DNA from: Syncephalis fuscata
Taxonomy: Eukaryota > Zoopagomycota > Zoopagomycetes > Zoopagales > Piptocephalidaceae
Direction: 5' to 3'
Length of the DNA: 64,000 bases
Assembly: GCA_025786725.1 (NCBI GenBank)
Contig: JAHLTZ010000010.1
Location: 682,001 to 746,000, forward strand
The notes under the pieces were generated by a model. That model saw only the letters and a list, made by a program, of their open reading frames with translations. It did no database searches and was not told the DNA's origin. The position numbers and the translations under genes were made by a program. Shown in pieces: positions 1 through 64,000 of the stretch (its first letter is position 1; the number at the start of each line of letters is the position of its first letter).

Positions 1-3000
1 TGTCGTCCGATTCAAAGAAACGTACCACTTGAATATCGCCTTCCACCAATTGAATGCCATCAACTAGCAACTCGTGCGTAGTGAGAATTGCTTAACTTGA
101 TCGGATGGCAAGCTAGGCAATGCATTCTTTACTTTCATGAGGTCCTTTTTGAGCTTTTGACCCAGCACTTTGTAGTCTGCTTGGGCACGATATTTAATAC
201 CATATTTTGCTTCATCGTCGGTGATGGTCAGTGTGCGCACATTCAATTCCTATGTATTTATTTAGCTATTTGCCTATTATAAATGACTATTACATACCTC
301 AAGAATGTATGATTCCAACGAGCGAATGTCTTGATGGTATTCAGCATCCATATGGATCACAATCAATTCGCGCAATGGTGTCTATTTTGTTCAATCAATT
401 ATTAATATTGATGAGCTGTTATACTTTGTAATTAATCAGTTTTCTTACCTTTAAACTAATGTTACGCTTTTCGCGAATAACACGGCCCAATTCAATGACT
501 GTTTGCATACGTGCCACCTGGCGTTCAATGACCTTATCAAAATATTCGGCACGTGCCTCTGGGAAAGGCAAAAAGTGCACACTGCGTACATCTTCCTCTT
601 TGCCACTGGCTGGAATAAAGTCCTTTAACTTCTGGTACATATGCTCGGCAAGGAATGGTGTAAATGGCGACATTAGCTTGACTAGCGTGAATAGAATTTC
701 AAACAGCGTATTCATGGCTGTTACACCATCTTCAACGCCTTGTTCTCCCTTAAGGCGTTTACGATTGAATCGAATATACCAATTGGTCAATGATTCAATC
801 AACTTGAGCAATTCCGGTGTCACTGTGTACAAACGATAAGCGGCCATTTCCTGGCGTACAAAAGTTATTAAACTTTGGCAAGAGGCCAAAATCCAACGAT
901 CCATTACATTGTCCGATCTTGGCTTTTCTGGATTGTATTTGAATTGCACATTATGCTCTTGTTCAAGCCATTGAACCTGGTTAAGGAAGAAACGGAATGA
1001 ATTGTACCATGGTAGCAATACGCGAGAAATAACATCCTTGACGCCATCTTCACGGAAACGCAATGGTTCAGCACGTACAACCGGTGAATTGATCAAATAG
1101 AGACGAAGGGCGTCCGCACCATACTTGTCGATAATCAACTGGGGATCCGGGAAGTTGCGAAGACTTTTACTCATCTTCTTGCCATCACTGGCCAGCACTA
1201 AGCCGTTAACAATGACGTTTTGGAAGGGCGATTTATCAAACAGATGTGTTGATAGTACAAGCAACGTGTAGAACCAGCCTCTTGTCTGGTCTAAACCTTC
1301 AGCAATAAAGTTGGCAGGAAATGTCTGTTCAAATAGCTCCTTGTTTTCGAATGGATAATGCTTCTGGGCGTATGGCATGCTTCCACTCTCAAACCAACAG
1401 TCAAATACTTCGTCAATACGACGCAATTTGCCTTGACCCGTCTTTGATGGAATGGTGACATGGTCAATCTTGTGGCGATGAATATCGGTAAATGGACCTT
1501 CGCCAGACAATTCCTCAAGTTCTTTAATAGAACCAACACAAACAATTTCTTTAAAGTCTTCGCTCACCCATAGCGGAATAGGTGTACCCCAGAATCGACT
1601 ACGCGATACGTTCCAGTCGCGCGCATTTGCTAGCCAGTTAGCAAATCGTTTCTCTTGTACAAACTCTGGTACCCAGCGTGATTCGGCATTGCATTTCAGC
1701 AATTTGTCGGCAATAGTGCTAACGCGAATAAACCAGGATGGCACTGTACGATAAATAAGTGGTGTATTAGAACGCCAGCAGAAAGGATAGCTGTGAACGA
1801 TTTGAGACTGGCGGACCAAACGTCCTTCAGCCTTTAGTCGCTTTTGAATAAGCTTGTCGGCATCCTAAAAGTCACTTATTGTCACAAAAAAGCTTCATGG
1901 TATATATTAATACCTTACCTTTACATAAACGCCAATATAGTCGGTAACAGGTTCGATAAAGCGGCCTGACTCGTCAATTGGACAAGGAATGTGACCATCG
2001 GCAACAATAACATTATTGGCTAGGCACACACGCATATCATCTTCACCAAAGCCGGGTGCGTTGTGTACAATGCCTGTACCACTATCGCTCGTGACATAAG
2101 TGTCTGTAAGTACCTTGAATGCACGGCCTTTGAACTGGAGTTATTATGAGTAACATAATATTAAGTTTTTATTATTACTTACTTCTTCGACAAAGTAGTC
2201 AAACAGTGGTTTATATTCGATACCAGCCAATTCAGCACCCTTCATGCGTGATAAGACTTGGAAGTTGGCCTTGGCTGGATTTTTGTAAAGAATGTCCAAA
2301 CGTGCTTCTAACAAAATGTATTGCTGGCCAGTCTCGCCGTCTAAATGCCAAGTGTGTCAAATAACAAAACTAATAAATGGCCTATTATATCGCTTACCTT
2401 TAATCTTGACATAATCAAATTCTGGATGCACACATAGACCCATATTGCTAGGAAGTGTCCATGGCGTTGTAGTCCAGGCCAAAAAGGCAGTTTCTGGTTC
2501 GCTGATCAACGAAAATGCCACCGTTACTAATCATAATTCAATTATACTTGATGAGTCACAATTACTAGTAAACAACAGATTTGGACTTACCTGCTGGATC
2601 GCTGACATCCTTGTAGTTTTGAGATGCCTCAAAGTTGGCCAACGGTGTGGTACAGCCAGTTGAGAATGGCATTACCTTTATTAATTATAGTATAATTAGC
2701 ATAACAACAATATGGCATGTTTGTGTATTAATTTACCTGGAAGCCACGGTAGACCTGTCCTTTGGTAAACAACTCTTTAAATGCCCACCATTCACTTTCC
2801 ATAAATGATGTATGCAGTGTCTTGTATGCGTTATCAAAATCAATCCAACGACCAGTACGCTCGACTGTCTTTTTCCATTCGCTAGAATAGCGCATTACAA
2901 TAGCACGGCATTCTTCGTTGTATTTTTCAATACCCATAGCCATAACATCTTCTTTTGACTAGATTGGTATTATGCCAATTAATAGATTGTCTTGATTTAA

Positions 3001-3452
3001 TAAATAAACTTACTTTAATACCAAACTGCTTATCAATCTCGTGCTCAACCGGTAATCCATGGCAATCCCAGCCAAATCGGCGTTCAACATGATGGCCAGT
3101 TTGATGCGCATAACGAGTTACGACATCCTATAAACAGTCATCATTAATATGCTGCATAACAACGATATAATAACAATAACAATAACAACAATAGAAGTTA
3201 CCTTAATTGTACCGGCCAATATATGGCCATAATGCGGAAGGCCAGTGGCAAATGGAGGACCATCGTAGAACGTATACGGCTTACGTCCTTCTGAAAGCTT
3301 GACCGAAGTACGGAAAGCATCAATCTCTCTCCAGAACTCGATGGTCTTTTCTTCCTCTTTAGGAAAGTTGAAAAGTGTAGAGCCTATTAAAAGTTAGTAC
3401 TAGTGAACAAGTATAATATTATTCTTTAGTTATAGCTACCTTCTGAGGCCAT
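1..3452 (-). CDS. ILS1: Isoleucyl-tRNA synthetase, cytosolic (3' end beyond window)
   Basis: Class I aminoacyl-tRNA synthetase that charges tRNA-Ile with isoleucine in the cytosol. The ATG at 3452 opens a 12-nt coding exon (MASE), followed by about ten short introns. The second exon carries the HIGH signature as HYGHI just after a YDGPPFATG stretch. The large exon at about 448-1864 carries the KMSKS loop ([12 protein letters not shown]) and the anticodon-binding helical domain. The C-terminal part is cut by the window edge. Near position 88 the frame changes: the protein reads SDQVKQF, then continues in another frame as [15 protein letters not shown], as if one base were missing. The gene is essential, so an assembly error is more likely than real inactivation. 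It is divergent from the MCC beta gene, with about 400 bp between the two start codons. Family assignment is certain. Confidence 0.95.
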
Positions 3453-3720
3453 GATTTGTTTATAACAGGGCAGTTAGGGACAATAACTGGCGCGTATAAT
3501 CAAGTAAGCGGAGAAAAAAATAGAGAGAAAGAAGCTCAATATGGAAAATAAATTGATGGAATATATATATGTCATTTTGAGATGACGAGATCTAATAATG
3601 ATTTGGCATGGACTGAATTCGATTAATCAAGATTAAATAAGCTGAAATTATCCTGGGAAAAATAGGCCAGCTTAATTACTGTAAATGTATGTATGGGTGT
3701 GCGTATACGTGTGCGTATTG

Positions 3721-3796
3721 GCCTATTTGTCTGTCTATTCGCCTGTCTAACTGCCTATTTGTCTACCTGTCTACCTGTTTGTCTGTTTGTCTGTCA
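3721..3796. repeat. CTGT/TGTC-rich low-complexity tract
   Basis: Irregular repetition of gtct, ctgt and cctgt units on the plus strand, just upstream of the MCC beta start and probably in its 5' leader. An open frame runs through it in phase with the gene (ATG at 3689), but it codes a composition-biased Leu/Cys/Ser stretch and is probably untranslated. Confidence 0.6.
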
Positions 3797-3859
3797 ACCG
3801 GCCCTACGTGTTACTTGTTCATTGATCGCCCCCCTGCCCTTTATTATTTTCTACTGATC

Positions 3860-6411
3860 ATGTCTCATTGGCGTCGGTTTCTTACCGTATCGAGGAACAA
3901 CCAGTCTTTCTCTACTGGACTAGTCCGTTCAGTACTAGTAAGCAGCCGTGCTATTCGACCACACCATTTAGTCTCTGGCACTAGCGTATTGACACCACGG
4001 GCATATCACGCACACCATGAAGCACAAAGTGCCATTCTACCTGATATGGTTGACCGACAATCGGATATCTTTAAGGTCAGTCTATATCAAGCTGTATAGC
4101 TATATCAACGTATTAATGCAATATATACGTAGGATAACCATTTACGTATGAATCAATTAATTGAGGATTTGGAATTAAAGACCAGTGTACTCCGTCAAGG
4201 TAACATTGAATGATGTCAATTATACGCAATTGTAATAACATACAAACATTGATTATAAGGCGGCGGTGAAGTTGCCCGTCAACGTCATCTTAAGCGTAAC
4301 AAGTTATTACCACGTGATCGGTGAGTGTATAAATCTATAGCATTAATCAATTACTTAATTAAATTTAATAAATTGTATAGTGTCAATCGATTGTTAGATA
4401 ATGGGTAATTAAATAATGGCAATCATAGACATTCACAATTAATCAATAGATAATGTGGTTAGATCGCCATTCTTGGAATTCTCAGCCTTTGCTGGCTATG
4501 AGCTCTATGAGGACAATGTGCCATCAGGAGGTATTATTACGGGTATTGGACGAGTTAATGGGTAATACGATAATAGATAGCCATTAATTAATAAGTATTA
4601 ACACGCTATCAGAGTCGAGTGTATGATTGTAGCCAATGATCCAACGGTTAAAGTTAGTAATAATATTAGTTAGTATAGATAGCTAATAATACATATGATA
4701 TAATAGGGCGGCACCTATTATCCAATTACAGGTAACTATTTATGATTACAGTTATTAGTAAATAAACTAACCACTATTTAGTTAAAAAGCATTTAAGAGC
4801 TCAGGAAATTGCCCGAGAGAATCGCTTACCGTGCATTTACCTAGGTAATCTATACAATATATGCTAATTAATGCAATAGCATTAATATGCAATAATAGTT
4901 GATTCAGGCGGTGCCAATTTACCACGTCAAGCCAATGTATTCCCTGATCGTGAACATTTTGGCCGTATATTCTACAACCAGGTATGGCTACTATTGAATT
5001 GTACCAATTAAATACTAATAGCAATCCATTAGGCCACTATGTCAGCACAAGGTATTCCACAGATTGCCGTCGTTATGGGATCGTGTACAGCCGGTGGTGC
5101 TTATGTACCAGCCATGGCCGATGAATCGATTATTGTAAGCAAGCAAGGTACTATTTTTCTAGGTGGACCACCGTTGGTTCGTGCTGCCACCGGGGAAGTT
5201 GTTAGTGCCGAGGATCTAGGCGGCGCCGATCTTCATTGTAAGTGGCCCATATAATACAATAGACTGTATCAATAACATAACGATAATAAATAGGTCGTAC
5301 ATCAGGTGTTACTGATCATTATGCACTTGATGATGAACACGCATTAGTATTGGCACGCCGTGTTGTATCTACACTTAATTACACGAAACAGCCATCAGTT
5401 ACTATGCAATCGCCGGAGTCACCGCTTTATTCGGCATCAGAGCTCGGTGGTATTGTTGGCGATAACTTGAGAAAGACATTTGATGTTAAACAAGTCATTG
5501 CTCGCGTAGTTGATGGTAGTCGATTCAGTGAATTTAAAGAACTTTATGGCACTACACTAGTAACAGGTAGATGGTATTTGTAGTTATTAATATCCATTAA
5601 TTGTTAACACTTTATTAGGATTTGCACATATTCATGGTTATCCTGTGGGTATTGTGGCTAATAATGGCATTCTATTCTCAGAATCGGCATTAAAAGGCGC
5701 CCATTTCATTCAATTATGCAGTAAGCGTAATATTCCTTTAGTATTCCTGCAGAATATTACTGGCTTCATGGTGGGATCATCGGCCGAAGCAGGTGGCATT
5801 GCCAAGAACGGTGCTAAACTAGTTACCGCTGTGTCTTGTGCGCGTGTTCCTAAATTCACCATGATTATTGGTGGTAGTTTTGGTGCTGGCAACTATGGCA
5901 TGTGCGGTCGTGCTTATAGGTAGGTTAACTAGTTAATTTAATAGCAATAATGCTAACATGTACTCATAGCCCGCGATTCTTATGGATGTGGCCTGTAAGT
6001 GGTTTATGAGTTGTTATTCAATGACAGTATACTAATAACAGTAATGACTATTAATGGCAATAGAATGCACGTATATCAGTTATGGGAGGCGAACAGGCCG
6101 CCAATGTATTGGCTCAAGTAAAACGAGATGCCATGTCCAAACGTGGTGAAGAGGTAGATATTATCGCATAGTATATAGTAATACAGTATTTATAATGAAT
6201 GCTATAGTGGAGTGTGGATGAAGAGACTAGTTTCAAGAAGCCAATTCAAGATCAATATGAAAAAGAAGGCCATCCTTACTTTGCTTCAGCCCGTCTATGG
6301 GATGATGGCATTATTAAGCCACAAGATACAAGAGAAACACTAGGTCTTGCTCTTAGTGCTGCTTTAAATACACCAATAGAATCAACTGATTTCGGTGTAT
6401 TCCGTATGTAG
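3860..6411 (+). CDS. MCCB: Methylcrotonoyl-CoA carboxylase beta subunit, mitochondrial
   Basis: Carboxyltransferase subunit of 3-methylcrotonyl-CoA carboxylase, in mitochondrial leucine breakdown. I chose the ATG at 3860 because it starts a Ser/Arg-rich presequence ([15 protein letters not shown]) suitable for mitochondrial import; an in-frame ATG at 3689 would add a low-complexity leader. After many introns the spliced frame gives the carboxyltransferase fold: [82 protein letters not shown], and near the C-terminus [15 protein letters not shown] and [11 protein letters not shown]. It ends [16 protein letters not shown] then DFGVFRM, as in MCC beta rather than propionyl-CoA carboxylase. Several exons are very short (25-30 nt). 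The biotin-carrying alpha subunit is not in this window. No frame break was seen. Confidence 0.95.
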
Positions 6412-6705
6412 TGACACTACTACTACTACTACTGGCTATTCTATTATCTTTTAATTGATAATAGATTAAATAAAATAATATTAAATTAATTAAAATTTAA
6501 TCATTGAAGATTGATTCTTGGGAAAATTAGCAAAATACATCGTTTTTAAATTTTTAAATTTTCCATTTTTTCCATTTTTATAAAATAAATACATTGTTTT
6601 AAGTGTTACCATAATAAATTGTTCTTTTGAAGCTTAGTATAATAAATAAAATAATTGTTTTTTAATTTTATTTGTTGAAATACACCGTTTTGAAAAATCT
6701 AGCAA
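6412..6705. other. AT-rich spacer after the MCC beta gene
   Basis: Very AT-rich (T-runs and A-runs), with the probable 3' UTR and poly(A) region of the MCC beta gene. The motif aaataca(c/t)(c/t)gtttt recurs near 6532, 6588 and 6679, which suggests old internal duplication or the edge of the element fragment that follows. No gene seen. Confidence 0.5.
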
Positions 6706-6981
6706 ATGTCTACCAAACTATATAAAGAAGCTATATTTAACAGTATTGAAGAGCTGAGGGCCGCTGTTGACAAGTTTAAGCTTGTTAGCGATTGCAGTTT
6801 TAAGAGGAAAGATAGTGATTCAACAAGATTACAGCTTATTTGTCCTCATGAAGGCCGTTCCAGCAACAAATTTCAGTTTGTTTTAATTGCCAGAAAGCAA
6901 AAAATTGGCCTAGTAAAAACTGTTCAATGCAATCTTGAACTTTTAATGACTGTCTATATAACTCTGGTAATGATACTATAA
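6706..6981 (+). pseudogene. Fragment resembling a FAR1-like DNA-binding N-terminus of a MULE-type transposase
   Basis: A 91-codon ORF. The N-terminal part reads FNSIEELRAAVDKFK, then VSDCSFKRKDSDSTRLQLICPHEG. This matches the general pattern of FAR1/WRKY-GCM1-type zinc-binding domains of Mutator-like transposases: a helix with Phe-x-Ser-x-x-Glu, then spaced Cys and His residues. After about residue 65 similarity ends in AT-rich sequence, so no catalytic domain is attached. Similarity to the 3' portion of other decayed copies starts about 200-500 bp downstream (7150-7640), so this may be the 5' end of the same family with its middle deleted. The assignment is from pattern memory only. Confidence 0.35.
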
Positions 6982-7149
6982 ATATATTATTAAATATATT
7001 ACAAATAATGCAGCTACATTTTCAAATGTAAATCAACAGATATACAAATAAAAGTATCAAAGTATGTACACATTTGATTATTTAATATACACTAACAATT
7101 GTAATGCTTAACAGATGCTATTATTTTTTATTACAAAGCTTGATTTGCT

Positions 7150-7640
7150 TTTGATTAAATAAAAAACGACATTGTTATAACACCAGTAATAAATGATGTA
7201 ACCTTGAGCAAGTAACCAAAGGAAAAATATATAAATAGTAGCTTAATCAAATATTATTGGATAATAAGAACTACAAAGCTAAAAATGCTTGATAAGAAAA
7301 AAATTAATTATTATAAATGCAACAATTCTAATTTAAAACTTTGTTTATCTACATAATTTAATTAATGTAGCAATATTAACGGCAATGCCAATCGTGTTTT
7401 ATTTTCCAAAATACTTTCAACAACTTACTGGTGCAAATGCAACTAACAAACACAATACAAAAACATGCTCTGTAAGGATTAGGATTAATAATATTGACAC
7501 AGTAGTTAATATTGAAGCAATCGTTTTTATTGAATAGATACAAACTACTAATGAAACAACTATTAAGATAAAGAAAGTGTAATACAAACAAAAATGATTT
7601 AATTAATAAGTATTTTTTAAATTTAAATTTAATCAACAAA
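7150..7640 (+). repeat. Decayed dispersed element, copy 1 (3' portion)
   Basis: Sequence from about 7255 (gctaaaaatgcttgataag) to about 7640 matches 13085-13400 in the same orientation, with many substitutions and small indels. Shared blocks include the tgtagcaatattaac/gcagcaatactaac region, the caatacaaaaa(c/t)atgc block and taatgaaaca(a/g)ctat. Weaker similarity of the upstream flank (about 7150-7190) to 12980-13010 extends the match. No intact ORF is present. It is probably the 3' non-coding part of a mobile element whose coding relic is better kept at 12.7-13.0 kb and 48.3-48.6 kb. Confidence 0.6.
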
Positions 7641-8854
7641 TAAAATTAAACTGGTTATTTAAAGCGTTCAATATCAATTTAGCAATTAAATAATTCGAAT
7701 TACATGAAAGTATTATTCCTTTGATCAACTCAAATTAGTTAGTTGGTCATCAAGCAAGAGTGAAGATATGCAAAATAAAGCCGCCAACATGGCATTTGTC
7801 ATTGATAAACTAGAATAATCTACTCGTAACATTATTCTTAAATGTCGCAGTAGTTGCTCCAATATTCTAATTTAGAAAAGTTATGGAACATGGTAAAAAA
7901 AGCTTAAGAGGATGTTGTGGTGGATTATTTAAACCACTTGCTTTGTATTAAATCTTATGATATTTTCATTAACTAAATAAAGATAACTTTTCACAATATT
8001 AAGCACACTATTGGTTGTTTAATCTGATTTGGCAGTTAAATAGTTATAATAATCACACATTTAAACCAGCTATTTATTTTATTGAAGATGAAAATGGGTG
8101 TTGAATGTCATTGATCATTAAACTATTTACTTATCATTATTATTGTACTGTACATATCTATCCTGTATACATATATTATATGTCCATCTATATCATTAAT
8201 AATGTAAATTATAAAAACTATATTAAAAAAAGCTAAAAGTTTATTGCTAACTGTATTCTTTCAGTAGTTTTTGATTCATTTCGTTCATGACTCTTGGTTA
8301 ATTGCATACAGTAGTTTCACTATCATTATTCACATATTCGTTCTGTCTACTTATTTTGTATTATAATATTTATGCTTTATTGCCATGTTTTATTAAAAAA
8401 CGCTTTTATTCTAATTTCAGCATAATGTTACTTAGCTATATGATAATGATAGCTTTGCTACTATCCATACCAATCTATACCTATAGCTTAGGCAATATAT
8501 CATACACACTTTGTTATTAATTTAACTATTTGATTAATAATTGTCAATTATTGGATACAAATAGAACATGATTATAGATGTAGCAATTTGATTGTATATA
8601 TCTAAGATGAAACCATAATTTATTACTATAAGCTTACACAGTTGAATAGAAACAACTAGATGCAAACTTGTTAATAAAATAACGATTCCATTGGTTAAAG
8701 ACTGGATAAACCGGAGCATTGGCCAAAACTTGATATATAAATAGACTGGACGGCGTAGTTGTCAAATGGTCTTGATTTTCACCGAATATATACCTAAAGT
8801 GTATTGGAATAATGGCTTGATTGCACTACCAATGCTGATGTCTTGAAACCATGA
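7641..8854. other. AT-rich intergenic region without a recognisable gene
   Basis: Holds short random ORFs only, including a hydrophobic 72-codon frame at 8302-8520 with no start context, homolog or splice sites that I can support. The last few hundred bases are the likely 3' UTR of the minus-strand secreted-peptide gene that ends at 8855. Confidence 0.4.
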
Positions 8855-10498
8855 TTATGCTGTATTTACAAATAAAGATATTATATGTCATATAATTAAT
8901 GTATAAGCCATCGATATGCAATACTACTTACACGCTGTTAATATTAAATAATCAATACAGTCAGTAAATAGCGTGGTTAATATATGGTCAGTTAATATAC
9001 AATAGTACTTACGGCCTATTGATATTGAATTATTTATAGGCATAACACATGGTATGTAATTAGTGCATAGTCAGTTAATATATAATACTACTTACATGCT
9101 ATTAATATTAAGATAGTTATAGTTATAATGTATGGTGCATAATTAGTGCATAGTCAGTTAATATATGATACAACTTACGGTCTATTAATATTAAGTTGTT
9201 TATACGCATAATGTATAATACATAATTAGTACATATTAATTTAGTATAATACAACTTACACCCTATTGATATTGAATTATTTATACGCATAATACACGGT
9301 ACATAATTAGTATATATTCATTCAATATATAATACAACTTACAGCCTATTAATATTAGGTTATTTATACGCATAATACATGGTACATAATTAGCCAGTAG
9401 TCAGACAGTATATAATACTACTTACCAGCTATTAATATTAGGTTATTTATACGCATAATACATGATACATAATTAGTGCATAATCAGCCAATATATAATA
9501 CAACTTACTCCCTATTAATGTTGTTATTTATACACATAATACATGGTACATAATTAGTGCAGCCAGTTAATATATAATACAACTTACATACTATTAATAT
9601 TAATATAGTTATAGTCATAATGTATAATAAATAATTAGTGCAGTCAGTTAATATATAATACAACTTACCAGCTATTAATATTAGGTTATTTATACGCATA
9701 ATACATGATACATAATTAGTGCATAATCAGCCAATATATAATACAACTTACTCCCTATTAATGTTGTTATTTATACGCATAATACATGGTACATAATTAG
9801 TGCATAATCAGCCAATATATAGTATAACTTACAACCTATTAATATTAAGTCATTTATACACATAATACGTGGTACATAATTAGTGCGTAGTCAGTTAATA
9901 TATAATACAACTTACATGCTATTAATATTAAGTTGTTTATACACATAATACATGGTACATAATTAGTGCATAGTCAGTCAATATATAATACAACTTACGT
10001 TCTATTAATTTGAATTATTTATACGCATAATACATGATACGCAATTAGTGCATAGTTAGTCAGTATATAATATAACTTACTTGCTATTAATTTGGATTGT
10101 TTATACGCATAATACATGGTACACAATTAGTACATAGTCAATCAATATATAATACAACTTACGTTCTATTAATTTGAATTATTTATACGTATAATACATA
10201 GTACACAATTAGTGCATAGTCAGTCAATATATAATACGACTTACCAGCTATTAATATTAAGTTATTTATACGCATAATACATGGTATATAATTATTGCAT
10301 ATTTATTTAATCTATAATACAACTTACCCCCTATTAATATTAAGTAGAAATACTGTTAGTAAGCATAATAATATGATATATCTATTGTTATTGCAACATA
10401 CCAGCACGACGAACTAAGGCTGGATTAGCGCCCACCATGGCTGTACTGGCCGCAAGAGCCACGACAATGGTGCAAACGACGGCAATGGAAAGCTTCAT
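8855..10498 (-). CDS. Putative secreted peptide encoded by a chain of 18 three-nucleotide exons
   Basis: Exon 1 (10402-10498, 97 nt, phase 1) encodes a clear signal peptide (MKLSIAVVCTIVVALAAS, likely cut after MVGA), then NPALVRRA with a Kex2-like RR site. Downstream are 19 introns. Between them lie 18 exons of exactly 3 nt, in transcript order at 10328-10330, 10245-10247, 10163-10165, 10081-10083, 9999-10001, 9916-9918, 9833-9835, 9752-9754, 9669-9671, 9588-9590, 9509-9511, 9426-9428, 9343-9345, 9260-9262, 9179-9181, 9096-9098, 9013-9015 and 8932-8934. The terminal exon (8855-8859) gives CA plus the TAA stop. Every intron starts with GT and ends with AG; the 18 donors after micro-exons are all GTAAGT. 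In the phase set by exon 1, the joined triplets read without a stop as G-A-E-P-K-P-C-W-T-V-W-T-G-W-Y-P-C-P-S, giving a 51-residue precursor with a two-Cys, Trp-rich tail. A TATA-like TTAAATA lies at 10636-10642. The gene is inferred; skipping the whole array as one intron would also keep frame (ending RRAA). Confidence 0.6.
8935..10331 (-). repeat. Tandem array of intron-like 76-80 bp units separated by single variable triplets
   Basis: Seventeen units of 76-80 bp lie between 18 micro-exons, with a related half-unit at each end. Read on the minus strand, each unit runs from GTAAGTTGTATTATATATT-like sequence, through a tgcactaatta block that supplies a CTAAT branch site, to TTAATATTAATAG-like sequence. 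The donor hexamer is invariant, and the AG acceptor is kept in all units. The triplet between units is different: 13 distinct triplets occur among 18. Units after micro-exons at 9669/9752 and 9426/9509 are almost identical, showing a recent two-unit duplication. This is not an ordinary minisatellite, because the only hypervariable bases are exactly the three between acceptor and donor. Confidence 0.9.
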
Positions 10499-10635
10499 GG
10501 TGATATTTATTTGTTAAAACAAACAAATAAGAGAGATAATAGAGTGTGGTTGGTATAGAGTAGAGAGTAGTGCGTGTATAGCAAGAAGTAGAGTGTGATG
10601 ATGATATCGCAGTTGGTTGTGTATATTTTGTGGGC

Positions 10636-10642
10636 TATTTAA
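10636..10642 (-). promoter_or_regulatory. TATA-like element of the micro-exon gene
   Basis: TTAAATA on the minus strand, about 140 bp upstream of the ATG at 10498. The CAP-domain secreted-protein gene at 46.5-47.0 kb has a TATATAA at about the same distance (136 bp). This supports a real promoter; it is inferred from sequence only. Confidence 0.45.
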
Positions 10643-10779
10643 GCCTATGGCTATGGTGAGATTTCAGTGTACTGTAGTATACGAGATATATCATTGATAT
10701 ATAATATGAACCAATAAAGCAAACCCAAAAATGGTTTAAGGTGTATGTGTATATTAATAGATTGGGAGTGTGATAGTAT

Positions 10780-11315
10780 GCTTCTTAGCTTTGACTTCAA
10801 CCTGCCCAGTCTTGATTTCAACCTGTTTGGCCTTGATTTCAACCTACCTGGTTTTTACTTCAATCTTCTCGGCATTTACACAAATGATACGGCAATTCCA
10901 ATGAGCAGTGCATATACGATAGAGATATGTACACCGTTCTGTGTTTTTTGTTTCACGGTCTAACTATTTGATAAAAACAAGTATATTGTTTGGTTTTGTG
11001 AAAACGATAATGGTGTTTTTCCTGTTACTTCCACCGAATGACTCGGGTCCCAACATCTGCATGCATACAAAATAACACATAACTTGCCCGGTCTTTATTT
11101 TAATCTGTTAGTCGTTTGCACGATTACTGTGATGCTGTTTATAATTTAGTGCATATACGATAAAAATAGATATTAGCCTGTATTTTTGTTGCACAATCTA
11201 ACTATTTGGTAAAAACAAGTATATTGTTTGGCTTTGTAAAACGATAACGATGTACTTGCCGCCATTTCTGTCGATTCAGTCCTCAATATCTGTTGCATAC
11301 AGAATAGCACACAAA
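10780..11315. repeat. 21-bp repeats and a 235-240 bp direct tandem duplication upstream of the micro-exon gene
   Basis: At about 10780-10870 a 21-bp unit (cttgatttcaacctgcctgg-like) occurs four times; translated on plus it would read LDFNLPG-like repeats. A longer direct duplication follows: 10861-11080 matches 11101-11315. Shared blocks include agtgcatatacgata, ctaactatttg(a/g)taaaaacaag, tatattgtttgg and gcatac(a/a)a(a/g)aata(a/g)cac. The second copy also starts with a degenerate 21-bp unit (cttgcccggtctttattttaatctg). No convincing coding role; both strands have short ORFs that follow the repetition. Confidence 0.7.
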
Positions 11316-12740
11316 ACTGATGCAAAAACAAGCTTAATGTATCAAACTGGTATTTTATACAGGTTTTACTGCCATACATAAGCCAATTATAATTCCTTAA
11401 ATTATAAAGTGTGTTGATTGGTATATGTATGTATTCCATTCGACACTATGCCCATTGTTATGGGGCAATCACTGCTTTGAATTTACAAATCCATTACATT
11501 CAGGCATATTATGTTACATGTTGCACAATTATCATCATTCAAATGGCGGTTAATCCAAATTACCTGAACTTGACTATACAATAAGTACTGTTTGTAGAAT
11601 AATGCATCACAGTATTTGGAGCAATGGAACATTCCAACAAGCATTTTCGTCATCAGCTTTCAGCTTTAAACTAAATTGCATCGGCTAAATTATACGCAAT
11701 ACAATATGCAGACATTAGACTAGATACAATAAAAAGTTCTAGCCAAACATCAGCAATTTCAGGTGCATAATAGCAATGGATTGCATATGTGCTGTTTATA
11801 TTTCTAAAATCAATTTTGACGAGTCAAGCAAAATGGATTATAGAAGAACAAGCCAAACCAGAAACCAATGAAAAAACAATTGGCATCTTAAAGGCTTACT
11901 GGCTTAGCTTATAGCAAATCATTATAGCTATGCTAAGCCGGACTACATTTATCAAAAAGTTGGCTGTTGCTGATGCAGCTAAAACAACAGTAACGTTAAA
12001 CCGAGATAACGCACAAAAAACGGAGAGATGTAAATAAAATTGAATAAATAAGTTTAGTAATTAAATAGCTTATTGTTGTTGCTATAATTTATAATTCTGG
12101 TTATTTGTGCGGATAAATATTTACAATCACATTGTTTTCTTATATGCTTACATTTATACAACCACTAACTAAGCCAACTATTATAAGAACTAATTTAATC
12201 ATTTATTAGAGTAAGCAGCTAATATTATACATTATTGCAATAATAGAAAGACAGATTAATTTTATTTATTGACCATTAATAAAAGTTGTATAGCTATATT
12301 AAAATAAAACAAAAATAACAAATTGAACGCGTAATAGTATAATTAAGTCATTTTTACTTCGACTCCACGTCTTTTATTTACTCATTTTACCATCTTTTTC
12401 TTATTACTATCTTATTGTTTTATTTTGTAGTATATTATCCAATAATGCCAAATATAACAATATAAATAGCATGCGTATTTGAACATCAATAAAAACATTA
12501 TTTAATCCCTAGTCTTTATTTTTCTTATTTTACATCAACACCTGTTCAAGTAACCTCAACGGCATGTCGTATATTCTGGTTACAACTGTCGCCACAAGAT
12601 CTTCCTGGTAAATACACTCAACCTATCATTATTACATATGATGGAGGCCATTTGCTTGATCAATGATTGGCAAATAATCTGCACCTATCAATTTGATACC
12701 AAGTATACTCAAGAGAATGGTGAACATTAGAAATGCTAGC
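11316..12740. other. AT-rich intergenic region with possible gene debris
   Basis: No intact gene seen. Around 12540-12660 a frame reads IFWLQLSPQDLPGKYTQ then IITYDGGHLLDQ before a stop, followed in another frame by NDWQIICTYQFDTKYTQ. This looks like decayed coding sequence, but I cannot name the family. The rest is AT-rich spacer. Confidence 0.35.
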
Positions 12741-13400
12741 CTCCTATCTCTTTGTCACCATAGACGAGTATTTACATTGAAAATATGCCCAAATACAACA
12801 GTAGAAGCTTAGCAGATAGAAGTGACCATTTAGATACAAGAAACCACACTGTACGTAGTAACAGCAACAACAACTGCGGAATAACATGGAATCGCAATCA
12901 ATGGCTTTTATTAATATTCAATCAATCTTTCTACACATGGCTAACAACAACAATAGGCTCCGCGAATTGCAAAGTAGTTGAATAAAAACATTATAACTAT
13001 GTTTTTTGTACATAACAGCATTTTTTCAATTAAAATCAATTTTGCTTTGAAGACTCAAAATATGAAAGTTAAAGTAAAATTGGCAAATTTTGAAAAGCTA
13101 AAAATGCCTGATAAGAAAAAGTTAATTATGATAAATGCAATAATTTTAATTTAAAACCGCTTATTTACGTAGTATAGTTTATTGCAGCAATACTAACAGC
13201 AATCCAATTGTGTTTTATTTGTTAAAAAACTTTTAACAATATACAATACAAAAATATGCCGTGTAAAATTAGTACTAATAGTGTTGAACTAGTAGTTAAT
13301 GTTAAACGTCTTTTATTAAACAAATACAAAATAATAATGAAACAGCTATCAAAAAAGAAAAGAAAGTGCCATTAAAAAGTATTTAATCTGAGGTAAACGG
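12740..13400 (+). repeat. Decayed dispersed element, copy 2
   Basis: Between 12782 and 12985 a short frame (CPK-NSRS..., then WLLLIFNQSFYTW and TTTIG) matches a minus-strand frame at 48390-48600 that reads ICPKCNSRILENRIDH and WFLLIFDQSFYTW. From 12985 on, the non-coding tail (attataactatgtttttt, tttttcaattaaaatc) matches the tail of the 48-kb copy, and 13085-13400 matches 7255-7640. The second Cys of the C-x2-C motif kept in the 48-kb copy is lost here, and the frames are broken. I interpret it as a dead mobile-element ORF with a zinc-binding C-terminal region; the family is unproven. Confidence 0.55.
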
Positions 13401-13632
13401 CATTACAAAAAACAGTGTGGACAAATAAAATGATTTTATCAATAAACAAATTTAATAAATTTAAAACGGAGAATTTATTATGGGGAAATTTAAAACAGTG
13501 TATTTTCCTAATTTTCCTTTGATTCTTTTTTCTTTTTTTTTTAATTCGCCACCGATCTTCATCGCGTGTATCTGTGTGTGTACATCTGCACTTGTACGGC
13601 TACTACTTTACTTTACAGTTCGTTTATATACC

Positions 13633-16600
13633 ATGCGTTCTAAAGGCTGGCGTAAAAGAAATGTGGTTAGGAAACCCCGTGATGCACCTAATGGTGAACG
13701 AGGTGTTGGCTATAAAGAACTAGAGAAAAGTAATCCCGTACTAGAAAGCTATTACAAAGTGAGTTATATACCAACTCATATTAAGAATAGTATAGTATAT
13801 TAAACAGTATGGTATAGGAACAGAATGTTGTACCAGAAGAAGAATGGGAGTCTTTTCTAACCTATTTACGAACTGAATTGCCAACTACATTCCGTGTTAC
13901 CGGTACACGCAAGTAAGTTACTACAAATCAGTCATAATAATATATCAATGTAATTTAAATAATAGAGTGGCCACTGAATTAAATGAAAATATTAAGAAAA
14001 AGTATATTCCAATATTAACGAATATTACAATCGATGACAAACCCGTTGAAGCACCTACTAATTTACCATGGTAAGTGTATTAATAACTATGAAATACGTT
14101 TAATTAATAGATTTTATATATAAATATATTAGGTATCCTAATGGCTTTGGATGGCAATTATTAAGTAGCAAAATGGCTGTTAAACGATCCCCTGAATTTA
14201 AACAATTCCATCAATTTTTGGTGGCTGAAACAGAAGTGGTAAATATTTATAAATACATTAATTAATTATTAATAATCAGCACTAATATATCTATTTTCTA
14301 TTAATAGGGAAATATCAGTCGACAAGAGGCTGTAAGTATGATTCCTCCGCTGTTACTCGATGTAGAGCCACATCATCTAGTAAGTGACTACTAGTATGTC
14401 TATACAACTATGTGTTAACTATTGAACAGGTACTTGATATGTGTGCAGCACCTGGATCTAAAACGGCTCAATTGGTTGAAGCTATACACGCTAATGATAC
14501 ACCGGGCGTCATTCCAGGTAATTAAGCGTTACTAATACACGTGTTACTATTAACTTTATTATACGATTATATAGCGGGTGTCGTGGTGGCTAATGATGTT
14601 GATGCCCGTCGTGCTTATATGCTCGTCCATCAAATGCGTCGACTTCAAAGTCCATCACTTGTCGTGACTAACCATGAAGCACAGCATTTCCCTAATATTC
14701 AATTTGATTTGGGTGTAAGTTGTAGTACAGGCTAATGAATACGGTTAACTAATAGTCGGTCATTGATAGTTGGCACCAGGCGATAAGTCCAAGTTACAAT
14801 TCGACCGTGTCCTATGTGATGTGCCATGCAGGTAAGTCGAATAGTAAATACGGTACAATACAATACAATCTAATATATCTATATATGTATGTGTGTATTA
14901 GTGGTGATGGTACTTTGCGCAAGAATGCTATTATATGGCAGAATTGGCATTTGGGTAATGCTATTGGTCTACACACGTAAGTGTTAACTATAGTTTATTT
15001 GATATAGCGATTGACATGAATACCACTAGTACACAGATAAGCATTTTAATGCGAGGATGTCAATTATTGAAAGTGGGTGGCCGTCTTGTTTATTCAACCT
15101 GTTCAATGAATCCCGTTGAGAATGAATCAGTAGTAGCTGCAGTGCTTAATCGATATGCTGGTAAATCAATATATAAATGTGTCATTGACTATTTACTAAT
15201 AGTTATGTTATCAAGGATCAATTAAGTTGGTTGATGTCAAGGATCGCCTGGTAGAGTTGAAGAGACGACCAGGTTTGACCAAATGGAAGGTAGATAGAAT
15301 AGAATAGACCGCATTAATAGAAACATAGTATTAATCGTATCGTTTGTAATAGATGATGTCGAAGAGTGGTGCTTGGTATGATTCATATGATCAAGTGCCA
15401 GCATCAGAACATAAAGTACTTCGTTCAAGTCTTTTCCCACCTGCCAATGCTCATGAATTGGGATTAGAACACTGGTAAGTGGTCCTATTATTATGACAAC
15501 ACGTAGTATACTTATATTTGATATAGTTTACGTATTTACTCGCACCTTCAAAACACGGGTGCCTTTTTCGTTGCTGTATTTGAAAAGACAGCGGCTATCA
15601 CAATGGCAGAAAAAGCCAAAGAAGAAGCTGAATCGAACGGCTCAGATAGTGAAAAGATTGATGATACTGAAGTGGATACAGTAATTGAAGATAACACCGC
15701 TAATGATGTAGCAATTGAAGATGGCACTGTTACTGATGCAGCAAAACGGTCGGCTTCTTCTATTCCAGCCGAGTCGAATCAAGAAGTGAAACGGGCCCGT
15801 AATGACGACAATGATCAATCAGTATCCGATAAAGCAAAGGATTCAGAAAAACCAGTCTCTAAAGGTGGCTATAGTAACCCAGAAGGACCATTTAAACTAT
15901 TAAGTGCCAACAATACTAGTATAGCCGAGATTTGGTAGGCTGATCAATATATATGTATATATATAATTAATACTTGTATATTTATATAATAGTGAATTCT
16001 ACGGATTATCAAATGAATTTCCTCGTGATCAAATACTTGTTCGCTCTGATGTGGAAGAGAATAACAAAACATTATTTTTAGTATCGGGTACCGTTAAGAA
16101 AATACTACAAGCCGCCGACATTGCCCGATTAAAGGTAATGGTCAAATATGTTTATTTATATGAATAGTGAATACTGAATAATGAATGATATAGCTTGTGC
16201 ATACAGGTATACGTGTATTCATCCGTAATGAAGGCAGCAATGAGCGGGCCTTCCGTTATCGCTTACAAGCTGATGGTCTTGGTGTTGTGGCGCCATTGTT
16301 ATCACCGACCCGTGTAGTGAATGCCCACTTGGACGATTTACGGGCATTAGTATTACATCAAAATCCATTATTGGATGATTTGACACCAGAAACCAATAAA
16401 TCTTTAGATGAGTTACGTAAGTTGTATTATTATTATTACATTAATAACTATATTGATTACTATTGATGTTATGGTTATTGTTATTAGAACCTGGTTGTTG
16501 TGTTCTTCGATTTGATCCATCGCCTTATCCTGAATTGACGTAAGTATCGATAATACAACTAACCAATTAATCTTGTATTATTTATAATAACGTTGATACT

Positions 16601-16926
16601 GATACCGATATATATATATACAGTATGTATGAGATGCTTTATATTCCAGTATGGCGTGCACGTATCTCTGTCAATCTACTATTGAGTAAACAAGAGAAAA
16701 GGTAAGAAGGAAGCTTATCATAGACTAGCTATAATACAATAATGAATTTAAATACGGTCGTGTTTTATTATACGATTTTAGATCACTTGGATTCCGTATT
16801 GGCATCGACATTCTATCTATTGAGAAACAGTCGAAAGAGGAAACAGCTACTGATGCAACTGCGGCCACAACAATTACCGCAACAACGACGGAAACCACGG
16901 AAACGACAACCATGACGTCAGATTAA
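13633..16926 (+). CDS. TRM4: tRNA (cytosine-5) methyltransferase, NSUN2/TRM4 type
   Basis: S-adenosylmethionine-dependent enzyme that makes 5-methylcytosine at several tRNA positions, usually nuclear. I chose the ATG at 13633 ([10 protein letters not shown]), which opens the basic NSUN2 N-terminus; upstream in-frame codons are T-rich leader. The spliced frame shows [24 protein letters not shown], the SAM-binding segment [31 protein letters not shown], the catalytic motif [20 protein letters not shown] with the PCSG cysteine, and motif [19 protein letters not shown] with the second cysteine. A long low-complexity insert rich in Glu, Ala and Ser (about 15600-15860) precedes the C-terminal PUA-like part. 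It ends in a Thr-rich tail. It converges with the SCY1-like gene, with 69 bp between stops. No frame break seen. Confidence 0.95.
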
Positions 16927-16995
16927 TGCGTAATAAATTTTATAGCACATAATAATAGCATTATCTTGTAACAAAGTGTCATTGATAAAATAATC

Positions 16996-19900
16996 TTATA
17001 GTTTTTTACACTTTAGCACAGATTGTTGTTTACGTTTCTCGCGTTGCTCTATCATTCTCTAATGATATCATAGGAATAATAATTAGTATGGATTCAGGAG
17101 TGGCTATTATTGTTACTTACTTGGCGTCTTTCTTCTCGGCGTTTATTTAATTCATCGGTACGGTCACTACGGGCCGCTGTACGGGCATCTGGCGATGGTC
17201 GTCGAATAGGTTCGGCTATATTTAATTGTTCACCGAATGGAGAAGGTGGCGCGCCCGACTGATCATCATCACCATCAAGTCCCCAGCCATCATCGCCCCA
17301 TCCATCACCGATATCCGCTACAATTACATAGTGTTAATCAGAGAATTATTATAAAATATAGAAATTACCTAATAGATTGGTCACTTCTGTGGAGCGTTGA
17401 CCTAATTTCATGCCTTTTCCACGGCTAGTATTTGGTAGAGATAGATGCTCTGGTCCTTTACTGCTACAACCATTACTACTATTATGACCACCCGCATTAT
17501 CATCCTCCTATGTTGTCATATATATGTACATATATATATAAAATTAATGAATGATTTGATATATAAATATATACAATTACCAGTGTTAATGGACCTAAAT
17601 CGACATCAAAATCACCCCATCCACCTATGGCGTCTTCTGTTGTCTCGTTCGTAATGGCTCTAGTAATATTAATACGAGGTTGCGGTGTTGGTGTGACTAT
17701 ACTATGAGTTGTTGCTACTGTTGTTGTTGTTGCTACTGTCTTTATACCACCATTACCGGTGTAATGAGTAGTAGATTGGTTTGTATATTTACTATTACTA
17801 TTATTACCACTAGATGGTGGCGATGTTGGCGGTATAGATCCATCCACTGTAGTGAATGCTACATCAGATATCTATAATTGGATTAGTAATTAGATTAGAT
17901 TAACAATTAAATTAATGCAATTACTAATCTAGTTACCTTTTTGGCTACTGAAGAAACAGCCCAACCAGCCCACTCAGCACCAACTGACATGGCCATACCA
18001 CCAACACCTGCAGCTGAAGATGCAGCAACTTCATTAGGTGTATTTGAGTTTGGATCAATGATAGGCGCATCGGGCTAACATAATAATTGATCGTTAATAA
18101 ATTGTCAAATACTACATGACATATAATCATTACCATGCTTTCAGAGTAAGCTTGTAGTTTCTGTATCATTTGTTCAAGTGCTTTAAATGCTTGTACACGT
18201 ACATCACTAGTGTTTAGTGTGATATAAAATGTTAAATAATACATTAAGATTATTTGTGTGCGGTTATATACAACTTACCGATGTGGATCGACCAATAGCG
18301 GTGATATCGATGGCACAATACGTGTGGCATAATCAGCAGCGGCATAATCGTCAATAGTAGCTACATTAGACAAATGTAAATAAACAATAATAATTAACTA
18401 ATTAAAACTAACCAGTAATAGCCATAAGTGCTGAAGATCGGGCAGCTGGAAATGGATCTCTTAATCCATTAAACAAGGCAACCAGAATGGCTTTTGACCG
18501 GGTCTATATAAAGATTGTTATGTTATTGTTATCTATTAGTAACCAATTAATATTATGTATTACTTACTGTCTCGTTCATATATTTACTTAATTTACCAAG
18601 GCACACAATGGCATTGGTACGAATACCTGGTTCAGGATCCATCAGAGCTTTACAAATGTATTTGGATAGCTCTTGGTTATTCGTCTTTTCACTAAGCTAT
18701 TAAATGGTAATATAAATGAGATTCAGTATTATATTAGCATGATATAGCTATATTGCTGTAGTGTAGTCACCTTGGGAGCTATTACTAATGCACTTCTTAC
18801 AGTAGCATCTCGAATAATAGGCGCTGAATCAGTAAAACCAGTAATCTAACCAATAAGAATGGTATTAGTTTACATAGCAGTAATAAATATTTAATAATGG
18901 ATCTTACATAATGTGGAAATATCGTATTGACCGTCGTCTTGACACTTAGATGTTGAACAAATGGCCCCAAATGGTCTAATAAACCCATACGGATACTGCG
19001 ATCAGGTAAGGCAAATAAGCGAGTAATGGCCGGTGCCACTAGTGTGTGGTATTCTTTCTCATCAAGCTGTCCACTAATCTGAGCAATGGGACTGATTACT
19101 TTATTGCCACCTAAATGGATCAACATCTATTAGATTTATAGTTGGTTATATTCATTACAATTTACCTGATCCAAATTCCAATACTTTTAATAGTTCAGGC
19201 AGTAATTTGTGTCGATTGAAATCAGTTGGGAATTGACCAATCATTGGTGTTAATCGACTAGAGGTAGAATGGCATTCATTAATAATACGGTATTTATAAA
19301 CTGTCGTTAAATACGTACTTTAGAAATGCTTCTCGTTCAGGTTGATCTTTAACATTAAAGTTCTCCAAAAACAAATTAGCTTGTACGAAATCGTTCATAA
19401 AATATCCATCAGATCGACTTGTATGATCGATAAAACGGCCTAGTGTTGCCCGTGATCGTGGATCATTGGCAAGTAATGATAAATATGCTTTACGTAGATT
19501 CTATTAAATATATGCATTTATTAGTATTTTCTACTTTTATATACTATTTATAATTACCGCTGGAATACGACCGGGCGTTTTAAGTTGTTCTGACTGAGTA
19601 AATGATCCGTTGAACAACTCATAAATGAAACAAGCATAATGCCAACTATCAGTTGCAGATGGCTCATATCTAAAGTTATTATTAACAGTGTTATTGGTGT
19701 TAATAATATATTGCTTACTCTCTAATTGTGTCCCAAGTACCACGTGATACTTCAGGTGTGGCAAATCGTTTCGCATCTGGCATTAATCCGGCATTGGCCT
19801 AGTTTTATATTTTTATTAATATATTTTTATTTGTTTTGTTAATAAATACTACGTCAATTTGTTTACTATCTTACCGTAATAAACGGATGTTCATCTTTTA

Positions 19901-20612
19901 ATGAACTTAATAACTCAAGTCCTCCAAGTTTCCATTCTCCGGCTCCGTTAACAAACACCGAACTAATTTTAATATTGCCATGGACCAAATTACAATCATT
20001 ATTTAAAAAGTGGACCATTTTCTAATTATTATAATTTACAGTATTGTAATACAAAACTTATTAATATTTGCTATTCTATCTTAATAATAAATTACTTACT
20101 GCAATGTTAAAAAGACCCCAAGCAATTAAATTCTGATTTTGTTCGCTTTGGTTTAGAACAGTCCGTAATGGCTGGATAACATCGGTGGCCAGATAGATAT
20201 GCGTATCCGTCTGTTTCAATCTACTCGTTAATATTGCGATGGTAGTTTCAGTATGCACCGTCCTTACCTCTACACCATCAATATAGCGGATAAGTCCCGG
20301 ATGTCGAATTGTTCGAAATTTACTGAATGCATTCCGGGCCAGCGCCAATTCTCCACTAGACCCACGTGCCTTTTCGTAGACTAGCACTGATACGGCTGAA
20401 TTGTCGGCCTAGTTAATCGTCAGTCCGGTGACTGATCGGTACATCATCTGTTGACTTACGGTTTTTCTACCTTCGTACAGTGCCCATACCGAATCGTTCC
20501 TGCCGAGTTCGTGCACCCTTTCGCCAATAGTATAGGGGAACTCTTGTCCGCTCGTTCCACCTACCAACGAGGAAAGGGTCGATTTAACCAGGCCCGAGAA
20601 AACTGTCGCCAT
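16996..20612 (-). CDS. SCY1-like pseudokinase with HEAT repeats
   Basis: SCYL1/Cex1-type protein: an N-terminal protein-kinase-like domain without catalytic competence, then HEAT repeats. The family acts in Golgi/COPI trafficking and tRNA nuclear export. The ATG at 20612 (MATVFSGLVKSTLSSLVGG) is followed by FPYTIGERVHELGRNDSVWALYEGRKT and, after an intron, SAVSVLVYEKARGSSGELALA, typical of the family. Kinase-like markers include HPGLIRYIDGVE and VHGNIKISSVFVN, where the catalytic HRD aspartate is replaced. HEAT-repeat helices follow, then a Gly/Pro/Ser/Thr-rich linker with GWGDF and WGWD-like motifs (17250-17650). It ends in a basic tail: RREERRQRMIEQREKRKQQ, then SVLKCKKL. About 14 short introns. 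Confidence 0.88.
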
Positions 20613-22060
20613 AGGAATAAAGAATAGGAATGATGCTAAAGAGAGTAAGGACGGTTTGGTTAACAAAGGTGTTTTGCCACTGTGGCGGTATTTGGTTATT
20701 GCTGTTAACAAGCAAATAATGATTGATACAAAAATAGGTGCATTTGTGTGTGTGTGTAATAAACGGGTAAATAAATTATTCAAATGGCGCTCAAATGAAT
20801 TGATTGGCTGATCGGATTTACCGTAAAAGTAGTTAGTAGCTCATTATACAATGAATTTAGCTGTTCTAGTTTGGTTTCTCAGCACAAGTGAAACAATAAA
20901 CAGTATCTAATGGATTTGTACATGGTAAAAGCTGCCTAAATAAACACATGTGATAAATGTGTTCATGAATGATAGGCTAGACACAGCTCGCTTATTACCA
21001 CGAGCATTATTGATCACGACGGTGTTTTCAAATGACAATGATTGGAACATAGGCGATAGAATACAAGGATGGAATGCTAGTATGATACCTATTATTTCTA
21101 AATTAGAAATTAGAAATTAAAATTAGAATAAACCCAGTAAAAAGAAGTATTATTGTACCATGTTCAACATGCCTATTGCAGAATAACCAGGATATACAAC
21201 GTGTCCTGAGCGGCTTGGTACAACAAGCATGGGAATCTTTAAAGGTCGTTGCTTTTATTTATTTTATTTTGTGTATAAGCGAGCCAAGCTATATTGAATA
21301 AAAAGTACTCGAAGGTACCTTTTAATGATGGAAAATAGGCCGTTTATATTTAAAAAAGAAACGTCATGTATTTTTAGACCGAGTAACGGCAAATTAAACA
21401 GTACGTAAAAACGATTGAAGAAAAATAGTCATGAGTCATTAGTATAGGATACACATGTTTATGGTATGACTATTGTTCATACTAATGACGATAGCAAAGC
21501 AATGGAAATTGAAGAGAAAGAGTGAAAACAAGAACAAGCAGGATGACAAGGATGAGAAGGATGAGAAGTAGTAGCAAGAACAATCACGTCGGCTCTATAG
21601 CCAATAGAATTGGCAAAATTCATTAGGAAGCGATGGCGCCATCCTCGTTTATCTGTATTTTTGCATTAATGCGTGCAAGTCGTGCAACGTTTTCAATTAA
21701 TGACTAGGCGATAAAGATTTGAATGATAGTCATTGTTACCGCAGCTCAAAATGGGAGGAAGGTTGGTCTATCTTCACATTCCCAGCTCGGGCCTCATGAT
21801 TCGTCAAGAGGTGGCGTCAGGCCACTCAACGTCGAATCACCGCATAATAAGCACATCTCCTGATGGAGCCCACAGCTACGGGTGATACATAATACCGACC
21901 TGTATTTATAATAAGCATAAAGCGCAAAAGCGACTATTGCTATTATCGCTACTTGTATCTTCCAGCAGTTACGGTCTTCGTGCTCGTTTATAAATATTTC
22001 CATCAAGCTTAGCGCTGCTTTACTGTTTTACTACCACTATTTTTATTATTGCTTTTTGCC
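20613..22060. promoter_or_regulatory. Divergent promoter region between SCY1-like and ERG6 genes
   Basis: About 1.45 kb between two divergent start codons. It contains a GT microsatellite near 20744, an AAGGATGAGAAGGATGAG purine tract near 21546-21570, and a moderately GC-rich stretch at 21620-21900. No gene is supported; the minus-strand 70-codon frame at 21794-22006 has no recognisable domain. Confidence 0.4.
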
Positions 22061-23510
22061 ATGTCTCCCTCTGAAGCTACTGTTACAAAGCTATCGGTTA
22101 CCGTAAACGACGGCGGCGACGTATCGGCCGAACACCAATACGCAGAAGTATTGCACGGCCAAACGAAAGCCGATAGCTCTTCGTTCTTTTTTACCAAAGT
22201 GGTAAAAAAAGATCGTGAACTTCACAAAGAGGCCGTTGAAGACTATAATAACTTTTTTCAAGCGGACCGTGAGCGTGCCGAACGTGGTGAAGATGTCGAA
22301 GGCAATCAAGAAGAACGTCTTAGCAAGTACACTCGCCTAACCAATACTTATTATAACCTTGTTACCGATTTGTACGAGGTAAGTGTGCATAATGTTGAAT
22401 CCACTCATCCGTTGGCTAATGACTCGATTATGATGGATGATATTTAGTATGGATGGGGCCAATCATTCCATTTTGCTCGTCACTATCCCGGTGAAGCCTT
22501 CCGTCAAAGCATTGCTCGTCACGAGCACTATTTGGCCCACCGTATTGGTGTTAAGCCAGGTATGCACCTACTGGTAAGTTATTTACTGCACTCGTCATTC
22601 AATAGCTCATTTTATATGGCTAGGATGTTGGCTGTGGTGTAGGCGGCCCTGCTCGAGCAATGATTCATTTTGGCGACGTTAAAGTGACCGGCCTTAACAA
22701 TAACGAGTATCAACTTGAACGTGCTGCCACTTATGCTGCTCGTGAAAAGATTGCCGATAAATGGAGCTCAATTAAGGGTGATTTTATGAAAATGGATATA
22801 CCCGATAATACATTTGATGGTGTAAGTGCCATAGATTATTTATTAATTAGTATTTACTTATTTATCTTCACTCATTGGTTTGATTGATTGAATAAATTTT
22901 TATGTGTAACAATAGGCATACGCTATTGAAGCAACGGTTCATGCACCCGATCTAGCCGGTGTCTACGGTGAAATCTTCCGAGTAATTAAGCCAGGTTCAC
23001 GATTTGCTTGCTACGAATGGTGTATGACGGACAAATACAATCACGATGATCCTGAACATCGCCGCATCCGTCTAGGTATCGAGGAAGGCAACGGTATTCC
23101 ACAGATGGTTGGCACCGATGTAGCATTGGCTGCGCTACGCAAGGCCGGCTTTGAAGTTGAGTACCATGAAGTACTTGGACTCAATGACACTGTACCTTGG
23201 TACATGCCACTTGAAGGCAGCTATACTGGCAATATTGCTTTAACCTCAGCTGGTGTCTATTTCACAGATATTATGGTAAGTAAATTATACTGTTATTATA
23301 TCCATTATCACCTTACTGACTATTATTATTATTGTTATTACTATCTTTATTTAACAGTGTATGGCAATGGAAAAAGTTGGTCTAGCACCTGCTGGCACAC
23401 GTCAAGTAAGCCAAATTCTATTGGGTGCCCGTAGTCATTTGGCTGCTGGTGGTAAACTAGGCATATTCACACCTATGTTCTGCTTTGTGGCCCGTAAGCC
23501 AGAAGTGTAA
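22061..23510 (+). CDS. ERG6: Sterol 24-C-methyltransferase
   Basis: Transfers a methyl group from S-adenosylmethionine to C-24 of zymosterol-type sterols in ergosterol synthesis, at the ER/lipid-droplet surface. I chose the ATG at 22061 (gccATGtct, a good context) over an in-frame ATG four codons upstream. The spliced frame gives [22 protein letters not shown], the SAM motif [49 protein letters not shown], and [19 protein letters not shown]. The C-terminal sterol-methyltransferase domain ends [11 protein letters not shown]. At least four introns. A satellite array starts about 130 bp after the stop. Confidence 0.96.
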
Positions 23511-23639
23511 ATTTTTTATACACTATTTTGTTCATTCAGCTTTATACCGCTTGATTTTTTTATTTACTCTTTACAATTGTTAAGATTGTAGAGTGCGCCC
23601 ATTTGCCTTATAAATCGATTATGTTAGCATGATCATTGA

Positions 23640-24530
23640 TTTGAATAAACACATTGAAATGTTAGCTTTTTAAGACAAATACAACAATTATGTTTATTTT
23701 AAAAATAAATTTGAATGATTGGATATACACATTAAAATGATAGCTTTTTATTTAAAATACATACAACAGTTATGTTTGCTATGATAATAATGACCAAATG
23801 ATTGGATGTACACATTAAATGTTAGCACCTCATATAAAATAACTACTAATTATGTCTGCTACGATAATAAATGACTAAATAACTAAATAACATATTAAAA
23901 TGTTAGCTTTTATTTAAAATAAATACAACATTATGTTTGCTATTATAATGAATGACAAATAATTGAATATACATATTAAAATGTTAGCTTTATTAAAATA
24001 ACTACGTAATATGTTGCTATGATAATAAATGACTAAATAACTAAATATACATATTAAATGTAGCTTTTATTTAAAATAAATACAACAGTTATATTTGCTA
24101 TGATAATAATGACAAATATTGATTACACATTAAATGTTAGATCATATAAATAACTACGTAATTATGCTGCTATATAATAAATGACTAAATAACTAAATAT
24201 ACATATTGAAATAATAGCTTTTTATTTAAAATAAATACAACAGTTATATTTGCTATTATAATGAATGACCAATGATTGGATATACACATTAAAATGTTAC
24301 TTATTATAACTACGTAATTATGTCTGCTATGATAATAAATGACTAAATAACTAAATATACATATTGAAATGATAGCTTTTATTTAAAATAAATACAACAG
24401 TTATGTTTGCTATGATAATGAATGACCAGATGATTGGATGTACACATTAAAATACTAGTTTTCTCTAAGATAAATACTGCAGTTATGTTTATTTTAATAA
24501 TAATGACTGAATAATTGAATAATGCTACTG
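23640..24530. repeat. Satellite array of alternating 85-bp unit types
   Basis: About ten units of roughly 80-90 bp, each with cacattaaaatg(t/a)tag, attatgtttgctat(g/a)ataat(a/g)aatgac and a taa-rich spacer. Two unit types alternate. One reads tagctttttatttaaaataaatacaacagttat and is followed by gaccaaatgattggatatacac. The other reads tataaaataactacgtaattatgtctgc and is followed by gactaaataactaaatatacat. The array is therefore a dimeric higher-order repeat of about 170 bp. Central units have lost single bases. There are no splice-like GTAAGT ends, unlike the 9-10 kb array. Confidence 0.8.
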
Positions 24531-24610
24531 ATAAAAAATAACTTTTTAAAATAAAGCGAATAAAGGCGAACGTGAAACTATTGTAAAAGAAAAATATGTT
24601 ATGTCATTAG

Positions 24611-26672
24611 TTAAACGGCTGAAGCTCGCCGTTTGTCTTTGATCGCCTGGCTAGCTTCAATACGTCTAGCCAAACGATCAATTTCTTGTCTACGTAGTCG
24701 AATACGGAATGCAGCCCGTAAAATATCATCTGGCTGCATTTTTTCAACCGGCAAATGAAGTAAATATGATAAAAGTTCGGTATTTGACGGACATTGGCGA
24801 AGTAACCAATCTAAATAAATATCATTAATTGGTAATTAATTAAATATAATAAGTAGCTATAATATTACTTATAATTACTATTTACTTACCTTTAGAAACA
24901 TCTAAAATACCCAAAGCAACACGGAATAAAAACTTGTTGCCTATTTGACTAATATTAATGTAAAATATTGTTAATTACTATAAAGCTTACCTCCAAAGTA
25001 GAAAACATCCCAGACGCGCAATACAGTCTCCCATGGAAGTGCCATGGTAAACAATGTAAGAAACCATTGTGTTACATACATTAGTGGCACTACACCATTT
25101 TCATCCTATCAACAACAAACAAATGTGTTAGCAAGTCTACTAGTTATTATATTACAAACTTACCAAATGCTTTGCCAGCATAGGACTATGGCCGGCTAGC
25201 AGATGCTCAAATACTTCAGCATCTACCCGTAATTTGCCCAGATTTGGAGAATAGTAACCAGCCATGTGTTGATCAATAGTGGCTACCAATAGCCAGAATG
25301 AATCCTATTATTACCAATATTAATATAATGCATTCTGCTTAATTAATAGCAATACTTGCCTCTTCATCGAGTTGCATTAACATTAATCCTACAAGTCGGC
25401 CCATACCTTGACAATAGCCAACTTCAGGATTGTAATGCGCATATGCCTTAAGTATAGAGTGGAGTGTAGCCTGGCCTACACCTTGTTCTTCATGGAATAG
25501 AACATGGTTGGGATAGCAACGTTGGATATCACGCTCTATTGTTTCGTAAATATCTAACGGCTCTCTTAATTTTAATTCCTATATAATGTTGTTAGTACAT
25601 TGTTAATCGACAGGGTGGCCAATATCATTATACATCTATTTTTGTACCGCATCCTACCTCATACAAGCCTGGTCGTCGGTATTTAGCTGTATCAGCCAAA
25701 TAAAGCCATACTTTGCCACGAATGGCGTCTGGTATGCCTTGCCTGACTAATCTCCGCACCTGGACCCGTACAATTAATCTTTATAAGGTTATTTACATAC
25801 ATAATTCAGCTTACCTTTTTGGATTTACGGATTGAACTTGGTGAGAACTTTTCCATAATTGTATTCCACTTTATCTCCCGAATGGCCATCGCCTTGGGCG
25901 TATTACGCGAGCTGAATATATTGCGTTAGCTAAATACAATAGTATTGTGTGTAATTATTAATACTTACGATGAATAGTTGCCATCAGCATCAGATGAGCC
26001 TTCACCATCTGTCATATCGCATAGAAATCCATAATCGTCAACTGTTTTACCTTCGGGTGTGTTGACAGATAGCCATTGGCCGTAACGTGAGGCTGGACTT
26101 CGGCCTGTGCTTCGACTTGTATACTGTTCAAGCCCATCAGTTTGTACAGTAAGTGAATGTGAACGATACATATCTGCACTAAGTGCACTCGATGAAGACG
26201 ATGCTGATCTGGGCACAGGTATACTGGCGGTTAGTGTATTGGGCATCCGCGTATCGAGTGCCTCAGTCAGCGATTCTATCGATACATTCTCATCCACCAA
26301 CGACACCGTTGGTATATAGCCAAGCTGAGGAGAGGAGTGGTTGCGCTTTTGCTGCAACAACAGCTCAGGTGCACTTGCCATGCCGTTTGATCGACCAACG
26401 AATGTTGCGTGGATAGACGGTAGCCGTCCTTCCCTGTCTTCTAGTCGAAGTGATTTCTGTTTAGAATGAACGTTGGCTGTTGTGTTGGCAACCAAAGACG
26501 GTGTCTGGCTATTATTCTCCTTATGACTATTGTTGTCATCTACTTCTACGACTGCAGATTCAGCCGACAGGACAGTTACTAGACCCGAGGTCCAGTTAGA
26601 CTTTTGAAATACTCGACTAGTTGTCTCGCCGCCGTTTCCTTTCCAAAAGGGTGCAGGACTACTAGAGAACAT
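24611..26672 (-). CDS. TBC-domain Rab GTPase-activating protein
   Basis: Predicted GAP for a Rab GTPase. The ATG at 26672 (MFSSSPAPFWKGNGGE) opens a long Ser-rich, probably disordered N-terminus of about 230 residues. The TBC domain follows: VRRLVRQGIPDAIRGKVWLYLADT, the arginine-finger motif IERDIQRCYP (IxxDxxR), the glutamine-finger motif VGYCQGMG, then FWLLVATID and LPWETVLRVWDVFYFGG. Both catalytic fingers are present, so it should be active. The C-terminus is a basic helix (RRQEIDRLARRIEAS) ending KDKRRASAV. About seven introns. The class (EVI5/TBC1D10/GYP5-like) is inferred. Confidence 0.9.
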
Positions 26673-27300
26673 ACTACGATGCAAAGCTGCTTTACGCAAG
26701 TACTAAAGGAGCGGGGACACACGCCGCACTTACAAATGTGTAAGAATTTACAGCAACAGTCAACGAAAAGTGTAGGGGTCGGGCTAAAGAAAGGAATACA
26801 AAAGGCGCTGCGTGACTACAATGTTGCGTATTTAGATAAAAGCGATTATGCACGGCAAGAAGCCAAAAAAGGACAAGCCACTCAGTCCAAATTGGTATAG
26901 CAAGGAGAGCGTTTTATTCGTACAAGTACTCAGTTTGCTGTTCTGTTGCTATTGTAAAACAAAAGAATAAAAAGGTTCAAGGTAACGGCGTGCTGTGTGT
27001 TATGTGCAGATGTACGTCCACGTTGGTGCATGGCTGGGTGGGCAAGCGTGGCTTCCAAACAGAATGGAGGCAGTAGAGAGTATATACCTAGGATGAGCGA
27101 GCGTGACCATTGAAGTGAATCAAGGATCAATGAATCTAGACATTAAGGATTGTCTTAGTTTCAGAGACAATCATTAACACCGATAATCATTCCATTGTAA
27201 AACCTTTGACACAACTATTTATATTTTATCGACTTTAATATCTATTCATAGTATTATATTTATATATATATATATCGTGTTTAGTTATTCAATCTGTGCT
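26673..27300. other. Upstream region of the TBC gene
   Basis: Less AT-rich up to about 27100, then AT-rich with a TA microsatellite near 27262-27275. Short ORFs on both strands (plus 26604-26900, minus 26930-27130) have no recognisable domain. I see no gene. Confidence 0.4.
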
Positions 27301-27364
27301 AAGTAGTATTAATAAAATAAATGTAACATTGCTTGCAAATATTAAACAATTTATCAATTACTCG

Positions 27365-28480
27365 GTGTGATTTGGTGGTCAAATGGCTTTTTTGATAACA
27401 TTCGCGTAACTGTACTAGGTATTCGTTCTATTGAACATGGAGCTGGATGGTGAGTTTTATTCGATAATTGCATCATTAAATTATATTATGATCTGGGGGT
27501 CAAATGACTTTTTTTGATAACATTCGCGCAATTGCACTGCACATTCAATCTATTGAACATGGGGACAAGTGGTGAGTTTTATTTAATCGTCACATCATCA
27601 CACTTATTGCTTTTTTGGGGACAAATGACTAATATTTAATAACGCCCAATCTATTGAACATGATGATGGGTGGTGAGTGACATCAGTCATCAAATACTCG
27701 TCATCATAGATTCGTTATCCAGTATGCATATATCCACCGTTTACCTATATCATTCCCATTCTGTCCCACACTACTATGTATCATTCTACGATACACTAGA
27801 CACATTTTATTGTTTATACGCGGCAATATACTTTGCTCATTCCACTCATTCCACTATACACACTGTAGCTTTGACGCCGCTTTTTATGTTGTCTTACTGT
27901 ACATTTGTCATTTTATATATCATTCTATACTCGCCTAGTCCTCTTCTATCCAAAACTGTTTTTATTTTTGTTCTAGCACTATTATTAATAAATGTCGACT
28001 AATGTCGGTCATTGATCATGCATATATGCTCAATAACTTTAACATGGCTAATCGTCGCTCAATATTGTATATTCACTATATTGTATATTAGTTTATTGTC
28101 TAGTAAGTATGCGCTAGCTATTGCAGCTGTCCGTTTAGCTTTAGAGTCATTATTAATACATTTCGACTCATTCACCTCATTCATTTAGCAAGCTATATGT
28201 AATTAAACTTATAACAATAGAATGTGTCTAGTATATCGTAGAACAATGTATAATAGTATGGAATAAAATGGGAATCATATAAATGAATAGGAGATATATG
28301 CGTACTGGATATATGCATACTGGATAGCGAATCTACAATGATGCGTACTTGATTATTGGTGTCATTCACTACCCAGCATCATGCTCAATAGATTGAGTGT
28401 TATTAGATGTTAGTCATTTGGTCACCAAATCATATTAATTTGTTAATCAATCGTTAAATGTCAGTATAATAATATATATT
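27365..28480. repeat. Element-like structure: three direct 115-bp repeats plus an inverted copy
   Basis: Three direct copies start near 27370, 27488 and 27615. Each has tttggtggtcaaatg-like sequence, then a ttgataacattcgcg-type block, then (a/t)tctattgaacatg and ggtggtgag(t/t)tt. The reverse complement of 28306-28440 matches about 27617-27743 over roughly 125 bp, through gattcg(t/c)tatccagtatgcatatatcca. The arms flank about 560 bp with an uninformative ORF. This has the form of a non-autonomous element with long imperfect inverted repeats; no transposase is present. Confidence 0.65.
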
Positions 28481-28664
28481 GTCAACACATTATTCAGCTG
28501 AATGATAAATGTAATGAATTGATTGTATCACAATCATAATAAAACATCTAAAGTAATAGTAAAAGTACATATTTTATTGAAAGTAAAGAGTGTCAAAACT
28601 AATGCGCAAACCAAAATAAAATATCTGATTGCTTATCAGTATCTGAACATGTGCATTAAAAATG

Positions 28665-30214
28665 CTATTTTTTGTTTACTTTTCTATCTAAATAATTTCG
28701 AAACATTAATTGGCCGATATATTCCAAGGCCGACATAACAATGGCTGGTATGGTCAAAACTTCATTAATTAATGGGGCAGTAGATAAATGGCTAGATGGG
28801 AGTGTAGCAGGTGAATGAACAGATGGCGGCACAGCAGGCGAGTTGCTAGATGGTAATACCTTAGATGAATGGCTAGGTGATGTAGTGAGCCATTTACTTT
28901 TTAATGCCGCTTCAATAGTAATCGCTCATTAGCACTGACAGTGAGCAAGCGCCGTATCAGATCTTTTGCTTCAATAAACATTAGTCTCTGTGTGCTATCC
29001 AATGCATTGCTACTTACCATTGTTGCTTATATTGAACGGCCGACGTTGTCAAAAACAATGGCGCCATAGAATATCTCTATAAAGTATTTGGCTATATCTT
29101 TATTGTTATAGGGAAGTGCAGCTAAAATACATTAATTGTTATAATATTGTGTTTGAATTACGCACTTACTTGTAAATAAATCAAATAAGTGACTCCTAGG
29201 CTCCATGCATCCGCCTCTTTCCCGTAGCCGTTATAGCAAAGAGCAAACGTCTGAATATCACCATTGAGTTTTGCATCACGTTCATATATTTGACAAAGCT
29301 GATTATCGCTGCAACGTGTGTATAATATTATCTCGGGCGCTGCGTATCCTGATGTAAAGCCAAAAACAGTCAATAATGGATTTGTAGATGAAATTATGTG
29401 TGCTAGATCAAAGTCTGAAAGTACAACTCTGGGATTATCATTCTTATCCATCAGCAATATATTTTCCGGCTAAAAACTATTTTAGAATCTATTGCTAAAC
29501 ACAGCTATAAATAAAATACCTACTTGATGTCTAATAAATAATAAGCAATACAGATTATTATTAGCACAGTTTGTAATGGCAATTGTAATACTTACCGCCA
29601 TGCACAATATTGTTTTTGTGCATATGCTATCAAAATGTTAGTAATAGTTTATATAGTATTAATGTGGCTTACCATTACACCATTGAGCAGCTGTTGAAAT
29701 ATATTTTTAATTTTGTTTTCAGGAAGTGGATGATGTCGCCGTATGTAATCAAATAAATCACCGCCTTGCGCATACTCCAAAAACAAATATGTGTATTTTT
29801 GTGTTTCTACAGCATCTAGCAGTTGAATAATATTTCTATGTCCTTTGAGAGCTTGTAGTACACTTCTCTCTCGAATATAACCATTTAAATCTACTTGGAT
29901 CCCATTATCAGTAACTTTCTTCATCATTTTGACCGCTATCGTCTTTCTTAAACTAAGCGAAATAGCCTGGTAAACACTTCCAAATGTACCACTATATTTA
30001 ATAATATCATTTAATAAATTAATAAAACTTAATTTTGTACAAAACTTACGCTCCAATTTTCTTGTTTTTATAATATATTTTCTTTCAACAAGCTATAAGC
30101 AAATATAGTGTGCTGTTGTTAGATTCTTAATAAACATAATTTACTTATACTTACCTCATTATAATCAACGCTATCATCCAAGGTGTTTCTTTGTTTGATG
30201 GGAATATCGTTCAT
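28665..30214 (-). pseudogene. Serine/threonine kinase gene with several frame breaks
   Basis: ATG at 30214 (MNDIPIKQRNTLDD). The kinase domain is readable across frames: a glycine loop IGAGTFGSVYQA, AVKMMKK with the ATP lysine, YLFLEYAQGGDLFDYIRRHHP, catalytic VHGDIK-PENILLMD, DFDLAH in place of DFG, AAPEI, DAWSLGVTY, then AKDLIRRLL and a Ser/Pro-rich tail ending at 28665. To read it, the frame must change near 30057 (AAATTGG), 29522 (at an 8-nt exon holding DIK), 29119 and 28917. There is also an in-frame TAA at 29027-29029. Each frame change equals one missing base. With a stop as well, I call it a pseudogene, though some breaks may be assembly errors. Similarity is to the CAMK/Chk2-like group. 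Confidence 0.7.
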
Positions 30215-31975
30215 TGTAACTAAGTGCACAATAAATAACTATTTCAAATGTTAAATTGTGGTAAAAGCGCAATAGAGTAGCTACGTATTATATTGTAGTA
30301 AAAACAAGGCAGATAAGGCACAAAACTAATGTGGAAAATTACTAATTTATTTACAGCATACCAAATCAACGACTGTTTTTATATTGGCCTTAGATCGTAC
30401 ACAATAGCAATAATTACAATGATAGTAACAATAATGACAATAATGATATTGATAATACTAGTGGAGCTGTATAACAATATTTCACGTTTCTTATTGTTGT
30501 CTGTACGCAATATGCACGCTATTTTTGTTGTACGGAATTGGCCTTGTTTTGTTTTCTCATAAAAGTAGCATCAATGTTGCGCACATTCATTGTTTATTAT
30601 GCAGCATTTGATGCAATGCCAACCCAGATGATTGTTTCTATACTGTTGTGCAACGCTTATTACCTTTGCCGTTTTCTAATAATAGTACTTTGTTCAAAAT
30701 GCCGTCAATAGTTATACTGGCCATAATAAAGTGATATATAGTAGTGTGAATATGCGATAAAAAGTCTATGAATAGCTGTTTTGAGCTTATAGTGCGTATA
30801 ACTTGGTAAATAGAATGTAATCAATGTATTATAAAATTACATATGTTCGTATTAGTATACGGTGGAAATAGTAAAGCAGAATAAAGTATATATACATTCA
30901 AAATAATAAATCTATAATGATAAGTATTCTGATGACTGATGTCGCTCAACACCAAGGCTTATTGAACATGAAGCTAAATGGTAAAATATATCAAATAATA
31001 ACAGCGTGCTATTACCATTCTATTCATTGATCCACTAAATAGCATGTAGCAAATCGTATATGTAACTGTGCATTGATCAACAAATAACTCTCCCAAATAC
31101 AAATGATAAAAACTTGTCTAAATGAGTATATCAATTATCTACATTACTACTTTTAATTAATACAAAGAATATATACTTTTATTACAACAACAATTGGAAT
31201 CATTGGCTTATTAAATAAGACTGATCCACTGTACCAATGAATCATTCACATCCTCACGTGAAACATCTTTACTCCACTCAAATCAAACTACGAATGAAAG
31301 TATAGATTGAGATAGAATTTATGAATTGGGGACATTATTCACCACCCTCAATACTCCAGTTTCTCTATCACTATCGGCTATAGCCTTTTTCTTCTTTTTT
31401 TACGTTCCCTTTTTCTCTTCTAGTATTGCTAGTACCCTCTTTGTAATAGCACGTTGCTGCTTTTGTAGTGTGGGTTATTTGCATCTGTGCTTGATTTCTT
31501 GCTTGCTCTTTCTTCCGCTGTCTATACCACAAGTAAGTGGTGTGTGTGTGTGTGTGTTTGTGTGTGTTCTATATATACATTGTGGTCAGTGTGTGTTGTT
31601 TGCGTAGTTATTCGCCTGTGCACTCGTTTCAAGAAATAACAACAGTTTTTCTTTGTGCAGTTTCGACGCTGATCTTCGTCTTCACATTGTTTGTTGTCGT
31701 TGTTATTGTTTTCATTTGTCGAATATACTTGCTCTTCTCGCCTGTAAACCTACAGAGGTAGGTTAATAGTTGGCAAATGATCTATTTGACAATCTAAGCC
31801 TGATGAAGTGTCAGCTGCATATATACATCATGTGATGTCACGAGGTGTTTGTCGCTGTCGCCTCTTTCACTTCAACGTTGACCCGATCAACTGTATAAAT
31901 ATAAAGTACCAAGCTAATCAGTTATTTGCATATACTTTCTTTTCTAAATAGGATTGCAATACTATTACATTCATA
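30215..31975. other. Intergenic region upstream of NAP1
   Basis: Contains a short isolated copy of the 27-28 kb repeat at about 30935-30990 (gactgatgtcgctcaacacc then ttattgaacatgaagct). A pyrimidine-rich stretch with a (TG)n tract at 31541-31568 may be NAP1 leader; a possible 5' UTR intron runs from gtaagtggtgtg near 31533 to aatag near 31950. No protein-coding gene supported. Confidence 0.4.
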
Positions 31976-32640
31976 ATGACTGATAGTACTCAAGGTATGT
32001 ATATAATCTGCTATGATGTGTTTAATAATATTCAATTTATTGGTTATTATCTATGGTTATTATTAAAAGTTAAATAATATATAATAACATTAATAGCAAA
32101 TTAACAATAATAAGCAATAAATTAAATATTATAAATAATTTGTATAATTTACTAATATTTATTATTACTAACTATTGATTTTATGGCTTTAGGTCTTGAT
32201 ATCAAGGGCAAGGCACGTGAAACGTCCGATGACGTTAGCTTTGTTGGCCCCACACCCAACAACACACCCGTCCAGGCAGCTCCTATTGCCTCCCGTGTTG
32301 TCTCTGAGAAGCCAACAGTAGGCGGCATTGTAGAGGAAGGCGAAGACGATGACGCTGTTGAAATTAATATGGGTGGCGCACCAAGCCTTACTGGCTTAGG
32401 AGGCGATCTATTTGCCGGTAATCAGCGTCTAGTGAGTATGCTCCAAGGCCGACTTGGTTCACTACTTGGTAAGCCATCGGGTTACATTGAATCACTCCCC
32501 ACCCCGGTACGTCGCCGAGTCAACGGTCTCAAGTACTTGCAATCGCAGCATACCGAGTTGGAAATCCAGTTCCACAAAGAAATCCTTGAACTGGAGAAGA
32601 AGTTTTTGACCTTGTACCGTCCACTCTATGAAAAGGTATA

Positions 32641-32671
<31 letters not shown>

Positions 32672-33759
32672 GTAGTAGTAGTAGTAAGCTTAGTGGCTAA
32701 TATTGTTTAATATATGTTAATTAGCGTGCCGAAATCATCCAAGGCAAACTTGAACCTACCGATGAGGAAGTGGCAGCTGGCGTAAGCGATAATGAAGAAG
32801 ATGAAGAAAAGGACGAAGAAAAACCAGCTGTGGCCGACAAGGAAGAAGAAGGCGATGCCAACACAACGGGTATTCCTGAATTCTGGCTGACCGGCTTTAA
32901 GAACCATGCCGGTCTCTGTGAAATGATTACTGATATGGATGAAGAACCACTTAAAGCACTACGTGATGTAAAAATCGAATATACTGAAGAAAAACCAGTA
33001 AGTAATAGACTGATTACTATATTACATAGTTACATAGTATATATTAATGAATTTACTAATTATATGTATATTTACTTAATGACAACAATGATCACTTTTA
33101 GGGATTCAATCTAATCTTTGAATTCGACGAAAATGACTATTTCACCAATCGATCCCTTACCAAGACTTATTACTACCAACAATCGGCCAACTTTGGCGAT
33201 CTTGTCTATGAAAGCTCTCGTGGCTGTGATATTGAATGGAAGGAAGGCAAAGATTTGACGGTAGTTATTGAAACGAAGAAACAGCGTCATAAGAGTAAGT
33301 AATTTATATTTATACTTATTTATTAATTAATTAATTAATTAATCATGTTAATAATATCTAGCTACCAACAAGACACGTGTTGTTAGACGGGCAATCCCCA
33401 ATGAGACATTCTTTTCATTCTTTGAGACTATCCAGACTCCAGAAGAAGATGAAGTACTAGAAGATGAAGAACAAGATGAATTGGACTCTCGTTTGGAAGC
33501 CGACTACGAATTAGGTGAAGAATTTAAAGAAAAGATTATTCCACACGCCGTCGATTGGTTTACCGGTAAAGCATTGCAGTATGAATCGATGGATATGGAA
33601 GAAGAGGTAATGTTTATTTAATTAACTAATTACTAATTACTAATTGTATGGTCATTATTTCTATAGTATGATGATGAAAACCTTTTCTATGCTGGTTCCA
33701 CGGATGATGACGAGGAAGATGAAGAAGATGACGATGACGATGACGATGAGGATTATTAG
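31976..33759 (+). CDS. NAP1: Nucleosome assembly protein 1
   Basis: Histone H2A-H2B chaperone. The first coding exon is short (ATG at 31976, MTDSTQ); the next continues LDIKGKARETSDDVSFVG. The NAP domain follows with RVNGLKYLQSQHTELEIQFH, ELEKKFLTLYRPLYEKR, an acidic loop, IPEFWLTGFKNHAGLCEMI, GFNLIFEFDENDYFTN, GCDIEWKEGKDLTV and ETFFSFFETIQTPEED. It closes with the family's acidic C-terminal tail (runs of Asp/Glu ending DEDY). Five or six introns; one includes a (TAA)n/(TAG)n tract at about 32640-32685. No frame break seen. Confidence 0.96.
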
Positions 33760-34262
33760 GCTATGTCCATCAGCTTACGAGAAATAAGTCTACCTTTTTT
33801 TGTTAAATGCGATAACCATTCATTTATGATATGTTTTATATTGAACTGGTTGTTTGCATGCGTATTTGTTTGGTATACATGCTGTTGTCGTATTATTTGT
33901 TGTTCTGTTAAGTACAGATTCTTTTACAACACTCTTACCACTATTACTGCTATTAGTAACTATAACTATCCTATCTAGTACTAGTAGTAATAATAGAAGG
34001 GTAGGAACTATAATAACAATGATGGCTGCTCTCTATTGTTTCGTAATTCTCTAATGATTTCATTATAATAATGTATTCACAAAATGGATATATATGTGTA
34101 TGTGTATATATATAGGCATCATAAACAAATGCTTCATTTTACTCAAAGGAGCTAATAGTACAAAGAATAGATATTTAAAGAAAGAGAGGTGATGACTAGA
34201 GATGATAAGTGAATGATCCTATTACCTAGTATTAATATATGAATCATCATCATGCCTTCTCT
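33760..34262. other. Convergent 3' region between NAP1 and BRE1
   Basis: Probable 3' UTRs of both genes, with a TA/TG microsatellite at about 34087-34115. No gene seen. Confidence 0.4.
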
Positions 34263-37200
34263 TTAAAGATATATTTGTCGAACATCATTGACACCAAAGG
34301 CATCACCACAAATGGGACATTTACGCTGTCTAGTCTCAATACGGGAATCGATACACTCTTTACAAAAGACGTGCATGCATCTTGAAAGAACGTGTGATTT
34401 GAATCGTAGATTACAAGAACCACATTTAAGTAATGTCTATACTAAAGGGTTATTCATTTGTTATTAATAATGGTAATATGGTATTTACCTTGTATTCATC
34501 GAGTAATCGTTCTGTTTCTTCATTGCCGGCACCTGGTACACCGGCAAGTTGTCGAGTAAGTTGATCGACACGTTGTTGTAGTGCATCTCTTTCTTCAGCC
34601 AATCTTCTACGCGCATGGGCGCCATCTTCATAGGCTTGTGTTCGTTCTTTTAATAGATTTTGTAACTATATAGGATTAGTATTGTGATTAGTATATATAT
34701 ATATATGTATATATTTATATTAACTTACCTCGACAAACTTCAAATCTGATTTATTAATCTTTTCAGTTGTTTCTTCTAATTGACGATTAGCATGGACTAG
34801 TCGTTCTTTAAATTGTTGCAATGTTGTATTGACTGAGGCCAGTTCACGTTCAAGATTGGCCTAAATAGATAGATTCAGCATACATACATACATACATACA
34901 TACATATTTATTAAGTTATTCCTACTTACCAATTGTTGGTCAAGGTTCTTTTCATGCTCTTCTAATCGACGAATCTGTTCTAATTGTTTCTCTGATTGGC
35001 GTCTTAAAGCAATATTAACATTGGACAAAGAGTCTTTTTGTTTATGTAACATGCCGTATTTCTGGTCATATTTCGTTTTCTATTATTGATTAGTTATTTT
35101 ATAAAGAGTATTAGCAATAGAATACAATAAATCACTTTGTTTAAACTTACCTCGGCCAATAATTGAACAATTTGGTCCTCTTTAGTAGCAATATCTAGAA
35201 TCTTACGTGAACTCTTCTCCTCCAACTGAAACCATTCCTTGCTAATATTCTCAATTTCGGACATGAGTTGTGATTCCGTCTATTAAGTATAAATATAGTA
35301 TAAATAGATAAATAGATGTAACTTACTTTTTGATAGAATTCACATTTCAACTCTAAATCTTTAACTAGTTTAGTTTGTGCTTCCAATTGCTCAACCAGTT
35401 GACGCAATGGATCATCTGCCTTGGCCAGAGTACCAAATCGTTGATCAATGACTTTAACTCGATCATTGGCTTCTTTTAATTCATTTTGAAGTTGAGTTTG
35501 GGTCGATAGTGCCTAGATTATTATATAATTAGTGTATAAACACTACATTACCTATTCACTTGCCTTTTCAAGTTCAGAACGGGTCTCTTCATTTGATACT
35601 GCCTCTACTGCCTTTAAGGTGCTATTTTCATCTTGTAGGGTTTTTACTTGTTCTTCCATCGTTCTATGGCCATTTGTAATTAGTTATAATCAACTTATTA
35701 ACTATATACTATCAAACTTACTTGACTTGCTTTCTTAGCTGGTCCACAAGCGATAATTCCTCATTAACACTATAATAGTCAAATGCTTCTCTATCACCAG
35801 CATCGGCGGCAATCTTCATCTTTAATCGTTGGATTTCAGTCGTCAAAGTAGTAATTTGATCCTATAATGGATATCAATGATTAGTATAACATTGATCACA
35901 GTTACTATATATATAATAGATTACCTTGCGTGTATTAGCAATAACTCGAATTTCTTGATGTTGTACCAATTCCGTATTATCTTTAGAACAACGTAGCTCA
36001 AGTTGTTGTTGGAGATGATCACGATTACCACGTACACGGGTAAGATCATTTTCTAAACGACGCAATTCCGACTCTAATACTTCTCTTCTTTTACGTTCTT
36101 CTGTCTAATTATAAAATGTTAGCCTAATTGATTCTAAATAGCTATACTTACTTGTACTTGTTCCATATATTGACGACGATTTGTTCTTAATTCCTCTATC
36201 TCAGTCTGGGCCGATTCAACACTGGCTCTTTGGCGTTCTACATCATCACGATAATAATTGCAATTATCTTGTAAACGCTGGAAGAGCGGTGTTTCTATAA
36301 TACGTTCATCGGGCAAATAGCTCAATTGCATACGAAGATAGTCGATTTCTTGGGTCATTCGAATCTTATCGTCTTTAACTTGACAAAGTTCTTGTAAACG
36401 ATTATCGGCCAAGCGTTGAACGGCTTCAATGTGTCCCATTTCCGATACACTAGAAATTTCCTATTATTTCAATGATTCATTACTTAAATAGTCTATTTAT
36501 AGTAGATTAGATGACTTACTGTAGGGCTTGCATCGTAGAATTTGCTGTTGCCAATGCTGTCGTCGTTCCTGTTGCCGATGCCGATGCTGCTACTGATGCG
36601 CTAGACTTTCAGTATTAATGTTTGAATAAGGCTCAGAAGCCGGTAATGGTACAACAGGTTCAGTGGATGACTTTAATCGATCAATTGTACGTTCAGCTCG
36701 TTTTAATTCATAGCGTAGTTCTTCATTCTGTCGACTTGTTTCACGTAATTGATCATTGGCTACAGTTAAAGCACTTGACATTCTGCCACACTATACAATT
36801 ATTTATTAGTTATTATAATTAAATAATTCATTCGTTCGTTCATTCATTCACTTTAATACGCACCTCGTCATTCAACTTTGTCTTTTGTGTATGTAGTTCG
36901 GCCGATGTTTCTACAACAAGTTCCTTTTCACTTTTTAACCGACTATTTTCCTTTTTTAATAAATTGATAATATCTGCCTCATCTTGAACTAATATACAAT
37001 AAATAGATAAATATAGAATATATATTAGTAATTATTCTATTTATATTACTAAATATTAAATAACATTCAATATTACCTGTAATGTCATTGGCAATTGCGT
37101 CTCGCTCTTTAACTATTGCTTGTACACGCTGTGTTGTCTGTTGTAATAACTGTGTGGCCACGGTTACTTTATTCTCCAGCCAAGCATCAAGAGCAGTAGT

Positions 37201-37614
37201 ATCCATATTACGCATTACTTGCTGATCAAGAAATCCATTGGGCTTAATTGTTCTATAGGAATAACGATAAGTAACTCGTCTATTACATATTGTATCGATA
37301 TTTACCATGATCAATGTTGGCTGATGCATTGTGCAAAACAGTGCTACTATCAATGTTTAAAGGTGCGACCAATGCTTGTATTTCATTTTGAATCTATTAA
37401 ATGTAATTATATTCATATTTATCAGCTAATGTACTAGTTGTAGTTTATACTATTTACTTTATGCCAAAATCCATCAAATTGGCCGGCCAATGAGTAAAAG
37501 TGTTCACGTGACACTTCTAGTTGTTGTATATCATATTCCATTCGTTGACATTCACGTTTATACTCTTGCATCTGTCGCCAAATGGCCTCCTTTTGAAATA
37601 TTAATAGCTTTTCC

Positions 37615-37660
<46 letters not shown>

Positions 37661-38019
37661 ATTAAGCGTTATTATTATTAGAATATCAAGTAGCAATAGC
37701 TAAGATCTAATTAACTTACTGCTGGACTCTTTTCTTGATTGTCTGTATCCATTTGGATATCAGAAGGACCGTTAGTCGTAGTAGGATATGGTGACATGGG
37801 CTGTGAATGTGTTGTTGCCGTCACTGGTCCACTACGATCATCTCGATCTGGACTATCCGTCATGGCCATTGAATTTGACGCAGTTACATTGATACCACGA
37901 GCAAGTGTAGCTTGTTTCTTCGATGGTGGAGGCAATAATGGCACACCATCCGATGAACCACCCTCTGGTGTACCCGCACTCTCATACGAATCGTTAAGCT
38001 GGCGTTTTCTTTCCTCCAT
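34263..38019 (-). CDS. BRE1: E3 ubiquitin-protein ligase BRE1
   Basis: RING-finger ligase that monoubiquitinates histone H2B with Rad6. The ATG at 38019 (MEERKRQLNDSYESAG) is followed by a Ser/Pro-rich N-terminus, a long coiled coil across about a dozen exons (for example QIRRLEEHEKNLDQQLVSRN and NDLTRVRGNRDHLQQQLELR), and a C-terminal C3HC4 RING. The RING is complete: CGSCNLRFKSHVLSRCMHVF, CKECIDSRIETRQRKCPICG, ending NDVRQIYL at 34263. Order and length fit BRE1/RNF20. Introns are 45-75 nt, except one with a (TTA)n microsatellite. The ATG three codons after an in-frame TTG is the first usable start. Confidence 0.95.
37615..37660. repeat. (TTA)n microsatellite in a BRE1 intron
   Basis: About 15 copies of tta/att inside the first BRE1 intron. 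Simple repeat; no further role inferred. Confidence 0.95.
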
Positions 38020-38952
38020 ACGCGCCAATAGTTAAGTGATGAACGCGTGCAATTCTACCAACAAAACTATAGATTTGAATTAAAACATTGATCAAAAGTT
38101 TAACACACTAAGAAGAGGCACACAATCTTATTCATCGTCTATCTATTCATATTTTTAGAACAGAAAGAGGGAAAGAAAAGTAGAAGAGACAAGAGAGTAG
38201 TTGTACTTACCGGTGAACGTCGTTGTAGTAGTAGTAGAAGAAGAAGAAGAAGAAGAAGAAGATAAGTAAATAAACAAGCTAGCAAGTAAACAACAAACAA
38301 TTCAAGGAGAGTTGCTGTATATAAACGATCAATCAAAAGTGCTCTCGCTATGGACAATCTTTAGATCCGTATAGAAGAATTAGAGAAGCGACGTCGATCG
38401 TGTGAGTGGGTCAATATTTGTGCACCGAGACGAAGCTCTAAGAACGCTGTAATAAAATTAAAATGATAATACAGTCGTATTTGTATTCGTAAAGCTTTAT
38501 CGCACGATCGCACCTTCTTTCCTATTAGGTGAAGTAGTAGTAGGAGTAGTAGTAGTAGTAGAAATAGTGGTAGAAATAGTAGTTGTATTGGTTGGTCAAG
38601 CTAGGAAAGGGAGACGCGAAAGCGAAAGCGAGAGAGAGAGCATGAAAGTGAGTGTAGATAAATGCTTATATTTACGTATAAACCTACAATGTATGCTAAC
38701 TGAATAGCTGATTTATAGAGTATTACATGTCCACTCTACTTTCTGATCAAATAACCAAATAACGGATAATAAAAAATTGAATTTTCTTCTTTCTTTTCCT
38801 AGTAGCATAATAGGATTTATATCGTATTGATATATATATATACTAGGATTTAAAACGATAAAGGTAAATAGTATTTAATATAATATAATATAATATAATA
38901 TAATATTGATTATATGCTATACACTCTATTCTTTATTACTTTAGAATTTGAA
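38020..38952. promoter_or_regulatory. Divergent promoter between BRE1 and the small membrane-protein gene
   Basis: Contains a (gaa)n purine run at about 38237-38261, gtagta and gaga tracts at 38530-38640, and a TAATA pentamer array at about 38876-38907 close to the plus-strand start. A GTACTTACC/GGTAAGTAC site near 38210 suggests a 5' UTR intron of BRE1. No gene supported. Confidence 0.4.
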
Positions 38953-39141
38953 ATGTCAGGTCGTAAGCGCGTCACTCATACGGGCCAAGAAGGCAGCGGC
39001 AATGCACTCGTTCGCTTTGTTAAACGCGAGATCTGGCATCCTGAGAAACGAGCTGGCAATGCAACTATTATGCTAGGCTTAACCGTATTTACTGGAGCAG
39101 TTATATTTCTACGTAAATTCGGCGATTTACTTGCCGTTTGA
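38953..39141 (+). CDS. Small basic single-pass membrane protein (62 aa)
   Basis: I do not recognise the family with certainty. The ATG at 38953 has a good context (gaaATGtca). The first 38 residues are basic (MSGRKRVTHTG, FVKREIWHPEKR) and the rest is one transmembrane helix (ATIMLGLTVFTGAVIFL) followed by RKFGDLLAV. Size and layout resemble small mitochondrial outer-membrane or respiratory-complex subunits, but no motif decides this. An in-frame ATG 13 codons upstream would add a hydrophobic stretch; the AG before it suggests that region may be intronic. Single exon. The next gene is a mitochondrial inner-membrane protein, which is suggestive context only. Confidence 0.65.
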   Translation: MSGRKRVTHTGQEGSGNALVRFVKREIWHPEKRAGNATIMLGLTVFTGAVIFLRKFGDLLAV

Positions 39142-39371
39142 TCATTGTTACTTCAAGCATTAAAAGTTTTACTATTTTCTACTTTATATTAATATAAGCA
39201 TTATATATTGTATATTGTATATTGTATATGTTATAATGAGTAAAATAGAATCATTGACGTAGATCGACTACCAATCTAGGTTCATGGTTACTGAATGGAT
39301 TAAAATCGCGATGGCTATTCATCTATATCTAATTATTTCGATTCTTTTTACCAAGTGTCATATTTTATACA

Positions 39372-40714
39372 ATGCCCATTGGACGTTGTAGTGGCCATAA
39401 CCGTAATTATTTCTACAAGATCCGGTTAATAGGCGCGGGATTGCTCTATAGACCAGGATGTCGAACACTATTACAGCCTATAGTTTATTTGGACAAATCA
39501 CGTTTACAATGGCTGCATACTGGACAAGTAACCTTTACAGACGATATCAAGTCTAATAAAAGTGATATACCACTTGAACCATCGCCTACAACATCTAAGC
39601 CAACGATCGATAATACTTCTTCTTCTTCTTCGTCATCATCATCAACGTGGCAAACACCACTCGTTGAACAAATGAAAATGGCATTGAAAAAAGGACAGCA
39701 AGCGGGCATTTCTTTACAATCAACTACTCGACCCAGTATGAGTGAGATTGTTGGACAATTAGGCACACGTCTTAATCAAATCACCGGTTACGATGAAGTG
39801 GCCGATCTCAAAATGAAAGTAGTTGATTCAGGCAAGTATTTAGTAATCAGTATTACTATTAGTACAAATACTAACATTTGTATTGATGTAGAAAAGGCAT
39901 TTCTCGCCTCAAGAGAGCGATTAAGACGTGCCAAATCGATCTATGAACAAGCAGTATCAGAACGAGCCAATGGACAGCGTGAGATCAATGCCCTACTTCA
40001 ACGTAAACATGCCTGGACCGACGAAGATGTGACACGATTCACCAAGTTGTACCGAAATGAACATAGCAATGAACAGGCAGAACTGGCCGCTAAATCAGAA
40101 AGTGCTAGCGCTGAAGCGGAGGTTGAACGCCGCTACGATCGTCTAGTCGATGCTATTCGGGCCCGTTACCACGAAGAACAGCTATGGAGTGACAAGATCC
40201 GTGGTGCATCCACGTATGGTACACTGGCACTCATGCTTATCAATGTACTGTTATTCATATCTGTACAGACGGTGTTTGAACCAAGGAAAAGAGAAAAGCT
40301 TGGCCAACATGTGGAACAGTTATTGGAGAAAAGAGCCGTGAATAGTGCACAGGAACGAGAAGAACAGGCAAATAGACTGGAAACATTATTAACACACCAA
40401 CAACATGAATTACAACAACTAAAAACATCACTTGTGTCATTAAGTAATAGTGAGCATGATATGATGCAAAATATCACACCACCACCACTGTTTAATGAAT
40501 TAGATATCGATAATGAGAGTATAAATACGACTAGTACTAAGTACCACTTACATCATCGTCTATATTGAATCGTTTCACTATCAATACGACAAATACGATA
40601 CGTAAATTGACCGGCCATCAATTTCCTAGTGAGAATTCATGGATAGCTGCTGCAGAAGGTGTTATGGCAGGCAGTTTATTAACTTTAGTAACGACTCTGT
40701 TATTTAGTCGTTAG
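39372..40714 (+). CDS. MDM33: Mitochondrial inner-membrane protein SHE9/MDM33
   Basis: Fungal protein involved in inner-membrane fission and shape. The basic presequence (MPIGRCSGHNRNYFYKIR) fits matrix targeting. Then TTRPSMSEIVGQLGTRLNQIT, a coiled coil with RERLRRAKSIYEQAV and the family hallmark QREINALLQRKHAW/TDEDVTRFTKLYRNEH, a first membrane segment (TLALMLINVLLFISVQ), FEPRKREKL, and a C-terminal segment WIAAAEGVMAGSLLTLV ending LLFSR at 40714. An in-frame stretch at 39832-39891 (60 nt) starts GCAAGT, has a ctaac branch site and ends TAG; the conserved protein lacks it, so I read it as a GC-AG intron. Near 40540 the frame changes to reach the final helix: either one base is missing or a 23-nt segment (gtataaat...actaag) is removed. 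Confidence 0.88.
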
Positions 40715-40855
40715 TTACCCAAACCATTAATAAATAACATTAATACAATTAAATGATGCAATAACACTAAGAGTTCAACTGTGGTTTTTATAGATAAAAG
40801 TAGTTGTAATTGTAGTAGAAGTAGTAGTAGCAAGAATAATAAATTATCAAGCAAT

Positions 40856-42254
40856 CTACTTTTTAGTTGGTACCGACCATTGAATCTATTGATGGAATTG
40901 ATATATTAATACTATGTTATAATCATCCTATTTATATGTATTAATTACTTACATCGAATTGTAAAGTGGCATTAGGTGGGATATCGGGTGGAGCACCACG
41001 TGGACCATAACTATAGTATAGATGGATAGATGTATATTAGATACTAATAGGTAGTATAGTGTTTATAATGACTTACGCTAGTTTGGCGGGGATGGTAAGA
41101 CGGCGTTTACCATTAACCAGCATACCTTCAATGCCTAGATCCCATCCTATATAAATAGAAGTAAAGTAGAGTGTTATAGTAGATGTACATAGTAATAACA
41201 ACCTAATGACTTGCCTTTAATGACTTCACCTTTGCCCAATTTGAAGTTGAATGGTTTGCCCTTTGTGTTTTGGTCAAACACTTTTCCGTTCATTAAACGA
41301 CCAATATAGCGCATAGATAACTATAAATAGTATAGTTAGTATATATATATATATATTGTTTATTTATTTATTATAATATGACTTACCCGTTTGCCTTTAG
41401 TGGCCTTTTGACCTTGACCTGCTTCAATATCTTCAATAATCAAACCATTGGGTAGTTCTTTACGCTAATTATATAACATTAATTAGCATTATATTAAATA
41501 TGTATTATAAATTACTTACGTTGGTGTTGGCCTTTTTATTCTTTGGCTCTTCTTTCTTTACAGCTGTCTCTTTCTTTGCTTCCTTTTCCTTTTTATTCTT
41601 GTTCTTCTTCTCTTTCTGTGTCTCTGCTGGTACTTCTTCTGCCTTGCGTTTCTGTTTAACAGATTCAGGTTGTTTCTTTGTTACAACAACCTTTTCCTCC
41701 TCCTCCTCCTCCTCTTCATCTTCCTCCTCTGATAGCTCAATATCTTCGTCATCTTCTTGAGCAATCAATTTAAGTAATTTGGCCTCTTCTTCACTATCCA
41801 ATTCACCATCGGATCCATATTCATCTGAATCGATTTCTTCATCAAAATCTTCTTCATCTTCGTCGCTATCACAACAGTCGTCGCCGTGTTCTTCATCATC
41901 TGGTACATAGTTGCCAGTAAGGTGGACTTCATTCTTGCCAGTGATATGGAATGAGATGTTTTCACCAGTTGAAAAGATAATATCCAATGGCTGCTGCTCT
42001 ATCTTGTTGGGAATTAGATTGCATAGAACGTATTCTTTGCCATCTACTACGGCAATAACCGAAGTGCGTTCACTGCCAGTTACTTTTTTGCCAAAACTGG
42101 CCATAGAGACGCGGAAAGAAGCATCAACCTCTTGCGAGTATTGCTTATCCACGCCCACTTGAAGACCTGTTATAAATAAATAGCTATGTTAATACTAATG
42201 TTTATTATCACTCAATCGATAATACTTGCCCCAGAATCCAAGAGCAAACGACAT
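40856..42254 (-). CDS. Nucleolar FKBP-type peptidyl-prolyl isomerase (Fpr3/Fpr4-like)
   Basis: Histone chaperone and prolyl isomerase of the nucleolus. The N-terminal nucleoplasmin-like domain starts MSFALGFWG, then [19 protein letters not shown]. Acidic blocks follow ([20 protein letters not shown], a run of Glu around 41700-41740), then a Lys-rich region, and the C-terminal FKBP domain: [81 protein letters not shown]. Intron 1 (42167-42229) begins GCAAGT and ends CAG; the FWG-LQV junction works only with this GC-AG intron. The last exon is short and gives IQWSVPTKK. This tail is less typical than the usual FDVELV ending, so the final splice is uncertain. Confidence 0.93.
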
Positions 42255-42535
42255 ATTGTGTGTTAGAATAAGATAGAATATAGAAAGAAGGCTAGAAAAT
42301 AAAATAAAAATAAAATAAAATAGACTAAAAAGAGCGAAAAATTAATTGATAGTTTTAATTTGTAGTTTTGTTGTGACAGTCTTGCGTCACTTGTCCTTGC
42401 CACCACCAACACCACACAACGTGTCTATGACACACACACACACACACACTACTGCACATCGGTATACGATTCCTTGTCAACTCATCATCTTAACTACACC
42501 TACTATTTGCACTATTGCTCTGGTATATATTGACT

Positions 42536-43449
42536 ATGGTAGGTACTAGATAATACGTGTTTGAGTATATTAGTATATCCTATGTAACATTAAATACCGA
42601 CGGTTCTATTGATGTATAGTCGAATACATTGCGTCCATACTTGGCAGCAGTACGGTCAACATTGACTGCGGCACTCTGTCTGGAGAACTTTTCTTCTCAG
42701 GTGGTTGAACGCCACAATAAGCCAGAGGTTGAAGCAAAGTAAGTGGAGGAAATAGATAGAATGAAAGAACGTCTAATAGTGGCTGACTCGCTACTTGTAC
42801 TAATACTAATACTATCCATATCAATATGATTAATATGTAGCTCTTCAAAGGAAGTGCTACTTAATCCAGTCTGTATCAGTCGCAATGAAAATGAACGCGT
42901 GCTTATTGAGCCGTCAATCAATTCAGTTCGTATTAGTATTCGCGTAAAACAAGCGGATGAAATTGAAGCAATCCTTTGCCATAAATTCACGGGATTTCTT
43001 ACACAGCGTGCTGAACCCTTTGTTATTCTACGTCGTAAACCAATTGAAGTAAGTTTTACATGTTATTAAATAGATTGAGCTGTTAATCAGTACAATGTAA
43101 TAAACGCTTCTATTATTATAGGGATATAGTATTAGTTTTTTGATTACCAACTTTCATACACAGCAAATGTATAAACATAAGCTGGTAGATTTTATTATTC
43201 AATTTATGGAGGAGGTTGATAAGGAAATCAGTGAAATGAAATTGAGTTTAAATGTACGCGCTCGTACCGTGGCCGAGTCGTTTTTACTTCAGGTAACGTT
43301 TGTATTTTGTAATATTGGCCATTGTTACTAACACATATTATGCTAAACTTGTGCCATTTACCATTGATTGATACTATTGTATCGTTAATTGCTATGTGTT
43401 AATTGTAATGTTTGATATATATATATATATATATAACTAGTTCTGCTAA
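42536..43449 (+). CDS. ARPC4: Arp2/3 complex subunit 4 (20 kDa)
   Basis: Core subunit of the Arp2/3 actin-nucleation complex. The coding part of exon 1 is only the ATG (42536-42538); an 81-nt intron follows and exon 2 starts [20 protein letters not shown], directly after an in-frame TAG, which proves the splice. Next come [80 protein letters not shown] and [12 protein letters not shown] 148-nt intron with a TA repeat then joins FLLQ to a last exon coding FC and stop (43441-43449), fitting the short xNF/QF end of the family. Without that splice, reading on would give a non-conserved tail. Confidence 0.94.
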
Positions 43450-43574
43450 TTGCTCAATAAATATTAAGTCACGTGATGTTGCAATTTCAATGTGAATGAA
43501 TGTTTTCAAGCCACACAAGCTGCTCCCTCCTCCTCTCCTGATATCGACGACACATACCGTCTATAACTTGCAAC

Positions 43575-44194
43575 ATGGTAAGTACATGGCAGTACGGCTA
43601 TTATGCACGATATAGAGGAAGGCATGCTATTCTATGTAGATAAGCAGCTGAATAGACGGATGGATGGATGGATGGATCTATTGGTGGAGAGATGGATGGA
43701 TGGATATAGAGCGTATATATAGCATGGATAATATAGCGTGTATGGTTTAAGGCTATGCTACTTTGAATTCAACGTTAATGCCGTCATGGCAAATAGTAGT
43801 GCAGTAGTTGGTAGGAGCATACATAGACAGCTATGACCCATAGTACAATATTGATGATTTAGCAATCTATAATGGACTATTCGTGCTAACGTATTATTAA
43901 TATTTTGTTAATCCATATATAGCCGTCGCAAAAGACTTTCAAGATCAAGCGCATTCTTGGCAAGAAGCAGAAGCAGAATCGCCCGGTTCCATACTGGTTC
44001 CGTCTGCGCACTGATAGCACCATTCGGTAAGTAATGAGTAGTTTATTGTAGCTGTACGGCGCAGTTTGCCATACCACGTTACAATAATAACACGCGATGT
44101 ACTGAATAGCCTACTAACCACCATCCTGTGTATGTGTGTACATAGCTACAATGCCAAGCGTCGTCACTGGCGCCGCACCAAGCTTAACCTCTAA
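43575..44194 (+). CDS. RPL39: 60S ribosomal protein eL39
   Basis: Small basic protein lining the ribosome exit tunnel. Exon 1 codes only the ATG (43575-43577). After a long intron containing a (GGAT)n tract at about 43657-43706, exon 2 gives [20 protein letters not shown] and [15 protein letters not shown]; exon 3 gives [15 protein letters not shown] and stop. The 51 residues match the usual length exactly. It lies about 125 bp after ARPC4 on the same strand. Confidence 0.98.
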
Positions 44195-45044
44195 GCTGTG
44201 TTGTTGCGGTGGCGGGGTATTTCTATCCACGCCACACTGCGATCAAAAGAGGTGTAGTCCTTTGTCCGAGCACTCGCGTCCGCTGCGCTTGTTCCTCTAT
44301 TTGTGGCGGGTTATTGTCTGGCAACGGCTGTTTTTGCACGATTGGGCCTAATGAATATATTCTGTGTATTCGCGGCCCTTTCCGCTTTTCGCACATTCTA
44401 GTAATCAAATGACTATAGTAGACATAGTGACCATGTAACATTGCGTTTTATTGTATAACAAATTTAACAAATATGAAAGATATCGGGCGAGTGGTTGGCC
44501 CTACATAAGTACACAGGTTATAACAACAGCCTAGTAATAAGCTATAAGGTATAAGTGATGCCGATAAGAGAGTACAGAGTACAAGCAAATGATATTTATG
44601 AAATATTTATAATTAATCTGAAGGTATATTTGATTATTGAGATTCATATCATCCACAATAGAGTTACTACTGAATCTAAAAGCACTGTGTATAGAGAAAT
44701 AACTATATTGATTGCAGATATCAACAATGTATTACAAAGCAATAGCCATTATTAGTAGAATTGCTCGTGTAATTTATGTTTCTGTGGCTGAATTATTTAA
44801 TAAATAATAGTTTTGTAAGATAATCTATATTATTTCATAAAATGCTTGAATTGTTTATTGATTTAGTAATTAGCAATAAATTTGAATACTATTTAATAAA
44901 CTGTTATACAACAGTTTATGACACCAACAGCTTTAATCGTATTTATGTTGGTATTAATTCATTCTGACGGTTTATTTGATCAATAAAAGAATACATGCAG
45001 CACGATGTATACTAGAAAGAAAGTTGCTGTCAATAATTCGACTA
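44195..45044. other. Spacer after RPL39, starting with a GC-rich block
   Basis: From 44195 to about 44420 base composition is much richer in G and C than its surroundings, with no supportable protein. It may be RPL39 3' UTR or an unidentified structured RNA; I found no box or core motif that names one. The remainder (44420-45044) is AT-rich with no gene seen. Confidence 0.35.
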
Positions 45045-46056
45045 CTAATTAACTGTGGCCAGCATATTTTGAAGTTCGTTCCTAATCTTTTCTTTTAAAT
45101 AGCTGCCTTTAAATAGCGGCTATTTTTGTTGATATAACGCAATTAATGCTTGCACTGTAAACTTGTTTATATTATTTGCAATATTTGGTTGTTCGTTTTT
45201 GTTAAATTCATGCAAGTCTTTTGCGTATGTTTTCTTAAATCCTTGGAGCATAATTCTTTTTTGAGAATTAAGCAGATGTCTAATGCCAGTATTGGTATTT
45301 CAACTTATTAAGCCTCTAGTTACTTGCCATTCAGATCCATATTGTAAAGCCATCCTAGCGCGCGTAAATATCCCATGCCTTAATATAAATAGTTGTTTTT
45401 ATTAGGCAAATTATTGCACAGTATGCAACCTACCATTAGCTATATCACTGATTATATCGCCAAAAAGTGGCGAGTAAGGCTTTGTTGTTTTACTCGAAAA
45501 TAGTCGAGGAATATCTTTTAGTTTTGTATCGCATCGGGTTGAAGTGACGTAGCATTGTCCGTTTTCTACCTTAAAGTTTAAACTTGGCATAGCAATAAAC
45601 TTTTTACCACTTGCGTTTGGATGTTTAGGATCAATAGTCTTTTCGGCAAAAGCCTGTAAAACATAGTTGCAATGACAAATCATACAAAATATAGTTATGT
45701 AACGCACCTTGTATACACTAAGTACTCGGTTTTTATAGTTTTTATTACTATCGTTACCGCATGTAATTAAAACACTTTTTGTATTGTAGATCTCTTTCTT
45801 TACATCAAGTGCTTTAGCATAGTGTACACCATTGTCCATGGGCAATACATCGGTAATTAGCAAATTATGTTTTTTAGCTATACCAGAACGAGTCAGGTAT
45901 TCATTAAAGAATGGATCTACTGACACTTTTTTGTACTAGAGATAAGTATCATGTATTTGTGTGGATTGTTTATATCATACGTTGATCATCACTACCCAAG
46001 CTACTTTTCTGTACGCTGTTATGTATAGTAGGAGTAGCATAGACTACACTAGCCAT
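45045..46056 (-). pseudogene. Decayed secreted-protein gene of unknown family
   Basis: ATG at 46056 opens MASVVYATPTIHNS; the hydrophobic codons just upstream (KLITIA) continue the frame, suggesting a signal peptide that lost its original start. Exon 2 begins at about 45938 (YKKVSVDPFFNEYLTRS) and runs through LLITDVLPMDNGVHYAKALD. A clear 54-nt intron (donor GTGCGT, acceptor ACAG) follows, then FAEKTIDPKHPNASGKKFIA, CYVTSTRCDTKLKDIPRLF and PYSPLFGDIISDIANG. Beyond 45380, after a frame change, coding continues as FTRARMALQYGSEWQVTRGL, with in-frame TGA (45300-45302) and TAG (45120-45122), up to LQNMLATVN. No known domain recognised. Confidence 0.6.
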
Positions 46057-46533
46057 GGCAATAGTAATAAGTTTTAGTCTTTGTTTAAATAGTGCAAGTA
46101 TTGTAAAGCAATCAGAAATAAAAAAGGCGCTACAACAATAATTGTTTGTTATGTGATGGCATCCATTAAATAGCGGGAAAGGAGCGTAATTTTATTTAAA
46201 AAGTCAAACATCAGTTTGAAAGTTTAAGATGGTTATAAAAGGCAGCTGATAAAAATGCAAATGGAAATCGCATTTCGAAAATCGTAATGCACCATGTGTG
46301 TACAGTTTAGCTGCTTTTATACAGTACTATTTGGAAATGGAATATTTTTGTTGCTTGACAATATAATTACTCTTTAATTAATGCTCAAACATAATGTATG
46401 ATAATTTGTATTAAAACATTTATTTTATTGTATAATTAAACATGTACAATGTACATGTGTTCTAAAATGTATTATAATCCTATCAATTGTAATTCGAAAG
46501 TGTGTAACTTGATTTTGTATGTTAGATGTGATA
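46057..46533. other. Spacer between two secreted-protein loci
   Basis: AT-rich, with TTATTTAAAA-type sequence near 46190 and the probable 3' UTR of the CAP gene. No gene seen. Confidence 0.4.
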
Positions 46534-47007
46534 TTAAGCATTAATTCTTGGCAAACTACCACTCTTTCCAAAAGTCTGAGTCCAGTAAGATTTACCATTC
46601 GAACCAATGGCTAGACCAACGCCAAAATGTGTTACATCGCTGAGTAGATTGTTACGATGGTCTGGAGAGTTGATCCATCCAGTCATGGCATCGTTTTCAT
46701 TTTGGTTGTTTTCGGAGATGTTTTCTGCTGCAAAATTCCATGAAACACCTTGAGCAGATAGTCGCGCCATTAAACGGGCTTCACCTGGCAAGTCATGCTC
46801 CATTTGATGGTAATACGCTTGCATATTACTGTGTATTTGCGCAGCTTGCATTAGTGACCCATCGAAGTCTAGTGGGTGGCGTCCGTTACTTGCACGGAAC
46901 TCGTTGACCAAGCGTAGCATATTGACTGGATTTAATGTTGCCGCTATTGTCTCTTGAACTCCGGTAGCCAGCAAGATAGCGGTTGCGAGAATGGCAGTGA
47001 ATTTCAT
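46534..47007 (-). CDS. Secreted CAP-domain (SCP/PR-1-like) protein
   Basis: Single-exon gene of 157 residues. The signal peptide is MKFTAILATAILLATGVQET with cleavage likely after IAA. The CAP domain follows: MLRLVNEFRASNGRHPLDFD, LMQAAQIHSNMQAYYHQMEH, ARLSAQGVSWNFAAENIS, AMTGWINSPDHRNNLLSD, HFGVGLAIGSNGKSYWTQTFG. The conserved cavity residues are visible: His in IHSN, Glu in AAENI and His in SPDHR. Family members bind sterols or other lipids outside the cell; role here is inferred. A TATATAA box lies at 47143-47149. Confidence 0.93.
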   Translation of the reverse strand: MKFTAILATAILLATGVQETIAATLNPVNMLRLVNEFRASNGRHPLDFDGSLMQAAQIHSNMQAYYHQMEHDLPGEARLMARLSAQGVSWNFAAENISENNQNENDAMTGWINSPDHRNNLLSDVTHFGVGLAIGSNGKSYWTQTFGKSGSLPRINA

Positions 47008-47142
47008 ATTGATTTATGTTTAAAAGTTAATAAATGAAGTATATCAGACTAGCTGAGCAGTGGTAGTAGTGTATGAGTAAAGATGCGTTGTATAGTTTAG
47101 TTGTGATGACCAGATATAATTGATAGACATAAACCATGCTGC

Positions 47143-47149
47143 TTATATA
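47143..47149 (-). promoter_or_regulatory. TATA box of the CAP-protein gene
   Basis: TATATAA on the minus strand, 136 bp upstream of the ATG at 47007, in the local sequence CTGCTATATAAGCAGC. Confidence 0.55.
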
Positions 47150-48330
47150 GCAGCGCCACTGGTAATATTTTGCTAAAAACCAAGTTCATGTATCAGCAGT
47201 GATACCAACCGGTATTGTGCATTAGAACAGGCAAGCTGATAAGGCGGCTGTTTAGAGCCCGTTGCACTCTAGGCTTTGTTCTAATTGTAAACATAGCGCT
47301 TTTTGTATCTCGTGACAAGATTATATTCACCGTTATTTATTAACTTGGTGACATAGAGTATACAGTCGCTTGCTGCAATTTGGCGCTAGATTCAACGTAA
47401 ATACAGAACAATATTATTGTATTTCAAACAATTGGAATAAATCTATGATCAACAACTCATGCTTGGCAATCATAGGATGATGCAGATTCGACTTGAGCGA
47501 CAGTTTTACCGCTGCATTATAGTTGTTTAATGATAGAATACAGGAATGCAGTCTGAATTGCTGAAAAGATCCAGCTATCAAGGCCTGGACTGTTGTTATA
47601 CCAGTGATCCTCAAAATAACCTAACCAATGGTAGTTTATAATATCTTGATTGTTAGCACGTATTTATGAATTAAGCCATTAAAGACTTCAAATTTAAAAT
47701 GCTAATTTATATTCATCAACGCAACTACTGTTAATCCCACCTTCTATGTGTACATTTCTTTTGAGGCTCATATTGCAATGCGTGTTCTAGGAAACCGGAT
47801 CAAACAGGATTTATCACATGGACATGCATAAAAAGAACTCAAGCAGCACAGCTAACAGCTGTGCTAAATTGTAATGGGCGTTTTAATTTGCCAAATCCAG
47901 GTTTAACTGATAGATACCATTCGTCCGCAAGCAATTAGTGAAACATTTAGATGGCATTAATTAAGTAGGTTTGGTTGTCAGGAGACTATTTTTATATCCC
48001 TGTAACAGTCTAAGCCCTTAAAGACAACTATTAGTACGGTAAAAAAACCTTTGTTTTTGCGTTATTTATTCATAAGCTAATAGTATACATCTTATAATCA
48101 TAATTACATCTATATTTTTGTATTAAATTCAATATATTTAATAATATTACAATCAATTAATCAGAAACAAACATAAATTTATTATAATCTGACAAAATAT
48201 TAAATAAAATTGTCGTTTTAAATATACACATAGTAAAAGAATTAGGTTGGTATTTAATTTACGCTCTCTATTTTAAGTCCCCATGGCATATTCATTTCAA
48301 TTGAAGTCGTGCTTTATGTACAACATAGTT
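47150..48330. other. Intergenic region without recognised genes
   Basis: Mixed-composition spacer, AT-rich from 48050 on. The 66-codon minus frame at 47414-47614 has no recognisable domain. Nothing else seen. Confidence 0.4.
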
Positions 48331-48640
48331 ATATTACTTTCTATTAAAATACTGTCAATAAATTGTTTTAAATAAACAATGTAACATACTATTTGATTTT
48401 TTTAAGACATTTGAGGTCGATTATTGTGGTTGTTGGCCATGTGTAAAAAGATTGATCGAATATTAATAGAAACCATATGATGGCAATTCCATATCGTTAT
48501 TCATTTGTTGCTGTTGCATCTATGTACAGCATGAATTATTGCATCTGAATGGTCTATTCTGTTTTCTAATATTCTACTATTGCATTTTGGGCATATTTGT
48601 GATGTAAACTCAAGATTGCTATAATTATTATAAAAGTCGT
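48330..48640 (-). repeat. Decayed dispersed element, copy 3
   Basis: On the minus strand the sequence reads NLEFTSQICPKCNSRILENR then IDHSDAIIHAVHRCNSNK (a C-x2-C ... H-x3-H-x-C zinc-ligand spacing), and after a stop and frame change WFLLIFDQSFYTWPTTTIID. The same segments occur in plus orientation at 12760-12985. The tail (atataactatgttgtacat, cttcaattgaaat) also matches 12985-13050. Frames are broken, so this is a dead copy. Confidence 0.55.
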
Positions 48641-48837
48641 TTATTAAACAGCCACTTTTCCTATAGCCAATCTGACTAAATATATGAAATAGCTCCGCAG
48701 TTAATACAGTTATAAATTTGAACTTGTTAAATCATTTCCTACCCCAATGATGCAAATATGGCAAGCGACAATTCAACAGGCGCGTCGTTCATATTTGCTT
48801 TTTTCCTTGCGCAATCTATCGTGTATTCGTCATTCCA

Positions 48838-49899
48838 ATGGCTAGCATGCTACGTACTAGGAGCTGGTTACGACCAAGCGGTCTACTGGGACGCGTAGCC
48901 ATAACACCGTTCAACCAGTCAGCATTGCTACGTCCATTGGCTGGACTGACTTTAACGTCCACACGAACTTATGCCTCTCATTCGGATCCTCGCCAGAATC
49001 ATCGTCTAATCGTGACAGATCACGGTTTAATCGGTAATCTTCTTTAGCAGTAGCTTGATAGTTTCTTATTTCAGTAATATAGATCCCTTTGTGCCACTAC
49101 CTCGGTCACAGCGACCATCAATCTTTAGTCGGGCGGGATTCCGTACTGCAGTAAAGCATTGGAAAAATATAGCATTTACAACATTTTGGTAGGTCCTTTG
49201 TATTAATGAAACAATAAACGAGACTGTATTTACGCTTGCACTACTTATAGTATTGGCCGACTACGTATGTCATTGGACGGATGGAAGCCAAAGCCATTTG
49301 CCATGGAAGCACAAGAGATGTACGAGTGGATGAATAATGCATTTGCACGGTAAGTCATTGTTTGTTAATTAGTGATTGTATATTAATATATTAATTTGAT
49401 TATTTATAATAGTGGTGCGCGTGAAGAATTACGTGAAATTTGTACTGAAAATATGTTTTCTGTAAGTAATAAAAATAAAATGATGGTGATGATGATGTAT
49501 TAATTAAATGATCCAACAGCGATTAAAGAATGATATGAAAAATCGAGTAGGTACTTATAAATGGACACTACACGGTCAAGTGGAACCACCACGCGTTGTT
49601 ACTGCACGTTATGGCCAAATGGCCACCAAATTGTTCCTAGCGCAAGTTACCGTGCGTATTCATACTAAGCAGGTAAGCAGAATAGCTAAATAGTAAATAA
49701 ATACAGTCGGTTTAAACTGCTTTTGTATACAGAGTATGGCGGTTTACAATAAAAAAGGTTACTTATTGGCGGCAATCCCAATGAACCGCAGAATATTTGT
49801 GAATATATAGTATTTCAACGCGTAGTCGGTCCAGGAGAAAGAAATGGATGGAAGATTTATGGCAAGGTACAGGAAAGACCTGTTATTGCTGCGCCATAA
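48838..49899 (+). CDS. Mitochondrial large-subunit protein mL45/MBA1-like (Tim44-like domain)
   Basis: Mitoribosomal protein that helps bind ribosomes to the inner membrane. The presequence is MASMLRTRSWLRPSGLLGR. After introns the protein reads DPFVPLPRSQRPSIFSRAG, GRLRMSLDGWKPKPFAMEAQ, MYEWMNNAFARGAREELREI, NRVGTYKWTLHGQVEPPRVV, ARYGQMATKLFLAQVTVRIH. Near 49764 the frame shifts by what looks like one missing A (TTATTGG for TTAATTGG), after which GGNPNEPQNICEYIVFQRVV and NGWKIYGKVQERPVIAAP run to the TAA at 49897. The first intron must use the acceptor TAATATAG to stay in frame. I annotate the reading across the frame change as one gene. Confidence 0.88.
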
Positions 49900-50035
49900 G
49901 CTATAATTACTATTACATTACACAAACTACCATACTACTATTACTATTACTCTACTGCTGATCTACGATTATTAAAATAAACCATTATATCGACTGTTTT
50001 AAACACTAATTATTAGCTCGTATATTGTGCTTTAT

Positions 50036-50450
50036 TTATACTGTTGCTAGTGTATTTTCGCCGTGTTTAAGTCGGTGTCGAATGTCACGTAGGCAGTGTC
50101 GGCAAATATGTCCCATCATACGATCACGTCCACAGCCTGGACATGCCACGATATCAGTGCGGTTCTTTAAAGCTTTATTCGAGGCACGCATCCGCTTCTT
50201 TGAATGCGACGTTTTCTTCTTGGGTACAGCGCGTAGAATAGACTCCCATAGACCGCGTAGTCCTTCTAGTACGCGTACTGATCCGGCTGTCCATAGTGCA
50301 CTGACACTTGTCGAATCAGTAGCGTTATTTCTGCCTCTGTTCTACACCCGCAACCAACGAGTAGTAACGAGGAGCAGTGGCCCAATAGGCCGATGGCGCT
50401 ATGGATCGCGCGGCATTAACGCGAGTAATCCGTTGACGGATTGCAAACAT
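50036..50450 (-). CDS. MRPL32: Mitochondrial large-subunit ribosomal protein bL32m
   Basis: The ATG at 50450 opens a mitochondrial presequence (MFAIRQRITRVNAARSIAPS). The conserved mature part is in another frame: VLEGLRGLWESILR, AVPKKKTSHSKKRMRASNK, NRTDIVACPGCGRD and HICRHCLRDIRHRLK, with the zinc ligands CxxC...CxxC. The AVPKKK site is where the m-AAA protease cuts in this family. Around 50335-50345 the two frames must be joined: either one extra base is present or a very short intron (for example 22 or 34 nt ending AACAG or AGAG) is removed. It converges with the mL45 gene. Confidence 0.88.
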
Positions 50451-50590
50451 AGTCGACTAGGCTAGTTATGTTAAATGACAAAGTGTGTAAAATAAAAATA
50501 ATAAACATTTTATAAACCATTTCTGTAGATTTTCGCCTTATTAAACTCACTCTACACTTCTACACTTTGTGTATACTATTATTCAATACC

Positions 50591-51802
50591 ATGTCTTCTG
50601 ATCTGGGTGGTAAGCCATAGCGTTTATATTACTTTAAATACTCATTCATATATAGGAACACGCGGCGGTCGCGATCAATTTAGCTGGGATCAAGTTAAAG
50701 ATGATAAAGATCGTGAATGTTATCTTGGCCATTCCTTGATGGCACCTATTGGCAGGTAAATACTTTGATAACAGGTTAATATTAGCATAATTAACGTAAG
50801 CTTTATTATATATTAGATGGCAGAAAGGTAAATAGAAAGCAGAGTGGAGTATGAAAGAAAAGGAAGCGCAGTAGTATTAGTATTATCAATAATAGAATGG
50901 TGGATTGTAGCTAGTAATATAAATTCGTTAATTAAACAATTTATTAGGTCGAGATCTACTTTGGTATACAAAAGATAAACAAGGTGATGATCAAGAAGCC
51001 GTTCGACGACAACGCCAGCTTGAAATACAAGCTATCAAAGATGCCGAAGCAGATGCCTTATCAGAAGCACTGTAAGTAATAGTTTATTATTATAACAATA
51101 TGGACACTTATGATTTATTAATGCTATTGAATAGAGGATTTGCCCCTCAGAAACGACGTACATCTCAACTAACTGAAAGTGAATTACAAGCGGTATTAAA
51201 GCGAGAAAAGGCTATAGAACAAGAGGATGAAACGGAAGAGGATGTACGAGCACGCGAAGCTGATCGTGTTCAAGGTCTTGGTTACCAAGAGTAAGTAGAT
51301 CAGTACTATACCAATGGTAATTTTAATTGCCTTATTAATGTTATTGTTGATGTTTAGACCACGTCGATTTGGACCAGTGTCAACGGCTGGCGCATCAAAT
51401 ACTGCCGCATCAAGTGGTGGATTAATGAGATTGGAAAAAGGACAAGTATTACCAGGACGAACACCAATAGCCAATACACAACATTTAGCTGAAATGACTA
51501 GTACCGACTTTTTAAATAATACACGATCTACAGAGACACGTGAACATAAAAAGAATAAGAAGGAAAAGAAGGAAAAGAAGGAAAAGCGTAAAAAGGAAAA
51601 GAAATCACGCTCTTCTCGTCGACGTAATGACAGTATTGAAGATGGTGAAAGACGAGAACATCATAAACGATCACGACGCGACTCACCTTATCGTCATGAA
51701 CGCCGTCGTAGCCATGATAGAAGAGATGATAGAAGAGATTATACAAAAGATGATAGGAGAGAACGCTATAAATTGGACGACCACTCTCATCATCGCAATT
51801 AA
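50591..51802 (+). CDS. MMTAG2-like basic nuclear protein
   Basis: Homolog of the conserved eukaryotic family that includes human MMTAG2 (C1orf35); molecular role unclear. After a short first exon (MSSDLG) comes the family signature [40 protein letters not shown] and LLWYTKDKQ. The RWQKG residues depend on an 11-nt exon at 50817-50827 between two introns. Next are [31 protein letters not shown] and a long C-terminal Lys/Arg/Ser-rich tail ([20 protein letters not shown]) ending SHHRN. No frame break. Confidence 0.9.
50817..50827 (+). other. 11-nt internal micro-exon of the MMTAG2-like gene
   Basis: Bounded by an AG acceptor and a GTAAAT donor. It supplies the end of Arg, then Trp, Gln, Lys and the first base of Gly in the conserved GRWQKGRD motif, and both splice phases fit exactly. 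Confidence 0.85.
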
Positions 51803-52080
51803 CTATAATTCAATTGTATTAATAAAGATATATTAATAATAGTGTATTTACTTGATTACATTGTTATGTAAATTTAAACGGTAAATTAATTATATTGAAA
51901 AATGCTTGTCTCTGTTGTGAAGGCAATAATGCCAATAAATTAGCAAAGTATTGTTAAACTACATCTGCAACCAGCAGATATGACAATGCCGTTGCGGTTA
52001 CTTGAAAGTACAAAATGTAAAATAAAATGAAGAAAAAGTATTAATTAAAAATCAGTAACAATCATTAAAAATAATCATTA
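51803..52080. other. Spacer after the MMTAG2-like gene
   Basis: AT-rich; no gene seen. Confidence 0.4.
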
Positions 52081-52270
52081 TAATTACCATATTATCTAAA
52101 GTCGATAAACTCCAAGAAATATTAGCTTCTTCGAAACCGATCCAGTATAATAGCACTCAATCGTATATTTTCAAGAATATGCTTGGAATTTAAAATAGCA
52201 ATCAAATTACAATGCCGCAATCTTGCATCCATAAAAATTTCATAAGCTTTCTTACAATTTTGATTTGCGC
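52080..52270 (-). pseudogene. Unidentified coding relic
   Basis: A minus-strand frame reads CANQNCKKAYEIFMDARLR then HCNLIAILNSKHILENIRLS and ILDRF before a stop. The regular, helix-like amino-acid pattern looks protein-derived, but I cannot name the family. It lies directly downstream of the Fanzor-like relic on the same strand and may be a separate gene fragment. Confidence 0.35.
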
Positions 52271-52399
52271 ACCTACAAATAATCTAGATGCCAGAATAAA
52301 ATATTTATTTTGTATTCAGTCTATAAATTATAGTACCTTATAAGTGTATGACACTTTACTTTTGGATGATTTCTATATTAATACGGAAGTGGATTATCA

Positions 52400-52960
52400 A
52401 TTATTTCAAATGTTTCTAAACTTTGAGCTTGACAACTGGGACAGGTTTAGAGCTGTTATACTCATCAACTAAAAGCACGTTAAAAGCATTATTTTGTAGC
52501 ATACGCTTCAAAGCCAGCATCTCAAATAGGTTCTTGAAACTTTACATGACTTGCAGACTAGTTACCAAATACCAAAGTAGCATCACTATCAAACTTGGAT
52601 CTAAGCTTATTGATAAGCTTTTGGTCAGCTTGCTGTCGTCTAATGTACGAGGATAGTTTTGGTTTTCTGAACAGCCAGTTTGTTTAATAGAATGTATATT
52701 TGTTTGATAAGAGTAATATGGTGCAAGATATTGGTAGACAACAGCACGAACGGCGAGATATTCTTCAAAATTAGATAAATTAACAGACCTGGTTTGACAT
52801 TGAGATAATAAATATCATTTTTTTTGAACATTGGGATACTTTGCTTTCAATTCCAATTTGATTCTGCGATACTTTTTGTTCCAGGTATTAAAATGTCTTT
52901 GATTTGAAGTATATCTGTAGGCCATTGGCTCTTGAATGGTGCTGAAGTTACAGTGTGTGT
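52400..52960 (-). pseudogene. Relic of a Fanzor (eukaryotic TnpB-like) nuclease
   Basis: Read on the minus strand across frame changes: YRYTSNQRHFNTWNKKYRRI, SNFEEYLAVRAVVYQYLAPY, FRKPKLSSYIRRQQADQKLI, NKLRSKFDSDATLVFGN-S, GFKRMLQ, FNVLLVDEYNSSK, and TCPSCQAQSLETF. The order, with an LVFGxWS-like strand, a VDEY...SK segment and a CxxC zinc knuckle, matches the C-terminal RuvC/zinc part of Fanzor/TnpB-type RNA-guided nucleases as I know them. In-frame stops at 52558-52560 and 52522-52524 and at least two frame shifts show it is dead. The N-terminal half and transposon ends are not recognisable. No database check was possible. Confidence 0.5.
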
Positions 52961-53119
52961 ATAAGCAAAATAACTTTATAAAAATATAATTATTTAATCA
53001 TTGAATTACATTAACTAATTAATAAGTTGTATAATAATCCATTAGCTAATTTATTTGTAAAGACAATAATGCTAATGAAATAGTGAAATAATGCTAGGCA
53101 AAATCTATATCTAGTTTGC

Positions 53120-54974
53120 TTAACCTCTAACTATTCCATAATACGGAACAAAAACAGCACGGTCTGATGGTGGTTTATCGAATCTTGGATTAGGATCAAG
53201 TACAATATACCCGGAATATGACCATATTTCATTTTTTTGTATATTCATTGGCGTACTGATCCGTATCATAATCTCGCCTTTTTGCTTTGGCTGTAGATTA
53301 ATAGATCCTGGAAAGGAAACAGCTGCAGTTACGGGTGATCTTGCCGTCATATCAATAAAATATGATACTTTTGAAGCAGCAGCAGCAGGAATGTGTGAGA
53401 TTTTATACGAGAGTGCAGTGTCAAAAAGAGATGTAATTTGATATGTAAATTCGCTGTATTGTCAAAAGTATTTTTCATATTAATTGAAGATGGTTCAACG
53501 TGAATGCGTTCATTATCTATTAATTTGTTAAGATTAATCATGCCGGCACCTTGATATTCTACAGAAACGTAGTTATTTAGATTGCTGTCTTTGACTGGAA
53601 TTGCGTTGTTCTGTAGTATAGTTTTGATAGAGGTAATATCAATCGAGCTATATTGATTATGTTGAACTATCAATGCAGCTGCACCCGCAACATAGGCAAC
53701 AGCAGCTGATATATCGCTAAAATAAGGTTTGCTTATTGTTTTACGAGTGGTAGTAGTGTAGATTTTGTAACTCGGTGCCAAGATGTCAGGATAGAAAGGT
53801 GGTATAAGTGGTTCATTCTGCGGTCCAGCCGTATCGACAGTAACGCCGCCATCCTCAGTGTAGCCATACTTTTCTGCAAAAATATATTTGTATCCAAGCT
53901 TATTTCTATAGCCTTCTTTTATAAATAAACATCTTTTTCACTGATATCAAATAAGGGTATATCGCATTTTTGTTTTTTTTTAGAAGGACCGTTTACAATG
54001 ATAAGCCCAGCCATACCTATTGATTTAGCATACTCTAAAAAATAAGGCATTTTTGATTTGTCATACCACACAAGTGCAATGTCTTGTCTTTTAAGCCCAG
54101 TATATTCGATTAATTTGCCCTTGATATTTTTAGGAATAATATCCGCTTCTTTGTTAAAGTTATAGCTCATGTTTGAACATGAAGACGTAAACTCAATACG
54201 ACGGCCAGTTGTTTTTTCCTCAAACCAATGTGATAAACGATATTCTTGTTTAAAACCACCAACGCTTAATACAGGAAGGCCTTGATATGAAAAATATTGC
54301 TGATTTACAAAATTATTAACTGATGCTGCAACAATCATAATCACACCATGTTTTGCGCATCTTCTATTTCTTGTCCCAGCTGAGTGTCGTATTCATCTAC
54401 AATGGCAATATCCGGCAATACAATGATTTTCATTTGATCCTTGATTGCTGCTTTTATGGCTTGCAACACCAATGAGGTTGAAGTTGAACCTGTGCAGCCA
54501 AATACGCGATAGGAGCCAAAGGTTACCTCGGGGGCAACTCCAGTAAAATAATTGGTTTTTGCAACAGCAATTCCAGCTAGACCTATGCCGAGTTTATTGC
54601 ATTTAAACCAATCTTTAACTTGGTCATACTTAGCAGCTACAAATTTGTGATTATACTTATAGTTTCCTTCAAATGCAGCAGCTCTAAGATTAATGCCGCT
54701 ATCAATGATTCCAATTTCACACCTCTTCCTTTGAAGCCCATGGCGTGAAGTACTTGAACACCAGTGGCACGTAGTAAGGTGTTACATAAACTGGTTTGCC
54801 GGTGATTTTAGAACTAATAAAAACGATTGGGGCTAGGTATTGTGTAAAAATCATTTTCATATGTTTTGGTACTGTCAACGGCAAAATTGTGTTGAACAAA
54901 ATAACAATAGTGTAAATATTGTCAATTGCCGTAACTGAATCGTTATCATCGTTATAATTAGTTGCTGTATCCAA
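53120..54974 (-). pseudogene. Degenerate subtilisin-like (S8) peptidase with PA domain
   Basis: Minus-strand coding blocks in order: LRATGVQVLHAMGFKGRGVK, IGIIDSGINLRAAAF (catalytic Asp region intact), CNKLGIGLAGIAVAKTNYF where GHGTHVAG with the catalytic His would be expected, GVAPEVTFGSYRVFGC, an inserted PA domain (YDKSKMPYFLEYAKSIGMAG), FSDISAAVAYVAGAAALIVQ where GTSMAAPYVAG is expected (Ser kept, Gly-Thr and Pro lost), and an Fn3-like C-terminus ending PYYGIVRG at 53120. Frame changes are needed near 54715, 54352 and 53460, each as one missing base, and no 5' start is visible. The family is secreted; this copy should be inactive even if the frames were intact, because the His is absent. 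Confidence 0.7.
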
Positions 54975-56160
54975 AATAACTGTATAGTTTAACTGTATAA
55001 AAAGTAAAGATAAAGGTAACTAAAAAACGAAACGATGTACGTAAGGCAAAAATATTTTTGATAAATATTCGGCAGCTACTTTTAGTCTCAAATAAATATA
55101 ATAAAAAATGCAGGCATGTTTTAAATACCATTTTGAATTACCAAACAAAATATTTAAAACAGGCATCCAAAATTATACTATGATAAAGTAGTAATGTGAA
55201 TAAAAATTGCTGGTAGCTTGATTTTTATTTTCTATTAATTAATTTAGATATTACCATGCGGTGTTGCCTCTTCTTTAATCAACTACCACAATTTTTATGT
55301 ATTTTTTATGGAATTGGCTAACTGTGTTACTATAAACTAATATATAGTTCGGCAATTACCTCAAAGGTTGAGATCAGACATACTTTAGACTATATGTAAA
55401 GGCATTAAAATTTAGCGATAATTAACACGCGTGCTACTCACGAAGCAAAGCAATCAGTTTGAACAATAACATGTTTGTTATAATGATTAATATAATCCAC
55501 CCAAAACCACCTTTAATAAAACAAATTCTAGTTCAGTTGCACAAGTATTAGCAGACTTGGCCAATCAATCCTCAAATTATATTAAATAGCTGACAAATTA
55601 ACTAATATTTGCAAAAGAAAAGGCACGTTTATTTGGTTAATAAATAAAATATTATATAGTAATTTTGTAATATAAACTAGCTGGCTAAATGAGATATTGC
55701 ATATAGAGTCTATTTATAAACTAATCATTAGCAAATGAAAAATCATCAAGCTGCTATATGGCATTAGTACTTTATAGCAATAGTTGTTGACCAGTTATAG
55801 TAATCCTATGGCTAATAGCTTTCAGTACATATAGATAATACTGTCATCAGCTTGGTAGCAATATAGATAGAGCAATATGCCAATATTTTGTTGAATCTAT
55901 TTATATAAAAAATTTTACCAAGTTAAATTTGTATCAAGTGTAAAACTAAATCATCAAACAGCATGGCGGCTACCAGATCAAAGTGTAAAGAGTATGAATA
56001 TGGTTGATAAAATTATAGTGTTTATGCCAATAAAATGAATTAACATTTACAATAAACTTAGTTAATGATAAGAAATTAGCTTTTATTGATGATATGTAAT
56101 CAGTATAAATATTTCTAACATATAGTTACTAACCTTTTCTTGTCTTATTTATCTATACAC
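54975..56160. other. AT-rich spacer
   Basis: Very AT-rich with short runs; no gene, repeat array or RNA recognised. Confidence 0.4.
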
Positions 56161-56440
56161 ACTGGGTCATATTCCTATACTTGCTATTAAACGTATTGCC
56201 GCATTTGCCGACAGCAACTCGCTTATTTCACTTTCATGTTGCAGTAAATGGCTGCGGTATTGTGTTAGCCAGCAGAACAACGTATGATGCCAGAGATACA
56301 AGCAGTATTATAGTCTTGCTAATGACAATGAGATAAAGTGACTGGCCTTGTATATGAAGACGGTACGTGCATCAAAGCTGGTGACATCACAAACCAAAAA
56401 AAAACAATCAACGCTACTCAGTTAAGCAATCAGCATATCA
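56160..56440 (+). pseudogene. F-box protein relic
   Basis: A plus frame reads HIPILAIKRIAAFADSNSLI then SLSCCSKWLRYCVSQQNN and stops. This has the Leu/Ile-Pro, Leu and Trp spacing of an F-box. It is followed in another frame by QRYKQYYSLANDNEIK, a stop, and LALYMKTVRASKL, which resembles the segment after the F-box in fungal F-box proteins. Stops and frame changes mark it as dead. Confidence 0.45.
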
Positions 56441-56994
56441 AATGGTTCATGCATTTGGTTATTGATGCGCTACTGATGCAAATTGGCTTAAAGACACGCC
56501 ATATTTAGTCAAAGATGTAGTAGATAAAGAGTCAGAGTATCATTAAAAAATTTAAGAGCCTGATTCAACGTCATTCATTACTAAATGATGCATTTAACAT
56601 AAGAAACGCAATATTGATAGTAGATAACAGAAATTATAAAATAATAGATTTGTTGATATAATTGCTAATCTTTTATTTTATTTTTACTATTGATTAAACA
56701 ATTCGTACAATTATTTTATATTTATTTGGCGCAATCGTCAGCGTTATACGATACGGCAATGATGGCCATTTGACACTAAAACTACTTATTATCATAGAAC
56801 ATGTTCACTAGCGAAATAATATTTATACTATCATTATACATTAAAATAAAGCTTTATATTTGTTATAATGACAATTATTATTATTATTAACGTTAATATA
56901 TGGTCAATGTAAAACACGAGTATATTTGTATAAACATCTAACGTAGAGATGTGGCAGACAGGATGTACAGAATGAAACGGGAAAATAAAAGTAG
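56441..56994. other. Spacer before the CTDSPL2-like gene
   Basis: AT-rich; possible continuation of the F-box relic up to about 56530, then nothing recognised. Holds the 3' UTR of the minus-strand phosphatase gene. Confidence 0.35.
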
Positions 56995-59095
56995 TTATCC
57001 ATACTGAAGTTGAGCATGGCGGATACGGTCGTGCGTACGGAATTGTTGTTCCACGCTGGGTCGCACATCTTCTTGTCCAACTAGTGTTTCGAGGAACTGT
57101 AGCACATTTAATAGTTCTTTATCGGCTGGATCTTCATACCAACTCTCGATAGGAATACCGTTAGATAGTTGATATGCAAATGCTAAATAGTATTATTAGT
57201 TATCGGGTATAATATACAAAGACAGATAGCAACATACCTTGGGTGCATTATCAACAATGACTACTTTAGATAGATCACGTCCAAGGATTGATAAATCCTT
57301 TAGATAATTGCCGCAAACATGGACACATGAATCTCTAAATAGACGATATCTATAGATTGGATATATGTGTTAATATGTTATCTTTAATAGCTAGTCATAT
57401 AATAGCTTACTTTATAAGTTTACGAGCTGGATCTATAATATCAAGTAAACGGTTGGCATATGATTTCTGGCTAGCTGTGAAAATGACCACTTCAAACATT
57501 AAAGCTACTCGTTCAAGAATTCTCTATAGTGTGGACGACAACGGCCATGCACTTCATAGAGCATACCGTTGAATTCAACGGGGAACTTTAGATCAGCCTC
57601 GCCTATTAAATAGTATCAAGTGTTAATTAAATATAGCACAGCGTTTAGTGCTAATTACTTACCAATAGGCGATGTACTGCAATGAACTAGCGTTTCATCC
57701 AGATCAAGTACTGTATATATGTATATTTATTAGACAATTGAATTAATAGACTAGTTAACTTACCAAGTGTAATAGGTGGACTAGAACGTGTTTTACGAGG
57801 TAATGCGTATGGACGTGTTAGATACTCTTTTGGGACAGGTGGAACAGTAGCCATAAATAAGTATGGATCAAAGTCATCCAGTTCTAGATCTTGAGTATAT
57901 TCTTCTTCCTCTTCCTCCTCTTCTTCAATTTGTCCTTGTGCTGTTAGCATCATTGTTCCAACTTCATTCGTCATATTAAGCGTCTGATTCATATGGCTGC
58001 TAACCATTGCCTCAGTTGTTACACTTAGTGGTGATACATAATTGGTGGCAAAGGTATAATTGCTAATAGTTGCAGTGGTAGTAGTAGTGGTAGTAGTAGA
58101 CGATAACTCGTTAGTAAAAGTCGTAGATGATGCCATAACAACATCTTCCATTGCTTCTGTATCTATGCTCTGGTTATCTTCTAATTGCATTTGATCTGAT
58201 GGACTTGATACGTAATCAGAAAGTGAGCCTTGTTATTGTTATTAAATGTTATTAGTTATCTTGTTTATACCTCATTATTGTTACTTACCATATGGCATTT
58301 TCTTTAATAATTTAAATGCGGGTGAGAAAATAGCCTGGAATATGGACTGGCGTCGTGCATCGCCATTCTCGCCCATAGCCTCTTCGTTATAGAATGTACC
58401 GGTAATTGATTCAGCCGACAGTATCTCTTCCATAGCTTCATCGTTCATGTGTGTCTCATGTTGATTGCCAGCATCGTTAATTACTGTTTCTACATTGTTT
58501 TCATCAAGTGCAAATGCGCCATTTGATGTGCGTACCGTATCAGTAAATGATACGAGTTGTGCGGCATCATTTTCATCATTGGATTCCAATGGTAGCAGAT
58601 CTTGATCGTGATCTGTGTGCATATTAATTATGATTAGATAATTGTACACTTTGGTAACACAGCATTATTATCTACAGCCTATTAAATGATTGACCGTCAC
58701 AGATAATCACTGCCCAATCCAATTTATTCCATTTTTATTTTAAATCCACACAATTACTTACCTTGTTGTTCAGATTCTGTTTCAGCCCGTTTTAACGAAC
58801 GTTTATCTAAATCCTTACGGCGTGATACCGGACGAGGCGATGATGTAATAAAAGTGGCTTCTGAAACAATATTGGTATTTTCATTCTTTTGTTCAATAAT
58901 AGCAGCCGATAATGATTGCTTATTTTGTTGTGCTGCTGCTGTTACAGCACCAGTTGCAGTGGCGTCCGTAGCTTTTGTTGTTTCTTTCCGTGCTGCTTTA
59001 CGTGGTCTTGCCTCTACATCCTTTGCAGTATTGCCTTTGCTAGTCTTGGCGGTGGCAGTACGACTTCTGACTGGTCGGCCAGTTCGAGGTGACAT
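56995..59095 (-). CDS. CTD small phosphatase-like protein (CTDSPL2/NIF family)
   Basis: HAD-superfamily Ser/Thr phosphatase. ATG at 59095 ([17 protein letters not shown]) opens a long disordered N-terminus with basic, Ala/Thr-rich and acidic (run of Glu near 57900) segments. The catalytic domain is split by introns: [17 protein letters not shown] with the DxDxT nucleophile motif, [88 protein letters not shown], ending [10 protein letters not shown]. At 57184-57240 the exon junction after NAPK is one base short of the expected frame (acceptor TTTAGCATTT where TTTAGGCATTT would fit). Domain order matches CTDSPL2. Confidence 0.9.
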
Positions 59096-59922
59096 AGCAG
59101 CCAAGTAATAGTTGGCTATATGCCTACAAACTACAAATGACTCGTGTACGTGTATACCTGGTAAAGTATTTGTCAAACAAGCAACAACGTTAATAATCCT
59201 GTTGCCGTGTACTGTCTAGTCTGCCGAGGCGTAGGCACCACCTATTGCCTGCAGCCCTGCAGATAGGCACGCTTGTGAAAGCAGTCCACCAATCTCTTTG
59301 TCCTAATTCAAATTACAACTTGGCTATACCCAAACTTCAAGAAAAAACAACACAAGCGCTGCGTAGCGCCATAGACCGCCCTACCATCTATTTCGCGCAA
59401 GCAAAGGCTAAAAAGAAATCTATGATGACGAAAGAACCGCATACAGCCACAATGCATACACACGTGCCTGTAGAAACACTTTATAGCGTTACAATTTAAA
59501 CAATTAACTTACTGAAACTTAAATACGCCCACTGATCGGTCAACGTCCAAATAAGTGAGCGATGAGTACAGAATAGTAAAAAAAAGTGCCAGAGCGTGTG
59601 TACGTGAGGTAAGAGAGTAAAAGTACGAGTGTGCAGGATATAGCAAGCGGAGAAAGCTACAAAGAGCGAAAAAGGAGGAAATGCTGAGTTCAGTCGGGCG
59701 GTTAATACTGTCTTTTGGATTCTCAGGCCATGATTGGCCCATAGCCATTAAAAATCCAAATGCTATATCACGTGACTATTTAAAAATGTGACTGAAATCA
59801 AGCAAGCTCTGTGTGAGGCAGTATAGGTGGCCATTTTTGATCTACAAATCACTTGCTATAGGAAGTTGTTTTACGCTGAATAGACGACGATCCTTGCTAA
59901 TTCCCTTAAATAATACTAAAGA
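59096..59922. promoter_or_regulatory. Divergent promoter between the phosphatase and PRP16 genes
   Basis: About 830 bp between two divergent starts. Includes an imperfect palindrome cctgcagccctgcag near 59247 and a CACGTG E-box-like site near 59461. No gene supported. Confidence 0.4.
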
Positions 59923-62900
59923 ATGTCATTGCCGCTTGGACAATCGTCGATGGAAGCAAATGGCGTGTCATCTGAACAGATTCAAGAGATTGCTGTGCGA
60001 TTAGCAAAAGCACTCAATAAAACGCAGCCTAATCAGTCGTTGGCTGAACGTGTGATCGCATTTGCCAATACGTCTGGCAGTAATACGCAACAGTTCAAGC
60101 AATGTAAGTAAATAGATTAAATAGAGTAGATTAACCGTAATAATACTTGTTTGTTATAGTATGCGGTGCATTTGGTAGATTCGATGACCAATTCCTTGAA
60201 AATATCCACACAGATATTAGAAAATGGCAAAAGCCAAGCCAAAGTAAAGAGTCGGCCATGCCAGCCATTGAGATTCAAGCGGTAGCCAATATAGGTAGTA
60301 ACCAGTATGACGTGGAACAAAAAGGTGGACTTATTCGACCAGCAGGCAAATTGGCCAACAAAGCAGCGAATGAAGTAAGTTTATATTTATTAATTAGTAA
60401 TTATAGAAAATATAAAATAAGCAATTAACTAATCAATTAATATAATTAATTAATATAATTAATTTAATAATAATAGCAACATGTATTTCAAAAACCAACA
60501 CCACAAAAGTCACTTTTAGGATTAGATCGATTAGCTGAAGCAAAACGACTTGAATTGGGCATAACAACGCCATCCGCATCAACAACACCCACTCTATCCG
60601 CTTCTACATCATATGCACCTACCGAAACAAAGCCAGACAAAGTTGAATTTAAACGGCCCAATCCTATTTCATCACGACTAAGTTTCCAAAATGAAGGTAA
60701 ATAAATATATTCATAATACGGCTGTTTCTAATACCATCTATCTTTATTATAAATAGACGAAGGATCATTGAAAAGAGCTAAAATAAGAAGTCGCCGTATT
60801 GAAACGCCTTCCTATACTGGTGGTGTAAGTGATGAATATCGATCAAGAGTAGAGGAACGACGTGAACGGGATAAAAATCGAGGTAATATACTATAAATAC
60901 AAATAAAAACATAATACAGTACTAATATTAATACAACTACTTATTATTAGGACACCGTCTACAAGAAAAGACTCGATCCCGTGATTATCGATCAGATGAT
61001 CGTTCTCGTTCTAATAAATACAGAGATGGCCGTAGAGATGATCATAGAGATGGCCACAGGGATAATAATGAAGATCATCCACCACCACGTGAAAATAGAG
61101 AAATCCAACGCTATTCACGTAGTGACTGGGAAAAGACACCCATGCGATCTGATTATACACCGAGTGTACGTGGTGGATTAACTACACGTAGTGGCAAGTA
61201 TAACATATCTATTAATATTAATGTATTAATTATATGATTAGAATATGATCGATTAAAATCATCTATACGCCGTTCTGAATGGGAATTGGCCACTCCACTT
61301 ATTACTTCTAGTTACAATGATGATCCATCAAGTACAACTGTACCGGATACAGCAGAGAATGAGATAGATCGACAAGAATGGGAAGATGAACAGACACGCT
61401 TAGATAGAGATTGGTACAACAGTGAAGAGTTTGGCGTAAGTATTAACAATAATATAGTATAGTATAGTATAGTATATTAATACTAAAATATGTCATAATA
61501 GGTGAATGAAGATACACCATTTGGTGATCATGATGCTTATTATCGAAAAAAAGAGGAAGAATTAACACAACGACAGGTTAAACGAATGTCTGCGCGACAG
61601 GCTCAATATAATCAAGATAATGAATTATGGGAAACAAATCGAATGTTAACAAGTGGCATTATGCATCGCACACAAGTTGATACTGATTTTGATAATGACG
61701 ATGATGTAATTACCTATTAATAGTATATATACACATATACATATACATATATATATATCTCTAATTACTAATACCATTTATTTAATAGGTTCGAGTCCAT
61801 TTATTAATCCACGATTTAAAACCACCCTTTCTTAGTGGACATTTGGTATTTACTAAACAGTTGGAAATGGTTCAACCAGTACGCGATCTTAGTTCAGATA
61901 TGGCCAGATTTTCACGTCAAGGTAGTCGTTTGGTTAAAGAAAAGCGGGAGCAACGTGAACGAATGAAGGTAACTACTAATTATACTAAATATTAACAATC
62001 ATTTATTTATATTCCAATCTATATGATAGAATGCAGAAAAGTTCAAATTAGCCGGTACTGCTCTAGGCAATGTTATGGGCATCACACAGAAGGCAGAAGG
62101 GGTCGGTGATGAAGATGAAGATAGTGATGAGGATGGCAATATGGATGACAATAACAACAATAGTGGTAAGTATTGGCAATATTAATTACTAATCAGGTGT
62201 ATTAATTACTAATTAATTGAACTAGAAAAAGATAACAAAAAGGAAAAAGAAGGTTTTAAAGAAACAAAATTTGCTCAACATATGGACAAATCATCGGAAG
62301 CAGTCAGTCAGTTTGCATTAACCAAATCTATACGGGAACAAAGAGAATTTCTACCGGCATTTGCTGTCCGTGAAGAATTACTACAAATTATACGTGACCA
62401 TCAAGTCATTGTGGTGGTGGGTGAGACCGGATCGGGCAAGACGACTCAATTGGTACAATATCTCTATGAGGCTGGATATGGCAGAAATGGTCTTATTGGA
62501 TGTACACAGCCCCGTCGAGTGGCGGCCATGTCAGTGGCTAAACGAGTGAGTGAAGAGATGGACTGTAAACTCGGTGGCCTTGTTGGTTACTCTATTCGAT
62601 TTGAAGATTGTACATCGCCAGATACACGTATCAAGTATATGACTGATGGTGTGCTGTTGAGAGAGTCACTTAAAGAAGCCGATTTAGATAAATACAGCTG
62701 TATTATCATGGATGAAGCACACGAACGGTCAACGCAAACCGATGTTCTTATGGGTCTATTAAGACGCGGTAAGTAATATAGTACATAGATAATATTAATT
62801 AATATTAACGATATATATATATATATATGCGTGTGTATTTAGTTATTACTCGTCGACGAGATTTGAAGCTTATTGTTACATCAGCTACTATGAATGCCGA

Positions 62901-64000
62901 TAAAGTAAGTAATTAACTAGTATATATACATATATTAATACTAATATACTGTATTTAATAGTTTTCAACATTCTTTGGTCACTGTCCTTCATTTACTATT
63001 CCAGGTCGAACATTTCCAGTGGATATTTCATTTAGTAAAACACCTTGTGAAGATTATGTTGAAAGTGCAGTTAAACAAGCATTAAGTATACATTTATCAC
63101 ATGGACCTGGTGATATATTGATATTTATGACTGGTCAAGAAGATATTGAAACAACATGTGAAGTAGTGAATGGTAAGTACTAGATATACCAACAACATTG
63201 TTATCTAATACATATATATATAATAGAACGACTTGAACAGTTGGATGATGCACCTCCCCTATCTGTTCTACCTATTTACTCTCAAATGCCGGCAGATTTA
63301 CAGGCAAAGATCTTTCAACGGGCTGAAGGAGGTCAACGTAAATGTATTGTGGCCACTAATATTGCCGAGACATCATTGACGCTTGATGGTGTGATGTATG
63401 TTATTGATTCGGGCTACTATAAATTGACCGTGTATAATCCACGTATTGGTATGGATTCACTGCAAATTACACCCATTAGTCAAGCCAATGCCAATCAACG
63501 ATCTGGTCGAGCAGGTCGTACAGGTCCAGGGTAAGTTATAGATATCTACACACACACATACACACACATATATATATATAATACTAATGGTATTTATTGA
63601 TAGCATGTGTTATCGATTGTATACAGAACAGGCTTATGACTGTGAAATGTTTCCCAATACCATACCTGAAATACAAAGAACCAATCTATCGGTCATTGTT
63701 CTACAGCTAAAATCATTAGGTGTCAAGAATCTACTAGATTTTGACTTTATGGATCCACCACCTCAAGAGACTATCCTCAATTCAATGTATCAATTATGGA
63801 TATTAGGTGCATTGGATGAGACAGGTGAATTAACGGCACTTGGTAGAAGAATGGTTGAATTTCCATTAGATCCACAACTAGCCAAGATGCTTATTACATC
63901 AGAAGAACTTGGATGTACTCAAGAGATTCTAGTAAGTTGTTATTATTGTAATTACTAATAGTAATATATATATATATATATATTGATATATTGATATATT
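59923..64000 (+). CDS. PRP16: Pre-mRNA-splicing DEAH-box ATP-dependent RNA helicase PRP16 (3' end beyond window)
   Basis: Spliceosomal helicase (DHX38) that drives the remodelling before the second catalytic step and proofreads splicing. ATG at 59923 ([20 protein letters not shown]). The N-terminal part is charged, with an Arg/Asp-rich section (60970-61190), then the PRP16 signature [38 protein letters not shown] and [20 protein letters not shown]. The helicase core shows [12 protein letters not shown] (motif I), TQPRRVAA (Ia), DEAH (II), [11 protein letters not shown] (III), [10 protein letters not shown] (IV), [13 protein letters not shown] (V) and [12 protein letters not shown] (VI). The ratchet domain begins [16 protein letters not shown]. 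The window ends inside an intron that starts at 63931. About 14 introns; no frame break seen. Confidence 0.96.

Follow-up and report, generated by a model that had tools for sequence, protein, structure and literature searches.

The micro-exon genes (MEGs) of Schistosoma, 35 genes with 10-20 exons each and introns of 0.1-5 kb, are described as having exons of 6-81 bp, most often of 15 bp, with the lower end of the range also given as 3 bp (PMC10526429). The aphid bicycle genes, which are fast-evolving and encode putative secreted effectors, are likewise described as comprising many microexons in one phase that "start with codon position 2" (PMC9168663). The literature on splicing itself includes a 1-nt exon that is spliced in the Arabidopsis gene APC11, for which the authors propose intron definition and recursive splicing (PMC4674806), recursive (ratchet-point) splicing in flies, whereby a long intron is removed in several consecutive segments (PMC6110457), and fungal introner-like elements, which are multiplied families of similar spliceosomal introns (PMC4457414).

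Here we analyze a gene in a 64,000-nt stretch of DNA (hereafter, the window) from the zoopagomycete Syncephalis fuscata (family Piptocephalidaceae), together with its paralogues in the same genome (hereafter, array genes). Judging from the sequences, these genes are, with high probability, spliced codon by codon, constitutively and in order, and form a multigene family of secreted peptides. Array genes and Schistosoma MEGs alike encode secreted peptides with a signal peptide and variable tails, through many short exons that are mostly multiples of three, and both are hard to annotate automatically (PMC10526429). The array genes display the MEG hallmark of a signal-peptide exon that leads into a long series of short, symmetrical exons, but lie outside the MEG ranges of exon size and intron length: unlike in MEGs, 771 of the 809 internal exons consist of 3 nt, with up to 41 exons per in-frame gene, and the introns, mostly of 76-80 nt, form similar tandem units. 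The exons of aphid bicycle genes are larger, and their proteins longer, than those of array genes. A one-phase design of the microexons may be common to both, the phase numbering of the bicycle gene paper possibly differing from ours, and the description of this insect family, in the part at hand, includes no single-codon exons (PMC9168663). In APC11, a single tiny exon is found in one gene as opposed to the chain in array genes; on that 1-nt exon, Guo and Liu reasoned as we do here on 3-nt exons (PMC4674806). Unlike in the recursive splicing of flies, each step in an array gene would add 3 coding bases. At fly ratchet points, the acceptor and the donor abut, and the segments are not known to carry a coding payload. 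Introners are scattered through many genes, whereas array introns stand in tandem, all within a single gene family. The literature searched, which comprised few subscription journals and no bioRxiv preprints, yielded no account of 3-nt exons in chains. With an exon unit that amounts to one codon and is repeated without larger exons in between, the architecture appears to be new, standing at the far end of the microexon-gene idea.

Structure of the window gene

The gene lies on the minus strand, with the start ATG at 10498 and the stop TAA at 8857-8855 (Table 1). A first-pass annotation had described a 97-nt signal-peptide exon, 19 GT-AG introns and 18 segments of exactly 3 nt, all of which are present, the introns ranging in length from 71 to 80 nt. 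The donor after exon 1 is GTATGT and, in agreement with that annotation, the donors after the triplets are GTAAGT in all 18 cases; branch-like sites, earlier ascribed to each unit, were recovered as the motif yTAAy in 16 of the 17 internal introns. The signal peptide encoded by exon 1 ends ALVRRA, and the frame ends GAEPKPCWTVWTGWYPCPS-stop; the peptide G-A-E-P-K-P-C-W-T-V-W-T-G-W-Y-P-C-P-S-stop is reproduced letter for letter. The idea that each residue has its own exon stands only in part: the exons are codon-sized, but the codons straddle the triplets (phase 1), each triplet completing one codon with its first two bases and opening another with its third, and a residue does not strictly correspond to one exon.

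The acceptor ..AAATACAG also closes the array of locus L033 and those of 8 genes examined together, and in 10 of 18 array genes the stop comes directly after the first 2 nt of the last exon. Viewed as a tandem repeat, the array has a period of 83 and 16.5 copies. In the window, 21 copies of the motif AGNNNGTAAGT were counted, of which 18 fall within the array, compared to 1.76 +- 1.30 copies (largest value, 5) in 100 dinucleotide shuffles of the window. Because a tandem array alone would repeat splice-like motifs, the evidential weight was placed on the paralogues.

Upstream of the gene, 21-nt repeats (TTGATTTCAACCTG..) occupy positions 10787-10845 of the window, approximately 300 nt from the start codon; a similar stretch is located upstream of L014, and these are possible regulatory repeats. 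A second tandem array in the window, at 23644-24521, has an 81/158-nt period and contains no AGNNNGTAAGT site. In the neighbouring gene of the window, which we take to be an isoleucyl-tRNA synthetase, GTAAGT was found at 3 of the eight donors read by eye.

Table 1. Features of the window gene (positions in the window)
Feature	Position	Strand	Remark
TATA-like box TTAAATAG, conserved promoter	10635..10642	-	TTAAATAG or ATAAATAG upstream of examined paralogues
Exon 1, 97 nt	10402..10498	-	signal peptide + Kex2-like RR (MKLSIAVVCTIVVALAASTAMVGANPALVRRA + first base of next codon)
Intron 1, 71 nt	10331..10401	-	GTATGT..AG
3-nt exon 2	10328..10330	-	GGG
3-nt exon 3	10245..10247	-	CTG
3-nt exon 4	10163..10165	-	AAC
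3-nt exon 5	10081..10083	-	CAA
3-nt exon 6	9999..10001	-	AAC
3-nt exon 7	9916..9918	-	CAT
3-nt exon 8	9833..9835	-	GTT
3-nt exon 9	9752..9754	-	GGA
3-nt exon 10	9669..9671	-	CTG
3-nt exon 11	9588..9590	-	TAT
3-nt exon 12	9509..9511	-	GGA
3-nt exon 13	9426..9428	-	CTG
3-nt exon 14	9343..9345	-	GCT
3-nt exon 15	9260..9262	-	GGT
3-nt exon 16	9179..9181	-	ACC
3-nt exon 17	9096..9098	-	CAT
3-nt exon 18	9013..9015	-	GCC
3-nt exon 19	8932..8934	-	CGT
Introns 2-18, array, 76-80 nt each	8935..10327	-	GTAAGT..AG, between 3-nt exons
Last intron, 72 nt	8860..8931	-	acceptor ..AAATACAG
Start of last exon	8855..8859	-	last two bases of Ser codon + stop TAA (8857-8855)
Conserved 3' segment TTTCAAGACATCAGCATTGG	8829..8848	-	common to array genes and some intronless members

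The gene family and its splice parse

The genome searched comprises 28.95 Mb in 299 contigs. A search with the array DNA gave at least 104 matches, which were merged by eye into at least 40 places (the best 40 of 253 candidates were scored), and a search with the exon-1 peptide gave at least 150 matches (150 of 295 candidates were scored, and all 150 were hits). We fetched 38 loci around matched places, followed by 7 and 10 short ones. In the 38 loci and the window, the gap between AATAG and GTAAGT, considering only strands that carry four or more sites with the two motifs 0-15 nt apart, is exactly 3 nt at 739 of 743 sites. Genome-wide, the pattern TTAATAG-N(0-12)-GTAAGT occurs at 2053 sites, with a gap of exactly 3 at 1992 of these, as against 52 matches of the reversed control pattern for the 0-12 gap and 1 for the 3-nt gap. 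This strict pattern recovers 380 of the 771 parsed 3-nt exons, and extrapolation yields about 4000 such exons for the assembly, a rough figure that includes assembly duplicates.

The array genes were parsed with a dynamic program that takes its donor and acceptor profiles from the loci themselves and leaves the exon length free between 1 and 12 nt at a flat cost; profiles trained on triplet-flanking sites favour such sites, and the frame statistics presented below are independent of that choice. The parse succeeded for 33 of the 38 array genes with a recognized exon 1; the 3' anchor was not located by the script in L019, L025, L035 and L052, and exon 1 of L022 is not followed by an acceptable donor. 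L027, L045, L046 and the second array gene of L034 were left out because no start matched the pattern. Among the 809 internal exons, 771 are of 3 nt and 29 of 6 nt, the 6-nt exon being the third micro-exon in 9 of 26 genes; altogether, 800 exon lengths are multiples of three. The 9 frame-breaking exons are found in 8 of the 33 genes (L011, L014, L023, L034, L038, L039, L040 and L042); in both 10-nt exons of L014, GTAATT comes right after the initial triplet, and the parser may have overlooked 3-nt exons here. In all 33 parsed genes, exon 1 ends in phase 1, leaving one base of the next codon, so that the internal exons take up the frame at codon position 2. The donor is GTAAGT in 710 of 809 cases, and the introns, mostly of 76-80 nt across the parsed genes, have GT-AG ends, a branch-like site and TTAATAG-like acceptors. 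An earlier parse, in which exons of up to 100 nt were allowed, gave 3 nt for 521 of 567 exons, and its longer "exons" mostly look like two short exons with an unrecognized intron.

Several other features of these loci were observed. An inserted element of approximately 400-800 nt, with TTTTATTTT tracts and a GAAGAGCTTGTGAGCC-like start, is located near the donor in 10 long array introns, in L010, L018, L024, L029, L030, L037, L038 and L041; several of these elements are followed by a second copy of about 14-18 nt of the local intron, as from target-primed reverse transcription. A family member at L052:245-1100 seems to mix 9-nt, 33-nt and 3-nt exons and is perhaps transitional; the public gene model P0013 shares exon 1 and the stretch DDTDVVYMRP with L052. 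In L048, an array member and an intronless member adjoin in the same orientation. The public automatic gene models are at odds with the parse: P0008 (BDF19DRAFT_436981) continues into array intron 4 of L037, and no exact match of this model to array exons was obtained; part of the tail of public model P0009 is intron-like sequence common to many arrays.

All matches listed in protein searches with the family were from Syncephalis fuscata, in a database that may lack other Syncephalis proteomes, and the family may extend beyond this species. The bare mature peptide of L028 gave no match as a query in a search that included no positive control. In Pfam, the spliced L044 peptide scored 21.7 bits against PF00451 (scorpion short toxin), below the cut-off of 25.1, and nothing above the cut-off was detected for 4 other proteins and 10 intronless members; the same holds for PDB, with P0006 as the sole query, and for Rfam, with the window as the query. 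A single-sequence AlphaFold model of the intronless P0006, with a helical mature part, has a mean pLDDT of 66, which is too weak for use.

Statistical evidence for codons assembled across introns

The frame statistics were obtained for the 25 genes without frame-breaking exons, with 578 internal exons (9-41 per gene), defining a cross-intron codon as the last base of exon i joined to the first two bases of exon i+1. A stop was found at only 1 of the 578 i to i+1 junctions (0.2%), namely the terminal stop of L013, compared to 4.2-7.6% at the i+2 to i+8 junctions, and Cys accounts for 17.6% of the codons at the former as opposed to 5.2-11.1% at the latter. When exon order was permuted 10000 times within genes, the last codon of each gene being left out, the observed 0 stops among 574 codons contrasted with 32.9 +- 4.3 (minimum 17), and the observed 89 Cys codons with 51.4 +- 5.0 (maximum 70); with close duplicates removed (15 genes), there were 0 stops among 356 codons versus 20.8 +- 3.4 (minimum 7). 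Decoy triplets taken at eight fixed intron offsets showed no comparable drop in stops between neighbours, the nearest being offset 38, with 0.2% versus 0.7-1.0%, all rare. The selection of frame-intact genes discards frameshifts, not stops, and hence does not create the zero-stop result. Splicing in exon order predicts just this, namely that bases separated by about 80 nt depend on one another. The proposal of the first-pass annotation that the triplets are single-codon exons thus appears to hold and to extend to a large family, the frame being free of stops only when the triplets are joined in order.

Stops are also scarce when the triplets themselves are read as codons (phase 0; 0 of 408 in 18 genes and 6 of 739 in the fetched loci), so that this scarcity does not decide the frame; the phase-0 reading was set aside, the frame being decided by exon 1, by the arrangement of the Cys residues and by the terminal stop. 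In the 8 genes with a large inserted element in their introns, the tail is in frame in 7. The Trp-rich loop framed by two Cys that was noted in the window gene is not the common form of the tail: among the 25 in-frame genes, 14 have tails with 5 or 6 Cys in place of such a loop, 3 have 3 or 4, and 8, including the window gene, have 0-2.

These statistics bear directly on other explanations of the arrays. Under one of these, the array is a satellite-like repeat within one large intron, such that 8860-10401 is removed whole and the triplets never enter the mRNA. Tandem repeats do occur within introns, and a direct join between exon 1 and the last exon stays in phase and meets a stop at once (inspected in 7 genes; RAA-stop in that of the window). 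However, a single intron leaves unexplained the lack of stops in 574 cross-intron codons where 32.9 +- 4.3 are expected from permutation, the Cys enrichment in consecutive joins, the 800 of 809 exon lengths that are multiples of three, and the ungapped homology between L044 and a contiguous peptide (see below); we rejected this interpretation, which we consider very improbable, on the cross-intron codon statistics. It is hardly credible that the array genes are decaying, non-functional pseudogenes invaded by intron-like elements through introner spread, given that 25 of the 33 are in frame over up to 41 exons, with 574 codons free of stops, even though exons break the frame in 8 of the 33, no acceptable donor follows exon 1 in L022, and introner-like elements are known in fungi (PMC4457414).

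Each gene could also serve as a combinatorial library that yields many peptides through the skipping of single-codon exons. Skips of 3-nt exons all keep the frame by length, and the authors of the schistosome microexon-gene paper consider the diversity that alternative splicing may generate (PMC10526429). The junctions that skipping would create are nevertheless unprotected, with stops at 4.2-7.6% from i+2 to i+8 as opposed to 0.2% at i+1, and skipping would alter the Cys spacing. Because skip joins to i+2 or further restore stops, exon order appears to be set for full inclusion, and skipping as the main role of the arrays was rejected as improbable, although it may occur at a low level. Finally, RNA splicing might be replaced by ribosome hopping or by excision at the DNA level, as known for internally eliminated sequences in ciliates, in line with the existence of intronless paralogues in the same genome. 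The probability of either appears vanishingly small: the segment ends are spliceosomal, with GTAAGT at 710 of 809 donors, TTAATAG-like acceptors and yTAAy motifs, and the intronless copies examined are diverged paralogues rather than excised forms of the array loci compared, with 16 of 31 residues identical in the best pair.

Intronless relatives and a model of array evolution

In addition to the array genes, several family members have one open frame, with a promoter and a signal peptide of the array-gene kind. The product of one of these, in L050, is identical to the hypothetical protein BDF19DRAFT_419028 of Syncephalis fuscata; an opposite-strand reading downstream of this gene presumably encodes a fungalysin-type metalloprotease. 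Four Cys columns of the mature part are invariant in 11 intronless members. The single-codon-exon reading gains from these paralogues, which encode related peptides contiguously. The peptide of L044, spliced from 31 micro-exons (30 of 3 nt and one of 6), aligns with the contiguous peptide of L058 without gaps over 31 residues, 16 of them identical, with a score of 94 versus at most 53 in 300 permutations of exon order. L020, L021, L028 and L043 also beat all 300 permutations against intronless peptides, and the real score was matched by 1 of 300 permutations for L026, 3 of 300 for L017 and 4 of 300 for L031. Thus, 8 of the 18 in-frame genes tested have an intronless match better than nearly all permutations; the remaining 10 have no clear intronless match, and these include the window gene, for which 240 of 300 permutations were as good.

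In a tree of the promoter and exon 1 (56 rows), the array and intronless types are mixed, with 8 changes of type, at least 3 of which are forced by well-supported branches, and accordingly the two forms have interconverted. Repeated intron loss through cDNA is the direction that we favour. Within genes, introns at offset 1 are more alike than those at offset 8 in 15 of 15 genes. L040 and L044 have introns 1-13 in common and in order, followed by divergence, and L021 and L036 have both ends in common, with no one-to-one matching in the middle. In 7 of 8 close paralogue pairs, divergence is greater in the triplets than in the introns around them, for example, 51.9% versus 7.6% in L013/L016 and 14.8% versus 5.0% between the window gene and L009, the exception being L038/L039 (1.2% versus 2.7%). 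Pooled over 7 pairs, the triplet changes give pS of 0.314 and pN of 0.190; positive selection on the triplets is plausible, but because synonymous changes are raised as well, it is not established as the sole cause of their fast change. Where a triplet has changed, the surrounding introns tend to be somewhat less alike, pointing to a contribution from the replacement of whole units of intron plus triplet.

Taken together, these observations can be cast in a model in which the family encodes small peptides that are secreted, bear a signal peptide and a dibasic (Kex2-like) site and, when longer, are rich in cysteine. In the array genes, the mature peptide is distributed in its entirety across 9 to 41 exons, nearly all codon-sized (one array gene with parse problems has about 48), with spliceosomal introns of about 79 nt in between. 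As read from the sequence, the array genes consist of a conserved promoter, a phase-1 exon 1, single-codon exons and a conserved last exon with the stop, and the codons are, on the statistical evidence, assembled across introns. With acceptor and donor 3 nt apart, neighbouring introns could hardly be spliced at once and exon definition looks impossible, so that removal of the introns one after another is most likely. Splicing would then proceed by intron definition, in a ratchet-like or recursive manner, each event rebuilding the next donor by placing the growing exon before the next GTAAGT. The near-uniform donors fit such consecutive intron-defined splicing and may not need exonic pairing to U1, which would aid it. 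Comparison of the arrays points to tandem duplication of units of intron plus 3 nt, along with fast triplet change, as their probable mode of growth, and switching between the array and intronless forms would have occurred several times, probably through cDNA.

A review describes Syncephalis as mycoparasitic (PMC10386755). The organism attacks other fungi, and the effector-like role proposed for the peptide in the first-pass annotation is hypothetical; that the peptides are weapons or signals against fungal hosts or rivals is a weak suggestion. About as likely as not is the broader view that the codon-sized exon serves as the unit of protein evolution in this fungus: tandem cassettes of intron plus codon would be duplicated, lost and mutated into a large, rapidly changing arsenal of disulfide-rich peptides, perhaps 4000 single-codon exons across the genome would be ratchet-spliced one after another, and successful peptides would from time to time be fixed as intronless genes through cDNA. 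Should transcripts confirm the splicing, the array genes would represent an extreme of gene interruption, in which a compact fungal genome contains genes broken up dozens of times, at almost every codon. Such splicing would challenge the limits on exon size and on the use of two splice sites 3 nt apart, and would offer a natural system for the study of sequential splicing, with tens of steps per transcript. It would also suggest codon-by-codon evolution of peptides, in a family that the public gene models examined here do not capture.
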